From Acidimicrobiales bacterium (GTDB lineage Bacteria; Actinomycetota; Acidimicrobiia; Acidimicrobiales; MedAcidi-G1): a DNA stretch of 55,115 bases. Shown in pieces: positions 1 to 55,115 of the stretch. Position numbers and translations under genes: made by a program. Under the pieces are notes generated by a model that saw only the letters and a list, made by a program, of their open reading frames with translations, was not told the DNA's origin and made no database searches. The stretch is from positions 1 to 55,115 of the forward strand of contig JAKURV010000014.1 of NCBI GenBank assembly GCA_022452035.1, given 5' to 3'. The stretch's first letter is position 1, and the number at the start of each line of letters is the position of its first letter.

Positions 1-638
1 CTGGGACTGCGGCCGAGTTGGTTCATCCGCCCACCGGAACGTCCACACGGGGGCTGGTCGTGATCCCCGATGTGATGGGTATGCGGCCCCTTTTCGACGA
101 ATTGGTGGCTCGCCTGGCCGCCGAGTGGGGGCTGTCGGTGGCCGCTTTCGAGATCTACCCGGGCCGCGAAGATCTGGACGTGGCGGCCCGCCTGGCCGCT
201 GCTGCGACGCTCGCCGACGACCGGGTGCTGGGCGACGCGGTGGCTGCCGCCGATCTCACTGCCGCCGACCGGGTAGGAATCCTGGGGTTCTGTATGGGAG
301 GTATGTACGCGCTGAAGGCGGTGAGCACTGGGCGCTTCGACCGGCACTGTCCCTTCTACGGGATGGTCCGGGTGCCCGAGGCCTGGCAGGGGCCGGGCCA
401 GGGCGAGCCGCTGGATGCTCTGGCCGCCGGCGACGCCTCCACGGTGCTGGCCGTGGTTGGCACCGTGGACGCCTGGACGCCGTCCGACGAAGTCGACGCC
501 CTGGAGGCCACCGGAGCGACCGTCGTAAGGTACGCGGACGCCGACCACGGCTTCGTGCATGACCCGGACCGCCCGGCCCACCGGGCCGACGACGCGGCGG
601 ACGCCTGGCGCCGGGTGGAGGCCTGGCTGCACGCCTGA
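1..638 (+). CDS. Dienelactone hydrolase family protein (5' end outside window)
   Basis: Alpha/beta hydrolase of the dienelactone hydrolase family. The reading frame is open to the window edge (codons from base 3), so the true start lies upstream; the TTG at base 18 is probably internal. Visible motifs are PDVMG after the first strand, the nucleophile elbow GFCMGG with Cys where serine hydrolases have Ser, an Asp in GTVDAWTP, and the catalytic His in ADHGF near the C-terminus. That is the Cys-Asp-His triad of the family. The substrate cannot be told from sequence; members often act on unrelated esters or lactones. It ends 8 bases from the convergent crp-like gene. Confidence 0.85.
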   Translation, partial: GTAAELVHPPTGTSTRGLVVIPDVMGMRPLFDELVARLAAEWGLSVAAFEIYPGREDLDVAARLAAAATLADDRVLGDAVAAADLTAADRVGILGFCMGGMYALKAVSTGRFDRHCPFYGMVRVPEAWQGPGQGEPLDALAAGDASTVLAVVGTVDAWTPSDEVDALEATGATVVRYADADHGFVHDPDRPAHRADDAADAWRRVEAWLHA

Positions 639-646
639 ACGGCTGT

Positions 647-1306
647 TCAGCGCGCTCGGATGGTCAGCTGTTCACGGTTGGTGATGCGGTAGGTCCGGTC
701 GACCTGTTCGATCCAGCCCAAGCGGATGAACGAGGCGATGGCCTTGTTGACCCGTTCCCGTGAGGCGCCGACCATGCCGGCCAGTTCTTCCTGGGTGATG
801 GGGAGCGAGAACTCCTCCTCCTCGCCGGCTAGCTCCAGCAGGCGCTTGGCCGTCCGGCCCGTCACGTCCAAGAACACCGAGTCGGCCAGGGCGGCGTCCA
901 TGGTCCGTAGGCGACCGGCCAGCATGGCCACCACCCGCCACAGGAGCGTGGGGTCATTCTCGTAGAGGCCACGGACCGGCCCGTAGGGGACCGCGGTGAC
1001 CACCGACGGTTCCAGGGCCCGGGCCTCAGCCGACCGACCCCGACCGTCAAACAGCCCCATCTCGCCGAACAGGTCGCCCTCCTCCATAAGGGCCACCATG
1101 GACTCCCTACCGTCGATTGACTTGTTGGCGATAGCGATGCGCCCTGAGACCACCACGAACAACTCGTCAGGGGCGTCTCCCTCGCGGAACAGGACGTCCC
1201 CTCGCCGGAGGTCGAGATCCTGTCCAGCCTCAGTGATCGCGGCCAGGGACCCGTCATCCAGACTGGCGAACAGGGTGGTCTCGCGGAAGAGTGTGGTGTC
1301 CGGCAT
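647..1306 (-). CDS. Crp/Fnr-family transcriptional regulator
   Basis: A 219-residue cyclic-nucleotide-responsive regulator. An N-terminal cNMP-binding beta-roll (about residues 10-125) contains the phosphate-binding cassette FGEMGLFDGRGRSA, with the Glu and Arg that contact cAMP in Crp. A long dimer helix follows, then a C-terminal winged helix (about 165-205) with ITQEELAGMVGASRERVNK, very close to the mycobacterial Crp (Rv3676) helix. No FNR-type cysteine cluster is present. cAMP as ligand is therefore likely but inferred. It is divergent from ispD across 99 bases, in which I see no clear Crp palindrome. A class III cyclase lies near 43.6-44.2 kb. Confidence 0.9.
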   Translation of the reverse strand: MPDTTLFRETTLFASLDDGSLAAITEAGQDLDLRRGDVLFREGDAPDELFVVVSGRIAIANKSIDGRESMVALMEEGDLFGEMGLFDGRGRSAEARALEPSVVTAVPYGPVRGLYENDPTLLWRVVAMLAGRLRTMDAALADSVFLDVTGRTAKRLLELAGEEEEFSLPITQEELAGMVGASRERVNKAIASFIRLGWIEQVDRTYRITNREQLTIRAR

Positions 1307-1405
1307 GTCGAGTGGCCATGCTAGTGAGGTGTTCTGCCAGCCACCGCCACCGAGAATTGGTCTTGTTCGCGTCCCGGTTGTCGGGTTCGTCCCTAGGACC
1401 TCCGG

Positions 1406-2089
1406 ATGACCGTCCGGGACCGCCGGGTGGTGGTGTGGTCGGTAGTGGTGGCCGCCGGGAGCGGCGAGCGGTTTGGGGGCGACAAGCAGGCCGCCGATCT
1501 AGCCGGCCAACCGGTGGTCGTCCGGTCGGTCCGGGCCGCCGCCTCGGTTTCCGACGGGGTCGTGGTCGTGGTGGCCGCTAACCGGCGTTCGGCGGTAGTC
1601 GACCTACTGGCCGGCCTGGATGGGGTGGAGGCCGTCGTGGACGGAGGGACCACCCGGTCGGCGTCGGTGCGCTGTGGGCTGGCCGCCGTGCCCGCAGACG
1701 CCGAGGTGGTGCTGGTCCACGACGGGGCGAGGCCGCTGGCTACCCCAGATCTGTTTCGTCGGGTTGTCGGGGCGGTGTGTCTCGGAGCCGAAGCTGTCGT
1801 CCCCGGCATCCCGGTGACCGACTCGCTACGGTCCGCCGAAGGCCGAGTTATCGAGCGCGATGGGGTGATCACCGTGCAGACGCCACAGGGCTTCGCCGCC
1901 GAGGTCCTACGACGAGCCCATGCTGACGGAGGCGAGGCCTCTGACGACGCCACGTTGGTCGAGGCGGCGGGTGTCACAGTGGTGGTCGTGGAAGGGGAAC
2001 CGGCCAACCTGAAGGTCACCCGGCCGATAGACCTAGCGTTGGCGGCCCTCGAGGTGGCCAGTTCGGCGGAGCGGTCGACCGATGCCTGA
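1406..2089 (+). CDS. ispD: 2-C-methyl-D-erythritol 4-phosphate cytidylyltransferase
   Basis: Third enzyme of the MEP isoprenoid pathway; transfers CMP from CTP to MEP in the cytoplasm. The 227-residue protein has the nucleotide-binding start VVVAAGSGERFGG with the downstream Lys, then VLVHDGARPL and QTPQGF, all family signatures. The ATG is preceded by AGGA seven bases upstream. It overlaps ispF by 8 bases, the usual ispD-ispF coupling. Length is typical. CarD, which precedes ispD in mycobacteria, is absent; a crp-like gene sits there instead. Confidence 0.95.
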   Translation: MTVRDRRVVVWSVVVAAGSGERFGGDKQAADLAGQPVVVRSVRAAASVSDGVVVVVAANRRSAVVDLLAGLDGVEAVVDGGTTRSASVRCGLAAVPADAEVVLVHDGARPLATPDLFRRVVGAVCLGAEAVVPGIPVTDSLRSAEGRVIERDGVITVQTPQGFAAEVLRRAHADGGEASDDATLVEAAGVTVVVVEGEPANLKVTRPIDLALAALEVASSAERSTDA

Positions 2090-2570
2090 GATGCGGGTTG
2101 GTCAGGGGTTCGATATCCATCCGTTCAGCGACGACCCGGGACGGCGGCTGGTGCTGGGAGGCGTGGTCTTCGACGGCCAGGGCCTGGCCGGGCACAGCGA
2201 CGCCGATGTGGTGGCCCACGCCGTGACCGACGCCCTCCTGGGGGCGGCCGGCTTAGGCGACATCGGCCAGCGCTACCCCGATACCGATCCTGTCCATGCT
2301 GGGGTCGACAGTATGGGTCTGCTGGCCGACAGCGTCGCCGCCGTTTGGGCCGACGGTTGGGAAGTGGCCAACGTGGACTGCACGGTGGTCTTGGAGGCCC
2401 CAAGGTTGGCCTCCCGTCGGACCGAGATGCAAGAGGCCCTGGCAGTCGTGGTCGGCGCGGCGGTCACCGTCAAGGGGAAGCGAGCCGAGGGCCTGGGCGC
2501 CATCGGTCGGGAGGAGGGCGTGGCCTGCTTTGCCGTTGCCCTCCTTACCCGGCCCGAGGCGCCCTCGTGA
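2082..2570 (+). CDS. ispF: 2-C-methyl-D-erythritol 2,4-cyclodiphosphate synthase
   Basis: Converts CDP-ME 2-phosphate to MEcPP in the MEP pathway; a zinc-dependent trimer. The 162-residue protein shows the metal ligands DIHPF (Asp-x-His) and HSDADVVAHAVTDALLGAAG, then GDIGQRYPDTDP and the C-terminal KGKRAEGLG loop. The ATG lies inside the end of ispD; a second ATG nine bases later is also possible. Its stop overlaps the GTG start of rlmB, so the three genes look translationally coupled. Confidence 0.96.
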   Translation: MPEMRVGQGFDIHPFSDDPGRRLVLGGVVFDGQGLAGHSDADVVAHAVTDALLGAAGLGDIGQRYPDTDPVHAGVDSMGLLADSVAAVWADGWEVANVDCTVVLEAPRLASRRTEMQEALAVVVGAAVTVKGKRAEGLGAIGREEGVACFAVALLTRPEAPS

Positions 2571-3493
2571 GCGGACCTCGGGGTCCCAAGCGAGGCGACG
2601 GCCGGTCCGCGCGGTCGACCGGAGGTGGAGGTCGGGGCGGTAGTCGGTCGGGGCCACCCCGGCGCGGTCCAACCGGCCGGCCCGGTCCCCGGGGTCGCGG
2701 CCAGCGGGGGAGCACCCCGATGGGGAACCGTCCGGAGGGCCCACTGAAGGGCCTGGGAGGTGATCAGGTGGAGGGCCGACAGGCGGTCCGGGAGCTGTTG
2801 CTGGCCGGAACGCGACGGACCCGGGAGGTCCTGATGGCCGGTGACCTGGACCCCGCCCCGATCCTGGACGACATCATTGACCTGGCCGACGAGGCCAGGG
2901 TCACCATCCGGGAGGTGTCTCGGTCCAAGTTCGAGTCGGTGGCACGCACCGATGCCCCCCAGGGGGTGCTGGCCCTGGCCCAGCCGCTCAGCGAACACGA
3001 ACTGGAGGACCTGCTCCGTCCTGACGCCTCGGGTCATGATCCGTTCCTGCTGCTGCTGGACGGGGTAACCGATCCCGGCAACTTGGGGGCCATCCTCCGG
3101 TCGGCCGAGTGCGCCGGGGTTACCGGCGTTGTGCTGCCCCGCCACCGGGCCGCCGGTGTGACAGCAGCGGCCACCAAGTCGGCAGCCGGGGCCATTGAGC
3201 ACCTACGGATGACCCGAGTGCCGGGACTCCCCAAGGCGCTGGGCCGCTTGGCCGAGGCCGGGGTGTGGTCGGTGGGTCTGGACGTCGGTGGCGACACGGC
3301 CATCCATGACCTGGCGGTGGCCGACCAACCGGTGGCCCTCGTCTTGGGTGCCGAGGGTTCGGGCCTGTCACGCCTGGTCCGCGAACGGTGCGACACCATT
3401 GCCCATATCCCGCTGGCCGGGGTGCTGGGGTCGCTGAACGTGTCGGTCGCCGCCGCCGTAGCGTTGTTCGAGGTGGCCCGACACCGTCGGTGA
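2567..3493 (+). CDS. rlmB: 23S rRNA (guanosine-2'-O-)-methyltransferase, TrmH/SpoU family
   Basis: SAM-dependent ribose methyltransferase with a SPOUT knot. The GTG start overlaps the ispF stop (GTGA), giving 308 residues. The first ~50 residues are rich in Arg, Gly and Pro, an RNA-binding-like tail also seen in the mycobacterial homologue Rv3579c. A SpoU substrate-binding domain follows. The knot motifs are NLGAILRSAECAGVTGVVLP, LVLGAEGSGLS and SLNVSVAAAVALFE. In Mycobacterium cysS sits between ispF and this gene; here it is missing. The stop codon touches the 3' end of the tRNA on the opposite strand. Confidence 0.93.
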   Translation: MSGPRGPKRGDGRSARSTGGGGRGGSRSGPPRRGPTGRPGPRGRGQRGSTPMGNRPEGPLKGLGGDQVEGRQAVRELLLAGTRRTREVLMAGDLDPAPILDDIIDLADEARVTIREVSRSKFESVARTDAPQGVLALAQPLSEHELEDLLRPDASGHDPFLLLLDGVTDPGNLGAILRSAECAGVTGVVLPRHRAAGVTAAATKSAAGAIEHLRMTRVPGLPKALGRLAEAGVWSVGLDVGGDTAIHDLAVADQPVALVLGAEGSGLSRLVRERCDTIAHIPLAGVLGSLNVSVAAAVALFEVARHRR

Positions 3494-3566
3494 GCCCGAG
3501 GTCGGATTCGAACCGACGACCTGACGCTTACAAGGCGCCTGCTCTGACCAACTGAGCTACTCGGGC
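3493..3566 (-). tRNA. tRNA-Thr, anticodon TGT
   Basis: The reverse complement folds into a full cloverleaf: acceptor GCCCGAG/CTCGGGC, D-arm GCTC/GAGC with a 9-base loop, anticodon stem GGCGC/GCGTC (one G-T pair) around loop CTTGTAA, variable AGGTC, T-arm GTCGG/CCGAC with TTCGAAT. The anticodon TGT reads ACA (Thr). The discriminator is T and CCA is not encoded. The 3' base lies in the rlmB stop codon, so rlmB transcripts run antisense into this tRNA unless stopped. Confidence 0.96.
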
Positions 3567-3610
3567 GGAACGACGCTGGTGGTAGCGCCGTACCCACCCG
3601 AGGCTACTGA

Positions 3611-3639
3611 GGCGGGCTGGGCACGTCGCCCGACCCGCC
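3611..3639. terminator. Strong GC-rich stem-loop between tRNA-Thr and the DUF3263 gene
   Basis: Arms GGCGGGCTGGGC (3611-3622) and GCCCGACCCGCC (3628-3639) around loop ACGTC pair over 12 positions with one C-A mismatch and one T-G pair. No T-run follows on either strand. It could end transcripts coming from ispD-ispF-rlmB after they cross the antisense tRNA. It also lies just upstream of the tRNA 5' end. Confidence 0.5.
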
Positions 3640-3704
3640 CCGGTAACCGGACCTATGAAGAGGGGGTACTTGAACCACCCCCCGCGGTGGAGGATCATCG
3701 GGTC

Positions 3705-3965
3705 GTGGCACTGACACAGCGGGATCGCGACATCCTGGACTTTGAGCGGTCTTGGTGGACGGCCACCGCACCGAAGGACGTGCAGATCCGGGAACGGTTT
3801 GAGCTCTCGGCGACTCGCTACCACCAACTGCTCGGCGAGTTACTCGTTACCACCGACGCCATGGACTACGACCCGCTCGTGGTTCGCCGCCTCCAACGCC
3901 AGCGGGATCGCCGTCGGCGAGCCCGCCTCGAGCCACGGGTGGTTGAAGAAGACGGCACCCGATGA
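3705..3965 (+). CDS. DUF3263 domain protein
   Basis: Small protein of about 86 residues matching the DUF3263 pattern: LTQRDRDILDFERSWW, then FELSATRYHQLLGELL and a basic C-terminal tail (RRLQRQRDRRRRAR). The middle looks like a helix-turn-helix. The GTG at 3705 is chosen because the family starts at that point and GGAGG lies at 3688-3692; GTG 3687 is an alternative, and the frame is open further upstream. It overlaps the LytR_C gene by ATGA. The same pair occurs in Mycobacterium (Rv0430-Rv0431). Function unknown; DNA binding is an inference. Confidence 0.85.
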   Translation: MALTQRDRDILDFERSWWTATAPKDVQIRERFELSATRYHQLLGELLVTTDAMDYDPLVVRRLQRQRDRRRRARLEPRVVEEDGTR

Positions 3966-4606
3966 ACGTGGGCCGCGGCGGCGGAGGGCTCGGCCCCAGC
4001 AACGCCGCTGCCGCACCGCGGGCCTTCCTGCTCATTGCGGTGGCTGTGGTGCTGGGCCTGGTCCTGCTCTGGAAGGGTCTGGACGACACCCCGGGGCTTC
4101 GCCCGCTGGTCAACGGCGGAGCTGAGACGGCAGTGGACGATGGTTCGGCCGGCGACACAGAGGGCGTGTCGGGAACCATCACCCCCACCTCGACGCAGGC
4201 CGTGGGCGGTGACGCGGAGCCTCCGCCGACCACCACGGTTGCTCCCACCACCACCCAGGAACTCTTTCCAACGCCCACCCACGCGCCCAACGAGGTGAAA
4301 GTTTTGGTGGCCAACGGCTCCGGGGTCTCCGGTGCCGCCGGCAAGGTCACCGACATGCTCAGCCCGCTCGGGTGGGCCATGGAGTCGCCGGCCAACGCTG
4401 AGAAGGCCAGCGCCAGTCGGATTTACTACCGCACCGAATACGTGGCCGACGCCAAGGTCATCGTGGACCACTTCGGAGAGTTCGCGGACATCCTCGAGGC
4501 AATGCCGCCCGGCGGCCCGGCCGTACCGCCCAACGCCGAGGAGAGGGTAGCCAACGCCGACATTGTGTTGATCCTGGGCTCGGACCTACGCATCCAGTCC
4601 AACTGA
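3962..4606 (+). CDS. Membrane-anchored LytR C-terminal-domain protein
   Basis: A 214-residue protein with a short cytoplasmic Gly/Ala-rich N-terminus, one membrane helix (about residues 20-38), a Thr/Pro-rich extracellular linker (about 60-103), and a LytR_C domain (about 108-210) beginning EVKVLVANGSGVSGAAG. The LytR catalytic (LCP) phosphotransferase domain is absent, so it cannot itself ligate wall polymers. Counterpart of mycobacterial Rv0431. The start overlaps the DUF3263 stop. An envelope role is inferred from topology and family. Confidence 0.85.
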   Translation: MNVGRGGGGLGPSNAAAAPRAFLLIAVAVVLGLVLLWKGLDDTPGLRPLVNGGAETAVDDGSAGDTEGVSGTITPTSTQAVGGDAEPPPTTTVAPTTTQELFPTPTHAPNEVKVLVANGSGVSGAAGKVTDMLSPLGWAMESPANAEKASASRIYYRTEYVADAKVIVDHFGEFADILEAMPPGGPAVPPNAEERVANADIVLILGSDLRIQSN

Positions 4607-4615
4607 GGTTGGCCA

Positions 4616-5602
4616 GTGCGGGTCGTCGCCGCGCTGGACAAGTTCCGGGGGACCGCCACGGCGGCCCAGGTGGCCTCGGCGGTAGCCCGGGCGGTGGCCG
4701 GGCACGGTGGCACCACGGTCGAGGTACCGATGGCCGACGGCGGGGAGGGGCTGCTTGATGTCCTCGGGGGTTCTGACCGAACCAACGAGGTAACCGGACC
4801 CCTTGGCGAGCCGGTGTCGGCCGGCTGGCGGCTCTCTGGTGAAACGGCGGTCATCGAGATAGCCCAGGCGGCTGGCCTGGTGCTGGCAGGCGGGGCGGAT
4901 GGGAACCGGCCGCTGGACGCCACCACGACTGGGGTGGGGGAGTTGATGCACCATGCCGTAGAGCAGGGGGCCCGCCGGATCATCGTGGGTATGGGTGGCT
5001 CCGCCTCCACCGACGGTGGCCTGGGAGCAGTGGACGCCATGGGGTCACCGGCCCGGTACCGGGGGGTGGAGTTGTTAGGTGCCTGCGACGTGCGGACCCG
5101 GTTTACCGATGCCGCCGAGGTGTTCGGACCACAGAAGGGGGCCTCCGACGCCCACATTCGCCTGCTGACCGGACGCCTGGAGCGCCTGGTCCAGGTGTAC
5201 GAGGAGCGCTACGGCGTCGACATATCGGCGATGGACCGGGCGGGTGCCGCCGGAGGCCTGGCCGGAGGCCTGGCCGCCCGGGGCGCCCAGCTGGTCGACG
5301 GCGTCGACCTGGTGGCCGAAGAGGTGCGGCTTGATGAGCACCTGGCCGGGGCCGACCTGGTGGTCACTGGCGAGGGTCGGTTGGACGCCACCTCGATGGC
5401 GGGCAAGGTGGTGGGCGGTGTGGCCGCCTACGCGGCGGCGGCCGGGGTGCCGCTCCTGGTGGTGGTGGGGAGTGCCGATCCGGATGTGATAGTCCCGGGC
5501 GACGTGCTCTCCCTGGTCGACCTCTTCGGGCTGGACCGTGCCCAGACCGACACCGGTGCCTGCGTCACCGAGGCGGTGGCCGGGTGGCTGGCGGGGCGGT
5601 GA
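4616..5602 (+). CDS. Glycerate kinase (GarK/GlxK family)
   Basis: ATP-dependent kinase of glycerate, family type making 2-phosphoglycerate. Signatures: start VVAALDKFRGTATA, MADGGEG, VGMGGSASTDGG and GAAGGLAGGLAA, then VVTGEGRLDATSMAGK. At 328 residues it is shorter than the usual ~380, the missing part falling in the middle, but all motifs listed are present. The GTG start has GAGG seven bases upstream. It follows the LytR_C gene by 9 bases; no glyoxylate or tartronate genes are beside it. Confidence 0.9.
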   Translation: MRVVAALDKFRGTATAAQVASAVARAVAGHGGTTVEVPMADGGEGLLDVLGGSDRTNEVTGPLGEPVSAGWRLSGETAVIEIAQAAGLVLAGGADGNRPLDATTTGVGELMHHAVEQGARRIIVGMGGSASTDGGLGAVDAMGSPARYRGVELLGACDVRTRFTDAAEVFGPQKGASDAHIRLLTGRLERLVQVYEERYGVDISAMDRAGAAGGLAGGLAARGAQLVDGVDLVAEEVRLDEHLAGADLVVTGEGRLDATSMAGKVVGGVAAYAAAAGVPLLVVVGSADPDVIVPGDVLSLVDLFGLDRAQTDTGACVTEAVAGWLAGR

Positions 5603-5652
5603 CCTCAACAGCGGGTGGGGGCAGGCCGGTCCGCTGGGTAGGTTTTCTGCCC

Positions 5653-5928
5653 ATGGCCGTCACCATCCGCATTCCCACCACGCTTCGCCCCCTGACCGGT
5701 GGCCAGCCCGAGGTCGAGGTGGAGGCAGGCACAGTCGCCGACGCCCTCTCCGCCCTAGATGCTGCCCACCCGGGCTTCTCCGAGCGGATCCTGGACGAGG
5801 GTGGTTCCCTGCGCCGCTTCGTCAACGTCTTCGTGAGCGACGACGACGTGCGGTTCCTGGACGGCCTGGCCACCGTCGTGCCCGACGGCGACACAGTGGC
5901 CATCGTGCCAGCGGTGGCCGGAGGCTGA
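5653..5928 (+). CDS. CysO-like ubiquitin-fold sulfur carrier (MoaD/ThiS family)
   Basis: A 91-residue beta-grasp protein ending in Gly-Gly (IVPAVAGG), the site that becomes a thiocarboxylate. The start IRIPTTLRPLTGG, the middle RRFVNVFVSDDDVRFLDGLAT and the end closely match mycobacterial CysO (Rv1335), which carries sulfur for cysteine synthesis with CysM and the protease Mec. The fit to CysO is better than to MoaD or ThiS. Neither cysM, mec nor an E1-like MoeZ gene adjoins it. The ATG at 5653 gives the family length. 172 bases separate it from groEL. Confidence 0.88.
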   Translation: MAVTIRIPTTLRPLTGGQPEVEVEAGTVADALSALDAAHPGFSERILDEGGSLRRFVNVFVSDDDVRFLDGLATVVPDGDTVAIVPAVAGG

Positions 5929-5978
5929 TCCCGCCCTTCTAGTCCGGGCGAGCTTTCGGCGCCGGACGTCGGTCGCAG

Positions 5979-5996
5979 AACGTGGCCGGCCACGTT
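5979..5996. promoter_or_regulatory. 18-bp perfect palindrome upstream of groEL
   Basis: AACGTGGCCGGCCACGTT is a perfect 18-base palindrome. Its right end overlaps the proposed groEL -35 box (TTGGAA, 5995-6000). It has no unpaired loop, so it looks more like a dimeric operator than a terminator, although it also lies 50 bases after the cysO-like stop. Confidence 0.45.
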
Positions 5997-6022
5997 GGAA
6001 AACCAGCGGTCTGCTGGTTGGA

Positions 6023-6024
<2 letters not shown>
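5995..6024 (+). promoter_or_regulatory. Probable groEL promoter with a dyad in its spacer
   Basis: TTGGAA (5995-6000), 18 bases, then TGGATT (6019-6024) resembles a sigma-A-type promoter whose start would fall inside the CIRCE. The spacer is filled by a perfect inverted repeat, AACCAGC-GGTCT-GCTGGTT (6001-6019), a position used by regulators that distort the spacer. The promoter boxes are weak matches. Confidence 0.45.
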
Positions 6025-7720
<1,696 letters not shown>

Positions 7721-7852
7721 GCGGGTCGGCGGACACGATCCCCAGACTGGGATTGGACCAATTCGAGCGGGTGCCCTCCGGGGCGTCCACTCCGCTTTTC
7801 CCGCTGGGGCGTGTTCACTGGTGGGCATGTCCAGCTTGAAGAGATGCCGACG

Positions 7853-8638
7853 ATGAGCCGCGGTCGGACGTCTCGGGTCTTCACCCGCCGGATTGATGCT
7901 GACGGCTCGCGGCGGGTGCCCGACGAGCTCATCGTGGAGGAGCCCCTGGCAATCCGTCTGGACGGCGAGTTGGTGGCTACCACCATGCGCACCCCGGGCG
8001 ACGACTTCGAGTTGGCGGTCGGCTTCTGCATCACCGAGGGCGTTTTGCACGACGTCCCGATCCGCACCGTGCGGTACTGCGGGGAGGGGTCGGCCGCCCA
8101 GGCTGAGTACAACGACGTCACCGTCGACACCGGTGGTCGTGCACCGGCGCCCACGCCCCGCCTGGGACCCGCCTCGTCCTCGTGCGGTATCTGCGGGACG
8201 GTGGCCATCGACGACCTCCGGAAACGCCTCCGGCCCCTGGACGTGGAGCCCTTCGAAATCGGGGTGCTGGCTGGCTTGGCCGACCGGATCGACGGCCAGG
8301 CCCTCTTCTCGACCACCGGGGCCGTCCACGCCGCGGTGGCCTTCGACCGGGCGGGAATGCCGCAGGTGCTTCGGGAGGACATTGGGCGCCACAATGCCGT
8401 CGACAAGGTGGTCGGGCGGCTCCACATGGACGGCCTCCTACCGGCCGGAGATCTAGGCCTGTGGGTTAGCGGCCGGGCCTCGTTTGAGATGGCCCAGAAG
8501 GCGTGGGCGGCTGGGTTCGCCTGCCTGGTGGCGGTGAGCGGCCCGTCGGCCCTGGCCGTGGAGACGGCTGCCGTGGCCAACCTGCAGCTGGCCGGGTTCG
8601 CCCGGGGCGATCGCCTCAACCTCTACACGGGCGATTGA
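7853..8638 (+). CDS. fdhD: Formate dehydrogenase accessory sulfurtransferase FdhD
   Basis: Passes sulfur from IscS to the molybdenum cofactor of formate dehydrogenases. Motifs: VEEPLAIRLDGE, MRTPGDDFELAVGF, the cysteine pair SSCGICG (CxxC, reactive Cys in E. coli) and REDIGRHNAVDKV, followed by VSGRASFEM. The ATG at 7853 has GAAGAG 10 bases upstream and gives 261 residues; ATG 7844 and GTG 7811 are in-frame alternatives. No formate dehydrogenase or molybdopterin gene is nearby, so its client enzyme is elsewhere. Confidence 0.94.
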   Translation: MSRGRTSRVFTRRIDADGSRRVPDELIVEEPLAIRLDGELVATTMRTPGDDFELAVGFCITEGVLHDVPIRTVRYCGEGSAAQAEYNDVTVDTGGRAPAPTPRLGPASSSCGICGTVAIDDLRKRLRPLDVEPFEIGVLAGLADRIDGQALFSTTGAVHAAVAFDRAGMPQVLREDIGRHNAVDKVVGRLHMDGLLPAGDLGLWVSGRASFEMAQKAWAAGFACLVAVSGPSALAVETAAVANLQLAGFARGDRLNLYTGD

Positions 8639-8673
8639 CGGTCCGTCCGAGACCCCTCTCTAGACTCCGTCGG

Positions 8674-9360
8674 ATGAGCGAACCGGTCAGCCCCGTCGTC
8701 GGCCTCGGCGTCCTCCACCTGTTCTGCCGGATCCCCGGTTCGGGTGTCGACCGGGAGGCGGTTCGCACCGCCGTCGAGATCGCCACCGCAGCCGGCGACC
8801 AGGTGATTTCGGTAGCGATCCTGGGCCACAAGGCCGACCTAGCGTTTATGGGTTTGGGTGACGACCTCTGGCGCCTGCGAGACCTCCAGACCGCCCTGGT
8901 GGCCGGCGGCCTACAGGTGGTGGATAGCTACGTGTCGCTGACCGAGATCTCCGAGTACGCCCAAGGCGTGCCGGACGAGATGAAGCAGGCCCGGCTCCAC
9001 CCAGAGTTACCCCCCGCAGGTAAGCCGGCGTGGTGCTTCTACCCGATGTCCAAGCGACGCAACGTGGGTGCCAATTGGTACCGCCTCCCATACGACGACC
9101 GCCACGAACTGATGATGGAGCACGGTGCCTCGGGGCGGAAGTTCGCCGGCCGCATCCTGCAGGTTGTTACCGGATCGACCGGGGTGGACGACCACGAATG
9201 GGGGGTCACGCTGTTTGGCGAACACCCCGACGACCTCAAAGACGTCGTCTACACCATGCGCTACGACCGGGCGTCGGCCGACTACGGCGAGTTTGGCACC
9301 TTCTACACGGGCATGGTTGATGACCTGGACACCGTCCTGACCCGGGCCGGTTGTGCCTGA
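8674..9360 (+). CDS. hemQ: Coproheme decarboxylase HemQ/ChdC (chlorite dismutase family)
   Basis: Last enzyme of the coproporphyrin-dependent heme pathway: removes two carboxyls from coproheme to give heme b. 228 residues. The core runs from WCFYPMSKRR through NWYRLPYDDRHELMMEHG to ILQVVTGSTGVDDHEWGVTL and YAEFG-like YGEFGTFYTG. Tyr123 (FYP), His150 (MEHG) and Gln163 (RILQ) line up by spacing with catalytic Tyr147, proximal His174 and distal Gln187 of Listeria HemQ. Most actinobacterial enzymes have a shorter Tyr-His spacing and a distal His. hemE and cgoX are 35 kb away. larE begins 3 bases after the stop. Confidence 0.9.
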   Translation: MSEPVSPVVGLGVLHLFCRIPGSGVDREAVRTAVEIATAAGDQVISVAILGHKADLAFMGLGDDLWRLRDLQTALVAGGLQVVDSYVSLTEISEYAQGVPDEMKQARLHPELPPAGKPAWCFYPMSKRRNVGANWYRLPYDDRHELMMEHGASGRKFAGRILQVVTGSTGVDDHEWGVTLFGEHPDDLKDVVYTMRYDRASADYGEFGTFYTGMVDDLDTVLTRAGCA

Positions 9361-9362
9361 TC

Positions 9363-10181
9363 GTGGAACCGATTGTCGTCGACGAGCCGTCGTTGGAGGG
9401 CCTCCGGCGGACCCTGCACGATCTGGACCGGGTCGTGGTGGCCTTCTCCGGCGGCGCTGACTCGGCTTTCTTGGCCCGGATGGCCCACGACACCCTGGGT
9501 TCCGACCGGGTCCACGTGGTGACCGCCGTGTCACCGTCGCTGGCCGGCGACGAGCGGGCCGATGCGGCCTCTCTGGCCGACGAGTGGGGTCTGCGCTGGT
9601 CGGAGGTCGAGACCCACGAGATGGTCGACGCCGCCTACCGGGTCAATGATGCCGACCGATGCGGACGGTGCAAGGACGCTCTCATGGACGTGCTGGACCC
9701 CATTGCCGACCGGGAGTCGGCCACCGTCGTCCTGGGCGTTAACGTCGATGACCTCGGTGACCACCGCCCCGGTCAGGCTGTGGCGTCTAAACGAGGAGCC
9801 CGGTTCCCCCTCGTGGAAGCCGGTATGACCAAGGCCGATGTCCGCCACCACTCCCGCCGCTTGGGCCTGCGCACGGCCGACAAGCCGGCCGCCGCCTGCC
9901 TAGCTTCGAGGATTCCCTACGGCTCCGAGGTCACGATCGATGTCCTGACGACCGTGGAACGCGCCGAGGCCGCCCTGCGTCGGCTGGGGTTCGAGGACCT
10001 TCGCGTCCGCCACTACGACGACGCGGCCCGCCTGGAGGTCCCGACCGATCGGCTGGCCGAGGTGGTGGAGCGCCGGACCGAGGTAGTGGCCGCTGTCGCG
10101 GCCGCCGGCTACGCCTACGTCACCCTCGACCTGGAGGGGCTGCGGTCCGGGAACCTGAACCGGGCTCTAGACGGTGGGTGA
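9363..10181 (+). CDS. larE: ATP-dependent sacrificial sulfur transferase LarE
   Basis: PP-loop enzyme. In lactobacilli it adds sulfur to the nickel-pincer cofactor precursor of lactate racemase. Motifs: VVAFSGGADSAFLA (PP-loop), DRCGRCK (paired Cys) and KPAAACLASRIPYG, which holds the Cys that donates sulfur in LarE (Cys176 there). GTG 9363 is chosen, 3 bases after the hemQ stop; a TTG at 9351 is in frame. larB, larC and larA are not here, and family members outside Lar operons may act on other cofactors. Confidence 0.88.
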   Translation: MEPIVVDEPSLEGLRRTLHDLDRVVVAFSGGADSAFLARMAHDTLGSDRVHVVTAVSPSLAGDERADAASLADEWGLRWSEVETHEMVDAAYRVNDADRCGRCKDALMDVLDPIADRESATVVLGVNVDDLGDHRPGQAVASKRGARFPLVEAGMTKADVRHHSRRLGLRTADKPAAACLASRIPYGSEVTIDVLTTVERAEAALRRLGFEDLRVRHYDDAARLEVPTDRLAEVVERRTEVVAAVAAAGYAYVTLDLEGLRSGNLNRALDGG

Positions 10182-10247
10182 CCGGGTACCCATTCAGGTC
10201 GGCTCCCGGCAGGTCCTCCGCCGTCGCAGCGTTGCCAAGGACCAGCG

Positions 10248-10544
10248 GTGAGAGTTGCCGCCCACGTTCCGGACCTCATGGACCGGTCTCGGCTCCGGTC
10301 GACCAAGGCCGAGGTGGTCCTGGTAGCAGATCCGGCCGAGCTGGTGGGCCTAGAGGTTGACCTCGTGGTGGTGGACCTATCCCGACCCGGCGTACTTGAC
10401 GTACTGGGCGACGTCGGTGCCCGCACTGTGGGCTTCGCCGCCCACGTGGACGAGGAGCTGATGGCTACCGCCTCGGCTGCTGGATGTGACGAGGTGCTGG
10501 CCCGGTCGGTGTTCTTCCGGCGGTTCCCAGACTTCGTTAGCTGA
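10248..10544 (+). CDS. Small protein resembling a degenerate response-regulator receiver
   Basis: 98 residues alternating hydrophobic strands and helices in a receiver-like order: AEVVLVADPAEL, VDLVVVDLSRPGVLDVL (Asp at the usual phosphoacceptor strand end), then ARTVGFAAHVDEELMATASAAG and CDEVLARSVFFRRFP. The acidic pair near the N-terminus and the late Thr and Lys of true receivers are not clear, so phosphorylation is doubtful. The start is GTG. It ends 22 bases before glnD, suggesting co-transcription. Fold assignment is an inference from pattern. Confidence 0.65.
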   Translation: MRVAAHVPDLMDRSRLRSTKAEVVLVADPAELVGLEVDLVVVDLSRPGVLDVLGDVGARTVGFAAHVDEELMATASAAGCDEVLARSVFFRRFPDFVS

Positions 10545-10566
10545 GCGGCCCACTACCGTCGCGCCG

Positions 10567-12867
10567 GTGGGCCAACTCGACGTCTCCGACCTGCTGGCCG
10601 ACCGTCAACTACGGGGTCCGGACTTCTGCGAGGCCCTGACCGAGCGGATCGACGGCTTCCTGACCGGTGTCTATGCGGCGGCCGAGGCCCCGGAGGGAAC
10701 TTCCCTAGTGGCCGTAGGCGGGTACGGCCGACGAGAGCAGTGTCCGGGCAGCGACGTGGATGTGGTCCTGGTTCACCGCCCCGACACGGACGTTAGGGAG
10801 GCCGCCCAGCGGATCTGGTACCCGCTCTGGGACGCCGGCCTAAAGCTGGGCCACCAAGTCGGGACGGTGGCCCAATTGCTGGAGGTGGCGACGGACAGCC
10901 TGGAGACAGCGACCAGCCTCCTGGCCGCCCGTCCAGTGGCCGGTGACGGGGAGTTGGCCGACAGGCTGGCCTTTGCCGCCCTGCAGCAGTGGGTTAGCCG
11001 GTCCAAGCACCACCTGGACCGGATGAATGCCTCGGTGGCCGAACGCCACGCCCGGTTCGGTGAGGTGGCCTTTCTGTTGGAGCCTGACCTGAAGGAGGCC
11101 CGGGGCGGGCTGCGCGACGTTCACAACCTCCTATGGGTGGAACAGGCCACAGTGCCCATCTTGCGTGAGGCCGAGTCGGCTGGCCTGGCCGCCGCCTCGG
11201 AGGTCCTGCTGGCCGTCCGGGTGGAGCTCCATCGCCTTACCGGGCAGCGGTCCGACCAGCTGCTACTGGAACTCCAGGAAGAGGTAGCCGACGCCCTCGG
11301 CCTGGCCGACTCCGACGTGCTTATGGCCGAGGTCTCGTCCGCCGGAAGGACTATTGCCTGGACGGGGGAAGGGGCGGCCCGCCGGACCCGTCGGGCGGCG
11401 CGTCGGCGCGGTCCCCTACGGGTCCTGGCGGGCTCCCGGCATCGAGAGGTAGCGCCCGCCCTGGTCCTGGACGACGGCCGCCTGGAGCTCACCCTGGAGG
11501 CTGACCTGGCCGACCCCCTGCTGGTGTTGCGGTGTGCCGTGGTGGCCGCTCGCCACGATGCCTACCTCCAGCGCGGTTCTCTGGAACGGCTAGCCGACCA
11601 CAGCAGGCCCCTATCCATACCGTGGCCTGCCGAGGCCCGGGACCTGTTCGTGGAACTCCTGGCGTGCGGGCCGGCCGCCGTGCCCGTCATTGAGGACCTG
11701 GATCACGTGGGCCTGTTCGTGCTGCTGGTGCCCGAGTGGGAGCCGTGTCGGTCCCGACCCCAGCGCAACGCCTACCACCGGTTCACCGTGGACCGGCACC
11801 TCATGGAGACAGCGGCCGAAGCCTCCCGCCTGGTGGACCGAGTAGACCGGCCCGATCTCCTACTGGTCGGGGCCCTGCTTCACGACATCGGCAAGGGCTA
11901 TCCGGGGGACCACACCGAGGTCGGCGTCGACCTGATGAGGACTATCGGCTCCCGTATGGGATTCAGCGAGGCCGACACGGACCTTCTGGTGGCCATGGTC
12001 GAACACCACCTGCTGCTCCCCGACGTGGCCACCCGCCGGGACCTCGACGACGACGGCACCATCCGGTCGGTGGCCGATGCGTTGGGCAGCATCCGCCTGC
12101 TGGAACTGCTGGGTGCCCTCACCGAGGCGGACTCCATCGCCACCGGTCCGTCAGCTTGGAGCTCGTGGAAGGGCGACCTGGTACACGACCTGGTAGACCG
12201 GACCCGGCATGTCCTGAGCGGTGGCGACGTCGGCGAGGTGCTAGGCGGCTCCTTCCCCGATGCTGGCCAACGGATGCTGTTGGATGAGGGGGAATTCGTG
12301 GTCCGGGGCGAGGGCTCGACGCTCACCGTGGTGGCTGACGACCGGCCGGGCACGTTCTCCAAGGTGGCGGGGGTGCTGTCGTTGAACGGCGCTGACGTCC
12401 AGGACGCCGCCGCCCATTCGGAGAATGGGCGGGCCCTGTCGGTGTTTCGCGTTGGCCAGGTCCTGGGCGGTACGCCGGACTGGGGCCGGATCGAGGACCA
12501 GATCCGACGTGCCCTGTCCGGTCGCCTGGCCCTGGCTGCCCGGTTGGGGGACCGGTCCCGGACCTACCGGCCGATTCGTATGGCCGCCCGCCCGGCCCGG
12601 CCCCGAGTGACCGTGGACAACGAAACCTCGACCACCGCCACTGTCCTAGAGGTCACCTGTCCAGACGGTGTGGGTGTGCTGTACCGGATCACCCGGGCCT
12701 TCGCCGAACTGGACCTCGACATCGTCCGAGCCCGGGTCCAGACGCTGGGTTCCGACGTTGTCGACGCCTTTTACGTGCGGGACTCGTCGGGGTCCAAGAT
12801 CACCGATGCAGACCACCTGGCAGAGATCGAGCTCTCAGTGCTGCGCTGGGTGGCTGTCGACTTCTGA
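10567..12867 (+). CDS. glnD: [Protein-PII] uridylyl/adenylyltransferase
   Basis: Nitrogen-status sensor that modifies PII; in actinobacteria studied it adenylylates rather than uridylylates. 766 residues from GTG 10567. Order: nucleotidyltransferase (VAVGGYGRREQCPGSDVDVV, about 46-70), helical linker, HD phosphohydrolase (LLHDIGKGYPGDHTEVG, about 434-450) and two ACT domains, beginning about 582 (TVVADDRPGTFSKVAGVLS) and about 693 (VTCPDGVGVLYRITRAF), that sense glutamine. All four parts look intact. glnB and amtB, usual partners, are not adjacent. Confidence 0.95.
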   Translation: MGQLDVSDLLADRQLRGPDFCEALTERIDGFLTGVYAAAEAPEGTSLVAVGGYGRREQCPGSDVDVVLVHRPDTDVREAAQRIWYPLWDAGLKLGHQVGTVAQLLEVATDSLETATSLLAARPVAGDGELADRLAFAALQQWVSRSKHHLDRMNASVAERHARFGEVAFLLEPDLKEARGGLRDVHNLLWVEQATVPILREAESAGLAAASEVLLAVRVELHRLTGQRSDQLLLELQEEVADALGLADSDVLMAEVSSAGRTIAWTGEGAARRTRRAARRRGPLRVLAGSRHREVAPALVLDDGRLELTLEADLADPLLVLRCAVVAARHDAYLQRGSLERLADHSRPLSIPWPAEARDLFVELLACGPAAVPVIEDLDHVGLFVLLVPEWEPCRSRPQRNAYHRFTVDRHLMETAAEASRLVDRVDRPDLLLVGALLHDIGKGYPGDHTEVGVDLMRTIGSRMGFSEADTDLLVAMVEHHLLLPDVATRRDLDDDGTIRSVADALGSIRLLELLGALTEADSIATGPSAWSSWKGDLVHDLVDRTRHVLSGGDVGEVLGGSFPDAGQRMLLDEGEFVVRGEGSTLTVVADDRPGTFSKVAGVLSLNGADVQDAAAHSENGRALSVFRVGQVLGGTPDWGRIEDQIRRALSGRLALAARLGDRSRTYRPIRMAARPARPRVTVDNETSTTATVLEVTCPDGVGVLYRITRAFAELDLDIVRARVQTLGSDVVDAFYVRDSSGSKITDADHLAEIELSVLRWVAVDF

Positions 12868-12910
12868 CCGGACCGGTCCGGGAGCGGATCGGAGCGCCTA
12901 CGGTGCTGGC

Positions 12911-13615
12911 GTGACCGAACCACCCGGTGGTCCCCCGATCCGACGGGACCTGTTGCGGTGGGCCGAGGCTCTGGCCGGTTCGGCCCGTACCGGCCTCGGG
13001 TTCACTGAGTCGCTCTACGAGCGGGAACGCTACGAGGAGATCCTCCACGTGGCGGCCGAGATCCGGGCCGGGGCAGACGCCCTGGCCGGTCGGGAGGTGG
13101 CGGCGGCGGCTCTGGTCGACGAGTGGATGGACACCGTGGGCCGGGGGGTGCCGGGATACATCACCCCCAAGGTGACCGTCGGCGCGGTGGTCGGCAACGA
13201 CGACGGCGAACTGCTGCTCGTGCAGCGGGCCGACTCCGGGCTCTGGCTCTACCCGACGGGTTGGGCTGACGTCGGCTACTCGGCGGCCGAGGTGGTGGTC
13301 AAGGAGGTTCGGGAGGAGACGGGCATCGAGTGCGAGGTGGTACGGCCCATCGCCATTTTGGACGGGATGAGGCTCGGCTTCACGGGCATCCCGCTGTACT
13401 CGCTGGTCTTCCACTGTCAGATGACCGGTGGCCAGCTGAAGGCCCATCCGCTGGAGTGCTCCGATGTGGGCTTTTTCGCCGAAGGCCACCTGCCTGACGA
13501 CACGATCCTTCCCGACCAGTGGGCCGACGACGCCTTTGCGGCGATCCGGGGTGAGCCTCTAGAGGTGCGCTTCGACGTTCCGCGGAACCCAACTTGGCGG
13601 GGCAGCGAGGCCTGA
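12911..13615 (+). CDS. NUDIX hydrolase with family N-terminal helical domain
   Basis: 234 residues. An N-terminal helical domain (about 8-75; WAEALAGSARTGLGF) of the NUDIX_N type precedes a NUDIX fold starting at ITPKVTVGAVV. The NUDIX box runs from GWADVGYS to KEVREETGI. The catalytic EE is kept, but the first box Glu is Tyr (GYS) and the box Arg is Lys. Relatives hydrolyse nucleoside diphosphates linked to other moieties; the substrate here is unknown. Start is GTG, 43 bases after glnD, in the same direction. Confidence 0.87.
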   Translation: MTEPPGGPPIRRDLLRWAEALAGSARTGLGFTESLYERERYEEILHVAAEIRAGADALAGREVAAAALVDEWMDTVGRGVPGYITPKVTVGAVVGNDDGELLLVQRADSGLWLYPTGWADVGYSAAEVVVKEVREETGIECEVVRPIAILDGMRLGFTGIPLYSLVFHCQMTGGQLKAHPLECSDVGFFAEGHLPDDTILPDQWADDAFAAIRGEPLEVRFDVPRNPTWRGSEA

Positions 13616-13628
13616 GGCCGGCCGATCC

Positions 13629-14498
13629 TCAGGTACCGGGCTGGTTGCGGAGGAAGTCTTCGACCTCGGCCACCAACTGGTCCGGGTTGTCGGTCGTCTC
13701 CTCGTCAAAGTCGGCTTCTAGTTGTTCCACATACTCAACGGTGTCGTCATCCTCGGCCACCAGGTCGCTGACCTGGCGTTCGTAGGCGGCGGCGGCGATC
13801 TCTAGGTCAGTTCGGGGGACGTTCACGGCCAGCACATGACAGAGCCGGTCTACAAGGGCCAGGGCGGCCTTGGGCGACGGGGCGTTGGAGACGTAGGACG
13901 GGACGCTGGCCCAGAACGAGGCCGTGGTGACTCCCCGCTCGCGGAGCCCGGCCGACAGGACGCCCACGATGCCGGTCGGGCCCTCATAGGTCGACGGCGA
14001 CAGGGTCAGGCGGGCGGCTAGGACTGGATCGTCGGTCCCGCCGTACACCTGGGTGGGTCGGGTATGGGGTACATCGGTCAGGAGGGCGCCGAGGGTGCAC
14101 ACCATGGTGGCGCCCATTGCCTCGGCGGTAATGGCCAGGTGGTCCACGAAGCTCCGCCACCGCAGTTGGGGTTCGTGGCCGATGGCGCACACCAGGTCGT
14201 GCTCGGCGCTGGGGATCCGGGCCACGTGGATGCCCGTCGACGGCCAGACGATCTGGCGAACGTCGTACTCGTCGAGGCGCACGTTGGGTCGAGCCACCGT
14301 GAAGTCAAAGAAGTCCTCGGCGTCGATAGTGGCCACGTGCTCAGCCTGGAAATGGTCCCGGACGTAGCGGGCGGCCGTGGAACTGGCCTCCCCGGCGTCG
14401 TTCCAGCCCTCGAAGGCGGCGACCAGGATCGGGGACCGCAGGTCAGTCGGGACCTTCTCGACGTTCCAGATGAGGTGTGGGGCGGAGTCAGGGGCCAT
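13629..14498 (-). CDS. PAC2 family (proteasome-assembly-chaperone-like) protein
   Basis: 289 residues with the PAC2 hallmarks: start LRSPILVAAFEGWNDAGEA, TLGALLTDVPHTRP, TGIVGVLSAGLRERGV and ASFWASVPSYV. Similar to mycobacterial Rv2125. The C-terminal 50 residues are very acidic (DLVAEDDDTVEYVEQ, ADFDEETTDNPDQLV), possibly for protein contact. The actinobacterial PAC2 proteins have no settled function. It converges on the NUDIX gene 13 bases away and diverges from the GNAT gene over 74 bases. Confidence 0.9.
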   Translation of the reverse strand: MAPDSAPHLIWNVEKVPTDLRSPILVAAFEGWNDAGEASSTAARYVRDHFQAEHVATIDAEDFFDFTVARPNVRLDEYDVRQIVWPSTGIHVARIPSAEHDLVCAIGHEPQLRWRSFVDHLAITAEAMGATMVCTLGALLTDVPHTRPTQVYGGTDDPVLAARLTLSPSTYEGPTGIVGVLSAGLRERGVTTASFWASVPSYVSNAPSPKAALALVDRLCHVLAVNVPRTDLEIAAAAYERQVSDLVAEDDDTVEYVEQLEADFDEETTDNPDQLVAEVEDFLRNQPGT

Positions 14499-14572
14499 TG
14501 ATTTGGAGGCTAGCCAGAGACGTGTCGACGCGCGCCGGGAGGGACCCGGCGCCGGCTCTAGGCTGCGCGGCG

Positions 14573-15028
14573 ATGGGTGACCGAGGATCGGAGTCCGGGA
14601 TCCGGATTGTCGAGGCGACCGGGGTCGACGACGCCCTAGTGTCCGTCATGGCCCGGCTGGTCCCTCAGCTCTCCCGGTCCAACTCGCCGCCCGATGCTGC
14701 CACCCTTGAGGCCATCGTGGGCTCGGAGGCGTCGGCCCTTTTGCTGGCCCTCGACGAGGAGGGGGCTGTAGTGGGGAGCTTGACCCTGGCCGTGTTCCGG
14801 ATCCCCACCGGCCTGCGAGCCTGGATCGAGGACGTGGTAGTGGACGAGGCGGCGCGGGGACGGGGGGTCGGCGAGGCCCTCAACCGGGAGGCCATAGGCC
14901 GGGCTCGGGCCGAGGGGGCGACCACGGTGGACTTGACGTCGCGCCCCTCCCGGGAAGCCGCTAATCGGCTCTACCGGCGCCTCGGCTTCGAGGAGCGGGC
15001 CACCAACGTTTACCGGCTGGCTCTCTGA
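14573..15028 (+). CDS. GNAT family N-acetyltransferase
   Basis: 151 residues. The acetyl-CoA-binding motif A is WIEDVVVDEAARGRGVGEAL (R/Q-x-x-G-x-G/A), followed by the REAANRLYRRLGFEE motif B typical of GNATs. Substrate unknown. ATG 14573 is chosen; the frame is open upstream but loses GNAT character. It lies 31 bases before the M20 peptidase, so could be read with it. Confidence 0.9.
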   Translation: MGDRGSESGIRIVEATGVDDALVSVMARLVPQLSRSNSPPDAATLEAIVGSEASALLLALDEEGAVVGSLTLAVFRIPTGLRAWIEDVVVDEAARGRGVGEALNREAIGRARAEGATTVDLTSRPSREAANRLYRRLGFEERATNVYRLAL

Positions 15029-15059
15029 GCTGGCGGACGGCCCTGCTACCGTCCGACCG

Positions 15060-16205
15060 ATGATGAGCAAACAGGTAGCCGAGAAGGCTTTCGCGAAGGT
15101 CGAAAACGAACTCCGGGACCTCTCCCGGTGGATGTACGAGAACCCTGAACTCGGATTCGAAGAGTTTGAGGCCTCCGAAAAACTGAGCTCCTTCCTCGGC
15201 CGTCAGGGGTTCGAGGTCACCTACCCCTGCCACGGCCTAGACACGGCATTCGAGGCGACGGTCGGAACCGGAGGGCCACGAGTGGTCATCTGCTGCGAGT
15301 ACGACGCCCTGCCCGAGGTCGGCCACGCCTGCGGCCACAACATCATTGCCACGGCGGCGGCCGGAGCAGGGGTGGCGATGGCCACCCTGGCCGAGGAGTT
15401 AGGAATTCGGGTAACGGTGCTCGGTACCCCCGCGGAGGAGGGAGGCGGGGGCAAGGTCGAACTGATCGACGCCGGCGCATTCGAAGACGCTGCCGCGTCG
15501 ATGATGGTGCACCCCGGCCCCTTCGACGAGCTTGACCCCTCGTTCCAGGCTTGTCAGCACTTCGAAGCGGAGTTCTTCGGTAAGGAGTCGCACGCCGCCT
15601 TCGCCCCCGAAGAGGGGATCAACGCCTTGGATGCGTTCGTCCAGGCGTACGTGAACGTGGCCACCCTTAGACAAGCGATGGTCGAGGGTGACCGGGTGCA
15701 CTGCATGGTCACGCGCGGGGGCGACGCGGTGAACGTGGTGCCCGCCCACACCAGTTCCACGTGGCTGATCCGCTCGTCCAGCGTCGAGAGGCTCGACGAA
15801 CTAATCCCGAAGGTTCAGGCCTGCTTCGAGGGTGCGGCCACCGCCACCGGCTGTCGCCTGGCCTGGACGCGCACTGACCATCCGTACGACAACATGCGGA
15901 ACAATCAGGTGATGACCGGCCTGTACTCGACCAACTCGGAGAGCATGGGCCGACCGATGCCTACCGAGGCGGAAATCGGTCGCAGCGGCGGTTCATCCGA
16001 CATGGGCAACGTCAGCCAGGTGGTCCCGTCGATCCACCCGATGCTCGGAATCCAGTCGGGCGACGCCGTGAACCACCAGCCCGAGTTTGCCGACCACACT
16101 GTGTCAACCCACGGGATGCAGGCCATCCGCGATGGGGCGTTGTCGATGGCTTACACGATCATCGACATGGCTGAACAGGACGTCTGGGAACGACTCGGAG
16201 AATGA
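15060..16205 (+). CDS. M20-family amidohydrolase/dipeptidase (PM20D2/AbgB-like)
   Basis: Cytoplasmic zinc-type peptidase of about 381 residues without signal peptide. Metal-site motifs: VICCEYDALPEVGHACGHN (Cys-Gly-His), LGTPAEEGGGGK (Glu-Glu) and MMVHPGPFDE (His), with a lid domain inserted (about 170-290; GGDAVNVVP). The arrangement matches M20D members such as AbgB and PM20D2, which cleave dipeptide-like amides. The Dpp importer genes begin 10 bases after it in the same direction, so it probably hydrolyses what they import. ATG 15060 and ATG 15063 are both possible. Confidence 0.9.
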   Translation: MMSKQVAEKAFAKVENELRDLSRWMYENPELGFEEFEASEKLSSFLGRQGFEVTYPCHGLDTAFEATVGTGGPRVVICCEYDALPEVGHACGHNIIATAAAGAGVAMATLAEELGIRVTVLGTPAEEGGGGKVELIDAGAFEDAAASMMVHPGPFDELDPSFQACQHFEAEFFGKESHAAFAPEEGINALDAFVQAYVNVATLRQAMVEGDRVHCMVTRGGDAVNVVPAHTSSTWLIRSSSVERLDELIPKVQACFEGAATATGCRLAWTRTDHPYDNMRNNQVMTGLYSTNSESMGRPMPTEAEIGRSGGSSDMGNVSQVVPSIHPMLGIQSGDAVNHQPEFADHTVSTHGMQAIRDGALSMAYTIIDMAEQDVWERLGE

Positions 16206-16215
16206 CCAGCCGACC

Positions 16216-17217
16216 GTGAACAGCCCGCAACCGGTCCTTCAGGTCTCCGACCTGACGACCCGGTTCAATACGGAGGATGGCACTGTCCACGCCGTCAACG
16301 GCATGTCGTTCGACCTGGCCGATGGCGAGGTGGTCGGCATCGTTGGCGAGAGCGGGTCGGGCAAGAGCGTGTCCATGATGTCGTTGCTCCGCCTGATTCC
16401 TATGCCCCCCGGGGAGATCGTCGACGGTGAGGCGATCTTCGAGGACGCCGACCTCCTTTCCATGAGCCTTGACGATCTGCGAAAGGTCCGCGGCGGGAGA
16501 ATCGGCTTCATCTTCCAGGATCCAATGACATCGCTGAACCCGGTGCTTACCGTCGGCTACCAGATCACAGAGTCTCTGACAGTCCACCAGCCGGGTCGTG
16601 CCTCGGAGTTGCGAGAGCGAGCCCTGGATCTCCTAAAACTGGTCGGGATCCCGTCGCCGGAGCAACGCCTACAGAGCTTTCCCCATGAGCTCTCGGGCGG
16701 GATGAGGCAGCGGGTGATGATCGCTGTAGCTCTGGCCTGTCGCCCCCGAATCCTGGTCGCCGACGAGCCGACTACGGCCCTCGACGTCACGATCCAGGCC
16801 CAGATCCTCGAACTGGTGAAGGACCTGCGCGAGAAGTTGGGCATGGCGGTGATCTGGATCACCCACGATCTGGGTGTAGTAGCTGGCCTCGTAGATCGCG
16901 TGCTGGTCATGTACGGCGGCCAGATCGTCGAGGAAGCCCCGGTCGACGAGTTCTACGCTGAACCCCGCCACCCGTACTCCCAGGGGCTCCTGGCCTCGTT
17001 GCCGTCGGCTGCCATGCCGGGACAGAGGTTGGTCAACATCGTCGGGCAGCCTCCGGACCTGCGCTCGCCGCCGACAAGCTGTTCTTTCGCCCCGCGGTGC
17101 CCTCATGTCTTCGACCGGTGCCTGCAGGAGAACCCGACCCTGGTGCAGGTGTCGGCGACCCGTCGGCTGGCCTGCTGGCTAGACAGCGGCAGGGATGGAC
17201 CCAATCATGGCCGTTGA
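16216..17217 (+). CDS. dppD: Dipeptide/oligopeptide ABC transporter ATP-binding protein (DppD-like)
   Basis: Cytoplasmic ATPase, 333 residues from GTG 16216. Walker [10 protein letters not shown]-loop [11 protein letters not shown], signature LSGGMRQR, Walker [14 protein letters not shown]-loop WITHDLG. The oligopeptide C-terminal domain has [10 protein letters not shown] followed by cysteines in [14 protein letters not shown] and a last Cys in LACW; such Cys sets bind an iron-sulfur cluster in some Dpp/Opp ATPases. It overlaps the next gene. The ATG inside the M20 stop is out of frame, so GTG is used. Confidence 0.94.
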
Positions 17218-18244
17218 TACGGGGGCGGCAGTGCCGGTTGCCAGTGTCTCCCGGTCTAAGCCAGTCGGGAACGAGGTGCTGGTCAGCGTCCGGGGGCTGA
17301 AGAAGCACTTTCCGGTGACCAAGGGCGTGTTCCGTCGCAAAGTCGGAGCGGTAAGGGCCGTCGACGGTGTGTCGTTCGACATCCGCCGTGGCGAGACCCT
17401 CGGGCTGGTCGGAGAGTCCGGGTCCGGTAAGTCCACTATCGGCCGCACCATGCTCCAACTTGAGAAGGCAACCGAGGGGAGTGTGGTGTTTGACGGCATC
17501 GAGCTGGTTGGCCTGGCCGCCGGCGCCCTACGCCGCACCCGGCCCCGCATGCAGATGGTGTTCCAGGATCCGCACGCCTCGCTGAACCCCCGGATGACAG
17601 TCAGCTCGATTGTCGGCGAGCCCCTACTGGAGCACGGAAAGTCGTCGTCTAGGGAGCGTCAGGAACGAGTGGAAGAACTGCTGGGCCTGGTCGGCCTCGA
17701 CCCGACGCACGCCAACCGCTATCCACACGAATTCTCGGGTGGACAGCGACAACGGATTGGCATCGCCAGGGCAATCGCCCTGAACCCTGACTTCATCGTC
17801 TGCGACGAACCCATCGCCGCACTCGACGTGTCCATCCAAGCCCAGGTTGTCAACCTCATGGAACACCTACAGGACCTCCTGGGCCTCACGTACCTCTTCA
17901 TCTCCCACGACCTGGGCATGGTCCGCCATATTGCTGACCGGGTGGCCGTCATGTACCTCGGCCACATCATGGAACTGGCCGACGTAGACGACCTGTACGG
18001 CGATCCCCGTCATCCCTACACCCGGGCCCTCCAGAGCTCAGCTCCGGTTCCAGATCCCGTGGTAGAGGCGACCCGGGTGAAGATCATCCTTGAGGGTGAC
18101 ATACCCAGCCCGTCCAATCCTCCTCCCGGCTGTCCGTTCAACACCCGCTGCCCGGATGCTGTGGACCGTTGCCACGAGGAAATACCGGCGTGGCGCGAGG
18201 TTGCTCCAGGACACGGTGTGGCCTGCCATCTGGCTGACGGCTGA
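17195..18244 (+). CDS. dppF: Dipeptide/oligopeptide ABC transporter ATP-binding protein (DppF-like)
   Basis: Second ATPase of the importer, 349 residues. Walker [10 protein letters not shown]-loop [11 protein letters not shown], signature FSGGQRQR, Walker [14 protein letters not shown]-loop FISHDLGMV, then [13 protein letters not shown] and a C-terminal Cys set ([18 protein letters not shown]). It overlaps dppD by 23 bases. ATG 17195 is the annotated start; ATG 17207 with AGGG at 17191-17194 is equally likely. The stop codon lies inside a four-copy GGCTGAC repeat. Confidence 0.93.
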
Positions 18245-18259
18245 CGGCTGACGGCTGAC
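18232..18259 (+). repeat. Four tandem GGCTGAC heptamers across the dppF stop
   Basis: GGCTGAC is repeated exactly four times in tandem. The dppF stop TGA (18242-18244) is in the second copy. Because the unit is seven bases long, copy-number change would shift what follows in frame, but here it lies at and past the stop, so the protein end would change little. Confidence 0.9.
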
Positions 18260-18264
18260 CCGAT

Positions 18265-18280
18265 GGACACCGGGGTGTCC
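18265..18280. promoter_or_regulatory. Short inverted repeat in the dppF-dppA gap
   Basis: GGACACC (18265-18271), two bases, GGTGTCC (18274-18280). The 7-base perfect arms resemble an operator or a tight hairpin. It lies in the 137-base gap before the lipoprotein gene, which also has a possible -10 box TATGAT at 18309-18314 but no convincing -35. Confidence 0.4.
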
Positions 18281-18381
18281 ACCAGTGGAGGGATCTACCT
18301 GAGGTGTCTATGATCCGGTCCTCATTTGTACACATGGTCGGGAGCGGGATTCCTGCGGCCCGGTCGGAGGGGAAACCTGAC

Positions 18382-20241
18382 ATGAAGCGTTTGACAAGGG
18401 TGTTGGCGCTGACGCTGACGCTGACGATGGTTGCTGCTGGTTGTGGCAGCGACGACGACGATGCTGCCCCGGCTGCTCCGGCGACAACGGCTGCTCCTGC
18501 GACAACGGCTGCTCCTGCGACAACGGCTGCTCCTGCGACGACAGCAGCTCCGGCAACAACTGCTGCTCCGGAGCCGGAGGAGGTTTCGAGTGGTGCTGGT
18601 GAGGGCGGTACTGTGACGCTCCTTTACTGGCAGGCCGCATCCACCCTCAACCCGTATCTTTCGGGTGGTTGGAAGGACCGGGACGCTGGTTCGGTCATCC
18701 TCGAGCCGTTGGCCGAGTTTGACGACCAGGGCGTCCTCGTTCCTGCGCTTGCCACCGAGATCCCGACGGTTGCCAACGGCGGAGTCGCCGAAGACCTGAA
18801 GTCGATCACCTGGCAGCTCCTTGAGGGTGTTCTGTGGTCCGACGGAACGCCGCTCACCTCCGACGACGTGGTGTTCAGCTGGGAGTACTGCTCTCACCCG
18901 GACACCGGATGTGCCAATGCGGGTTCCTATGAAGGCGTGACCTCGGTGGAGGCTGTCGACGATCTCACCATCACGGTGAACTTCGCTGAGGCGACACCGT
19001 TCCCGTACGTCCCCTTCGTGTCGAACTCGTTGCCGGTCATCCAGCGGGCTCAGTTCGGTAACTGTGTGGGCGCGGCTTCGGCCGAGTGCACCGACCAGAA
19101 CTTTGCTCCGATCGGCACCGGTCCGTTCAAGATCGAGTCGTTCACCACGAACGACACCGCGGTATACGTGATCAACGAGAACTACCGCGGTGTTCCCGAG
19201 GGCGAGCCCTACTTCGGCAGGGTTGTCATCAAGGGCGGTGGCGACGCCCCGGCGACGGCCCGTTCGGTGCTGGAGCTCGGCGAGTCCGACTATGCCTGGA
19301 ACCTTCAGGTCGAGCCGGAGATCCTCGCTGCCATGGTTGCCGCTGGAAAGGGCACGGTCGTGTCGGCCTTCTCGACCATGGTCGAACGGATCATGGTGAA
19401 CCAGACCAACCCGGATCCGGCACTCGGCGACGATCGCAGCGAGTACATGGACGGTGGCAACCCGCACCCGTTCCTGACCGACCCGGTGGTAGGTCGTGCG
19501 CTGTCGATCGCCATCGACCGCCAGACCCTGGTTGATGTCGGCTACGGCGACGCCGGTCGTCCCACGTGCAACGTGTGGCCCGCTCCGCCAGCCCAGAACT
19601 CCACGGCCAACGACGAGTGCCTCACCCAGGACATCGACCTGGCCAACCAGTTGCTGGACGACGCCGGCTACGCCGACACTGATGGAGACGGCGTGCGCGA
19701 GTCGCCCGATGGGGTGCCGCTCAAGATCCTCTACCAGACGTCCACCAACACGGTGCGGCAGGCCACCCAGGAGCTGATCAAGCAGGACTGGGCCAAGATC
19801 GGTGTGGAGACCGAGCTTCGTAACATCGATGCCTCGGTGTTCTTCGGTGGTGACCCGGCCAGCCCGGACACCTACGGCAAGTTCTACGCCGACATCGAGA
19901 TGTACACGAACGGCGCGGCCGGCGTGGACTCACAGTCCTACATGGGGAGTTGGACAACCCCGAATATCAGCGGTAAGGACACCAACTGGCAGGGGAGCAA
20001 CGTCCAGCGCTTCCAGAGCGACGAATACGACGCACTGCACGCGGAGCTAACCCAGACCGCGGACATGGACCGTCGTAACGAAATCACGATTCAGCTCAAC
20101 GACCTGGTCGTGGGTAACTACTCGATCATCCCGCTGATCCACCGGGGCAGCGTCTCGGCGCATGCCAACTCGCTGACCGGGGTCAAGCTCAACCCGTGGG
20201 ATGCAGAGTTGTGGAACATCGGGGAGTGGGCACGTAACTAG
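18382..20241 (+). CDS. dppA: Peptide ABC transporter substrate-binding lipoprotein (family 5)
   Basis: Extracellular binding protein of the Dpp importer, 619 residues. ATG 18382 has GGAGGGG upstream and gives a lipoprotein signal: MKR, a hydrophobic stretch rich in Leu-Thr, and lipobox VAAGC with Cys21. A Ala/Pro/Thr linker of five APATTA-type units follows, then the family 5 fold from about residue 75 (VTLLYWQAASTLNPYL; LTSDDVVFSWEYC; GTGPFKIESF; TNTVRQATQELIKQDWAKIG). GC is visibly lower than in neighbours, as expected of a highly expressed gene. A strong hairpin follows it, before dppB. Confidence 0.95.
   Translation: MKRLTRVLALTLTLTMVAAGCGSDDDDAAPAAPATTAAPATTAAPATTAAPATTAAPATTAAPEPEEVSSGAGEGGTVTLLYWQAASTLNPYLSGGWKDRDAGSVILEPLAEFDDQGVLVPALATEIPTVANGGVAEDLKSITWQLLEGVLWSDGTPLTSDDVVFSWEYCSHPDTGCANAGSYEGVTSVEAVDDLTITVNFAEATPFPYVPFVSNSLPVIQRAQFGNCVGAASAECTDQNFAPIGTGPFKIESFTTNDTAVYVINENYRGVPEGEPYFGRVVIKGGGDAPATARSVLELGESDYAWNLQVEPEILAAMVAAGKGTVVSAFSTMVERIMVNQTNPDPALGDDRSEYMDGGNPHPFLTDPVVGRALSIAIDRQTLVDVGYGDAGRPTCNVWPAPPAQNSTANDECLTQDIDLANQLLDDAGYADTDGDGVRESPDGVPLKILYQTSTNTVRQATQELIKQDWAKIGVETELRNIDASVFFGGDPASPDTYGKFYADIEMYTNGAAGVDSQSYMGSWTTPNISGKDTNWQGSNVQRFQSDEYDALHAELTQTADMDRRNEITIQLNDLVVGNYSIIPLIHRGSVSAHANSLTGVKLNPWDAELWNIGEWARN
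18472..18561 (+). repeat. Five tandem 18-bp repeats encoding the lipoprotein linker
   Basis: Five consecutive 18-base units (first GCTGCTCCGGCGACAACG) each encode Ala-Ala-Pro-Ala-Thr-Thr. Copies two and three are identical; the fourth and fifth differ at third positions. They form the flexible spacer between the lipid anchor and the binding domain. In-frame copy-number change would only alter linker length. Confidence 0.9.
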
Positions 20242-20282
20242 TCAAGCCAACCTGAACTGATCCAAAGTCGTTCGACCGGAGA

Positions 20283-20309
20283 GCCTGGCGGCATGATGTG
20301 CCGCCAGGC
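20283..20309 (+). terminator. Perfect 10-bp hairpin between dppA and dppB
   Basis: GCCTGGCGGC (20283-20292), loop ATGATGT, GCCGCCAGGC (20300-20309). No T-run follows directly (TTCGTTTT comes 20 bases later). It probably acts as a partial terminator or 3' mRNA stabiliser, giving more lipoprotein than permease, a common arrangement in importer operons. A second GC-rich dyad (GGGCCC-GGCCG-GGGCCC region, 20344-20361) lies before dppB. Confidence 0.6.
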
Positions 20310-20393
20310 CCTCCGGCCGGTTCGTTTTCAATATCCCTTGAAAGGGGCCCGGCCGGGGCCCACCACCGATCCCGTCCGGGAAGGGAGGCGTAG

Positions 20394-21404
20394 GTGATCT
20401 GGTTCGCCGGTCGGCGGCTGATGGTCGCCGTGCCCACATTGGTGGCGATCAGCCTGGTCATCTTCACCATCCTTGACCTGGCGCCCGGAGATCCGACCTC
20501 GTCGCTTCCCCTCACCATCCCCGGTGATGTCCGGGAACAGATACGGGAGTCGATGGGGTTCAACGACCCATTCTTCATCCGGTGGATCCTCTGGGTGAAG
20601 CAGATGTTCATCAACGAGCCGCTCAGCATCATTGAGCAGGTTTTCAACATCCAGGTCGGCAGCGGTGATCGGACTCGGGTCCTCTCCTGGCAGTCAAGGG
20701 GGCCGGTGGTCGACACCATCATCGAGAGGCTCCCCCAGACCACCTGGGTGATGGGCCTGGCCTTCATCTTCGGCATCCTCATCGCCGTGCCGGTAGGGGT
20801 CATCTCGGCCTACCGGCAGTACTCGGTGTTCGACCAGGTCGGCACCTTCGTCTCGATGGTGGGCTACTCGGTTCCCACCTTCTTCACCGGCCTCCTGGCC
20901 ATCATCATCTTCAGCGTCAAGCTCGGGTGGTTCCCGTCCTACTACGACACCACCCTCGAGGTGACCGACTGGAATTCCTTCGTGGCCCAGATCCGACAGA
21001 TCGTCCTCCCGGTGGGAGTGCTCTCCATGTTCAACGCAGCGGCGTTGAGCCGGTTCACCCGATCGGCGATGCTGGACAACCTGTCGGCGGACTACGTGAG
21101 GACGGCCCGCTCCAAGGGCCTCCGCGAGAAGCGGGTTCTAGTCCGCCACGTCCTACGCAACAGCCTCATCCCGGTGGTGACCCTGATTGCTCTTCAGGTC
21201 CCGTTCGTCTTCGCAGGAGCGCTGATCACCGAGCAGATCTTCCGCATCAACGGGATCGGACAACTGATGATCAGTTCAATCCACGGCGGCGACGTCCCAA
21301 TGGTCCAGACGCTGAGCTTCCTGATTGCCGCCATCACGGTGTTCTTCAACCTCGTGGCGGACATCGTCTACGGGATCCTGGATCCCCGGATCCGATACGA
21401 GTGA
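20394..21404 (+). CDS. dppB: Peptide ABC transporter permease (DppB-like)
   Basis: Integral membrane subunit, 336 residues, six predicted membrane helices. The first helix starts at MVAVPTLVAISLVIFTILDL, followed by the family motif APGDPTSSLP, the periplasmic region, and the EAA loop YVRTARSKGLREKRVLVRHV that docks the ATPase. GTG 20394 has GGGAGG seven bases upstream. Its stop overlaps an in-frame GTG of dppC. Confidence 0.93.
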   Translation: MIWFAGRRLMVAVPTLVAISLVIFTILDLAPGDPTSSLPLTIPGDVREQIRESMGFNDPFFIRWILWVKQMFINEPLSIIEQVFNIQVGSGDRTRVLSWQSRGPVVDTIIERLPQTTWVMGLAFIFGILIAVPVGVISAYRQYSVFDQVGTFVSMVGYSVPTFFTGLLAIIIFSVKLGWFPSYYDTTLEVTDWNSFVAQIRQIVLPVGVLSMFNAAALSRFTRSAMLDNLSADYVRTARSKGLREKRVLVRHVLRNSLIPVVTLIALQVPFVFAGALITEQIFRINGIGQLMISSIHGGDVPMVQTLSFLIAAITVFFNLVADIVYGILDPRIRYE

Positions 21405-21418
21405 GACGAGGGATCCGC

Positions 21419-22360
21419 ATGGCGACCAACGACGGGACCATCGTGTCGGGTGATGTCACCCACCCACCCGAGGACTTCCATAAGCACCGTTCCCTGTGGG
21501 GGGACGTCTGGCGACAGTTCCGCCGACACAAGGGCGCACTCGCCGGGCTCTTCGTGCTCATCTTTGTGACCGTGGCCAGCTTCCTCGGGCCAATGCTGAT
21601 GCCCTACGACCCCATGCTGATCGACGTGAAGCTCCGGAACCTCGGGCCGTCCTTCAGCCACCCTCTGGGAACCGACAACCTCGGTCGCGACATGGTGGCG
21701 CGGTCCATGGTCGGTGGTCGCATCTCCTTGCTGGTCGCCATCACTGCGATGGCGCTCTCCGTCCTAGTAGGAGTCTCGGTGGGGATCCTGGCCGGCTACT
21801 TCCGGCGGCTGGACGGACCGCTCATGCGGATCACCGATACCTTCCTGGCGATACCCCAGCTGCCGGTGCTGATGGTTCTGATCATGCTGTTTCGCGAAAA
21901 GCTTCGCGAGGTCTTCGGACCGGAGGTAGGGATCTTCCTGCTGATCATGATCTCCATCGGCGCTCTTAGCTGGATGCAGGCCGCCCGGGTGGTACGCGGT
22001 GAAGTGCTGTCCATCAAGCAGCAAGAGTTCGTGGTTGCAGCGCACAGCATCGGGACACGTCAACGCAACGTCATCTTCCGCCACATTTTCCCGAACACGC
22101 TCAGCCCGGTCATGGTCGCAGCCGCACTGGGCATGGCCGTCGCCATCATCACGGAGTCGGCGCTGTCCTTCCTGGGGCTCGGGTTCCCGTCGGACTTCCC
22201 GACCTGGGGTCGGCTGCTCTACGACGGCAAGGACTTCATCCAGATCACCCCGATGCGTGTCGTGGGGCCAGGGACCCTCATCTCGCTAACGGTGATCAGC
22301 ATCAACTACATCGGCGATGGCCTGCGTGACGCCCTCGACCCGAAGGCCCGGCGCCGGTAA
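21419..22360 (+). CDS. dppC: Peptide ABC transporter permease (DppC-like)
   Basis: Second permease, 313 residues. The N-terminal OppC-type region (HRSLWGDVWRQFRRHKGALAG) leads into the first helix. LGTDNLGRDMVARSMVGGRI is the family signature, and the EAA loop is EFVVAAHSIGTRQRNVIFRH. ATG 21419 has a GAGGGAT ribosome site. GTG 21401, overlapping the dppB stop, is an in-frame alternative. Last gene of the importer operon; a hairpin follows. Confidence 0.93.
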   Translation: MATNDGTIVSGDVTHPPEDFHKHRSLWGDVWRQFRRHKGALAGLFVLIFVTVASFLGPMLMPYDPMLIDVKLRNLGPSFSHPLGTDNLGRDMVARSMVGGRISLLVAITAMALSVLVGVSVGILAGYFRRLDGPLMRITDTFLAIPQLPVLMVLIMLFREKLREVFGPEVGIFLLIMISIGALSWMQAARVVRGEVLSIKQQEFVVAAHSIGTRQRNVIFRHIFPNTLSPVMVAAALGMAVAIITESALSFLGLGFPSDFPTWGRLLYDGKDFIQITPMRVVGPGTLISLTVISINYIGDGLRDALDPKARRR

Positions 22361-22368
22361 CCGGACCA

Positions 22369-22388
22369 CCCACCCGCTGGTCGGTGGG
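22369..22388. terminator. Hairpin between the convergent dppC and mnhG ends
   Basis: CCCACC (22369-22374), 8-base loop, GGTGGG (22383-22388), directly after the dppC stop. It has no T-run. The position between two convergent operons makes termination likely. Nothing else recognisable lies in the 145-base gap. Confidence 0.45.
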
Positions 22389-22505
22389 CATCAACTTGTC
22401 GGGCCTCGCTCCCTGCCCTGTCCGCGGTACGTCGACTCTGACCGGCTCCCGCCCCGGTCTACGGAGATGGTTGACATGGGGTGACGTCATCGTGTCGGGC
22501 CTCCT

Positions 22506-22859
22506 CTAGTCCTCCGGGGGGCCGTTTCGCTGGTCGTCGGCCAACTCGTCGGACAGTGTGTGGTCCCACTGGCGGAGCCCCGTGTTGTGGGCCGCCTTGG
22601 CCAGGATGTGAGAGCCCACCGGAGTGGCCACCACGGCGAACAGCAGGGTAAGTGCGGCCTTGATGAGTGCGTCGGCCGTCCCTATGTGCACCACAGCGCC
22701 AGCCAGCATCCCAAATAGGCCCAACGTCGAGCACTTCGAGGAGGCGTGCAGCCGGTGGTAGGCGTCGGGCAGCCGGACCACCCCCCACGCCCCGATGAGT
22801 ATGAAGGACAGCCCCGATCCCAACAGGAACACGGTTACCACGTCGCGCACAGTGTCCAT
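22506..22859 (-). CDS. mnhG: Na+/H+ antiporter subunit G
   Basis: Small membrane subunit of the Mrp complex, 117 residues. Three membrane helices; the signature GAWGVVRLPDAYHRLHASSKCSTLG is typical of the PhaG/MnhG/YufB family (quoted in part: VVRLPDAYHRLHASSK). It starts directly beside the mnhF stop with no gap. Last gene of the seven-gene operon. Confidence 0.93.
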   Translation of the reverse strand: MDTVRDVVTVFLLGSGLSFILIGAWGVVRLPDAYHRLHASSKCSTLGLFGMLAGAVVHIGTADALIKAALTLLFAVVATPVGSHILAKAAHNTGLRQWDHTLSDELADDQRNGPPED

Positions 22860-23156
22860 CTACGAACCCGCCCGGTCGTCCGGAGGCTCGGTGCCCGAAC
22901 GGGTCGCGCCAATGAATTGAGCGAAGGCCAGCGTGGAGGCGAAGCCCACGATGGCCACCAGCAGGGCGATGTCCAGCGACAGGGACCGCTGCTGGTCGAC
23001 GGCTAGGAGGATGACCAGACCGACGACCTCCAGGGACAGGACGTCGGCGGCCAGGACCCGGTCGGCCACCTCGGGGCCCCGAACCATGCGAACCATGGCC
23101 ATGCCGATCCCGGCTACTAGGGCCACCACGCCCACCTGGACGACGATGCCTACCAC
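22860..23156 (-). CDS. mnhF: Na+/H+ antiporter subunit F
   Basis: 98 residues with three membrane helices and the family core MVRMVRGPEVADRVLAADVL, where the conserved Arg-Gly-Pro and Asp-Arg are seen. Subunit F contains a conserved Asp thought to be on an ion path. The start GTG overlaps the mnhE end by 7 bases; the stop abuts mnhG. Confidence 0.93.
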   Translation of the reverse strand: MVGIVVQVGVVALVAGIGMAMVRMVRGPEVADRVLAADVLSLEVVGLVILLAVDQQRSLSLDIALLVAIVGFASTLAFAQFIGATRSGTEPPDDRAGS

Positions 23157-23629
23157 GAGAACACCTCGCGTCGCAGCCGGTCTTCCAGCTTCCGAAGGCT
23201 ATCGATGGCCTTCGTCCGGTCTTCGGCGTACATGCAGTGCACATACAGCCAGCGTCCGTCATCGGATGCGTCCACAACCAGGGTCCCCGGGGTCAGGGTG
23301 ATGCAGTTGGCCAACACTGTCACCTGGAGGTCGTCCAGATCCTGGACCGGGTACCGGAGGATGCGCGGCGTCTGGTTGAAGCCCGGGGTCAGGATCTCCC
23401 GGGCGATCTGGAGGTTGGCCCGTACCAGGATGGCCAGGAAGTAGCCCGCGAACCGGACCATCCGCAGTAGACGCCGGCCGTGGTTGGGGCGGCCGAAGGC
23501 CAGGTCGGAGATCGATACGACTGCGAAGCCGACGGCCAGGCCGATCACGAACCCCGGCCAGCCGGGTCCCCCGGCCCACAGCGAGAAGAGTACGGCTACT
23601 AGGAAGTCGGCACCGAGGCGGAGGATCAT
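23150..23629 (-). CDS. mnhE: Na+/H+ antiporter subunit E
   Basis: 159 residues. Two or three N-terminal helices, then a cytoplasmic part with ITLTPGTLVVDASDDGRWLYVHCM, the MnhE signature (TPGT and HCM). The start overlaps the mnhD stop by ATGA, indicating coupled translation. Confidence 0.92.
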   Translation of the reverse strand: MILRLGADFLVAVLFSLWAGGPGWPGFVIGLAVGFAVVSISDLAFGRPNHGRRLLRMVRFAGYFLAILVRANLQIAREILTPGFNQTPRILRYPVQDLDDLQVTVLANCITLTPGTLVVDASDDGRWLYVHCMYAEDRTKAIDSLRKLEDRLRREVFSW

Positions 23630-25182
23630 CCGGTGGCACTCCCATTAGCCGCCGCGGCGATCCGTAGCGGGTTCACGGCCTCTATGTAGGCCGTGGGGTC
23701 GGTCAGCTGCTGGCCAGCGTGAAAAGCGATGTCGTAGATCGGCTCGGCGGCTAGGCCGATGAACACGGCGGTGGCTACCAGGATCCCGATCCCGGCGTGG
23801 GCACCCCGCAGGCTTTTGGCCCGCACGTTGGGGCGCCGGTCGGCGCCGAAGGGCGCCGGTTCAGTCCGCCAGAAGCCCAGGGTCCAGATCTTCAGCATGG
23901 ATAGCAGGGTCAGGGCACCGGTGGCCAGTGCGAGGGTCGACAGCCACCAGTGAACTGACCACCCCTCGCGGATGATGACCAGTTTGCCGAAGAACCCGCT
24001 CAGCGGGGGCAGCCCAACCAGGCTGAGGGCGGCTACGAGGAACGCGGTAGCCAGCCAGCGGTGGCGTCGGGCCAGCCCGCCGATCCCGTCCAGGTCGTCG
24101 GTGCCGGCGTGCTGTTCCATGACCCCGCAGCACAGGAACAGCGAGCTCTTCACCACCATGTGCTGGACCATGTAGTAGAGCGCCCCAGCCAGGCCGGCGA
24201 CCGTCATTAGCGACAGGCCGAACACCATGTACCCCACCTGGCTGATGACGTGGATGGCCAGGATGCGGCGCACCTGGTTCTGGGAGACAGCGCCGAGGAC
24301 TCCGAGGAACATGGTGAACCCGGCTGAGATGGCCAGCAGAGGAAGCACCACGTCGCGGGCCTCGCCTGCTGCGAACACCAGGGGGAAGGTCCGCAGCACG
24401 GCGTACACGCCGATCTTGGTCAGCAGGCCGCTAAACAGGGCGGCAATCGAGACCGGGAACGTGTGGTACGTGTCGGGCAACCAGAACCAGAGAGGGAAGA
24501 ACGCGCCCTTGAGGCCGAAGACGATGAGGAGAAGGACCGACAGGCCGGTGAAGCCGGTGGGCAGCGGGACCCCGGCTTCGGTCCGCTCGGCCACCATCCG
24601 GGCCAGGTCGGCGATGTTCAGCGTGCCCGTCATTCCGTAGACCAAGCCGGCAGTGATGACGAAGACTGTTGAGCCGACGAGGTTTAACAGGAGGTACTTG
24701 TAGGCCTGCGCCATCTGCTGGCGGGTGTGGCCGATGGACAGCAGCCCGTACGAGGCCATCAGCATGATCTCGAAGGCCACGAACAGGTTGAAGAGGTCAC
24801 CAGTCAGGAAACTCTGGTTGACGCCCATGAGCAGTAACTGGACCAGCGGGTGGAAGTATCGCCGCTCGATCTGCGGGTCGACTAGGGAGAAGCCGTGGAG
24901 GGAACAGCTGATGGCCACGATCAGGCCGGCGCACAGCAGCAGGCCGGACAGGCTGTCGAAGACCAGCGTGATGCCGAACGGCGCTCGCCAGGACCCCATC
25001 TGGGAGACCATCACCTCGCCGCCCCGGATGCGCACCAGCCACGTTAAGGCCAGGGCCAGCATGGCCAGTTGGCTGGTCAGCCCGAGTACCCGTTGGTGGA
25101 TTGGACGACCTATCAGGGCGACCGACACCACGGCGGCGGCCAGGGGAATCACCACCAGGAGGCCGAGCAGGTCGTTGGTCAT
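23626..25182 (-). CDS. mnhD: Na+/H+ antiporter subunit D (NuoN/NuoM-like)
   Basis: 518-residue membrane protein related to proton-pumping subunits of complex I. About 14 helices. Key features: GDLFNLFVAFEIMLMASYGLL with the conserved Glu of the TM5 pair, the lysine-bearing KGAFFPLWFWLPDTYHTFPVS and HMVVKSSLFLCCG, and GLPPLSGFFGK. With MnhA it forms the two antiporter-like channels of Mrp. Overlaps mnhC by ATGA. Confidence 0.95.
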   Translation of the reverse strand: MTNDLLGLLVVIPLAAAVVSVALIGRPIHQRVLGLTSQLAMLALALTWLVRIRGGEVMVSQMGSWRAPFGITLVFDSLSGLLLCAGLIVAISCSLHGFSLVDPQIERRYFHPLVQLLLMGVNQSFLTGDLFNLFVAFEIMLMASYGLLSIGHTRQQMAQAYKYLLLNLVGSTVFVITAGLVYGMTGTLNIADLARMVAERTEAGVPLPTGFTGLSVLLLIVFGLKGAFFPLWFWLPDTYHTFPVSIAALFSGLLTKIGVYAVLRTFPLVFAAGEARDVVLPLLAISAGFTMFLGVLGAVSQNQVRRILAIHVISQVGYMVFGLSLMTVAGLAGALYYMVQHMVVKSSLFLCCGVMEQHAGTDDLDGIGGLARRHRWLATAFLVAALSLVGLPPLSGFFGKLVIIREGWSVHWWLSTLALATGALTLLSMLKIWTLGFWRTEPAPFGADRRPNVRAKSLRGAHAGIGILVATAVFIGLAAEPIYDIAFHAGQQLTDPTAYIEAVNPLRIAAAANGSATG

Positions 25183-25556
25183 CGGTCGTCGCCCTCCACC
25201 CCGGGGGTGGAGCGACCCAGGGCGGCTAGCTCATCGACGTTCAGGGTGCCGGTCCGACGTGCCGTCACGATCAGCAGGGTCAGAAGGAAGCCCATCACGG
25301 CGAAGTTGATGACGATGGCCGTGAGGATCAGGGCCTGGGGGAGGGCGTCGACCAGGTCCGATGAGCCGATGATGGGTGGGTTCCGCAACCCCCCGCCGGG
25401 CAGCACCGGCGACCCGCTCATGGCGAGAATGGCCAGGTTGGCGCCGTGCCCGAGGAGGAACACGCCCATGGCCACCGACTTCAGCTCGCGGGACAGCATC
25501 AGGTAGATGCTCACCGTCACGAAGACGGCCACGCATACGGCGAGCACGGTGGTCAC
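25179..25556 (-). CDS. mnhC: Na+/H+ antiporter subunit C (NuoK-like)
   Basis: 125 residues, three helices, NuoK-like. Visible core: LMSRELKSVAMGVFLLGHGANLAIL and DALPQALILTAIVINFAVMGF, with the ALILTAIVI family signature. GTG start overlapping the mnhB stop. The C-terminal tail beyond residue 105 is polar and likely cytoplasmic. Confidence 0.94.
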   Translation of the reverse strand: MTTVLAVCVAVFVTVSIYLMLSRELKSVAMGVFLLGHGANLAILAMSGSPVLPGGGLRNPPIIGSSDLVDALPQALILTAIVINFAVMGFLLTLLIVTARRTGTLNVDELAALGRSTPGVEGDDR

Positions 25557-26026
25557 CGCTCCGCCTCCTCATCCAGCCGGCTGATCATCCCAATGGCCAC
25601 GCCGACCACCACCATCAGCACCCCCAGGTCGAAGGCCGTGGACGAGACAAGGTGCAGGTCGGCGTCGCCCAGGTGGACGGAGGTTGCGGTGGACCTCAGC
25701 ACCGGCTTGCCGGCCGCCAGGGGGAGGGCGGCCACGCCGACAGCCAGGCCCAGGCCGGCGAAGACCAGCCACCGGGGGTGGAGGGGCACCAGACGGTGGA
25801 AAGCCCGGTCCCCGTACGCCATCCGGTAGGTACACAGGCCCACAGAGGCCACCAGGCCGGCGATGAAGCCGCCGCCCGGTCCGTTGTGCCCCTTAAGGGC
25901 GGCGTAGACGGCGAACAGGAAGGTAAGGGGCAGGATCAGCCGGACCGCCGTACGCAGAATCACTGAGGACATGCCGCCGGTTGGTCCCCCGACCGGCCAT
26001 CGGGTCCGGCGCAGGAAGGGCCTCAC
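25553..26026 (-). CDS. mnhB: Na+/H+ antiporter subunit B
   Basis: Membrane subunit of about 157 residues with four helices and the signature ALKGHNGPGGGFIAGLV (GHN-x-PGGGF). The GTG at 26026 overlaps the mnhA stop (GTGA), fitting the coupling seen through the operon; ATG 25972 would give 139 residues, close to the usual ~140, and cannot be excluded. Confidence 0.92.
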   Translation of the reverse strand: MRPFLRRTRWPVGGPTGGMSSVILRTAVRLILPLTFLFAVYAALKGHNGPGGGFIAGLVASVGLCTYRMAYGDRAFHRLVPLHPRWLVFAGLGLAVGVAALPLAAGKPVLRSTATSVHLGDADLHLVSSTAFDLGVLMVVVGVAIGMISRLDEEAER

Positions 26027-28485
26027 GGTCCGTCCTCCGTGGTGACGGCTGGGACGGGATCGTCCCGTCGCCAGCGACGGCTGGGCAGCATCGACCACAC
26101 CCCGAGAGCCGCGGTGGCCAGCACCGTGATCTCACCCAGGGTGTCGAAGCCTCGGAAGTCGACAAGGATCACATTCACGATGTTGCGACCCTCTCCGCTC
26201 CGCCCGTTGGTGATTACCGACCCCTCCAGGCTGTGATCCTCGAAGAAGGTCCCAAGGGTCGGCGTGTCGTCGGCCCGCTGTTCTGCTGCGTGGCCGGCCA
26301 GCAGGGTCATCCAGCCGATAGACAGGCCGACGACGGAGGCCAGGGCCAGGCGGGGCAGGACCCGAACCCGCGGTCGTCGGTCGAGGGGAGGGAGCAGCCG
26401 GAGGACCAGCAGGAACAGGATCACTGAGATGATCTCGAACATGAGCTGGGTGAGGGCCAGGTCTGGGGCCTGGTAGAGGATGTAAAGGCCCACGACGGCA
26501 AAGCCGCTGGCTCCCAGCACCAGGACCCTGACGACGCGCTCCTCGACAAGGGGCAGGGCGATGGCCGTGGAGCACACCACGGCGCCGAGCAGGAGTCCGG
26601 TAGGGGACTCCAAGGGTGACATCGAGTCGGGGGGGCGCAGCATGTCTGGATCAACCCACGCCGCCCAGCCGATCCCCAGTAGCAGGGCCCCGAACACCAC
26701 CGTCAGATAGAGGCGAAGGTGGCCTGTCTGAACTGTGTGGAAGGCCCGGTGCCCACCGCGGAGGATGCCCCGGTAGGTGGCTGGCCAGAGGCTGCCATGG
26801 GGGTCGGCCCGCTCGCCTCGCAAACGGGGCGAGAGTCCGAGGGCCGTCCCACCGACGATGGCCATCGCCGAAAGGAGCAGCGGTAGGCCCGGGTGGAGGA
26901 ACGGCTCCCACGGCCAGGGGAGCCCATCTGCGAACGCTTCGGCATGCCGGTTCACTTCCAGCGGACGCGCTGCGGCGTTCCAGACCGGAGGGAGAAGCCC
27001 TCCGACGTACTGAAGAGCGACCAAGAGGGCTGCTGGTACCCACAGCAGAATCGACCAATGGTCGGTGGTTGGTCCACCGCTGACGGGAGCGCTCGGTGCC
27101 CTGTCGGGCTGTAGGCCCGGACCCCGACCAAAGATGGTGGTCGCCAGGCGGACGAAGATGGCCACGTTGCAGGCCGCTGCGACCACCCCAGCTGCACCAA
27201 CCAGGGCCAGGGCGGGCCGCCCGTCGGCAGCGTGCCGGACGGAGTCGAAGAACAGTTCCTTGGCCACGAAGCTGATGGTCCCGGGCCCCCCGGCCAGGGC
27301 GTAGCCGGCGAGCAGCAGGACCACCAATGAGGCCCGGATCCCCCCCCGGGACCGGTGCCAGAGGCCGAACAGGTCGGGAATCCGCCTGGCGCCAGCCAGC
27401 ACCCCGAGGGCGCCCGCTACAAGAAAGAGGGGCGCCTTGTAGAGGGCGTGGTTGGCAATTTGGGTCAGGTCCCAGTCAATGGCCGGGTCACCGTGGCCGG
27501 TGGTGGCACCGCCCATTCCGTAGGCGGCGACCAGGAGGCCCAGCTGGCTGACCGTGGTGTAGGCAAAGATCCTTTTCAGGTCGTGCTGGCGCAGGGCCAG
27601 GACGGCCCCCAGGATCATGGTGGTGGCGCCGATCGCTGTCACCAGCGGTACCCAGGCGGCCAGCACACCGAACACCGGGAGCATGCGGCCCACCAGGAAC
27701 ACCCCAGCTTTCACCATGGTGGCCGAGTGGAGGTAGGCCGATACCGGTGTCGGTGCCCGCATGGCTCCTGGCAGCCAGTCGTGCAGGGGCCACTGGGCAC
27801 TCTTGGCTGCCGCGCCCGCGAACATCATGACGAACGAAGCGGCCACCGCCCCGCTCGGGTCTAGGGTCGCTGCACCCCCGATGACCTCGCTCCACCGCCA
27901 GAGATCGGTGGTCCCGCCCAGGAGCAGGACCCCGCCCAGTAAAGACAGGCCGCCCAGGCCGGTAGTGGCGAAGGCCTGTAGGGCTCGGCGTCCTGCCTCG
28001 GGGTCGTCGCGGTCCCAGCCGATGAGGAGAAACGAGCTGATTGAGGTCATCTCCCAGAACAGGACGGTCAGCAGGAGGTGGTCGGCCAGAACGATGCCCA
28101 GCATGGCGGTGGTGAAGAATCCCAGTGTGGGTAGGAAACGGGCCAGCGCGGTGTCGTCCGGCCCAAAGAACGCGCGGCTGTACAGGACGACCAGGACGCC
28201 TACGCCGGCGATGAGGAGAGCGAAGAACGTTCCGAGGCCGTCGACAAGGAAGCTCACGTCGAGGTGGAGGCTGGGGACCCAGGCCAGGGAGTCGGTGGGC
28301 GTGCCGTCGGTAGATAGGCCGTGGCGCTGCAGGTGGACGGCCAGCAGTACCAGGGCCAGAACCGGGCCGGCCGCTGCCACGAGGGGCCGGGCAAGCGTCC
28401 GGCGACCGGGCAGCACCATGGAGGCCAGGCCGGCCAGGACGGGGGCGCCGACGGCCAGCAGGACCAGAGTCGGAGAGGCCATCAT
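26023..28485 (-). CDS. mnhA: Na+/H+ antiporter subunit A (NuoL-like)
   Basis: First gene and largest Mrp subunit, 820 residues from ATG 28485 (ATG 28482 follows directly). The N-terminal two thirds is NuoL-like: FWEMTSISSFLLIGWD (Glu), SAQWPLHDWLPGAMRAPTPVSAYLHSATMVKAG and the HALYKAPLFLVAGALG lysine helix. The last ~200 residues form the MrpA C-terminal part with ILYQAPDLALTQLMFEIISV and DFRGFDTLGEITVLATAALG. This is the full-length type with a separate mnhB (group 1 operon). It imports protons and exports Na+ (or K+), supporting pH and salt balance. Confidence 0.95.
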   Translation of the reverse strand: MMASPTLVLLAVGAPVLAGLASMVLPGRRTLARPLVAAAGPVLALVLLAVHLQRHGLSTDGTPTDSLAWVPSLHLDVSFLVDGLGTFFALLIAGVGVLVVLYSRAFFGPDDTALARFLPTLGFFTTAMLGIVLADHLLLTVLFWEMTSISSFLLIGWDRDDPEAGRRALQAFATTGLGGLSLLGGVLLLGGTTDLWRWSEVIGGAATLDPSGAVAASFVMMFAGAAAKSAQWPLHDWLPGAMRAPTPVSAYLHSATMVKAGVFLVGRMLPVFGVLAAWVPLVTAIGATTMILGAVLALRQHDLKRIFAYTTVSQLGLLVAAYGMGGATTGHGDPAIDWDLTQIANHALYKAPLFLVAGALGVLAGARRIPDLFGLWHRSRGGIRASLVVLLLAGYALAGGPGTISFVAKELFFDSVRHAADGRPALALVGAAGVVAAACNVAIFVRLATTIFGRGPGLQPDRAPSAPVSGGPTTDHWSILLWVPAALLVALQYVGGLLPPVWNAAARPLEVNRHAEAFADGLPWPWEPFLHPGLPLLLSAMAIVGGTALGLSPRLRGERADPHGSLWPATYRGILRGGHRAFHTVQTGHLRLYLTVVFGALLLGIGWAAWVDPDMLRPPDSMSPLESPTGLLLGAVVCSTAIALPLVEERVVRVLVLGASGFAVVGLYILYQAPDLALTQLMFEIISVILFLLVLRLLPPLDRRPRVRVLPRLALASVVGLSIGWMTLLAGHAAEQRADDTPTLGTFFEDHSLEGSVITNGRSGEGRNIVNVILVDFRGFDTLGEITVLATAALGVWSMLPSRRWRRDDPVPAVTTEDGP

Positions 28486-28592
28486 CACGGGGCACATTCT
28501 GGGCGCTGGTCCACGTTCGCGCGGGCATCGTTCCGCCCGGCACGTTGGTGCAGACTGGGAGTCAGACGGACACACGCGTTGGGAGTGATCCG

Positions 28593-29348
28593 ATGACCAG
28601 CACTGAGACGACCATGGCCCACCTGGACGAGGCTCAGGTGCGCGTCGATCTGGCAGCCTCCTTCCGCCTGGCGGCGGCTATGGAACTCCACGAGTCCGTG
28701 GCCAACCACTTCAGCGCCGCCGTGTCTGCTGACGGTCGGCGGTTTCTGTGCAACCCGAGATGGCGTCACTTCAGCCTTGTCCGGGCCAGCGAGCTCATCT
28801 TGTTGGACGCCGACGACCCGTCCACCATGGACCGTCCGGATGCCCCGGATCCGTCGGCCTGGTGCATCCACGGGGCCATACATGCCCGGATTCCGACGGC
28901 CCGGGCCGTGCTGCACTGCCACCCGCCATACGCTACGGCCCTGTGTGGACTGGCCGACCCGACCATCCCGCCGTTGGACCAGGCCACGGCCCGCTTCTGG
29001 GGCCGCACCGTCTACGACCAGGAGATGGCCGGTCCACCAGACGATCCGGCCGAGGGGGCCCGGGTGGCCGAGGCCCTGGTCGGCAACTCTGTGATGATGA
29101 TGGGAAACCACGGTGTGACGGTGGTTGGGGAGTCGGTGGCCCACGCCTTCGAGGACCTGTATTTCCTGGAGCGGGCGTGTCGGACCGTGGTCCTGGCCCT
29201 CAGCACGGGGCGGGAGCTGCGCCCCATGGACGACGATCTGGCCGATTCGGTGGTGCGCATGTGGACCCGGTTCACCGACCAGGGCGTGGCCCACTTCGCC
29301 GAGTTGAAGTCTCTGCTCGACCGGGACGACCCCTCCTACCGCGACTGA
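28593..29348 (+). CDS. Class II aldolase/adducin family protein
   Basis: 251 residues from ATG 28593 (GGGAG 8 bases upstream). Zinc-type site: HCHPPYATALCGL holds the His-x-His pair, and a further His is in ESVAHAFEDLYFLERA; GNHGVTVVGES is the family loop. The N-terminal VANHFSAAVSADGRRFLCNP replaces the usual GNISVR-type phosphate loop, so a phosphorylated sugar substrate is doubtful. Such members act in aldol cleavage or decarboxylation of non-sugar compounds. First of three tightly spaced genes, divergent from the Mrp operon across 107 bases. Confidence 0.88.
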   Translation: MTSTETTMAHLDEAQVRVDLAASFRLAAAMELHESVANHFSAAVSADGRRFLCNPRWRHFSLVRASELILLDADDPSTMDRPDAPDPSAWCIHGAIHARIPTARAVLHCHPPYATALCGLADPTIPPLDQATARFWGRTVYDQEMAGPPDDPAEGARVAEALVGNSVMMMGNHGVTVVGESVAHAFEDLYFLERACRTVVLALSTGRELRPMDDDLADSVVRMWTRFTDQGVAHFAELKSLLDRDDPSYRD

Positions 29349-29354
29349 TGGCCC

Positions 29355-29813
29355 GTGGCTGACGGGGTCGAGAGGCGGGCCGCTAATCGGGCCCTGCTGG
29401 AGCACGTCGTCTCGCTCTACGGCACCGACCGGGCCGGGGAGTTGGCCGGTTGCTACACAGAGGACTGGGTCCTGGAGTTGCCTTTCGGCGACCCGCCCCA
29501 GCGCCTCGTGGGCGCCGGCGAGATTCGGGACTACCTGGCGGGGCGTTCGGGCGCCTTCGTGTTCACCCTGCGGCTGACCGCCGTGCACGAGTGCGTGGAC
29601 CCTGACCTCCTGGTGGCCGAGTACGAGAGTGATGGCCACGTTTCCCACAACGGGAGGCCCTACCGCAATACCTACATCGGTCTGTGGCGCTTCCGGGATG
29701 GTCGAGTCTGCGGGGTTAAGGAGTTCCCCAACCCGATGGTGGCCGCCGAAGCCCTCGCCCTAGGGCCGGTCGATGAGCGGGGGGACGACCTCCCGGAGGA
29801 CGAAGAGGAGTGA
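29355..29813 (+). CDS. SnoaL-like/NTF2-fold protein
   Basis: 152 residues. An NTF2-like pattern: a helical start with CYTEDWVLELPFGDPP, a GAGEIRDYLAG helix, then long strands (FVFTLRLTAVHECVDPDLLVAEYES; YRNTYIGLWRFRDGRVCGVKEF, each quoted only in part here: YIGLWRFRDGRVCGVKEF). Relatives include ketosteroid isomerases and polyketide cyclases. The C-terminus is a Asp/Glu tail. GTG start 6 bases after the aldolase stop; overlaps the Rieske gene by 4 bases. Substrate unknown. Confidence 0.8.
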   Translation: MADGVERRAANRALLEHVVSLYGTDRAGELAGCYTEDWVLELPFGDPPQRLVGAGEIRDYLAGRSGAFVFTLRLTAVHECVDPDLLVAEYESDGHVSHNGRPYRNTYIGLWRFRDGRVCGVKEFPNPMVAAEALALGPVDERGDDLPEDEEE

Positions 29814-30586
29814 CGGCCCACCGACCGCCGTTCCCGGTCGGATGGTTCGCGGTGGCCGCCCTTGCTGATTTGCCGGTCGGCGCACTGTTGCCATTGGCCG
29901 CTTTCGGCCAGGACCTGGCCGTGGGGCGGACCACCGACGGGCGGACGCTGGTCACCCACTCGTTGTGTCCCCACCTAGGAGCCAACCTGGCTGCCGGCGG
30001 CCATATCGACGAGGATCAGGTGGTTTGTCCGCAGCACGGGTGGTGCTTTGGTCACGACGGGTCCTGTTTGTGGAGTGCTGGCGAGCCGGCTCCCGACACG
30101 GTCCGGTTGCGGGTCTGGCCGACCGTGGTGGCCGCCGGCACAGTGCTGGCCTACCACGGTCGGGATGGCGAAATCCCGTCGACCGGTCCGCCGCCGGTGG
30201 CCATGGAGGGTGTGGCGCGCGTCGAGTCCCGACAGGACCATCCGGAGGACATGCTGGTGGGCCTATTGCGGGCCGCCGGAGTGGCCGCCGGCGAGGCCGA
30301 CGGCGACAGTTGGTCGGCAACGGCTGGTGACGGGAACCCGATCGTGGTCCACGGCCCGGGCACCGTTGAGCACCGTGACGAAGGTGGCGGGGCCTCGGTC
30401 GTCTACGTCACCCCGGTCGATGGGTTCTCGGTAGCTGTGCGGTCGGCCGGTCTGGATCCTCCGCCCACTGTCGGTGACGGCGACCTTCCGGGCTTCCGAG
30501 ACTGGTACCGCCGCTTCGACCGGTCCTCGGCCCCGCGGACCCGGCCCGCCCGGTCAGGTCGTCGGGCCCGGTCACGGGAGGCTTGA
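29810..30586 (+). CDS. Rieske [2Fe-2S] protein without an oxygenase catalytic domain
   Basis: 258 residues. The N-terminal domain is a Rieske centre: LCPHLGANL and VCPQHGWCFG supply Cys-x-His and Cys-x2-His. The run-in FPVGWFAVAALADLPVG resembles Rieske oxygenases such as KshA. Beyond residue ~110 those enzymes carry a ~250-residue catalytic domain with a 2-His-1-carboxylate iron site; here only ~140 residues follow, with no such motif, ending in an Arg-rich tail. It may be an electron carrier or a diverged remnant. GTG start, coupled (GTGA) to the SnoaL-like gene. Confidence 0.83.
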   Translation: MTAHRPPFPVGWFAVAALADLPVGALLPLAAFGQDLAVGRTTDGRTLVTHSLCPHLGANLAAGGHIDEDQVVCPQHGWCFGHDGSCLWSAGEPAPDTVRLRVWPTVVAAGTVLAYHGRDGEIPSTGPPPVAMEGVARVESRQDHPEDMLVGLLRAAGVAAGEADGDSWSATAGDGNPIVVHGPGTVEHRDEGGGASVVYVTPVDGFSVAVRSAGLDPPPTVGDGDLPGFRDWYRRFDRSSAPRTRPARSGRRARSREA

Positions 30587-30592
30587 CCGGGT

Positions 30593-31723
30593 TCAGCCGG
30601 TCCGGCCCACGAAGCCCTCCATGCCGTAAGGGCGGTACGGCCCTACGAGGAGTTGCTCCAGGACGCCCAGGCCCACCCGATCGCCCAGGGTGGCTCGTAC
30701 CACGTGCTGGCAGTGCTGGTTCTCGAAGGCCTGGTCGTCCACCCCGGCCAGGTCCCACCTTTCGCCAGCCATGGCCAGCTCGCCCTTCCACGCCCCGTGG
30801 CCCCACTCGGGGTGGTGGTACCCGATGCCCTTCATCCGGAAGGTGAAGAGCTTCTCCAGGTGGACCTCGTGGCGGCTGCCGTCGTCGACGGCGCTGAACG
30901 CCAAGTTGGCCGACCGGACCATCCGGCTGCCCTCCTCGAAATCCAGGTGGTGTTCGTGGGACCGCATATGGCGGGTAGCCGGGTCCTCGATACCGGGGAG
31001 GTCGGCCAGCGTGTCGTAAGTAGGCATCAGGGCGCCGACGCTGGACAGGGGTCGGCCTAGGGAGTCTTCGAACAGTTGGTAGTGGAGGCAGAGGTCGTCG
31101 AAGTTCAACGGGGCCCACAGGAAGAACAGGCTGTTGCGGGCCGGCGGGGCGGGAGCGCCACGGGAGTCGCCACCGGCCAGTGGTCGGATGCCCCAGGACC
31201 GGTCCTTGGTGCCTCGGGTGGTAGCCGGGTCGAACTCCAGACGGCGACCGTCGACGTCGATCCAGCCGCTCCACCGTCCCATCTGGGCGAATCGGGTGGT
31301 GTCCATGGTTCGTCGGATAGCACCGCCCCAGTGGTGTCGGGGCTCCTCGACGTTTCCCGTCCGGCCCTCGAATGTGAGGTCGCAGGCAAACCCGGTCTCG
31401 TTGGGCTCCAACACCACCTGGCAGGACTTCATGGGTTCCAGCACCTCAAGCCGGAACGGCCCCACCTGCTGGTCGGCCGGGTCCCCTTCGGCCCGACACG
31501 AGGCGTGGAAGGCGTGCTGTACGCCGTCGACGATCACGCTCAGGCCGCAGTCTCGGATTCCGAGGTGCGGGTAGTAGGCGGTTCCGATCCCGAAGAACCG
31601 GTCGGCGTCGGTCGGGTAGCCGTTAAACCAATAGCGCTCGTATACGTCCTTGTCGCTGGACGCCGGGGTGGCGATGGGGTCCGGGGTTTGGTGGACGGGG
31701 TAGTCGTCGAACCTCGAGAGCAT
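30593..31723 (-). CDS. Uncharacterised protein, CrtC/AttH-like two-lipocalin type (DUF7064-like)
   Basis: 376 residues from ATG 31723; no signal peptide or membrane helix. Beta-rich, with repeated aromatic-Gly patterns. The central segment TTRGTKDRSWGIRPL matches the RDxSWG-type motif I associate with DUF7064/CrtC-like proteins, and FRMKGIGYHHPEWGHGAWKG recurs near the end. Such folds bind or hydrate hydrophobic lipids or terpenoids; no function is claimed. It converges on the Rieske gene with 6 bases between. The next gene upstream is 28 bases away on the same strand. Confidence 0.65.
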   Translation of the reverse strand: MLSRFDDYPVHQTPDPIATPASSDKDVYERYWFNGYPTDADRFFGIGTAYYPHLGIRDCGLSVIVDGVQHAFHASCRAEGDPADQQVGPFRLEVLEPMKSCQVVLEPNETGFACDLTFEGRTGNVEEPRHHWGGAIRRTMDTTRFAQMGRWSGWIDVDGRRLEFDPATTRGTKDRSWGIRPLAGGDSRGAPAPPARNSLFFLWAPLNFDDLCLHYQLFEDSLGRPLSSVGALMPTYDTLADLPGIEDPATRHMRSHEHHLDFEEGSRMVRSANLAFSAVDDGSRHEVHLEKLFTFRMKGIGYHHPEWGHGAWKGELAMAGERWDLAGVDDQAFENQHCQHVVRATLGDRVGLGVLEQLLVGPYRPYGMEGFVGRTG

Positions 31724-31751
31724 GGTGGTGGTCCCGTCCCGGGAGCGTCGG

Positions 31752-32522
31752 CTAGGCGGCCGACCGGGGGCCACCCCGCTCGCCGGGCCAGCGCGAGCCA
31801 CCGATCGTGTCGGCGTACGGCCAGAAAGCGTCAGGGTCCAGTGGTCCGGCATTGGTGATCTCCCGCTTCTTGTGCAGGGACGTCACCAGGCGGGCCTCCA
31901 CGATGTCCTCGACCGGGAGCAGCTCGGTGTACGGGTCCCAGGGGCTCTCCCGAAGTATCAGGTCACCTTCCAGGGCCTCGACATGAACCGGCTCGCTGAC
32001 CTGTCGCACGTGGACCACGTGAGGCGGGTAGTCCCACTGCCTCTCTGCTCCTCCGACGGCCCGCGAGTACTTGGTCCACCACTCGTTGTGCTCAAGGTCA
32101 GTGCCGTCCGTTGGGACCTCTCCGGTGACCGTGCCCCGGTACTCCAGGAACGTGTAGCCCTGGTGGGTGCAGGTGGCCTCAATCCGGTCACCCAGGCGGA
32201 AGTAGCGGATGGAGCAAGGGAACTTGGGTTGCCCGTTGGTCTCGGCGCTAATGAAGATGGCCGCCTCCTGGTCGATGCCGATGCCGAGCGAATATTGGCC
32301 CACGACGCCGTTCCAGGAGGCGTCGACCTTGGTGGAGACGCCGTACTCGGGCTCACCGCGGATGGGAACACAGTAGATACCGAGGTGGACGTCGGGGCTT
32401 CCCACCGGGTCGATTCCCGGCGGGAGGAGGGCGGCTACCCGGTCCGGGTCGGTCCGATAGGTGATGTTCAACTTCGGATGGGCGGCGATCTCGCCGGGTC
32501 TGGCGGTAGGGGCGTCGTTCAC
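31752..32522 (-). CDS. Acetoacetate decarboxylase-like protein
   Basis: 256 residues from GTG 32522 (GGAGA upstream). ADC-fold pattern: LNITYRTDPDRVAALLPPGI at the start, LGIYCVPIRGEP, and ETNGQPKFPCSIRYF where Lys100 sits at the place of the Schiff-base Lys (PK motif) of acetoacetate decarboxylase. Family members include true decarboxylases and others acting on beta-keto or enol compounds. The gene is followed by the CrtC-like gene, probably one transcript. Confidence 0.75.
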   Translation of the reverse strand: MNDAPTARPGEIAAHPKLNITYRTDPDRVAALLPPGIDPVGSPDVHLGIYCVPIRGEPEYGVSTKVDASWNGVVGQYSLGIGIDQEAAIFISAETNGQPKFPCSIRYFRLGDRIEATCTHQGYTFLEYRGTVTGEVPTDGTDLEHNEWWTKYSRAVGGAERQWDYPPHVVHVRQVSEPVHVEALEGDLILRESPWDPYTELLPVEDIVEARLVTSLHKKREITNAGPLDPDAFWPYADTIGGSRWPGERGGPRSAA

Positions 32523-32607
32523 GGGGTCTCCGGTTGTTAGTCGGGGTGGGCCCACAGCCTGTCCGACCCTCGGGTCCGAGGCCCAATCGGTCCTCAGCCG
32601 CCGGCCG

Positions 32608-32814
32608 TCAGGTGCGTCGGTGCCGCTCCTGCTTGGTGGCCAACTGTTCGGCAATCCGGGCGTCGTTGCGTTGCACGGCCGTCTTGGCCACCACCATGAC
32701 CAGCTGGACGAAGGTGAAGATGATGGACAGTGCCACCAGGACCGGCCAGCCGAGGACCAGGCCGACTACCAGGGCGAGCAGTCCGGCGGCCGTGGAGACG
32801 ATCACGGGGCGCAC
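32608..32814 (-). CDS. Small two-helix membrane protein
   Basis: 68 residues from GTG 32814: two hydrophobic helices (about 4-24 VIVSTAAGLLALVVGLVLGW and 25-45) followed by a basic tail (QERHRRT). Not recognised. It lies 25 bases after the MarR gene on the same strand and 85 bases before the decarboxylase-like gene, so may be co-transcribed with marR. Confidence 0.65.
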   Translation of the reverse strand: MRPVIVSTAAGLLALVVGLVLGWPVLVALSIIFTFVQLVMVVAKTAVQRNDARIAEQLATKQERHRRT

Positions 32815-32839
32815 CCTACGGTATGGCTCCGGGCGGCAG

Positions 32840-33340
32840 TCAGAAGTCGCCGGCTTCCCGGCGGAGGTCGACTAGGGCGCCCTCCGCCCGAGCCAGGTCG
32901 GCTGGCGACATCCCCTCCAAGCCGAAGCCGATCTCGGCCAGGGCGTCGGCCGCCTGGACAACTCGACGTCGTCCAGCGGGCGTGATTCGGGCCAGGGTGG
33001 TACGCCGGTCCGTGGGGTGGGGGATCCGGTCCACCAGGCCATCGACCTCCAGACGGTCGACAGTGTTGGTGATGCTGGTCGGGTGGACCTGGAGCCGGTC
33101 GCCGACCTTGCCCAGGGGCAGCGCCCCCGTACGGCTGAACGCCAGGAGGGCCAGGGCTTCGAACCGGCTAAAGGTGAGGCCGAGCGGCTCAAGGGCGGCG
33201 TTGATCCGCCGTAGCAGGATCTGATGGGCCCGGGTGATTGCCGTGGCGGTAGCCATTTGGTTGGTGGCACCCCATTCGTGGGCGTCCCAGTTCCGGCGGG
33301 CCTCGGCGATCGGGTCAAAGGGGAGGCGCACGCCGGCCAT
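32840..33340 (-). CDS. MarR family transcriptional regulator
   Basis: 166-residue winged-helix regulator: dimer helix, FSRFEALALLAFSRTGALPLGKVGDRL, recognition helix VHPTSITNTVDRLEVDGLV and wing RIPHPTDRRTTLARITPAGRR. It is divergent from the acyl-CoA mutase operon with only 53 bases between starts, covering the mutase promoter, so it probably regulates that operon, perhaps sensing an acyl-CoA or acid. A weak dyad TTGG-N15-CCAA (33358-33380) overlaps the mutase -35. Confidence 0.9.
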   Translation of the reverse strand: MAGVRLPFDPIAEARRNWDAHEWGATNQMATATAITRAHQILLRRINAALEPLGLTFSRFEALALLAFSRTGALPLGKVGDRLQVHPTSITNTVDRLEVDGLVDRIPHPTDRRTTLARITPAGRRRVVQAADALAEIGFGLEGMSPADLARAEGALVDLRREAGDF

Positions 33341-33357
33341 GCTAGCGAAGTCATCGG

Positions 33358-33394
33358 TTGGCAGATAGTCGGAAGTCCAAGTATTATGGAACCA
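33358..33394 (+). promoter_or_regulatory. Promoter of the acyl-CoA mutase operon, probably leaderless
   Basis: TTGGCA (33358-33363), 18-base spacer, TATTAT (33382-33387). Transcription would start about seven bases after TATTAT, which is the A of the ATG at 33394. No ribosome site precedes the ATG. A leaderless mRNA, common in actinobacteria, fits all three observations. Confidence 0.65.
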
Positions 33395-34974
33395 TGACAG
33401 GATGGCCGTTCCAGACCCTGTCGGGCATCCCGGTCGAAGCCGTCTACGGGGACGGACCGCTGCCCGGCGAGTTTCCCTATACCCGGGGCGTGCACCCCGA
33501 CATGTACCGGTCCCGCCTCTGGACCATGCGCATGTTCGCCGGGTTCGGCACCGCCGAGGACACCAACGCCCGGTTCCGGGAACTCCTGAGATCGGGAGGC
33601 ACCGGACTGTCTACGGCCTTTGATATGCCCACCCTTATGGGCCGCGACTCGGACCACGATTGGGCCCTGGGCGAGGTGGGGCGGGCCGGCGTCGCTGTGG
33701 ACACCGTGGAGGACGTGGCTGACCTGTTCGCGGGGATCGACCTAGGGGCCGTCTCCACGTCCATGACCATCAACGGTCCTGCTCCCATCCTGCTGGCCAT
33801 GTACGTGGTGGTGGCCGAGGAGTCCGGCGTGGAGCGATCCCGCCTGGCCGGCACGCTTCAGAACGACATTTTCAAGGAATACCAGGCCCAGAAGGAGTAC
33901 CTGTTCCCGCCCCGGCCGTCGGTCCGCCTGGTCACCGACGTCATTCGGTTCACCACGGCCGAGATGCCCCGGTGGAACCCCGTATCGGTCTCCGGCTACC
34001 ACATCCGGGAAGCCGGCTCCACGGCCGCCCAGGAACTGGCCTTCACTCTGGCCAATGGGTTTGCATACGTGGAGGCGGCCTGTGCTGCTGGTCTTCCGGT
34101 GGACTCCTTCGCACCGCGGTTGAGTTTCTTCTTCAATAGCCATGTGGACTTCTTCGAGGAGGTAGGTAAGTTCAGGGCCGCTCGTCGCATCTGGGCCCAG
34201 TGGATGCGCGACCGCTATGGAGCCACCGACGAGCGCAGCCTCAAGCTTCGATTCCACACCCAGACGGCCGGGGTGTCGTTGACCGCGCAGCAGCCCGAGG
34301 TCAACATTGCCCGGGTGGCGCTCCAAGCGCTGGCCGGGGTGATGGGGGGCACCCAGAGCCTCCACACCGATAGCCACGACGAAGCCCTGGCTCTACCCAG
34401 CGCCGAGGCGGCCCGCATCGCCCTGCGTAGCCAGCAAGTCATCGCCCACGAGACCGGCGTGGCCAGCGTGGCCGATCCGCTGGGCGGCTCCCACTACGTG
34501 GAGTGGATGACCGACGAGCTGGAACGCCAGGCCGAGGAGGTGTTCGCCCACCTGGACGAACTGGGTGAGGGGTCGCTCCTGGAGGGTGTCTACGCCGCCA
34601 TCGAGTCTGGGTGGTTCGTCGGCGAGATCGCCGACGCTGCCTACCGCTACGAGCGGGAGGTCAACTCCGGGGACCGGATCGTGGTCGGGGTCAACGCCTT
34701 TATGGAGGGCAACGACTCCCGGCAGGCTGACCTGCTGCGCATCGACCAGGAAACCGAAGACCTCCAGCGCCGACGGCTGGACGCCGTCCGTCGGTCCCGA
34801 GACGACCGGGCAGTGGTCGCCTCCCTGTCCCGGGTGGCCGCCGCCGCCGCCGAGCCGACCACCAACCTCATGCCCGCCCTTCTGGAGGCCGTCTCAGTTC
34901 GGGCCACGTTGGGCGAGGTGGTCGACGTCCTGGAAGGTGTCTTTGGGACCTACGTGGAACGGACCGTGGTCTGA
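33394..34974 (+). CDS. B12-dependent acyl-CoA mutase large subunit, isobutyryl-CoA mutase type
   Basis: 526-residue TIM-barrel subunit without the B12 domain. Core motifs: FPYTRGVHPDMYRSRLWTMR, GLSTAFDMPT, STSMTINGPAP, and SGYHIREAGSTAAQE with the catalytic Tyr-His. At the two positions that hold the substrate carboxylate in methylmalonyl-CoA mutase (Tyr89, Arg207) this protein has Phe48 and Gln166, the pair of isobutyryl-CoA mutase (Phe80, Gln198); the 118-residue interval is identical. 2-hydroxyisobutyryl-CoA mutase has Ile and Gln. GRDSDHD replaces the usual GYDSD. Methylmalonyl-CoA mutase activity is thus unlikely. Confidence 0.85.
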   Translation: MTGWPFQTLSGIPVEAVYGDGPLPGEFPYTRGVHPDMYRSRLWTMRMFAGFGTAEDTNARFRELLRSGGTGLSTAFDMPTLMGRDSDHDWALGEVGRAGVAVDTVEDVADLFAGIDLGAVSTSMTINGPAPILLAMYVVVAEESGVERSRLAGTLQNDIFKEYQAQKEYLFPPRPSVRLVTDVIRFTTAEMPRWNPVSVSGYHIREAGSTAAQELAFTLANGFAYVEAACAAGLPVDSFAPRLSFFFNSHVDFFEEVGKFRAARRIWAQWMRDRYGATDERSLKLRFHTQTAGVSLTAQQPEVNIARVALQALAGVMGGTQSLHTDSHDEALALPSAEAARIALRSQQVIAHETGVASVADPLGGSHYVEWMTDELERQAEEVFAHLDELGEGSLLEGVYAAIESGWFVGEIADAAYRYEREVNSGDRIVVGVNAFMEGNDSRQADLLRIDQETEDLQRRRLDAVRRSRDDRAVVASLSRVAAAAAEPTTNLMPALLEAVSVRATLGEVVDVLEGVFGTYVERTVV

Positions 34975-35381
34975 TGTCCGGCGATCCCCCGATCCGGGTC
35001 GTGCTAGCCAAGCTGGGACTGGATGGGCACGACCGGGGCTTGAAGGTGGTGGCCCGGATACTGCGAGACGCCGGCATGGAGGTCGTCTACCTAGGCCTTC
35101 GCCAGACCACCGAGACCATCGTGGACGCTGTGGAGCAGGAGGATGCCGACGTGGTTGGCATCTCCATGCTCAACGCCGGCCACCTAACCCTGGGACCCCG
35201 GATAGTCGACGCCCTAGCGGAGGCCGGGCTGGACGTCCCGGTAGTGATCGGCGGGATCGTGCCCGACGAGGACCGTCCGGCACTGGCCGACGCCGGGGTG
35301 GCTGGGGTTCTCGGCCCGGGTGCTCCGACCGACGAGGTGGTGGCCGGTATTCGAGGCGCGGTGGCCGCCCGTGGCCGGTGA
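34974..35381 (+). CDS. B12-binding small subunit of acyl-CoA mutase
   Basis: 135-residue cobalamin domain: KLGLDGHDRGLKVVA supplies the base-off His ligand (DxHxxG), then ISMLNAGH and VVIGGIVPDED. It pairs with the preceding large subunit, whose stop overlaps its ATG by one base. Two-gene mutases of this layout include isobutyryl- and 2-hydroxyisobutyryl-CoA mutases. Confidence 0.94.
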   Translation: MSGDPPIRVVLAKLGLDGHDRGLKVVARILRDAGMEVVYLGLRQTTETIVDAVEQEDADVVGISMLNAGHLTLGPRIVDALAEAGLDVPVVIGGIVPDEDRPALADAGVAGVLGPGAPTDEVVAGIRGAVAARGR

Positions 35382-36382
35382 GCGGGGGATCCTCCCAGGA
35401 GCCGCCCGTGGTGGGTGACCGAACCGTTGCCCAGCTGGTCGCTGCCGCACGGGGCGGCGAACGCCGGGCCGCGGCACGGCTCCTTACCCTGGTCGAACAG
35501 GGTGGCCAATCGGCCGACGAGGTGGCCGCGGCCACTCACCAATTGGTCGACAATGCCCACGTGGTGGGCGTGACCGGTCCACCGGGGGCCGGGAAGTCCA
35601 CTCTGACCGCTGCCCTCACCACCCTGCTGGCCGATCGGGGCCGCCGACCGGCGGTACTGGCCGTCGATCCCTCGTCCCCCCTCACCGGGGGCGCCATCCT
35701 GGGCGACCGGGTCCGGATGGTCGAGGCCACTACGGCCGGCGTGTTCATTCGTTCCATGGCCACCCGCGGCCACGCCGGGGGGCTGGCCCTCGCCGTTCCC
35801 GGCATGGTTCGGGTGCTGGACGCCGCAGGTTTCGACCCGGTGGTGGTGGAGACGGTGGGCGTAGGTCAGGTAGAAGTCGATGTGGCCACAGCGGCTGACA
35901 CCGTCTTGGTGGTCGTCACCCCGGGCATGGGCGATGCTGTACAAGCCAACAAGGCTGGCCTACTGGAGGTGGCCGACCTGTTCGTCGTCAACAAGTCGGA
36001 CCGGCCCAAGGCCGCCGACGCCCGTCGTGACTTGGAGCTCATGCTGGACCTCTCCGACCTGACCGGCCACAGACGGGCCGGGTCCCCGGGGCGCCCCGCC
36101 ATCGTGTCCACTGTGGCCACCACCGGTGGAGGGGTGGAAGAACTGGCTCAGGCCGTGGACGACCACCTGGAGGCTCTTGTCTCCAGCGGGTCCCTGGCTG
36201 TCCGGCGACAAGACCGTCGGAGCGCCGAGGTTCGCTCTCGGCTGGACCACCTCCTTCTGGAGGTCTCGGCGGCTGCTGTGGCGTCGGCATCAGCCGACGG
36301 ATCGGCCGACCGGGAGGCTCCGGGTACGACAGCCCAACGACTGGCCGACCACCTGCTGCGAGGATCCGACTACACAGGGTGA
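35378..36382 (+). CDS. meaB: MeaB/ArgK-type G3E GTPase, mutase chaperone
   Basis: GTPase that loads and protects the B12 mutase, 334 residues from GTG 35378 (GTGA overlap with the small subunit). P-loop GVTGPPGAGKSTLTAAL, DPSSPLTGGAILGDRVRM, base-on VETVGVGQVEVDVA and NKSD for guanine. The order large subunit, small subunit, MeaB is the standard cluster. The frame is open far upstream through the preceding genes, so the coupled GTG is preferred. Confidence 0.93.
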   Translation: MSGGSSQEPPVVGDRTVAQLVAAARGGERRAAARLLTLVEQGGQSADEVAAATHQLVDNAHVVGVTGPPGAGKSTLTAALTTLLADRGRRPAVLAVDPSSPLTGGAILGDRVRMVEATTAGVFIRSMATRGHAGGLALAVPGMVRVLDAAGFDPVVVETVGVGQVEVDVATAADTVLVVVTPGMGDAVQANKAGLLEVADLFVVNKSDRPKAADARRDLELMLDLSDLTGHRRAGSPGRPAIVSTVATTGGGVEELAQAVDDHLEALVSSGSLAVRRQDRRSAEVRSRLDHLLLEVSAAAVASASADGSADREAPGTTAQRLADHLLRGSDYTG

Positions 36383-36433
36383 ATCCCCCGGAGCACCGTC
36401 ACGTCCGGGAGGCCGTCGTTAGGCTGGGGCGCC

Positions 36434-36901
36434 GTGGTCTCCAACCCCCTCTCGCTCCCCGCGCGCCTGTGGCGGGACCACGGCCGGACGCTCCTGCGGT
36501 TCTCCAGGGTGTCGATGGTCAACGTCGTCGTCGGCCAAAGCCTGCTCTTCACCTTCCACAGCGTCGTCGGTTGGCCCGGAGCGGTCGCCAACATGGCCGC
36601 CGTAGCCATCAGCAGCTGGCCGGCCTACTGGCTGAGCCGGCACTACGTGTGGGAGCAAGACCAGGGAGGACACACGGTCGGCGAGATCGCACCTTTCTGG
36701 ATTCTCTCCTTTGCCGGACTCTTCCTCTCAACTGCTGTGGTCGGGGTAGTTGACTCCATCTTCGGTGGCGCCCTCTCGGTTCAGTTGGCCAATGCCGGAG
36801 CGTTCGCCGCCCTGTGGGTCGTCCGGTACCTGATCTTCCACCACGTGATCTGGGGGGACCGCTCGGGGAAGAAAGACGACGCCGGCTCTGGGGCCGGCTA
36901 A
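36434..36901 (+). CDS. GtrA family membrane protein
   Basis: 155 residues, four membrane helices, family pattern: RFSRVSMVNVVVGQSLLFTF at the start, NMAAVAISSWPAYWLSRHYVWE in the middle (NF-x-W-type motif replaced by RHYVW) and a C-terminal VVRYLIFHHVIW. GtrA proteins take part in moving or building polyprenyl-linked sugars at the membrane. GTG start; 3 bases before the next methyltransferase gene. Confidence 0.85.
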   Translation: MVSNPLSLPARLWRDHGRTLLRFSRVSMVNVVVGQSLLFTFHSVVGWPGAVANMAAVAISSWPAYWLSRHYVWEQDQGGHTVGEIAPFWILSFAGLFLSTAVVGVVDSIFGGALSVQLANAGAFAALWVVRYLIFHHVIWGDRSGKKDDAGSGAG

Positions 36902-36904
36902 GCA

Positions 36905-37573
36905 GTGTCTGCCGCCGATTCCGGTGGTCGGGTACCGAGCGGTCGCCCGGCCGAGGTACTGGCTCACGCCGAGGCCGCCCGGGGCTTCATGCCCGTCGAC
37001 GAGGGTCAGGCCCTGTTCCACCAGGCTTCGGCGGTGGACGTGGACGGGCCATTCCTCGAGGTAGGGAGCTACTGCGGCCGCTCGACCTGCTTCCTGGGGG
37101 CGGCCGCCGAGGCCCGGGCCCGTCTGCTGTTTGCCGTCGACCACCATCGGGGCTCCGAGGAGAACCAGGTGGGCTGGGAGTGGCACGAGCCTGACCTGGT
37201 GGACCCTGCCCTGGAGAGGATCGACACCCTCCCCGCCTTTCGCCGCACCATTCACGACGCCGGTCTAGAGGACACCGTGGTGGCCGTGGTCGGGAACTCG
37301 CCCGCTGTGGCCGCTGCCTGGGCCACACCGCTGGCCCTGCTGTTCATTGATGGGGGGCACGGGACCGAGCCGGCACACCGCGACTACGAGGGCTGGGTGC
37401 CCCACCTGGCTCCGGGAGGCACGCTCCTGATCCACGACGTGTTTGAGGACCCCGCCGACGGAGGCCGTCCGCCGTACGAGATCTGGTGCCGGGCCGTGGA
37501 CTCCGGGGCCTTCGCCGAGGTGGACGCTGTGGGCTCGCTAAGGGTTCTACGCCGAACCGGCCCCGGGACCTGA
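36905..37573 (+). CDS. Class I SAM methyltransferase (Methyltransf_24 type)
   Basis: 222 residues. SAM-binding motif FLEVGSYCGRSTCFLG, acidic VDHHRGSEEN, then LLFIDGGHGTEPAHRDYEGW and GGTLLIHDVFED with metal-type acidic residues, as in TylF-like O-methyltransferases. GTG start. Following GtrA and facing a glycosyltransferase/methyltransferase group, it may methylate a sugar; inferred from position only. Confidence 0.85.
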   Translation: MSAADSGGRVPSGRPAEVLAHAEAARGFMPVDEGQALFHQASAVDVDGPFLEVGSYCGRSTCFLGAAAEARARLLFAVDHHRGSEENQVGWEWHEPDLVDPALERIDTLPAFRRTIHDAGLEDTVVAVVGNSPAVAAAWATPLALLFIDGGHGTEPAHRDYEGWVPHLAPGGTLLIHDVFEDPADGGRPPYEIWCRAVDSGAFAEVDAVGSLRVLRRTGPGT

Positions 37574-37594
37574 TCGGGACGACGGGGTCGGGGG

Positions 37595-38659
37595 TCAGTC
37601 GACCTCGCGGACGCGGGGCTCCACGTCGATGACGTCGGGCAGGGCCGAGTGGTCAACGAACAGGCTTGACGCTGGGCTTGCCCCGCTGAGGGCGTCGGCG
37701 GCCAGGACCACTGCCGCAGCCGTGTACGTCGAGCACTCTTCGTCTGGGAAGGTCACCCGGTCCGGGTAGACGATCCCGGTCAGATAGCGCCCGTCTGGTC
37801 GACGCATGGCCAGGGTGGAGTGAAACAGGTCCAGTGCCGTTCTCCGGTCGTCAACCAGAAGGTGGGCCATGGCGCACTCGCTGGTTTCGGCCGCCGTAGC
37901 CCAGTCCTTGTTGCCCACGCAGCGCACGCCGCGGCCCTCCATCACGAACTCGTGGTACCGGTCGGCAAGGTGGTAGCGCGCCTCGTCGCCAGTGACGGCA
38001 CCACCCAGCACCGGGTAGTACCAGTCCATGGCCCAACGGTCCTTGGGGGCGAACGCCCCGTCGGGCCGGGTCCGGATCACGTGGGTCAGATGGCCCAACG
38101 AAAGCTCCCAGTCAGGTCGCTCGTGGCCCAGTTCCTCAGCCAGCGCCACCGCACAGCGCAGGCTGTGGCAAATGCTGGACGACCCGGTCAGCAGGGCAAA
38201 CGACCACGGGGTGCCGTCCGGGTGACGTGCCCACAGAACCTCGCCCCGCGGCGTCTGCAGGTCTAGGACGAAGTCGATGGCTCGCTCCACAACTGGCCAC
38301 AGGGCTTCCAGGAAACTCCGGTCGCTGGTCAGCAGCCAGTGGTGCCACACGCCGGTGGCCACGTAGGCGGTGACGTTGGCGTCGAACTTGGCGTCCTCGA
38401 TCCCGCCGGCCAGGTAGAACCGGTGCCAGGCGCCGCTCTCGTGCTGGTTTCCGACCAGCCAGCGATAGGCGGCCTCGGCCTCGTCCAGATGACCGGTGAC
38501 GGCCAGAGCCATAGCCGCCTCTACGTGGTTCCACGGGTCGGCGTGACCACCCGGAAACCAGGGAATCATCCCGTCGGGCAGCTGCCATTCGGCGATGGTT
38601 CCCGCCGTGCACCGCAGGTCCGCCGCCGAGACCAGGCCGGGCACCTCAGGCAGCGACAC
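37595..38659 (-). CDS. Alpha/alpha-toroid protein (often annotated prenyltransferase)
   Basis: 354 residues of repeated helical hairpins: DPWNHVEAAMALAVTGHLDEA, AYRWLVGNQHESGAWHRFY, KFDANVTAYVATGVWHHWLL, DFVLDLQTPRGEVLWARHPDG. No DDxxD or DxDD prenyl motif is visible. The repeats look like a six-hairpin glycoside-hydrolase-type barrel, so a carbohydrate role fits its neighbours better. The start overlaps the methyltransferase end by 14 bases. Function unknown. Confidence 0.75.
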   Translation of the reverse strand: MSLPEVPGLVSAADLRCTAGTIAEWQLPDGMIPWFPGGHADPWNHVEAAMALAVTGHLDEAEAAYRWLVGNQHESGAWHRFYLAGGIEDAKFDANVTAYVATGVWHHWLLTSDRSFLEALWPVVERAIDFVLDLQTPRGEVLWARHPDGTPWSFALLTGSSSICHSLRCAVALAEELGHERPDWELSLGHLTHVIRTRPDGAFAPKDRWAMDWYYPVLGGAVTGDEARYHLADRYHEFVMEGRGVRCVGNKDWATAAETSECAMAHLLVDDRRTALDLFHSTLAMRRPDGRYLTGIVYPDRVTFPDEECSTYTAAAVVLAADALSGASPASSLFVDHSALPDVIDVEPRVREVD

Positions 38660-39422
38660 TTGAGGCCTCCAGCTGGGCTGCTGGCCGGTCGGCGACCGTC
38701 CCGGGTCGGCGTGCGTAGATCACCAGGCTCTTGCCCAGCACCGGGGCCAGGAGCCGTTCGATCACCCGGGTGGTACGCGGTGCCCGGACGATGTCCCAGG
38801 TTAGAAACCGGTGGTACCAGCGCACCAGCCGGTTGTCCTCGACTGGGCGGTTCGGTCCCACGACGCATCGGAGCCACCAGTAGGGACTGTGCAGGGCGTG
38901 GACCCGGTGGTCGTCCTCCGGGTCCAGCCCGGCGGCCACCATCTTCCGTTGGAGTTCGCCGTTGCTGTAGATGCGGACGTGGCCCCCTGGCTGGTTGGGC
39001 GCGTGGTAGTCCGCTGACAGCGCCCAGCAGACGCGCTCCGGAAGATGGGCTGGGATGGTCACCGCCAACGTGCCGCCCGGACGGAGAACCCGGGCCAGCT
39101 CGACTAGGGCACCCTCGTCGTCGTCGATGTGTTCCAGCACTTCCGAGGCAATGACCCGGTCAAAGGAGTCGTCGGCGAACGGTAGGCGGGTGGCGTCACC
39201 ATTGGCTGTCTCCAGGACCACCCCCTCGGGTACCTCACCGTCGCCGTACATCACGGCACCGATGGCCCGTACCTCCCGGAGCTCGTCGAGGCCCAGATCG
39301 CAGGCCACTACGTGAGTCCCCCGGCGCAACGCCTCGTAGGCGTGGCGGCCGAAGCCACAGCCCAGGTCGAGCATCCGCTCTCCGGCCCGGAGTCCGAGGC
39401 GGTCGTAGTCGGCGGTCAGCAC
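38646..39422 (-). CDS. Class I SAM methyltransferase (Methyltransf_11 type)
   Basis: 258 residues from GTG 39422. Motif I MLDLGCGFGRHAYEA, acidic VVACDLGLDEL, NGDATRLPFADDSFDRVIASEVLEH and VLRPGGTLAVTIP, followed by an extra C-terminal region with HSPYWWLRCVVG. It lies between the toroid protein (overlapping) and the GT4 gene (10-base gap), in one minus-strand operon. Likely acts on the product of the glycosyltransferase. Confidence 0.88.
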   Translation of the reverse strand: MLTADYDRLGLRAGERMLDLGCGFGRHAYEALRRGTHVVACDLGLDELREVRAIGAVMYGDGEVPEGVVLETANGDATRLPFADDSFDRVIASEVLEHIDDDEGALVELARVLRPGGTLAVTIPAHLPERVCWALSADYHAPNQPGGHVRIYSNGELQRKMVAAGLDPEDDHRVHALHSPYWWLRCVVGPNRPVEDNRLVRWYHRFLTWDIVRAPRTTRVIERLLAPVLGKSLVIYARRPGTVADRPAAQLEASSVAA

Positions 39423-39432
39423 GGGTTTGGGT

Positions 39433-40761
39433 TCATCGGGTTGCTACCTCGTCCAGCAACTCGCGGTACTGCTCGACGGTCCGCAGGGCCGTGTGGCGCC
39501 AACTCCACTGGTCGATGACCCGTTGACGGCCGGCGGCTCCAACCCGGGCCCGGGCGTCCGGGTCGTCCAGCACTGTGCGCAGCGTGGCCGCCAGCGCGTC
39601 GCTGTCGGCGGGCGGCACCTGGAAGCAGGTCTCGCCGTGCCGGCCGGTTACCTCAGGGAGGGCGCCACCGGTGGTCGCCACCAGCGGCACGCCGCATGAC
39701 ATTGCCTCGATAGCAGGGAGAGAAAAGCCCTCGTAGAGCGACGGTACGCAGGCCACCTCGGCTTCGCTGTAGAGCTCGACGATGCGTTCGTCGGGCACGT
39801 CGTAGACGTAGGTCACGCAGTTGGTCAAGCCAAGTTCCTCAAACACGGTGGTCGAGGTGCTGTCCTCCCGGGGTCGGCCGATAATGACCAGCTCCACATG
39901 GCGCTCGGTTCGTAACTTGGCTACCGCCTCCAGCAGGTACTTCAGGCCCTTCATGGCCACGTCGGCGCTGGCCGTCGTGACGATGCGCCCCGGAGCGCGC
40001 TCCACGCCGGGGATGGGCAGGAACAGGTCGGGGTCCACCCCGACCGGGACTACGTGGATGCGGTCGGGGTCTACCCGGTGGTCGGCCGCTATGTCGGTGG
40101 CTGACGATTTCGAAACCGTCATCACCCGGGGCATCCGCCGGGCCACTCGGGTCTGCATCCGGGTGAAGGCGTACCAGCGGCGCTTCCCGAACTCCTCCCA
40201 GCGGGTCCGGGCGTGCTGGATTTCCAACCTCCGGTCCACGGTGATGGGGTGGTGAATGGTTGACAGGATGGGAAGTTTCTCCCGGGACTGCAGGAGCAGG
40301 AGCCCCCAGCCCAGGCACTGGTTGTCGTGGACCAGATCGAACTGCCCGGGTCGCCCCCGGAGGTGGTCCCAGGCCCGCATGCTGAACGCCATCGGTTCTG
40401 AGAAGTTGCCGGTGTTGAACGAAACGGTCTCGGCGACGTCCCATCGGGTCTTGAGCTCCCAGATGCGGGGCTTCCGCATCGGGAAGTGGTCGTTGTAAAG
40501 CTGCAGGCTGGGTAGTTCGACCAGAGGTACCCGCTCGTCCAGCTCCGGGTAGGGCGGGCCGGCGAGCACTTCGACGTGGTGGCCCAGGTCCACTAGGGCA
40601 CGGGTCAGGTGGCGCGTATAGACACCCTGTCCCCCGCAGTGTGGCTTGCCGCGATAGGCGAGATAAGCAATCCGTAGGGGATCGTCGGCGCCGGAAAGAC
40701 TCCGGCGGACGTCGCCGGGGCCGACTGGGGGGGTGGGCATCTGACAAGTCTGGCGGTCCAT
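39433..40761 (-). CDS. Glycosyltransferase family 4
   Basis: GT-B retaining glycosyltransferase, 442 residues. N-terminal domain starts IAYLAYRGKPHCGGQGVYTR (acceptor loop with GGQG); the donor site has VPVGVDPDLF, ASADVAMKGLKYLLEA and SLYEGFSLPAIEAMSCGVPLV, the EX7E motif. No membrane helix. ATG 40761 is chosen because GGAGGG lies nine bases upstream; ATG 40740 is also in frame. First gene of a three-gene operon with a methyltransferase and a toroid protein. Confidence 0.92.
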   Translation of the reverse strand: MDRQTCQMPTPPVGPGDVRRSLSGADDPLRIAYLAYRGKPHCGGQGVYTRHLTRALVDLGHHVEVLAGPPYPELDERVPLVELPSLQLYNDHFPMRKPRIWELKTRWDVAETVSFNTGNFSEPMAFSMRAWDHLRGRPGQFDLVHDNQCLGWGLLLLQSREKLPILSTIHHPITVDRRLEIQHARTRWEEFGKRRWYAFTRMQTRVARRMPRVMTVSKSSATDIAADHRVDPDRIHVVPVGVDPDLFLPIPGVERAPGRIVTTASADVAMKGLKYLLEAVAKLRTERHVELVIIGRPREDSTSTTVFEELGLTNCVTYVYDVPDERIVELYSEAEVACVPSLYEGFSLPAIEAMSCGVPLVATTGGALPEVTGRHGETCFQVPPADSDALAATLRTVLDDPDARARVGAAGRQRVIDQWSWRHTALRTVEQYRELLDEVATR

Positions 40762-40821
40762 CCGGTAGATCCCTCCACCGGGCTGCGGTGCTGCATGCTC
40801 GAGCCCCCTAGGGTCGCCGGG

Positions 40822-41259
40822 GTGCGGGCGCTGGTCCAAAGGGTTTCGCGAGCCTCGGTCGTGGCGGAAGACGAGTTGGTGGGCGAGATCGGGATGGGCC
40901 TGTGCGTGTTCGTCGGAGTCACCCACGATGACGGTCCGGCACAGGCCGACCGTCTAGTTGACAAGTTGGCTGACCTGCGCCTCATGGACGACGCCGCCGG
41001 GGTGATGAACCGGTCGGTGGTCGACGTGGGCGGTGCGGTGTTGGTGGTCAGCCAGTTCACCCTTTACGGCGACACCTCGAAGGGCCGCCGGCCTACCTGG
41101 ATGGCCGCCGCCCCACCCGATCGGGCAGAGCCCCTGGTCGAACGGGTGGTGGCCGGCCTGCGGGAGCGGGGCCTAGAGGTGGCCACTGGCCGCTTTCAGG
41201 CCGACATGGTGGTCGACCTTGCCAACGAGGGTCCTGCCACCCTGATGCTCGAGGTCTGA
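40822..41259 (+). CDS. dtd: D-aminoacyl-tRNA deacylase
   Basis: Recycles D-amino acids wrongly charged to tRNA. From GTG 40822 it has exactly the usual 145 residues. Family motifs: LVQRVSRASV, MGLCVFVGV, VVSQFTLYGDTSKGRRP with the invariant Ser-Gln, and the C-terminal NEGPATLMLEV (NxGP cross-subunit loop). Divergent from the GT4 gene over 60 bases. Confidence 0.94.
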   Translation: MRALVQRVSRASVVAEDELVGEIGMGLCVFVGVTHDDGPAQADRLVDKLADLRLMDDAAGVMNRSVVDVGGAVLVVSQFTLYGDTSKGRRPTWMAAAPPDRAEPLVERVVAGLRERGLEVATGRFQADMVVDLANEGPATLMLEV

Positions 41260-41264
41260 CGGCT

Positions 41265-42047
41265 GTGGGTTCGCCGGGCGTCCACGGTGACCGGTTCGGG
41301 TCGGCGGCCGACGACTACGCGCGGCATCGGGCCGACTTCCCGGCGGCTGGTATCGACCGGATGGTGGCCCTAGGCGTTGGTACGCCGGGTCAGCGACTAC
41401 TCGATCTGGGCTGCGGGACCGGTACCCTCGCCCGCCAGTTCGCGGCCCGGGGGTGCACCGTCATCGGTGCCGACGTGGATACCCGGATGCTCGCGGCTGC
41501 CCGCTCGCTGGCCGCTGCCGCCGGCCTGCAGGTGGCGTGGCGGGAGTGCTCTGCCGAGGACACCGGCCTCCCGTCGGCGTCGTTCGACGTGGTCACCGCT
41601 GCACAGTGCTGGCACTGGTTCGATGGCGAGGCGGCGGCAGGAGAGGTCCGGCGCCTGCTCGTTTCCGGTGGTCTGGTGGCCGTGTGCGGGTTCGACTGGC
41701 TGCCGCTGCCCGACACGGTGTCGGGGGTAACCGAGGCGCTCATCCAGGCCCACAACCCGTCCTGGAACCTGGGTGGCATACGGGACCCGGGCCCGGAGGC
41801 CCGTCGCCACCTGTCTGGTGCCGGCTTCGTGGTGGTCGAGACGTTCACCTTCGACGTGGACGTTCCCTATTCCGTGGATTCCTGGCGACTGCGGATTCGA
41901 GCCAGTGCGGCGATCCTCGACCTGAACACCGCTGGGGCGGCGGCGTTCGAGGCCGAGTTGGCCGGGGTTATGGCTGACCGGTTCCCAGGCGACTCCCTGA
42001 TGGCCCCCCACCGGGTGTGGGCCTCAGTGGCCGTAGCGCCGTCCTGA
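41265..42047 (+). CDS. Class I SAM methyltransferase
   Basis: 260 residues from GTG 41265, five bases after dtd. It begins with DRFGSAADDYARHRADFPAA, then motif I LLDLGCGTGTLARQFAARG, acidic GADVDTRML, and ASFDVVTAAQCWHWFD. The WHWF stretch is common in ubiquinone/biotin-type and other small-molecule methyltransferases. Its last 24 bases overlap the end of the convergent lnt-like gene. Substrate unknown. Confidence 0.88.
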   Translation: MGSPGVHGDRFGSAADDYARHRADFPAAGIDRMVALGVGTPGQRLLDLGCGTGTLARQFAARGCTVIGADVDTRMLAAARSLAAAAGLQVAWRECSAEDTGLPSASFDVVTAAQCWHWFDGEAAAGEVRRLLVSGGLVAVCGFDWLPLPDTVSGVTEALIQAHNPSWNLGGIRDPGPEARRHLSGAGFVVVETFTFDVDVPYSVDSWRLRIRASAAILDLNTAGAAAFEAELAGVMADRFPGDSLMAPHRVWASVAVAPS

Positions 42048-43541
42048 CCAGGGAGACCCGACCCAGCAGGCGACCCATGCCACTAGAGCGAGGACGACCA
42101 TCGGTCGGGACCCACTCCGGCTGGCCCACGTGAGGCCCCGGCGCATCTCCACCCGGTGGTGGAGCACGGCCTGCTCGCTCACGGCAGTGCGTTTCAGAAC
42201 TCGGCCCCCTTCGTCGACCACAGCGCTGAAGCCGGTCGGCGCTACCTGGAGCACCCAGCGACCCGTTTCCAGGGCTCGGAGGCGGCTGGAGGCCACCTGC
42301 TGGGTTTGGACCTGGGTCAGCCAGTAGCTGGCCCCGTTCGTCGGGTTGAGGATGACCTCCGCCCCGTGGAGGACCGCGTCCCGTGACCGGTGATCGAAGA
42401 AAACCTCCCAGGAGATAGTCACGCCGAGGGTCCCCACCGATGTCTCCAGGATCGCCGGCTCGGTTCCGGGGCGCAGGTCGCGGGCCGGGAGCATGTCGGC
42501 GGCCACCCGCTCCACCAGACCCCGGAGGGGCACGAACTCACCAAACGGGACTATCCGGACCTTGTCGTACCGGTCGGCAACCATGCCGTCAGGCTCGATG
42601 GCCGTCTGGTAGTTGAGGTTGACCGTTGGGTCGTCGTTGGCTCGGTGGAACCACCCGGGCACCAGCACGGCATCCAGACGAGCCGCCTCGGCGGCCAGCA
42701 CGGCGGAGGCGTCATCAGCGTATAGGTGGTCCTGGCGGCGCCACTCGCCGGTGGCCGGCAGCGGAACCGGGTTGACCACGTTCTCCGGCCATACCACCAG
42801 GTCGACAGGAGCCTCCACCAACTGGTTGGCCGCCACCTGGTTCGCGAACACCTGCGCCGCTCCGGTGGGCGTGGCCCGGGTGCGCTGGGGCCCTCCGCCT
42901 TGCACGAGGGCCACGTCCAGGGTGCCGACCGTCGTGCCGGTCGGTGCCACGGCGGTCAGAACGGCGGCGGCCGCCAACAGTCCGGCCACCACGGCGATTG
43001 TGGTCGCCGAGGCCCCGTCGGCCCTCCGCCCGTCAGCCAGGGCTGACAGTCCGACGCCAATGGCCACGGTGAGGGCCACCAGCAGGAGGGGTCCAGCCAC
43101 CCGGACCACGGGGGCCAGGGGTCCGCCGGCCTGCCCCATAGCGATGGTGGCCAGAGGAACCCCGCCGAACGGCACGGTCCACCGGACAAGCTCAGCCAGG
43201 GTCACCGTGCCGACCAGACCCAGGCGTCGCCATCGACCGGACGGTACGAGAGCGGTGGCCAGGCCCAGCCACAGCCCGTGGAGCAGGGAGGCGATGGCCC
43301 AGCCGGGTGGCGTCAGGTCGACCATCCAGAACATGGAGGGAAGAGCCCAGGCCAGGCCGGCCACCAGGCCCCGGCCGAAGCGACGGCCCGCCGGCCGGTC
43401 GGCCAGCGACCGGTCGAGGAGGGCAATCCCACAGTAAGCGGCCGGCCACCAACCCCACGGCGGGACCGACGAGGCAATCAGTAGCCCGGCTAGCGGGGCG
43501 GAGGCCGAGGAACGCAGACGGGGGTGGATCGCCAGGGACAT
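42024..43541 (-). CDS. lnt: Apolipoprotein N-acyltransferase homologue with Ser in place of the catalytic Cys
   Basis: 505 residues: an N-terminal membrane half (about six helices, residues 15-200) and a nitrilase-like outer domain. The triad Glu and Lys are present: Glu253 in VVWPENVV and Lys327 in RYDKVRIVPFGEF. The Cys, in ICYE-type motifs of known Lnt, is Ser377 in TISWEVFF (codon TCC). Known Lnt needs the Cys to carry the acyl group, so this protein may be inactive as Lnt or use Ser. ATG 43541 is preferred to the upstream in-frame start. Confidence 0.85.
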   Translation of the reverse strand: MSLAIHPRLRSSASAPLAGLLIASSVPPWGWWPAAYCGIALLDRSLADRPAGRRFGRGLVAGLAWALPSMFWMVDLTPPGWAIASLLHGLWLGLATALVPSGRWRRLGLVGTVTLAELVRWTVPFGGVPLATIAMGQAGGPLAPVVRVAGPLLLVALTVAIGVGLSALADGRRADGASATTIAVVAGLLAAAAVLTAVAPTGTTVGTLDVALVQGGGPQRTRATPTGAAQVFANQVAANQLVEAPVDLVVWPENVVNPVPLPATGEWRRQDHLYADDASAVLAAEAARLDAVLVPGWFHRANDDPTVNLNYQTAIEPDGMVADRYDKVRIVPFGEFVPLRGLVERVAADMLPARDLRPGTEPAILETSVGTLGVTISWEVFFDHRSRDAVLHGAEVILNPTNGASYWLTQVQTQQVASSRLRALETGRWVLQVAPTGFSAVVDEGGRVLKRTAVSEQAVLHHRVEMRRGLTWASRSGSRPMVVLALVAWVACWVGSPWSGRRYGH

Positions 43542-43569
43542 GGGAAGGGAAGCCGGCAGGCCGGATCCG

Positions 43570-44154
43570 TCAGCGGACGGAGACCCCAAGGCGCAAGATG
43601 CCGTCGATCGCTCCTACGCCCCGGATGTTCACCTCGCCGACTTTCCGCACGTGGATCCACGCGGGGAGGTCGTCTGGTTCGCAACTGGCCAGGATCTCTC
43701 CTGGCTGGGCCACGGTGCACAACTTGGCGGCCAGGTTCACCGGCTCGCCGATGTAGTCGTCGCCCTCAAACAGCAGGGCTGGACCAGTGGCCATACCGAT
43801 CCGCATGTCCAATTCAGCGACGTCCCCGAAGTGGTCGATCATGTGGCCGCCCCAGGCGATGATCGGGGTGGACTCCGTGCCGACCAGCATGACGCCATCT
43901 CCCAGCCACTTAGACACCCTGACGCCCCGCTTGGCGGCTACATCACGGGACACGGCGCGGAACTCCTCAAGAAGGGAGACAGCAGCGTGGGGTCCGTTTT
44001 CCCGGGTGTAGCGGGTGAAGCCGGTCAGGTCGGCGAAGCAGAACGTGCGAACGATCGACAGGTGGGCGGTGTCCGGCAGATCGTCGGGGTGCTCGGAACC
44101 GCTGCCCTGTCGAGCCTCGGACCATTCGCGTGCGGGGGTCGTCTCGGGAGCCAC
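43570..44154 (-). CDS. Class III adenylate/guanylate cyclase, single domain
   Basis: 194 residues from GTG 44154. Catalytic core: TFCFADLTGFTRYTRENG with metal Asp42, SKWLGDGVMLVG with Asp86, and DDYIGEPVNLAAKLC with transition-state Asn140; the Arg expected four residues on is Lys144. No membrane or sensor domain is present, so it is a small soluble cyclase. cAMP made here could feed the Crp-type regulator at the other end of the window, but that is inference. Downstream of cgoX on the same strand; lnt follows 28 bases later. Confidence 0.85.
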   Translation of the reverse strand: MAPETTPAREWSEARQGSGSEHPDDLPDTAHLSIVRTFCFADLTGFTRYTRENGPHAAVSLLEEFRAVSRDVAAKRGVRVSKWLGDGVMLVGTESTPIIAWGGHMIDHFGDVAELDMRIGMATGPALLFEGDDYIGEPVNLAAKLCTVAQPGEILASCEPDDLPAWIHVRKVGEVNIRGVGAIDGILRLGVSVR

Positions 44155-44228
44155 GGCCCCATCGAACCACGCCGAGCAGGAGAACGAGCGGTTGGTTCGA
44201 GGATTTCCCTGATGTCGCGAGAGGGCGG

Positions 44229-45608
44229 TCAGGAGCAGTGGGCGGCGGCAGCGGTCGCCGCCTCGGTTCCCGAACGGATGCAGGCCGGGATGCCCACGCC
44301 GTAGCGGGCCGCCCCGGCCAACACCACCCCGGGTGCCCGATCGGACAGGTCGCGGTCTACCTCGGCCATCCGTCCAGCGTGCCCGACCGGGAACTGGACT
44401 AGAGAACGCGGCCATCGAGAGATTCGGAGGGCAGACGGCGGGGCATCGGTGCCCAGCGTGGTTGCCAGGTCAGTCAGGAGGGCCTCGCGCAACGACCGGT
44501 CATCGAGGTCGACGGGTCGGTCGTCGTCGACCCGGCCGCACGAGATCCGCAGGACCGTGTGGTCCCCGTGGTCCAGGTGGGGCCACTTGCGGTCGGCAAA
44601 GGAGCAGGCGGTAATCAGAAGGCCCTCCGAGCGGCCAACCAGAAACCCACTCCGGTCTTCGGGCACCGCCAGGTCGGCCCGCCGGAAGGCCACGGTGGTC
44701 AGTACCACCGAGGCGTGTACGAGCTTGGCCAAGATCTCGGCGCTATCGGGGGCCACCGGGGCCAACTGTGTGGCCGCCGCGTGGGCCGGCGTGGCCACCA
44801 CCACGGCATCGGCGGCCACTGTCCCGCCGCCGGCCGTGCCGACCGCCCAGCCGTCAGACACCCGGTTGAGGGATACCACCGGCGTATTTCGGCGGACCCG
44901 GTCGCCGAGGCGCCGGGCTAGGGCAGTAGCCAGCTGCCCCATGCCATCCCGGGGGGCGTTGAACACGGGGGCCGTCGGATCGACTGACCGGTGAGCGGCC
45001 CGCAGTGAACCCAGTAGGCCGTCGTGAGACCGGGCGGCAGCCAGTAGTTGGGGCGCCATGATGGTGCAGCTGAGGTCATCGGCCCGTCCGGCATTCACCC
45101 CGCCCAGGAGCGGGTCCACCAGTCGTTCATGGACGGCGTCACCTACGCAGGCACGGACCACGGCACCCACGCTGAGGTCACCGTCGGGGAGTGGGACGTC
45201 GGGATGGCCAGTACCGGTCAACCGGTCTAAGTCGGCTTCCTCCAGGATGCCCGGGGCCACGGTCGACGGGTCCAGCGGAAGGCCGAGCACGTTGGGCATC
45301 GGGAGAGGTCGCAGGGCTCCGTCCAACCACAGAGAGGCCTGTCGGACTCTGGGGGCCACCAGCTCGTCGCCCAGACCCAGCTCGGTGCACAGTTCGGTCG
45401 CCCACGGCACCCGGACCAGGAAGGCATCGGCTCCCTCATCGACCTCTAAGCCGGTCCCCTCCAGGGGGCTAGTGACTAGGGCACCACCCACCCGCGGGCC
45501 AGCCTCCAGCACAGTGACAGCCAGATCGGGGTGGTCAGCGACAAGGCGGTAGGCAGTGGTCAAGCCGGAGATTCCGGCACCCACCACCACGACCCGGCGA
45601 CCGGCCAC
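44229..45608 (-). CDS. hemG: Coproporphyrinogen III oxidase, FAD-dependent (HemY/CgoX type)
   Basis: FAD enzyme oxidising coproporphyrinogen III to coproporphyrin III. 459 residues. FAD motif VVVVGAGISGLTTAYRL with downstream VLEAGPRVGG, VDEGADAFLV, DPLLGGVNAGRADDLS and the C-terminal AARYGVGIPACIRSG. In organisms with HemQ this protein acts in the coproporphyrin route (CgoX) rather than as a protoporphyrinogen oxidase; hemQ is at 8.7 kb. Three bases after hemE, so co-transcribed. No hemH/cpfC is in the window. Confidence 0.92.
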   Translation of the reverse strand: MAGRRVVVVGAGISGLTTAYRLVADHPDLAVTVLEAGPRVGGALVTSPLEGTGLEVDEGADAFLVRVPWATELCTELGLGDELVAPRVRQASLWLDGALRPLPMPNVLGLPLDPSTVAPGILEEADLDRLTGTGHPDVPLPDGDLSVGAVVRACVGDAVHERLVDPLLGGVNAGRADDLSCTIMAPQLLAAARSHDGLLGSLRAAHRSVDPTAPVFNAPRDGMGQLATALARRLGDRVRRNTPVVSLNRVSDGWAVGTAGGGTVAADAVVVATPAHAAATQLAPVAPDSAEILAKLVHASVVLTTVAFRRADLAVPEDRSGFLVGRSEGLLITACSFADRKWPHLDHGDHTVLRISCGRVDDDRPVDLDDRSLREALLTDLATTLGTDAPPSALRISRWPRSLVQFPVGHAGRMAEVDRDLSDRAPGVVLAGAARYGVGIPACIRSGTEAATAAAAHCS

Positions 45609-45611
45609 CGT

Positions 45612-46652
45612 TCAGCCGCCGATCGGGTGGGCATGGACCTGTTCTACGACCCGTTCCAGGATCGCCGGGTCGGTCTCCGGGAGCACCCCGTGGCCCAGGT
45701 TGAACACGTGGCCCGGGTGTCCGCCGTTGCGGCGCAGGACGTCGGCTACCTCGGCCTCCACTACCTCGGCCGGCCCTAGGCACACCGCGGGGTCCAGGTT
45801 GCCCTGCAGGACAGCGTCGGGACCGAGCCGGCGGCGGGCCTCGTCCAGGGGGACCCGCCAGTCCACCCCGATCACGTCAGCTCCGGCAGTAGCCATGAGC
45901 GGGAGGATCTCCCCGGTACCGACCCCGAAGTGGATACTGGGTACGTCCAGGTCGTCGAGCCCCTCGAAGATCCGGCGGCTGAAGGGCAACACGTAGCGTT
46001 CGTAGGCTGGCGGACTCAGGGCCCCAGCCCAGCTGTCGAAGAGTTGTACGGCCGATGCGCCGCTGGCCACCTGGGACCTCAGCGAGGCAAGGGCCATGTC
46101 GGCCAACCGGTCCAGGAGGGCGTGCCACAGCCCGGGGTCGCCCAGCATCAGGGCCTTGGTGCGGCCGTATGTCCGCGACGGTGCCCCCTCGATTAGGTAC
46201 GAGGCCACGGTGAATGGCGCCCCGGCGAAGCCGATCAGCGGAACCGACCCCTCGGCCACCACCCGGCGGACCGTCTCCAGTACGTAGGGGGTGTCCTCCT
46301 CGGGCTCCAAGGGCCGCAGGCGCTGGAGGTCGGCGGCCTTCTCGAAGGGCCGGTCAACGACCGGTCCGATTCCCGGGTGGACCTCCACGCCGAAGCCCAC
46401 GGCATGGGCCGGAACCACGATGTCGGAGTAGAGAATGGCGGCGTCGACCCCGTAGCGCCGGACCGGCTGGAGGGTGATCTCGGCCGACAGGTCGGCGTCG
46501 GCGATGGCGTCCAGGATGCTTCCCGTTCCCCGGACAGCCCTGTACTCGGGAAGTGACCTTCCGGCCTGGCGCATGAACCACACCGGCGTCCACTGGTGGG
46601 GCTCGGCCCGACAGGCAGCGAGGAACGGCGAGTCGGCCTGCGGTGAGCTCAC
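45612..46652 (-). CDS. hemE: Uroporphyrinogen decarboxylase
   Basis: Removes four acetate carboxyls from uroporphyrinogen III. 346 residues. Signature [17 protein letters not shown] (Arg pair and the MRQAGR motif), [57 protein letters not shown] and [13 protein letters not shown]. The GTG start overlaps the stop of the patatin-like gene (GTGA). Confidence 0.96.
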
Positions 46653-47626
46653 GGGGCGACGCTATCCAGCAGCCGTCGGGCGGCCGCTGCCTCAGGTAGG
46701 GCGAGGCGGGCCAGAGTCGAAATACGGGCCGCCTCGCACACCTCGGCCAGCCCGACATCAGCCCGGTCGTCTACCGGACGTCGGGCCAAGTCGGTGACCG
46801 TGGGCTCCAGGACCAAGACGGCCGCCCCCCGTCGCCTGACCGCCTCCACCTCCCGTCGCAGGGTCCGGCCGTGCCAGGCCCGAGCCAGCGATCCGTCCCC
46901 GCCTGCCGACCCGGCTATTCCGCCTACCGTCTTGGACGAAGCCACCACGACCACGTCCAGGGCCAGAGCGGCCACCAGGTCGGCGTTGGTGGTGGAGTGC
47001 ACCCCACCGTCGACCAAACGCCGGCCGTCGACCTCCACGGGGACGAACCACCCGGGGACAGCCGAGGACGCCTGAACGGCGGAACCGACATCGGTGTCGA
47101 CGTCGTCGCGACCGAGCACCACCCGACGGCCCGAGTCCAGGTCCACAGCACAGATCCAGGTTGGGTGGTCGGGCCAGCGGTCGGAGTGCATCTCGCGCAT
47201 TCGGTCGGCCAGGGAGGAACCGTCGTGGGTACCGATGGGGAGCAACCCGGCCAGGGAAACCACCGGCCGGGGCCGTCCGGTAGACAACAGCTCGCGGACG
47301 ACCAGCATCGGGTTGGCCGGAAGCCGCCGGGCCGGTTGGTCGGAGGGGTTCTTGAGGTCTAACGGGGTCGTCACCCGGCTAACCAGGGCCTGCCCCTCGG
47401 CGGACAGCGGCGTGCGAGAATAGTAGGAGCGGTGATCGGCCGCCGAGAGCCCGGCCCGGAGGCTGACCGCAGTGGTGGCCCCAGCCGAGGTTCCGACGAC
47501 GACGTCGGCCGTCCGGGGATCCCAGCCCGTGGCCTCGGCGAGCGCGGCGAGGGTTCCAGCGTGATGGGCAGCGGCGTGCAGGCCGCCGGCCCCGAGTACG
47601 AGCCCGATCGTGGTCACGGCGGCCAT
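46649..47626 (-). CDS. Patatin-like phospholipase family protein
   Basis: 325 residues from ATG 47626. Patatin features: oxyanion loop [17 protein letters not shown], nucleophile elbow [11 protein letters not shown] (Gly-x-Ser-x-Gly) and the DGGVHSTTN Asp. The second motif has Leu-His in place of GGGxxG-Arg. Predicted acyl hydrolase, cytoplasmic, with unknown lipid. It heads the operon with hemE and cgoX, divergent from helR across 166 bases that hold two dyads (47635-47654; 47733-47748). Confidence 0.86.
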
Positions 47627-47634
47627 CGTCGCAT

Positions 47635-47654
47635 GTCGGGAGCGAATTCCCGAC
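47635..47654. promoter_or_regulatory. Inverted repeat in the patatin/helR divergent region
   Basis: GTCGGGA (47635-47641), loop GCGAAT, TCCCGAC (47648-47654): perfect 7-base arms just before the patatin-like start. A second dyad CGGGG-TTTCGG-CCCCG lies at 47733-47748 nearer helR. Either may be an operator. Neither matches what I remember of the rifamycin-associated element of helR genes. Confidence 0.4.
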
Positions 47655-47792
47655 CCGGCGGCGGGTTGGCGTCCTTTGAGGCCTCCGAGGTCAGGTGTCC
47701 TCCACCCGCTAGGATCGATCTTCGGCCGATTTCGGGGTTTCGGCCCCGGGGTAGCCAAGAGACACGGTCCACCGTCCTCCATAGGCTCGCTG

Positions 47793-49871
47793 ATGACCAC
47801 CGAACACCCCGAGATGGACGTCGAACAGGCCTACGTCGACCACGCCTATGCGTGTCTCGAGTCCGCCCGCGACCGGGCCCTGGAGCTGACTGCCATGGTC
47901 GAGGTGGGTCAGGGGGGCACCAACCAGGCTCGCTTCGAGCGCGAGGCCATCTGGGACTCGGTAGCCGCTCGTCTGGGGCAGCTGGACATGGGCGACGCCG
48001 CGCTGGTCTTCGGTCGCATCGACCAGGAGGCCGAGGCCGGCGCCGGCCGCTTTTACATCGGTCGGGTCGGGGTCTGGGACGTCGACCAAGATCCGGTGGT
48101 CGTGGACTGGCGCGCCCCAGTCGCCGAGGCTTTCTACCGGGCCACCGGTCCGGTGCCCATGGGCCTGGAAAGGCGCCGGCACCTGGTCAGCCGCGGCCGG
48201 GTCGTGGTGGGAATCGAGGACGAGTTGTTTGGCGACCCGGAGCGGTTCCGGGACGGCGACGGAAACCGCCTGAAGGGAGAGGGAGCCTTGATCGCCGCCC
48301 TCGAGACGGCCCGCACCGGTCGGCTGGGCGACATCATCGGGACGATCCAAGCTGAGCAGGACGACATTATCCGGGCACCGTTGTCCGGCGTCCACGCCGT
48401 GCAGGGCGGGCCAGGAACCGGAAAGACCGTGGTGGCCCTGCACCGGGCCGCCTACCTCCTGTACACCCACCGGTTCCCGCTGGAGGGGCAGGGTGTCCTG
48501 GTGCTCGGGCCCAACAGGCTCTTCCTGGCCTACATCGAGCAGGTGCTGCCGTCACTCGGGGAGGCCGGGGTCCAGATGGCCACCCTGGGGGATGTAGTAG
48601 GGGGCGTTCGGGTGGACGACCGTCGGGAGCAGGCCGAGGTGGGGCGCCTCAAGGGCGACCTTCGTATGGTGCGGTTCATCACCCGGGCCGTCCGGACCCG
48701 CCAGCGGCCGCTGCGGGCCGACCTTCGCATCGGCCACGGCCTGCAGTGGCTGGTCCTCCCGGTAGAGGAGTCCCGGCGAATCGTCGACCAGGCCCGGCGC
48801 CGGTACCGGACCCACAACGCGGCTCGAAAGTTCGTGGAGGCCGAGTTCTACGGGGCCCTGGTGGCCAGCGGCCGGGGCGATCTCGACCCCGAAGCCCTAC
48901 GCGAGCGCCTACGGGGTGAGTTGTCGGTCCGCGAGGCCCTGGAGTGGATGTGGCCAGTGCTGACTCCGGCCCAGTTGCTCAACGACCTACTCGGATCCCG
49001 GGCCCTGATCCGGTCCGCCGACCCGTCGCTGACCACCGAGCAGGTTGACGCCCTGTACCGGGAGCGGGTGAGCCAGCCCGACGACCTCCTGTGGACAGCG
49101 TCCGACGCTCCGCTACTGGACGAGGCCCGAGCCGTCCTCGGGGCCCGCCCGGGGCGCCGCGAGGAGGACACCGTACGAACCTACGGACACATCGTGGTCG
49201 ACGAGGTCCAGGACCTGTCCCCGATGGACCTCCGAATGCTGGACCGCCGTTCCCTGAACGGCTCGATGACGGTGGTTGGAGACATCGCCCAGGCCACGGG
49301 CGCTTGGGCCCACGACAACTGGGAAGGGATCCTGCGTCACCTACCGGATCGACGCCCGCCCGAGCGCCATGAGCTGACCGTGGGTTACCGAATCCCTGGA
49401 CCGTTGATGGACGTGGCAGCCAGGGTCCTGGCCGTCGCCGCACCGGACCTGGCCCCACCCCGGTCGGTTCGTGGTGACGGCGACCCCCCACGGTTCGTGG
49501 CCCTAACCGGCGAACAGGCCGAGAAGCTGGACGGGCTGGCTGAGGTGGTCCGCAGCGAACTGGAGGCCGTGGGCGCCGGGAACCTGGCTGTCGTTACGAC
49601 CGACTCGCAGGCCGCCGACGTCGAGGATGCCCTGGAACGGGCCGGAATCGCCTACGGCCGTCCGACCCGTCAGGGCCTGGACGCCCAAGTGGCCGTCGTC
49701 CCCGTCGGCCTGGTCAAGGGTCTGGAGGTCGACGGGGCCGTGGTTGTGGAACCGGCCCGTATGGTGCGGGAACACGCCCAGGGCATGCGGGCCCTTTATG
49801 TTGCTCTGACCCGGGCCACCAGGCGGGTGGCCATCGTTCACGCCGAGCCACTACCCCCAGTTTTGGAATAA
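47793..49871 (+). CDS. HelR/HelD-type RNA-polymerase-associated superfamily 1 helicase-like ATPase
   Basis: 692 residues. The N-terminus EQAYVDHAYACLESARDRAL, GQGGTNQARFEREAIWDSVA and VVVDWRAPVAEAFYRATG match actinobacterial HelR, which removes stalled or rifamycin-bound RNA polymerase. Walker A is VQGGPGTGKTVVALHRAAYL (about 201-220), DEXX box IVVDEVQDLSPMD (about 467), motif III VVGDIAQATG, motif VI ALYVALTRATRR. The N-terminal coiled-coil looks short compared with longer HelD proteins. ATG 47793. Role in rifamycin tolerance is known for relatives, inferred here. Confidence 0.88.
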   Translation: MTTEHPEMDVEQAYVDHAYACLESARDRALELTAMVEVGQGGTNQARFEREAIWDSVAARLGQLDMGDAALVFGRIDQEAEAGAGRFYIGRVGVWDVDQDPVVVDWRAPVAEAFYRATGPVPMGLERRRHLVSRGRVVVGIEDELFGDPERFRDGDGNRLKGEGALIAALETARTGRLGDIIGTIQAEQDDIIRAPLSGVHAVQGGPGTGKTVVALHRAAYLLYTHRFPLEGQGVLVLGPNRLFLAYIEQVLPSLGEAGVQMATLGDVVGGVRVDDRREQAEVGRLKGDLRMVRFITRAVRTRQRPLRADLRIGHGLQWLVLPVEESRRIVDQARRRYRTHNAARKFVEAEFYGALVASGRGDLDPEALRERLRGELSVREALEWMWPVLTPAQLLNDLLGSRALIRSADPSLTTEQVDALYRERVSQPDDLLWTASDAPLLDEARAVLGARPGRREEDTVRTYGHIVVDEVQDLSPMDLRMLDRRSLNGSMTVVGDIAQATGAWAHDNWEGILRHLPDRRPPERHELTVGYRIPGPLMDVAARVLAVAAPDLAPPRSVRGDGDPPRFVALTGEQAEKLDGLAEVVRSELEAVGAGNLAVVTTDSQAADVEDALERAGIAYGRPTRQGLDAQVAVVPVGLVKGLEVDGAVVVEPARMVREHAQGMRALYVALTRATRRVAIVHAEPLPPVLE

Positions 49872-49877
49872 CCGGAT

Positions 49878-49893
49878 TCCACCAAAGGGTGGA
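49878..49893. terminator. Short hairpin after helR
   Basis: TCCACC (49878-49883), loop AAAG, GGTGGA (49888-49893), 7 bases after the helR stop and between convergent genes. A 6-bp stem without a T-run; a weak terminator candidate. A CCTC-AAGA-GAGG dyad near 49956 may serve the opposite strand. Confidence 0.35.
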
Positions 49894-49974
49894 GAGCAGG
49901 TCTGTTCCCAACCGGAGCCTTCTAAGCCACTGGCGATTCTCGGTTGTGGCTGTTCCTCAAGAGAGGAGAGGCTG

Positions 49975-52695
49975 TTATTCGTGGGATATGGCGTCCAGCA
50001 CGTTCAACCTTGAGGCACGTCTGGCCGGCAGGATGGCGGCGAGCATCCCGAACAGGCCGGACACCAGCAGGTAGCCAAACAAGCTTGTGTAGGGGATCGA
50101 CACGATGTCGACGAACGTCTCGGGTAGGGCAGCGATCACTGCTAAGCCAAAGAGGACACCCATGGCCACGCCAAGCAGGCCACCGAAGAGGGCAATGATG
50201 ACGGCCTCCCAGCGGATCATCCGTCGGAGTTGTCGGCGGGTCATGCCGATGGCCCGCAAGAGGCCAAGTTCTCGCGTCCGCTCATAGACCGACAAGGCCA
50301 TCGTGTTAGTGATGCCCAACACGGCGATCACCAGTGACAGACCAAGGAACACCTGAATTATCGACAGCAACTGGTCAAGTTGCTTCTCCTGCGAATCGCG
50401 GAATTCGGATCGATTCTCTACAACGACCTGCGGGTAGGCATCGGTGTAGACCTCGATAGCAGTTCGAGAGGCATCGTTGTCAGCGCCGACTGGGAAAAGC
50501 ACCGAGATCCAGCCAAGAGGCGCGGTTGGAAGGTGCGAGTCAAAGACCGAGACGTCGACTACCCAGTTCCCTAGAAGGGTTGAATCTTCAAAGATCGCTG
50601 CCACGGTCAACTCGATCGTCCGATTACCTGGGAATTCGGCGGTGACTGAATCGCCGATGGTGAGCCCCAGATCGGTCGCCGAGTCAAGATGGACCAGCAC
50701 CCCATTGGTCCCGGCGTGGAACTCGGAGCCCTCGATCACCTGCAGGTTCATGTGCGCGTTGAGGACTGCGAGCTCGGCGGCCACCACGTCCTTGTAGCCG
50801 TCACCGATTTTCACTCCACCCAAAGTCCAGCGCATCGTCATTACCGACTTGACGAGATCGGGTCTTTGAACAGCCATCTTCTGTAGGTCGGCCCCGAGTT
50901 CAGTGGAGAAGCCAGCCTGTGGGTTAAACGTGTCCCCATATACGAAGAGATCCGCCTCGACACTCTGTTCCATAGTGCTCAGAAAGGTCGCTTTCAAAGA
51001 GTCGCTCACCACTGCGGCGAGGCTCACTAAGGCGAGCCCGATGGTCAGTGCGGCGGCGGTTGCGGCGGTGCGGCGCGGCGAGCGGCGAGCGTTGTCGGTC
51101 GCTAATCGGCCGGGTACTCGGTACACCTTGCGGATGGGCCACCCGAGCACGGTCGCAACCTGCCCGGTTATCGCAGGACTAAGCAGATATACGCCTATGA
51201 ATGCAGCGAGAGCGCCTCCTCCAATCGCGACCAGGATCAAGCGGGTGGACATTTCGATGGTCATACCCGCGGCGAGGGCGCCGATACCGGCGACTGCCAC
51301 TGCACCACCTACCAAGAGGCGACGCCGTAGACCCGTAGGGGTAAGTCGAAGGTCGTCTCGTAGGGCAGCGACCGGTGGGATTTTCCGAACGCGTCGTGAT
51401 GGTCCTATCGAGGAGAGGAGAGTGGCGCCTACTCCGACCACCGAGGCCACAACGATGGTCCGGGGTCGGATCGGTATCGAGCCGGGCAAATCTCCGAAAC
51501 CGATCTTGACAAGCACCCAACGGAGCAGAGCGGCCAGTAGGTAGCCGGCTATTAGACCGAGTGCGCTCGCGACCACACCTATTACAACTGCCTCCAGCCT
51601 TACCGATCGGCTGATCTGACGGCCTGTGGCCCCCAGCGCTCGGAGCAGGGCCAGTTCGCGAACTCGCTGCCCGATCACGATCGAGAACGTGTTGTTGATG
51701 ATGAAGGCACTAACCACTACGGCGATAACCGAGAAACCCAGAAGGACTGAGGAGATGATGTTTAGAAATTGGTCGAAGTCGCTCTGGTCCTCGGCGATCT
51801 TGGTGGCTGCTGTCACCACCTCTAACTCGGCGCCTGCGAATACCGCTAGCTGGTTCTGTTGGTCCTCTGGAAGGGTTGAGAGGAAGGCGCGGAATTCGGC
51901 TGTCGCTATGTCGAGGCGATCCCGGATTGCGGTCATTACCGCAACCTCGTTCGCATCGTCCACCAGGGCGATGGCGATCTCGTCGTATACGCCAACCTTG
52001 TTGGCGACCTCCTGGGCAGTCTCTTCGTCGAATGCGCTGATGTTGGCGCCGATGTTCTTGTTTTCGTCCGGGTCGCCGAAGTTGGCCGTTCCTACGAGGA
52101 CGAATTGGCGGTTACCGATAGGTGCGCTGACCGTGTACGTCTTGCCAATGGTGAACCCGTATTCGTCGGCTGTCATGTTGTCGAGCATGAACTCACCGAC
52201 GATGTCCGGGTCTGATATCGATTCGGTGCGCAGTGGGGCCCTACCGTCCGTGATGAAGAGCTGGCTTAGGTCCTCCAATACGTTCCCGTAGTCGGCCCCG
52301 TCCGGTACTCCGTAGTTGAAGCCGAACTGTGGCGCTCCGCCGTTGGTGCCGATTGCTGTGAGTTCGCCGTTGTCGTCGGTGTACAGGGGGACCACATTCC
52401 ATCCCACGACTGACGGTCCCACGGATCGGATGCCAGGGACGTCCTGCAAGAACCCAAGGACCTCCTCCGGTACGGGGAGCCGGTTGATTCGGTCGGCTCC
52501 TTCGTCGATCGACGCCCGGACGACCAGGTCCAACTCGCCACTGATGTCGGTAGCGAGCTCGTCAAAAGTGTCTCGGAGCCGGTCCGTGAGGAAGAACGAC
52601 GTCGACAGGAATGCGACGCCCAACACCACGGCCAGGGTCGTGAGGGCGAACCGCAGCTTGCGGCGCGTGATGTTCCGGAAAGTGAGTCGGAACAC
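49975..52695 (-). CDS. ABC transporter permease, MacB/FtsX family (two FtsX domains)
   Basis: 906-residue membrane subunit. One helix at about 15-35 (FALTTLAVVLGVAFLSTSFF), a large extracellular MacB-like domain, then a first FtsX block (about 310-470; VVVSAFIINNTFSIVIGQR, LALLRALGATGRQI), a second extracellular domain and a second FtsX block (about 785-895; LGLLRAIGMTRRQLRRMI). About ten helices. This full-length type exports lipids or lipoproteins or acts mechanically on the wall. GC content is visibly lower than in flanking genes. The ATPase gene lies just upstream. Confidence 0.92.
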   Translation of the reverse strand: MFRLTFRNITRRKLRFALTTLAVVLGVAFLSTSFFLTDRLRDTFDELATDISGELDLVVRASIDEGADRINRLPVPEEVLGFLQDVPGIRSVGPSVVGWNVVPLYTDDNGELTAIGTNGGAPQFGFNYGVPDGADYGNVLEDLSQLFITDGRAPLRTESISDPDIVGEFMLDNMTADEYGFTIGKTYTVSAPIGNRQFVLVGTANFGDPDENKNIGANISAFDEETAQEVANKVGVYDEIAIALVDDANEVAVMTAIRDRLDIATAEFRAFLSTLPEDQQNQLAVFAGAELEVVTAATKIAEDQSDFDQFLNIISSVLLGFSVIAVVVSAFIINNTFSIVIGQRVRELALLRALGATGRQISRSVRLEAVVIGVVASALGLIAGYLLAALLRWVLVKIGFGDLPGSIPIRPRTIVVASVVGVGATLLSSIGPSRRVRKIPPVAALRDDLRLTPTGLRRRLLVGGAVAVAGIGALAAGMTIEMSTRLILVAIGGGALAAFIGVYLLSPAITGQVATVLGWPIRKVYRVPGRLATDNARRSPRRTAATAAALTIGLALVSLAAVVSDSLKATFLSTMEQSVEADLFVYGDTFNPQAGFSTELGADLQKMAVQRPDLVKSVMTMRWTLGGVKIGDGYKDVVAAELAVLNAHMNLQVIEGSEFHAGTNGVLVHLDSATDLGLTIGDSVTAEFPGNRTIELTVAAIFEDSTLLGNWVVDVSVFDSHLPTAPLGWISVLFPVGADNDASRTAIEVYTDAYPQVVVENRSEFRDSQEKQLDQLLSIIQVFLGLSLVIAVLGITNTMALSVYERTRELGLLRAIGMTRRQLRRMIRWEAVIIALFGGLLGVAMGVLFGLAVIAALPETFVDIVSIPYTSLFGYLLVSGLFGMLAAILPARRASRLNVLDAISHE

Positions 52696-52699
52696 TTAG

Positions 52700-53440
52700 T
52701 CAGCCGCCGATGGCCTTGATTCGATCGAGAATACGGTCAGCGTCGGGGTCGGTCATCTCGTCGACAATCCGCCCGTCAGCCAAAAACAGCACCCGATCGG
52801 CCATCGCCGCTGCCCCGGCATCGTGAGTGACCACTACGAGCGTTTGGCCAAGGTCGTCTACGGCCCCTCGCAGAAAGTCGAGAACCTCGCCGCCAGTTAC
52901 CGAATCGAGGTTGCCGGTTGGCTCATCGGCAAAGACGATGTCTGGTCTACTCACCAACGCCCGGGCCACGGCGACCCGTTGCTGTTGGCCTCCCGACAAC
53001 TCGTCCGGCCGGTGTCGGAGACGGTCTTGAAGGCCAACCGTCTCGATGATGTTGACCATCCACGAGGTATCGGGCCTTCGGCCTGCCAGGTTCAGGGGCA
53101 ACGTGAGGTTCTCTTCGGCGGTCAGAGTGGGTATCAGGTTGTACGCCTGGAAAACGAACCCAACCTTGTCCCGTCGCAAAAGGGTGAGGTCGCGCTCGGA
53201 GAGACTGCCGAGTTCCACGTCGCCGATGTGGACCGTGCCCGACGTCAGGTCGTCGAGGCCTGCCGAGCAGTGCATGAGGGTGGACTTGCCGGAGCCCGAC
53301 GGTCCCATGATGGCGGTAAATCTGCCCTGCTCGAATTCGACGTCTACACCGTCCAGGGCGCGAACTTCGGTGTCCCCGGTTCCATAGATCTTTGAGCCGC
53401 TCGACATGCGGGCTGCTGACACGATGGTCTGACTGGTCAT
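52700..53440 (-). CDS. ABC transporter ATP-binding protein (LolD/MacB family)
   Basis: 246 residues. Walker [22 protein letters not shown]-loop [17 protein letters not shown], signature [15 protein letters not shown], Walker [15 protein letters not shown]-loop [10 protein letters not shown]. The TGNLDS ending is typical of the LolD/FtsE/MacB group, partners of FtsX-type permeases. The permease starts four bases after its stop. First gene of the pair; divergent from a GNAT with 29 bases between. Confidence 0.95.
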
Positions 53441-53469
53441 GGGTTGGACCCTAGGGTCGGATCCGTGGC

Positions 53470-54006
53470 ATGGGACTGTTGTGCGGCGGTGCAGGGGCCG
53501 TGAATTCTGTCACCGGTCCGGGTATTCGTCCTGCCGAATCCGATGACCTGGCCCGCCTGGTCGAGCTGAACAACGCCGCTGTTCCGGCTGTCAACCACCT
53601 CACTCTGGACGAGATGGCTTGGTTCCTTCAGGTGGCCCACCTGTGCCTGGTGGCAGAGGTTCCCGAGGACGGCACCGTAGTGGCTTTCCTTGTCGGTCTG
53701 GACGGTCCCGAGTGTTCCTACGGCAGTCTCAACTACGAGTATTTCTGTGACCGCTATGACCGATTCCTCTATGTCGACCGGGTAGTTGTTGATTCAGTGG
53801 CCTGGGGGCGGGGTCTAGGTCAAGGCTTCTATCGGGCCTTCATCGCCTCCGCAGCTGGGCACACTCACCTATGTGCTGAGGTCAACACGGTGCCGCGCAA
53901 CGAACGGTCTCTGGACTTTCATCAACAGTTCGGCTTCAAGGCCATAGGGGAGCGATCTGACGGAGGCACTGGCAAGACCGTCCGGATGTTTGCCCTGGAG
54001 ATTTGA
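53470..54006 (+). CDS. GNAT family N-acetyltransferase
   Basis: 178 residues from ATG 53470; GTG 53500 is an in-frame alternative that removes a poorly conserved start. GIRPAESDDLARLVELNNAAVPAVN opens the fold (quoted in part: LARLVELNNAAVPAVN), motif A is YVDRVVVDSVAWGRGLGQGF, and motif B is SLDFHQQFGFKAIGE. The long YEYFCDRYDRFLYVDR stretch fits a group of GNATs of unknown substrate. It starts 29 bases from the divergent ABC ATPase gene. Confidence 0.88.
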   Translation: MGLLCGGAGAVNSVTGPGIRPAESDDLARLVELNNAAVPAVNHLTLDEMAWFLQVAHLCLVAEVPEDGTVVAFLVGLDGPECSYGSLNYEYFCDRYDRFLYVDRVVVDSVAWGRGLGQGFYRAFIASAAGHTHLCAEVNTVPRNERSLDFHQQFGFKAIGERSDGGTGKTVRMFALEI

Positions 54007-54014
54007 GGAGACGG

Positions 54015-54260
54015 TTAGTCGCGGACCACGGTGGTGCCGGCAGGCCGACTTCCCCGTGACCCGCAGGACCAGCACGGCTCGTCGGGGTCGCCCCGCCAAG
54101 CCACCTCGCAGCCGGAGCACACCAGGCCAACCCAGTGGGCTGGCTCGACGGGGGCTACGGGGGCCGAGGACCGGAGCGGAGGGACGCTGCGTAGCGGATG
54201 GTCGAGAGACGGCTCGCCCATGCCTTGCTCCGGGGACCGAGACAATGGCCGTGGTGCCAT
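54015..54260 (-). CDS. Small zinc-ribbon-like protein
   Basis: 81 residues from ATG 54260 (68 from ATG 54221). The C-terminal half has two Cys pairs, VCSGCEVAWRGDPDEP and CWSCGSRG, the spacing of a rubredoxin-like zinc ribbon. The N-terminal part is Pro/Ser-rich and looks unstructured. It faces the GNAT stop 8 bases away. Not recognised as a named family; the paired Cys-x2-Cys motifs and the lack of another gene on either strand here support it as real. Confidence 0.6.
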   Translation of the reverse strand: MAPRPLSRSPEQGMGEPSLDHPLRSVPPLRSSAPVAPVEPAHWVGLVCSGCEVAWRGDPDEPCWSCGSRGSRPAGTTVVRD

Positions 54261-54387
54261 GCGCGGCACCGTAGCGAAGGCTCGCGCGCCGCTGGGTGAC
54301 CCTGGCCACGCGGCCCGTAGCCTGCCTGCGGCGACCAACCGGTGCCCGCGCACCACCCATCCGATCCGGGTCGCCAAGGAGATCCTG

Positions 54388-54945
54388 ATGTCGGACCCGA
54401 TCCCGAACCCCGATGGCTCCAGCGAGCGCCGTACCTCTTTCCCGGAGGCCCCGCCCATGGTCATCGACACGGCGAAGACGTACTCCGCCGAGATGGTGAC
54501 ATCGATGGGCACTATGACCATCCACCTGGATCCGATCGCTGCCCCTCAGACGGTCAACAACTTTGTGTACCTGGCCCGCTGGCACTACTACGACGGCTTG
54601 GTGTTCCACCGGGTGATCAACGGTTTCGTGATTCAGGGCGGCTGTCCGGAGGGGTCGGGTCGGGGCGGTCCCGGCTACCGGTTTGCAGACGAGCTGCCCA
54701 AGCCCGGTCGGTATGAGGTCGGTTCGTTGGTCATGGCCAACGCCGGGCCGGACACCAACGGCAGCCAGTTCTTCGTCGTTACCGGCCCGAGTGGTGTCGG
54801 CCTACCGCCCGCCTATGCGCTGTTCGGAAAGGTCATCAAGGGCGTCGAGGTGGCCACGGCCATCCAGGAGGTCCGGACGGGCCCCGGCGATCGCCCGGTG
54901 GAGGACGTGGTCATCGAGTCGGTCACCGTGACCGAGTTGGACTGA
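54388..54945 (+). CDS. Peptidyl-prolyl cis-trans isomerase, cyclophilin type
   Basis: 185 residues from ATG 54388, with AAGGAG seven bases upstream deciding the start (the frame is open far upstream). Cyclophilin core: IAAPQTVNNFVYLARWHYYDG, catalytic Arg in FHRVINGFVIQGG, NTNGSQFFVVT-type NGSQFFVVTG and ALFGKVIKGVEV (first motif quoted in part: AAPQTVNNFVYLARWHYY). No signal peptide, so cytoplasmic. About 30 residues precede the domain. The 127 bases upstream hold nothing recognised. Confidence 0.93.
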   Translation: MSDPIPNPDGSSERRTSFPEAPPMVIDTAKTYSAEMVTSMGTMTIHLDPIAAPQTVNNFVYLARWHYYDGLVFHRVINGFVIQGGCPEGSGRGGPGYRFADELPKPGRYEVGSLVMANAGPDTNGSQFFVVTGPSGVGLPPAYALFGKVIKGVEVATAIQEVRTGPGDRPVEDVVIESVTVTELD

Positions 54946-54981
54946 AGCGGGTCGTTCGAGAGACGGGAACCAGGAGGAGCG

Positions 54982-55115
54982 ATGGTTATCAAGCGTGTCG
55001 GAGTTGTGGGCGGCGGGCAGATGGGTGGGGGCGTAGCCGAGTTGACGGCCAAGGCCGGCCTACCCACCGTGGTCCGTGAGGTGACTCCTGAGGTTGCCGA
55101 GCGGAGCCGAGCCGG
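54982..55115 (+). CDS. 3-hydroxyacyl-CoA dehydrogenase, N-terminus (runs off window)
   Basis: Only the first 44 codons are visible. ATG 54982 follows a strong AGGAGGAG ribosome site. The start KRVGVVGGGQMGGGVAEL is the NAD-binding fold of the HbdA/FadB-type family (Gly-x-Gly-x-x-Gly). The rest lies beyond the window, so substrate range cannot be judged. Confidence 0.85.
   Translation, partial: MVIKRVGVVGGGQMGGGVAELTAKAGLPTVVREVTPEVAERSRA

Follow-up and report, generated by a model that had tools for sequence, protein, structure and literature searches.

The window, by which we mean the whole stretch of 55,115 nucleotides analysed here, contains a gene resembling apolipoprotein N-acyltransferase (Lnt) in which a serine codon stands where the catalytic cysteine is expected. 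The question raised by this locus is whether such a protein works as an acyltransferase, and on which acceptor. The accepted Lnt chemistry passes through a thioester, and the Cys-to-Ser mutant of the E. coli enzyme serves as an inactive control (PMC6828757; here and below, published work is cited for the passages drawn on, not for entire papers). The gene and the residues discussed are located as follows:

42024-43541, minus strand: coding sequence of the Ser-type Lnt-family protein, 505 aa, ATG start, without internal stop
42783-42785, minus strand: Glu253, codon GAG, general base of the triad, equivalent to E. coli Glu267
42561-42563, minus strand: Lys327, codon AAG, triad residue, equivalent to E. 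coli Lys335
42537-42539, minus strand: Glu335, equivalent to E. coli Glu343
42411-42413, minus strand: Ser377, codon TCC, aligned with E. coli Cys387; same TCC codon in the relatives L010 and L014
42405-42407, minus strand: Glu379, equivalent to E. coli Glu389
42333-42335, minus strand: Gly403, equivalent to E. coli Asp413
42297-42299, minus strand: Gln415, equivalent to E. coli His425

The window protein is a member of the Lnt family (TIGR00546) by score, domain order and whole-length fold. It reaches 178.8 bits with the NCBIfam lnt equivalog TIGR00546 (cut-off 132.9), and the Pfam domain LNT_N (52.1 bits, cut-off 27.1) is followed by CN_hydrolase (86.2 bits, cut-off 23.2). An AlphaFold model built from 28 sequences (pLDDT 82.8, pTM 0.86) matches 20 Lnt entries with Z between 34.3 and 36.2 across 457-480 residues; for E. 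coli Lnt, VIA-align gives Z 36.2 and an rmsd of 2.9 over 463 residues, and identity in the structural alignments is 20-22%. The other nitrilase-fold proteins listed give Z 24.3 and below. Among them, the soluble amidases of the nitrilase superfamily have a Glu-Lys-Cys triad and share the fold of the C-terminal domain of the window protein, but they match just residues 202-497 or so, lack the membrane domain, and use a cysteine nucleophile (PMC5500888). The active-site loops of the model (330-340, 379-382 and 405-407) have a pLDDT below 50, therefore no geometry or distances are claimed from it.

In the multiple alignment Ser377 stands opposite Cys387 of wild-type E. coli Lnt (triad E267-K335-C387), and in pairwise alignments with the chains of the C387S mutant (5vrh, 8b0m) it falls on their serine. 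The catalytic Glu and Lys of the Glu-Lys-Cys triad are both there, as read directly from the codons of Glu253 and Lys327; the catalytic Cys is missing, so the protein was filed as a Ser variant and not as an ordinary Lnt. The first-pass annotation had proposed precisely this, an Lnt homologue with Glu and Lys in place and the catalytic Cys replaced by Ser, and was right on each point, though it named no strand. Its further statement that the other motifs look intact holds in part. Besides the triad, the residues reported as essential in E. coli Lnt include W237, E343, Y388 and E389 (PMC3850990), and Glu343 is the fourth residue of a proposed tetrad (review PMC8048626). The window protein keeps E343 and E389, but Tyr388, Asp413 and His425 are replaced by Trp, Gly and Gln, and Trp237 by Ala, at a place where the alignment is unstable (E. 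coli is gapped there in another alignment). Cys-type sequences themselves have Phe (82/106) or Trp (6/106) at the Tyr388 position, and Trp at the Trp237 position in just 8/106.

An artefact, i.e. a sequencing or assembly error or a gene in decay, might be suspected in a draft genome of 65 contigs such as the one the window comes from. The relatives L010 (95% identity) and L014 (93%) nevertheless carry the same TCC codon, and Ser is found at this site in 137 sequences, written with all six Ser codons. The window gene is under purifying selection: by the Nei-Gojobori method dS is 0.117 and dN 0.025 against L010 (ratio about 0.21), and dS is 0.254 and dN 0.038 against L014 (ratio about 0.15), well below 1. 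The Ser form is also the only Lnt match (E 1e-15) in four single-contig genomes (G002, G027, G110 and G022). We consequently reject sequencing error and pseudogene on the evidence of relatives, codons and dN/dS, and give an artefact a negligible chance; the view of the first-pass annotation that the gene is no obvious pseudogene agrees with its open frame, its dN/dS and the shared TCC codon.

The distribution of Ser and Cys forms was then examined in genomes searched with the family model, which has no bias toward Ser. At a threshold of E 1e-15, 130 of the 148 genomes sampled in the class have an Lnt match. In the window's order, Ser is found in each of the 26 genomes that bear an Lnt, the window's own among them; these represent 10 families and 22 genera. 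Among the other 104 Lnt-bearing class genomes, 65 have only Ser (9 family codes), 39 only Cys (18 family codes) and none both. Eight of these 9 Ser family codes gave only Ser in the sequences read. In the remaining one, f22, seven sequences have Cys and only the genome G028 has Ser; G028 carries the motif type of the order, perhaps through misplacement or transfer. A phylum sample of 149 genomes drawn in the same way yielded 79 matching genomes from outside the class: 67 with Cys only, 10 with Ser only (all eight of f38, one of f68 and one of f75), one mixed (G216) and one unreadable (G167, in pieces). The 35 relatives found on contigs all have Ser as well, but they were recovered with a peptide containing the Ser itself and were not used for frequency; the same Ser in relatives, which the first-pass annotation had proposed to look for, is thus found both in this biased set and in the unbiased 26/26, and the refuting outcomes it had named, an error or no Ser in close relatives, both fail. 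In total 259 Lnt sequences were aligned, E. coli included: 137 with Ser, 119 with Cys and 3 pieces that end short of the site. These are not all independent, as they include the 35 Ser-biased contigs, some perhaps from the same organisms as sampled genomes. No Ala, Gly, Thr or any residue other than Ser and Cys occurs at the site in the 256 readable sequences.

The Ser form is alone in the genomes of the class that have it. The first-pass annotation had asked for a second, Cys-containing lnt: the window's genome (96.1% complete) has none over the family cut-off, the next matches to the lnt model scoring 39.9 and 33.7 bits against 132.9, and the Ser-type gene is one of six CN_hydrolase matches in all. 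Likewise, 91 of 91 Ser-bearing class genomes have no Cys-type match at E 1e-15; one of these 91, G026, has two adjacent Ser copies. The two upstream enzymes of the pathway are widespread: Lgt was found in 143/148 and LspA in 141/148 class genomes, and the window's genome has one match to each. Within the 91 Ser-bearing genomes the counts are 88 for Lgt (not found in G008, G145 and G094) and 84 for LspA (not found in G122, G033, G073, G120, G124, G132 and G143). The Ser-bearing genomes without a match to one of them are multi-contig drafts. In the window's order, however, 11 of 37 genomes lack an Lnt match, and all 11 keep Lgt and LspA. The order can thus do without the step, and presence of the pathway alone is no proof of N-acylation.

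The window also encodes a lipoprotein, which the first-pass annotation had called dppA:

18304-20241, plus strand: SBP_bac_5 substrate-binding lipoprotein, 220.8 bits, lipobox MKRLTRVLALTLTLTMVAAGC, Cys codon at 18442-18444

The lipoprotein is real, as judged from the SBP_bac_5 match and the lipobox, but the name is not kept, since the dppA score is 51.1 bits against a cut-off of 1005. It probably enters the Lgt-LspA pathway as a substrate. A lipobox census over 455,115 bases (the window and 20 stretches of 20 kb) is to be taken as tuned and weak, because its rule was altered between versions, and nothing is based on it here except the lipobox of the window's lipoprotein: the first rule gave 1 Cys match and no excess over other residues; a later one 2 Cys matches, or 2.2 per 1% residue frequency (highest other residue 1.4); and the last one 4 Cys matches, or 4.5 per 1% (highest other 2.1).

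The Ser substitution itself is already in print, in two settings. The E. coli C387S mutant has, like the window protein, one replacement at the nucleophile, and it forms an oxygen-ester acyl-enzyme (PMC6828757). In the passages of PMC5500888 and PMC6828757 drawn on here it is without N-acyl transfer, the oxygen ester being regarded as too stable to allow the second step; PMC10313180 describes it, in the part drawn on, as low in activity and not inactive. This mutant serine, however, sits in a pocket shaped for Cys, whereas Ser377 is natural and fixed and its pocket differs at several positions. The other setting is Mycobacterium bovis BCG, where BCG_2279c (Rv2262c/Rv2261c) is a second Lnt homologue with a natural Ser at the C387 site, actinobacterial like the window protein (PMC3850990). 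According to the results of that paper used here, deletion of the Cys Lnt ended N-acylation of four lipoproteins, BCG_2279c did not replace it, and the authors favoured a contributive role for BCG_2279c. Unlike the class of the window, where the Ser form stands alone (0/91 genomes mixed), BCG_2279c is found beside a proven Cys Lnt. In the sole mixed genome of our samples, G216, the Ser copy falls into a clade apart, where it is the one Ser sequence beside five with Cys. In the open-licence papers searched, no lineage with the Ser form as its sole Lnt was found.

Conservation among the Ser sequences was analysed by column. Of the 505 columns, 19 have one residue in at least 98.5% of the Ser sequences (columns filled at 90% or more). 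These comprise Glu253, Lys327 and Glu335 (136/136 each), and Ser377 and Glu379 (137/137 each); the Cys sequences are conserved at these positions too, apart from a single deviation at each of Lys327, Glu335 and Glu379. Such invariance is what one would expect of an enzyme and not of a lipid-binding remnant. The Ser codon is TCN in 128 sequences and AGY in 9. Passage between these two sets needs two base changes, via Thr or Cys; the presence of Ser in both therefore argues that it is being kept or regained.

The pocket around the nucleophile differs between the two forms. Asn or Asp occupies position 403 in 106/118 Cys sequences readable there and in none of the 137 Ser sequences, and position 415 is His in 99/119 Cys sequences compared to 8/137 Ser sequences, all eight from f38. 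At position 380, Ser or Thr is present in 82% of the Cys representatives and 4% of the Ser ones, E. coli Lnt having Ile. In the E. coli enzyme, as described in PMC5500888, Ser411 lies within hydrogen-bonding distance of Cys387, His425 is an active-site His, and the backbone amide at the equivalent of position 380 is part of the oxyanion hole. Asp413, the E. coli residue at position 403, is two residues past Ser411. Two f26 sequences have Cys in a Ser-type pocket (Glu403, Phe415), and the one included in the trees, L056, is placed among Ser sequences; Cys and Ser look exchangeable there. Thr403 is also present in the Cys relatives of the G216 paralogue, so the pocket change at that place need not follow Ser. 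The association of positions 403 and 415 with Ser rests on 3 independent starred contrasts, too few for a formal test. We read the pocket changes as a possible retuning that accompanies Ser, which would look the same as ordinary lineage drift.

Two trees were used to ask how often Ser arose. The quick tree, built on 128 representatives (60% identity cut) with column 377 masked, cannot be explained with fewer than five Ser/Cys changes; its starred branches by themselves require three or more. It contains a group of 46 Ser sequences (the order, class families and f68/f75) with two Cys sequences, L056 inside and the long-branched L222 (f61) at the base; support is 93 and the branch is not starred. 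The f38 Ser clade is separate and starred, and the Ser paralogue of G216 (f60) groups with five Cys sequences. The careful tree, on 58 of the 128 sequences chosen by random seed with E. coli and the long sequences L104 and L222 left out, places the four sequences of the order, query included, apart from the other Ser families and beside Cys sequences. A single origin of all Ser sequences is rejected (p-AU 5e-54). One clade uniting the order, the other main Ser sequences and f26 is not rejected (p 0.306), and on these trees, whose root is not fixed, the f26 Cys may be a reversal or an old state (p 0.209); the groups behind both of these values were defined after a tree had been seen. The Ser change is old and fixed, and these trees put the number of Cys/Ser exchanges in the phylum at three or more.

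What such a protein does can be proposed as follows. Glu253 would take the proton from Ser377, which would attack the ester of a membrane phospholipid, with the oxyanion held in place by Lys327 together with the elbow's backbone amides. The lyso-phospholipid would leave and an oxygen-ester acyl-enzyme would remain, as known in the E. coli mutant. A second substrate would then take the acyl chain, the likeliest being the diacylglyceryl-cysteine made by Lgt and LspA, through its free amino group, with the changes at 403 (no Asn or Asp) and 415 (mostly no His) as the putative retuning. By analogy, the first step is supported by the C387S work; for the second step we infer, against that same mutant work, a transfer suggested by conservation, sole-copy status and the changed pocket. 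We thus favour, with a probability of about 0.55, a functional Lnt-family acyltransferase of the membrane that uses Ser in place of Cys as its nucleophile. That the protein is catalytically active through Ser377 appears rather more probable, and for an N-acylated lipoprotein as the product we see the chances as evenly balanced.

The published behaviour of Ser variants counts against Ser-based N-acylation, since BCG_2279c does not replace the Cys Lnt and C387S shows little or no transfer, and two other readings draw on it. In one, the protein would be an active Ser enzyme with another acceptor, i.e. water (in a phospholipase-like reaction), a glycan, or a lipid or protein hydroxyl, and would not N-acylate lipoproteins. 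This would extend to the window protein what is seen in E. coli C387S, where acylation of the enzyme succeeds and onward transfer does not (PMC6828757 and PMC5500888, in the passages drawn on). Some positions near the substrate in E. coli are indeed lost, such as Trp148, which is Leu here, but Trp148 is kept in 69/131 Ser sequences. Nor do the neighbours speak for lipoproteins: the order has a common neighbourhood of hemE, protoporphyrinogen oxidase, lnt and GT4, and 35/35 contig relatives have matches to the window's hemE, protoporphyrinogen oxidase or GT4 glycosyltransferase near lnt. Other Ser families, however, have inositol monophosphatase, amidohydrolase and aminotransferase near lnt in 5-6 of the loci examined, and the neighbours at five Cys loci examined are Thy1, YegS-like and GNAT, so that the neighbourhoods compared indicate no common acceptor or function. 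With Lgt and LspA in nearly all genomes as well, we hold another acceptor to be unlikely, at a level that still deserves attention.

In the other reading the protein would be an inactive partner or pseudoenzyme that binds lipid or lipoprotein without catalysis, like the role favoured for BCG_2279c. The mycobacterial Ser paralogue that could not stand in for the Cys Lnt (PMC3850990) and the inactivity of E. coli C387S in transfer (PMC6828757, PMC5500888), as the cited passages have them, are in line with it. Against it, all 91 Ser-bearing genomes of the class lack a Cys-type match; drift would be expected in a dead site, while Glu253, Lys327 and the fourth residue, Glu335, show no change in 136/136 readable Ser sequences and Ala, Gly and Thr are absent from the site. 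We consider it improbable, and more so than a change of acceptor. Of the three readings listed by the first-pass annotation (use of Ser, another function, an inactive partner), the use of Ser is therefore favoured and the inactive partner weakened. For the favoured use of Ser, the fullest form of the proposal is a natural Glu-Lys-Ser N-acyltransferase of the nitrilase superfamily, acting via an oxygen ester, with a pocket evolved for the amine, being the sole Lnt of the order's Lnt-bearing members and of many families, and derived from Cys more than once; this composite we advance tentatively, at a little under even odds.

An order that has retained Ser as its only form, while its remaining catalytic residues stayed the same, constitutes a natural experiment on Lnt chemistry. 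An automatic "lnt" annotation is no proof of triacyl lipoproteins. Either Lnt has turned to another acyl transfer, which would leave the last step of lipoprotein acylation in question for these bacteria, or oxygen-ester N-acylation works with few changes of the pocket, which would name the residues to test.

The lnt gene of the window lies in a gene order that is common, wholly or partly, to 35 contig relatives:

37595-47800, minus strand: patatin-like protein, hemE, protoporphyrinogen oxidase, cyclase-domain protein, lnt, unknown frame, GT4 glycosyltransferase, methyltransferase, unknown

Several of these 35 relatives gave no match to the cyclase-domain frame or to the unknown ones.

In genome G272, the Cys-type homologue L242 has a Glu aligned at the catalytic Lys position; in the draft genome G066, the Lnt match L073 (G066:C49:40553-41698) is broken by a single in-frame TGA. 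One row (L109, G026:C7:17772-20449) is a tandem pair of neighbouring Ser-type Lnt genes, the copies of which differ in motif, ISFEG in one and LSYEA in the other. L110 (genome G028, coded family f22) is Ser-type with the motif ISWEVFF as in the window's order, whereas the remaining 7 read rows of f22 are all Cys; misplacement, contamination or transfer could each explain its position.

Two rows of family f26, L056 (G062) and L061 (G038), carry the Cys and yet retain Glu403 and Phe415 of the Ser type. L056 is placed amid Ser genes in trees, and the f26 Cys is possibly a reversion from Ser to Cys.

A family-model search (E 1e-15) returned no Lnt match in 11 of the 37 genomes of the window's order (G014, G134, G047, G055, G063, G067, G099, G102, G126, G130 and G141), all from families f3 and f5. 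Matches to Lgt and LspA, which act before Lnt in the lipoprotein pathway, were present in all 11. Lnt seems to have been lost inside the window's order.
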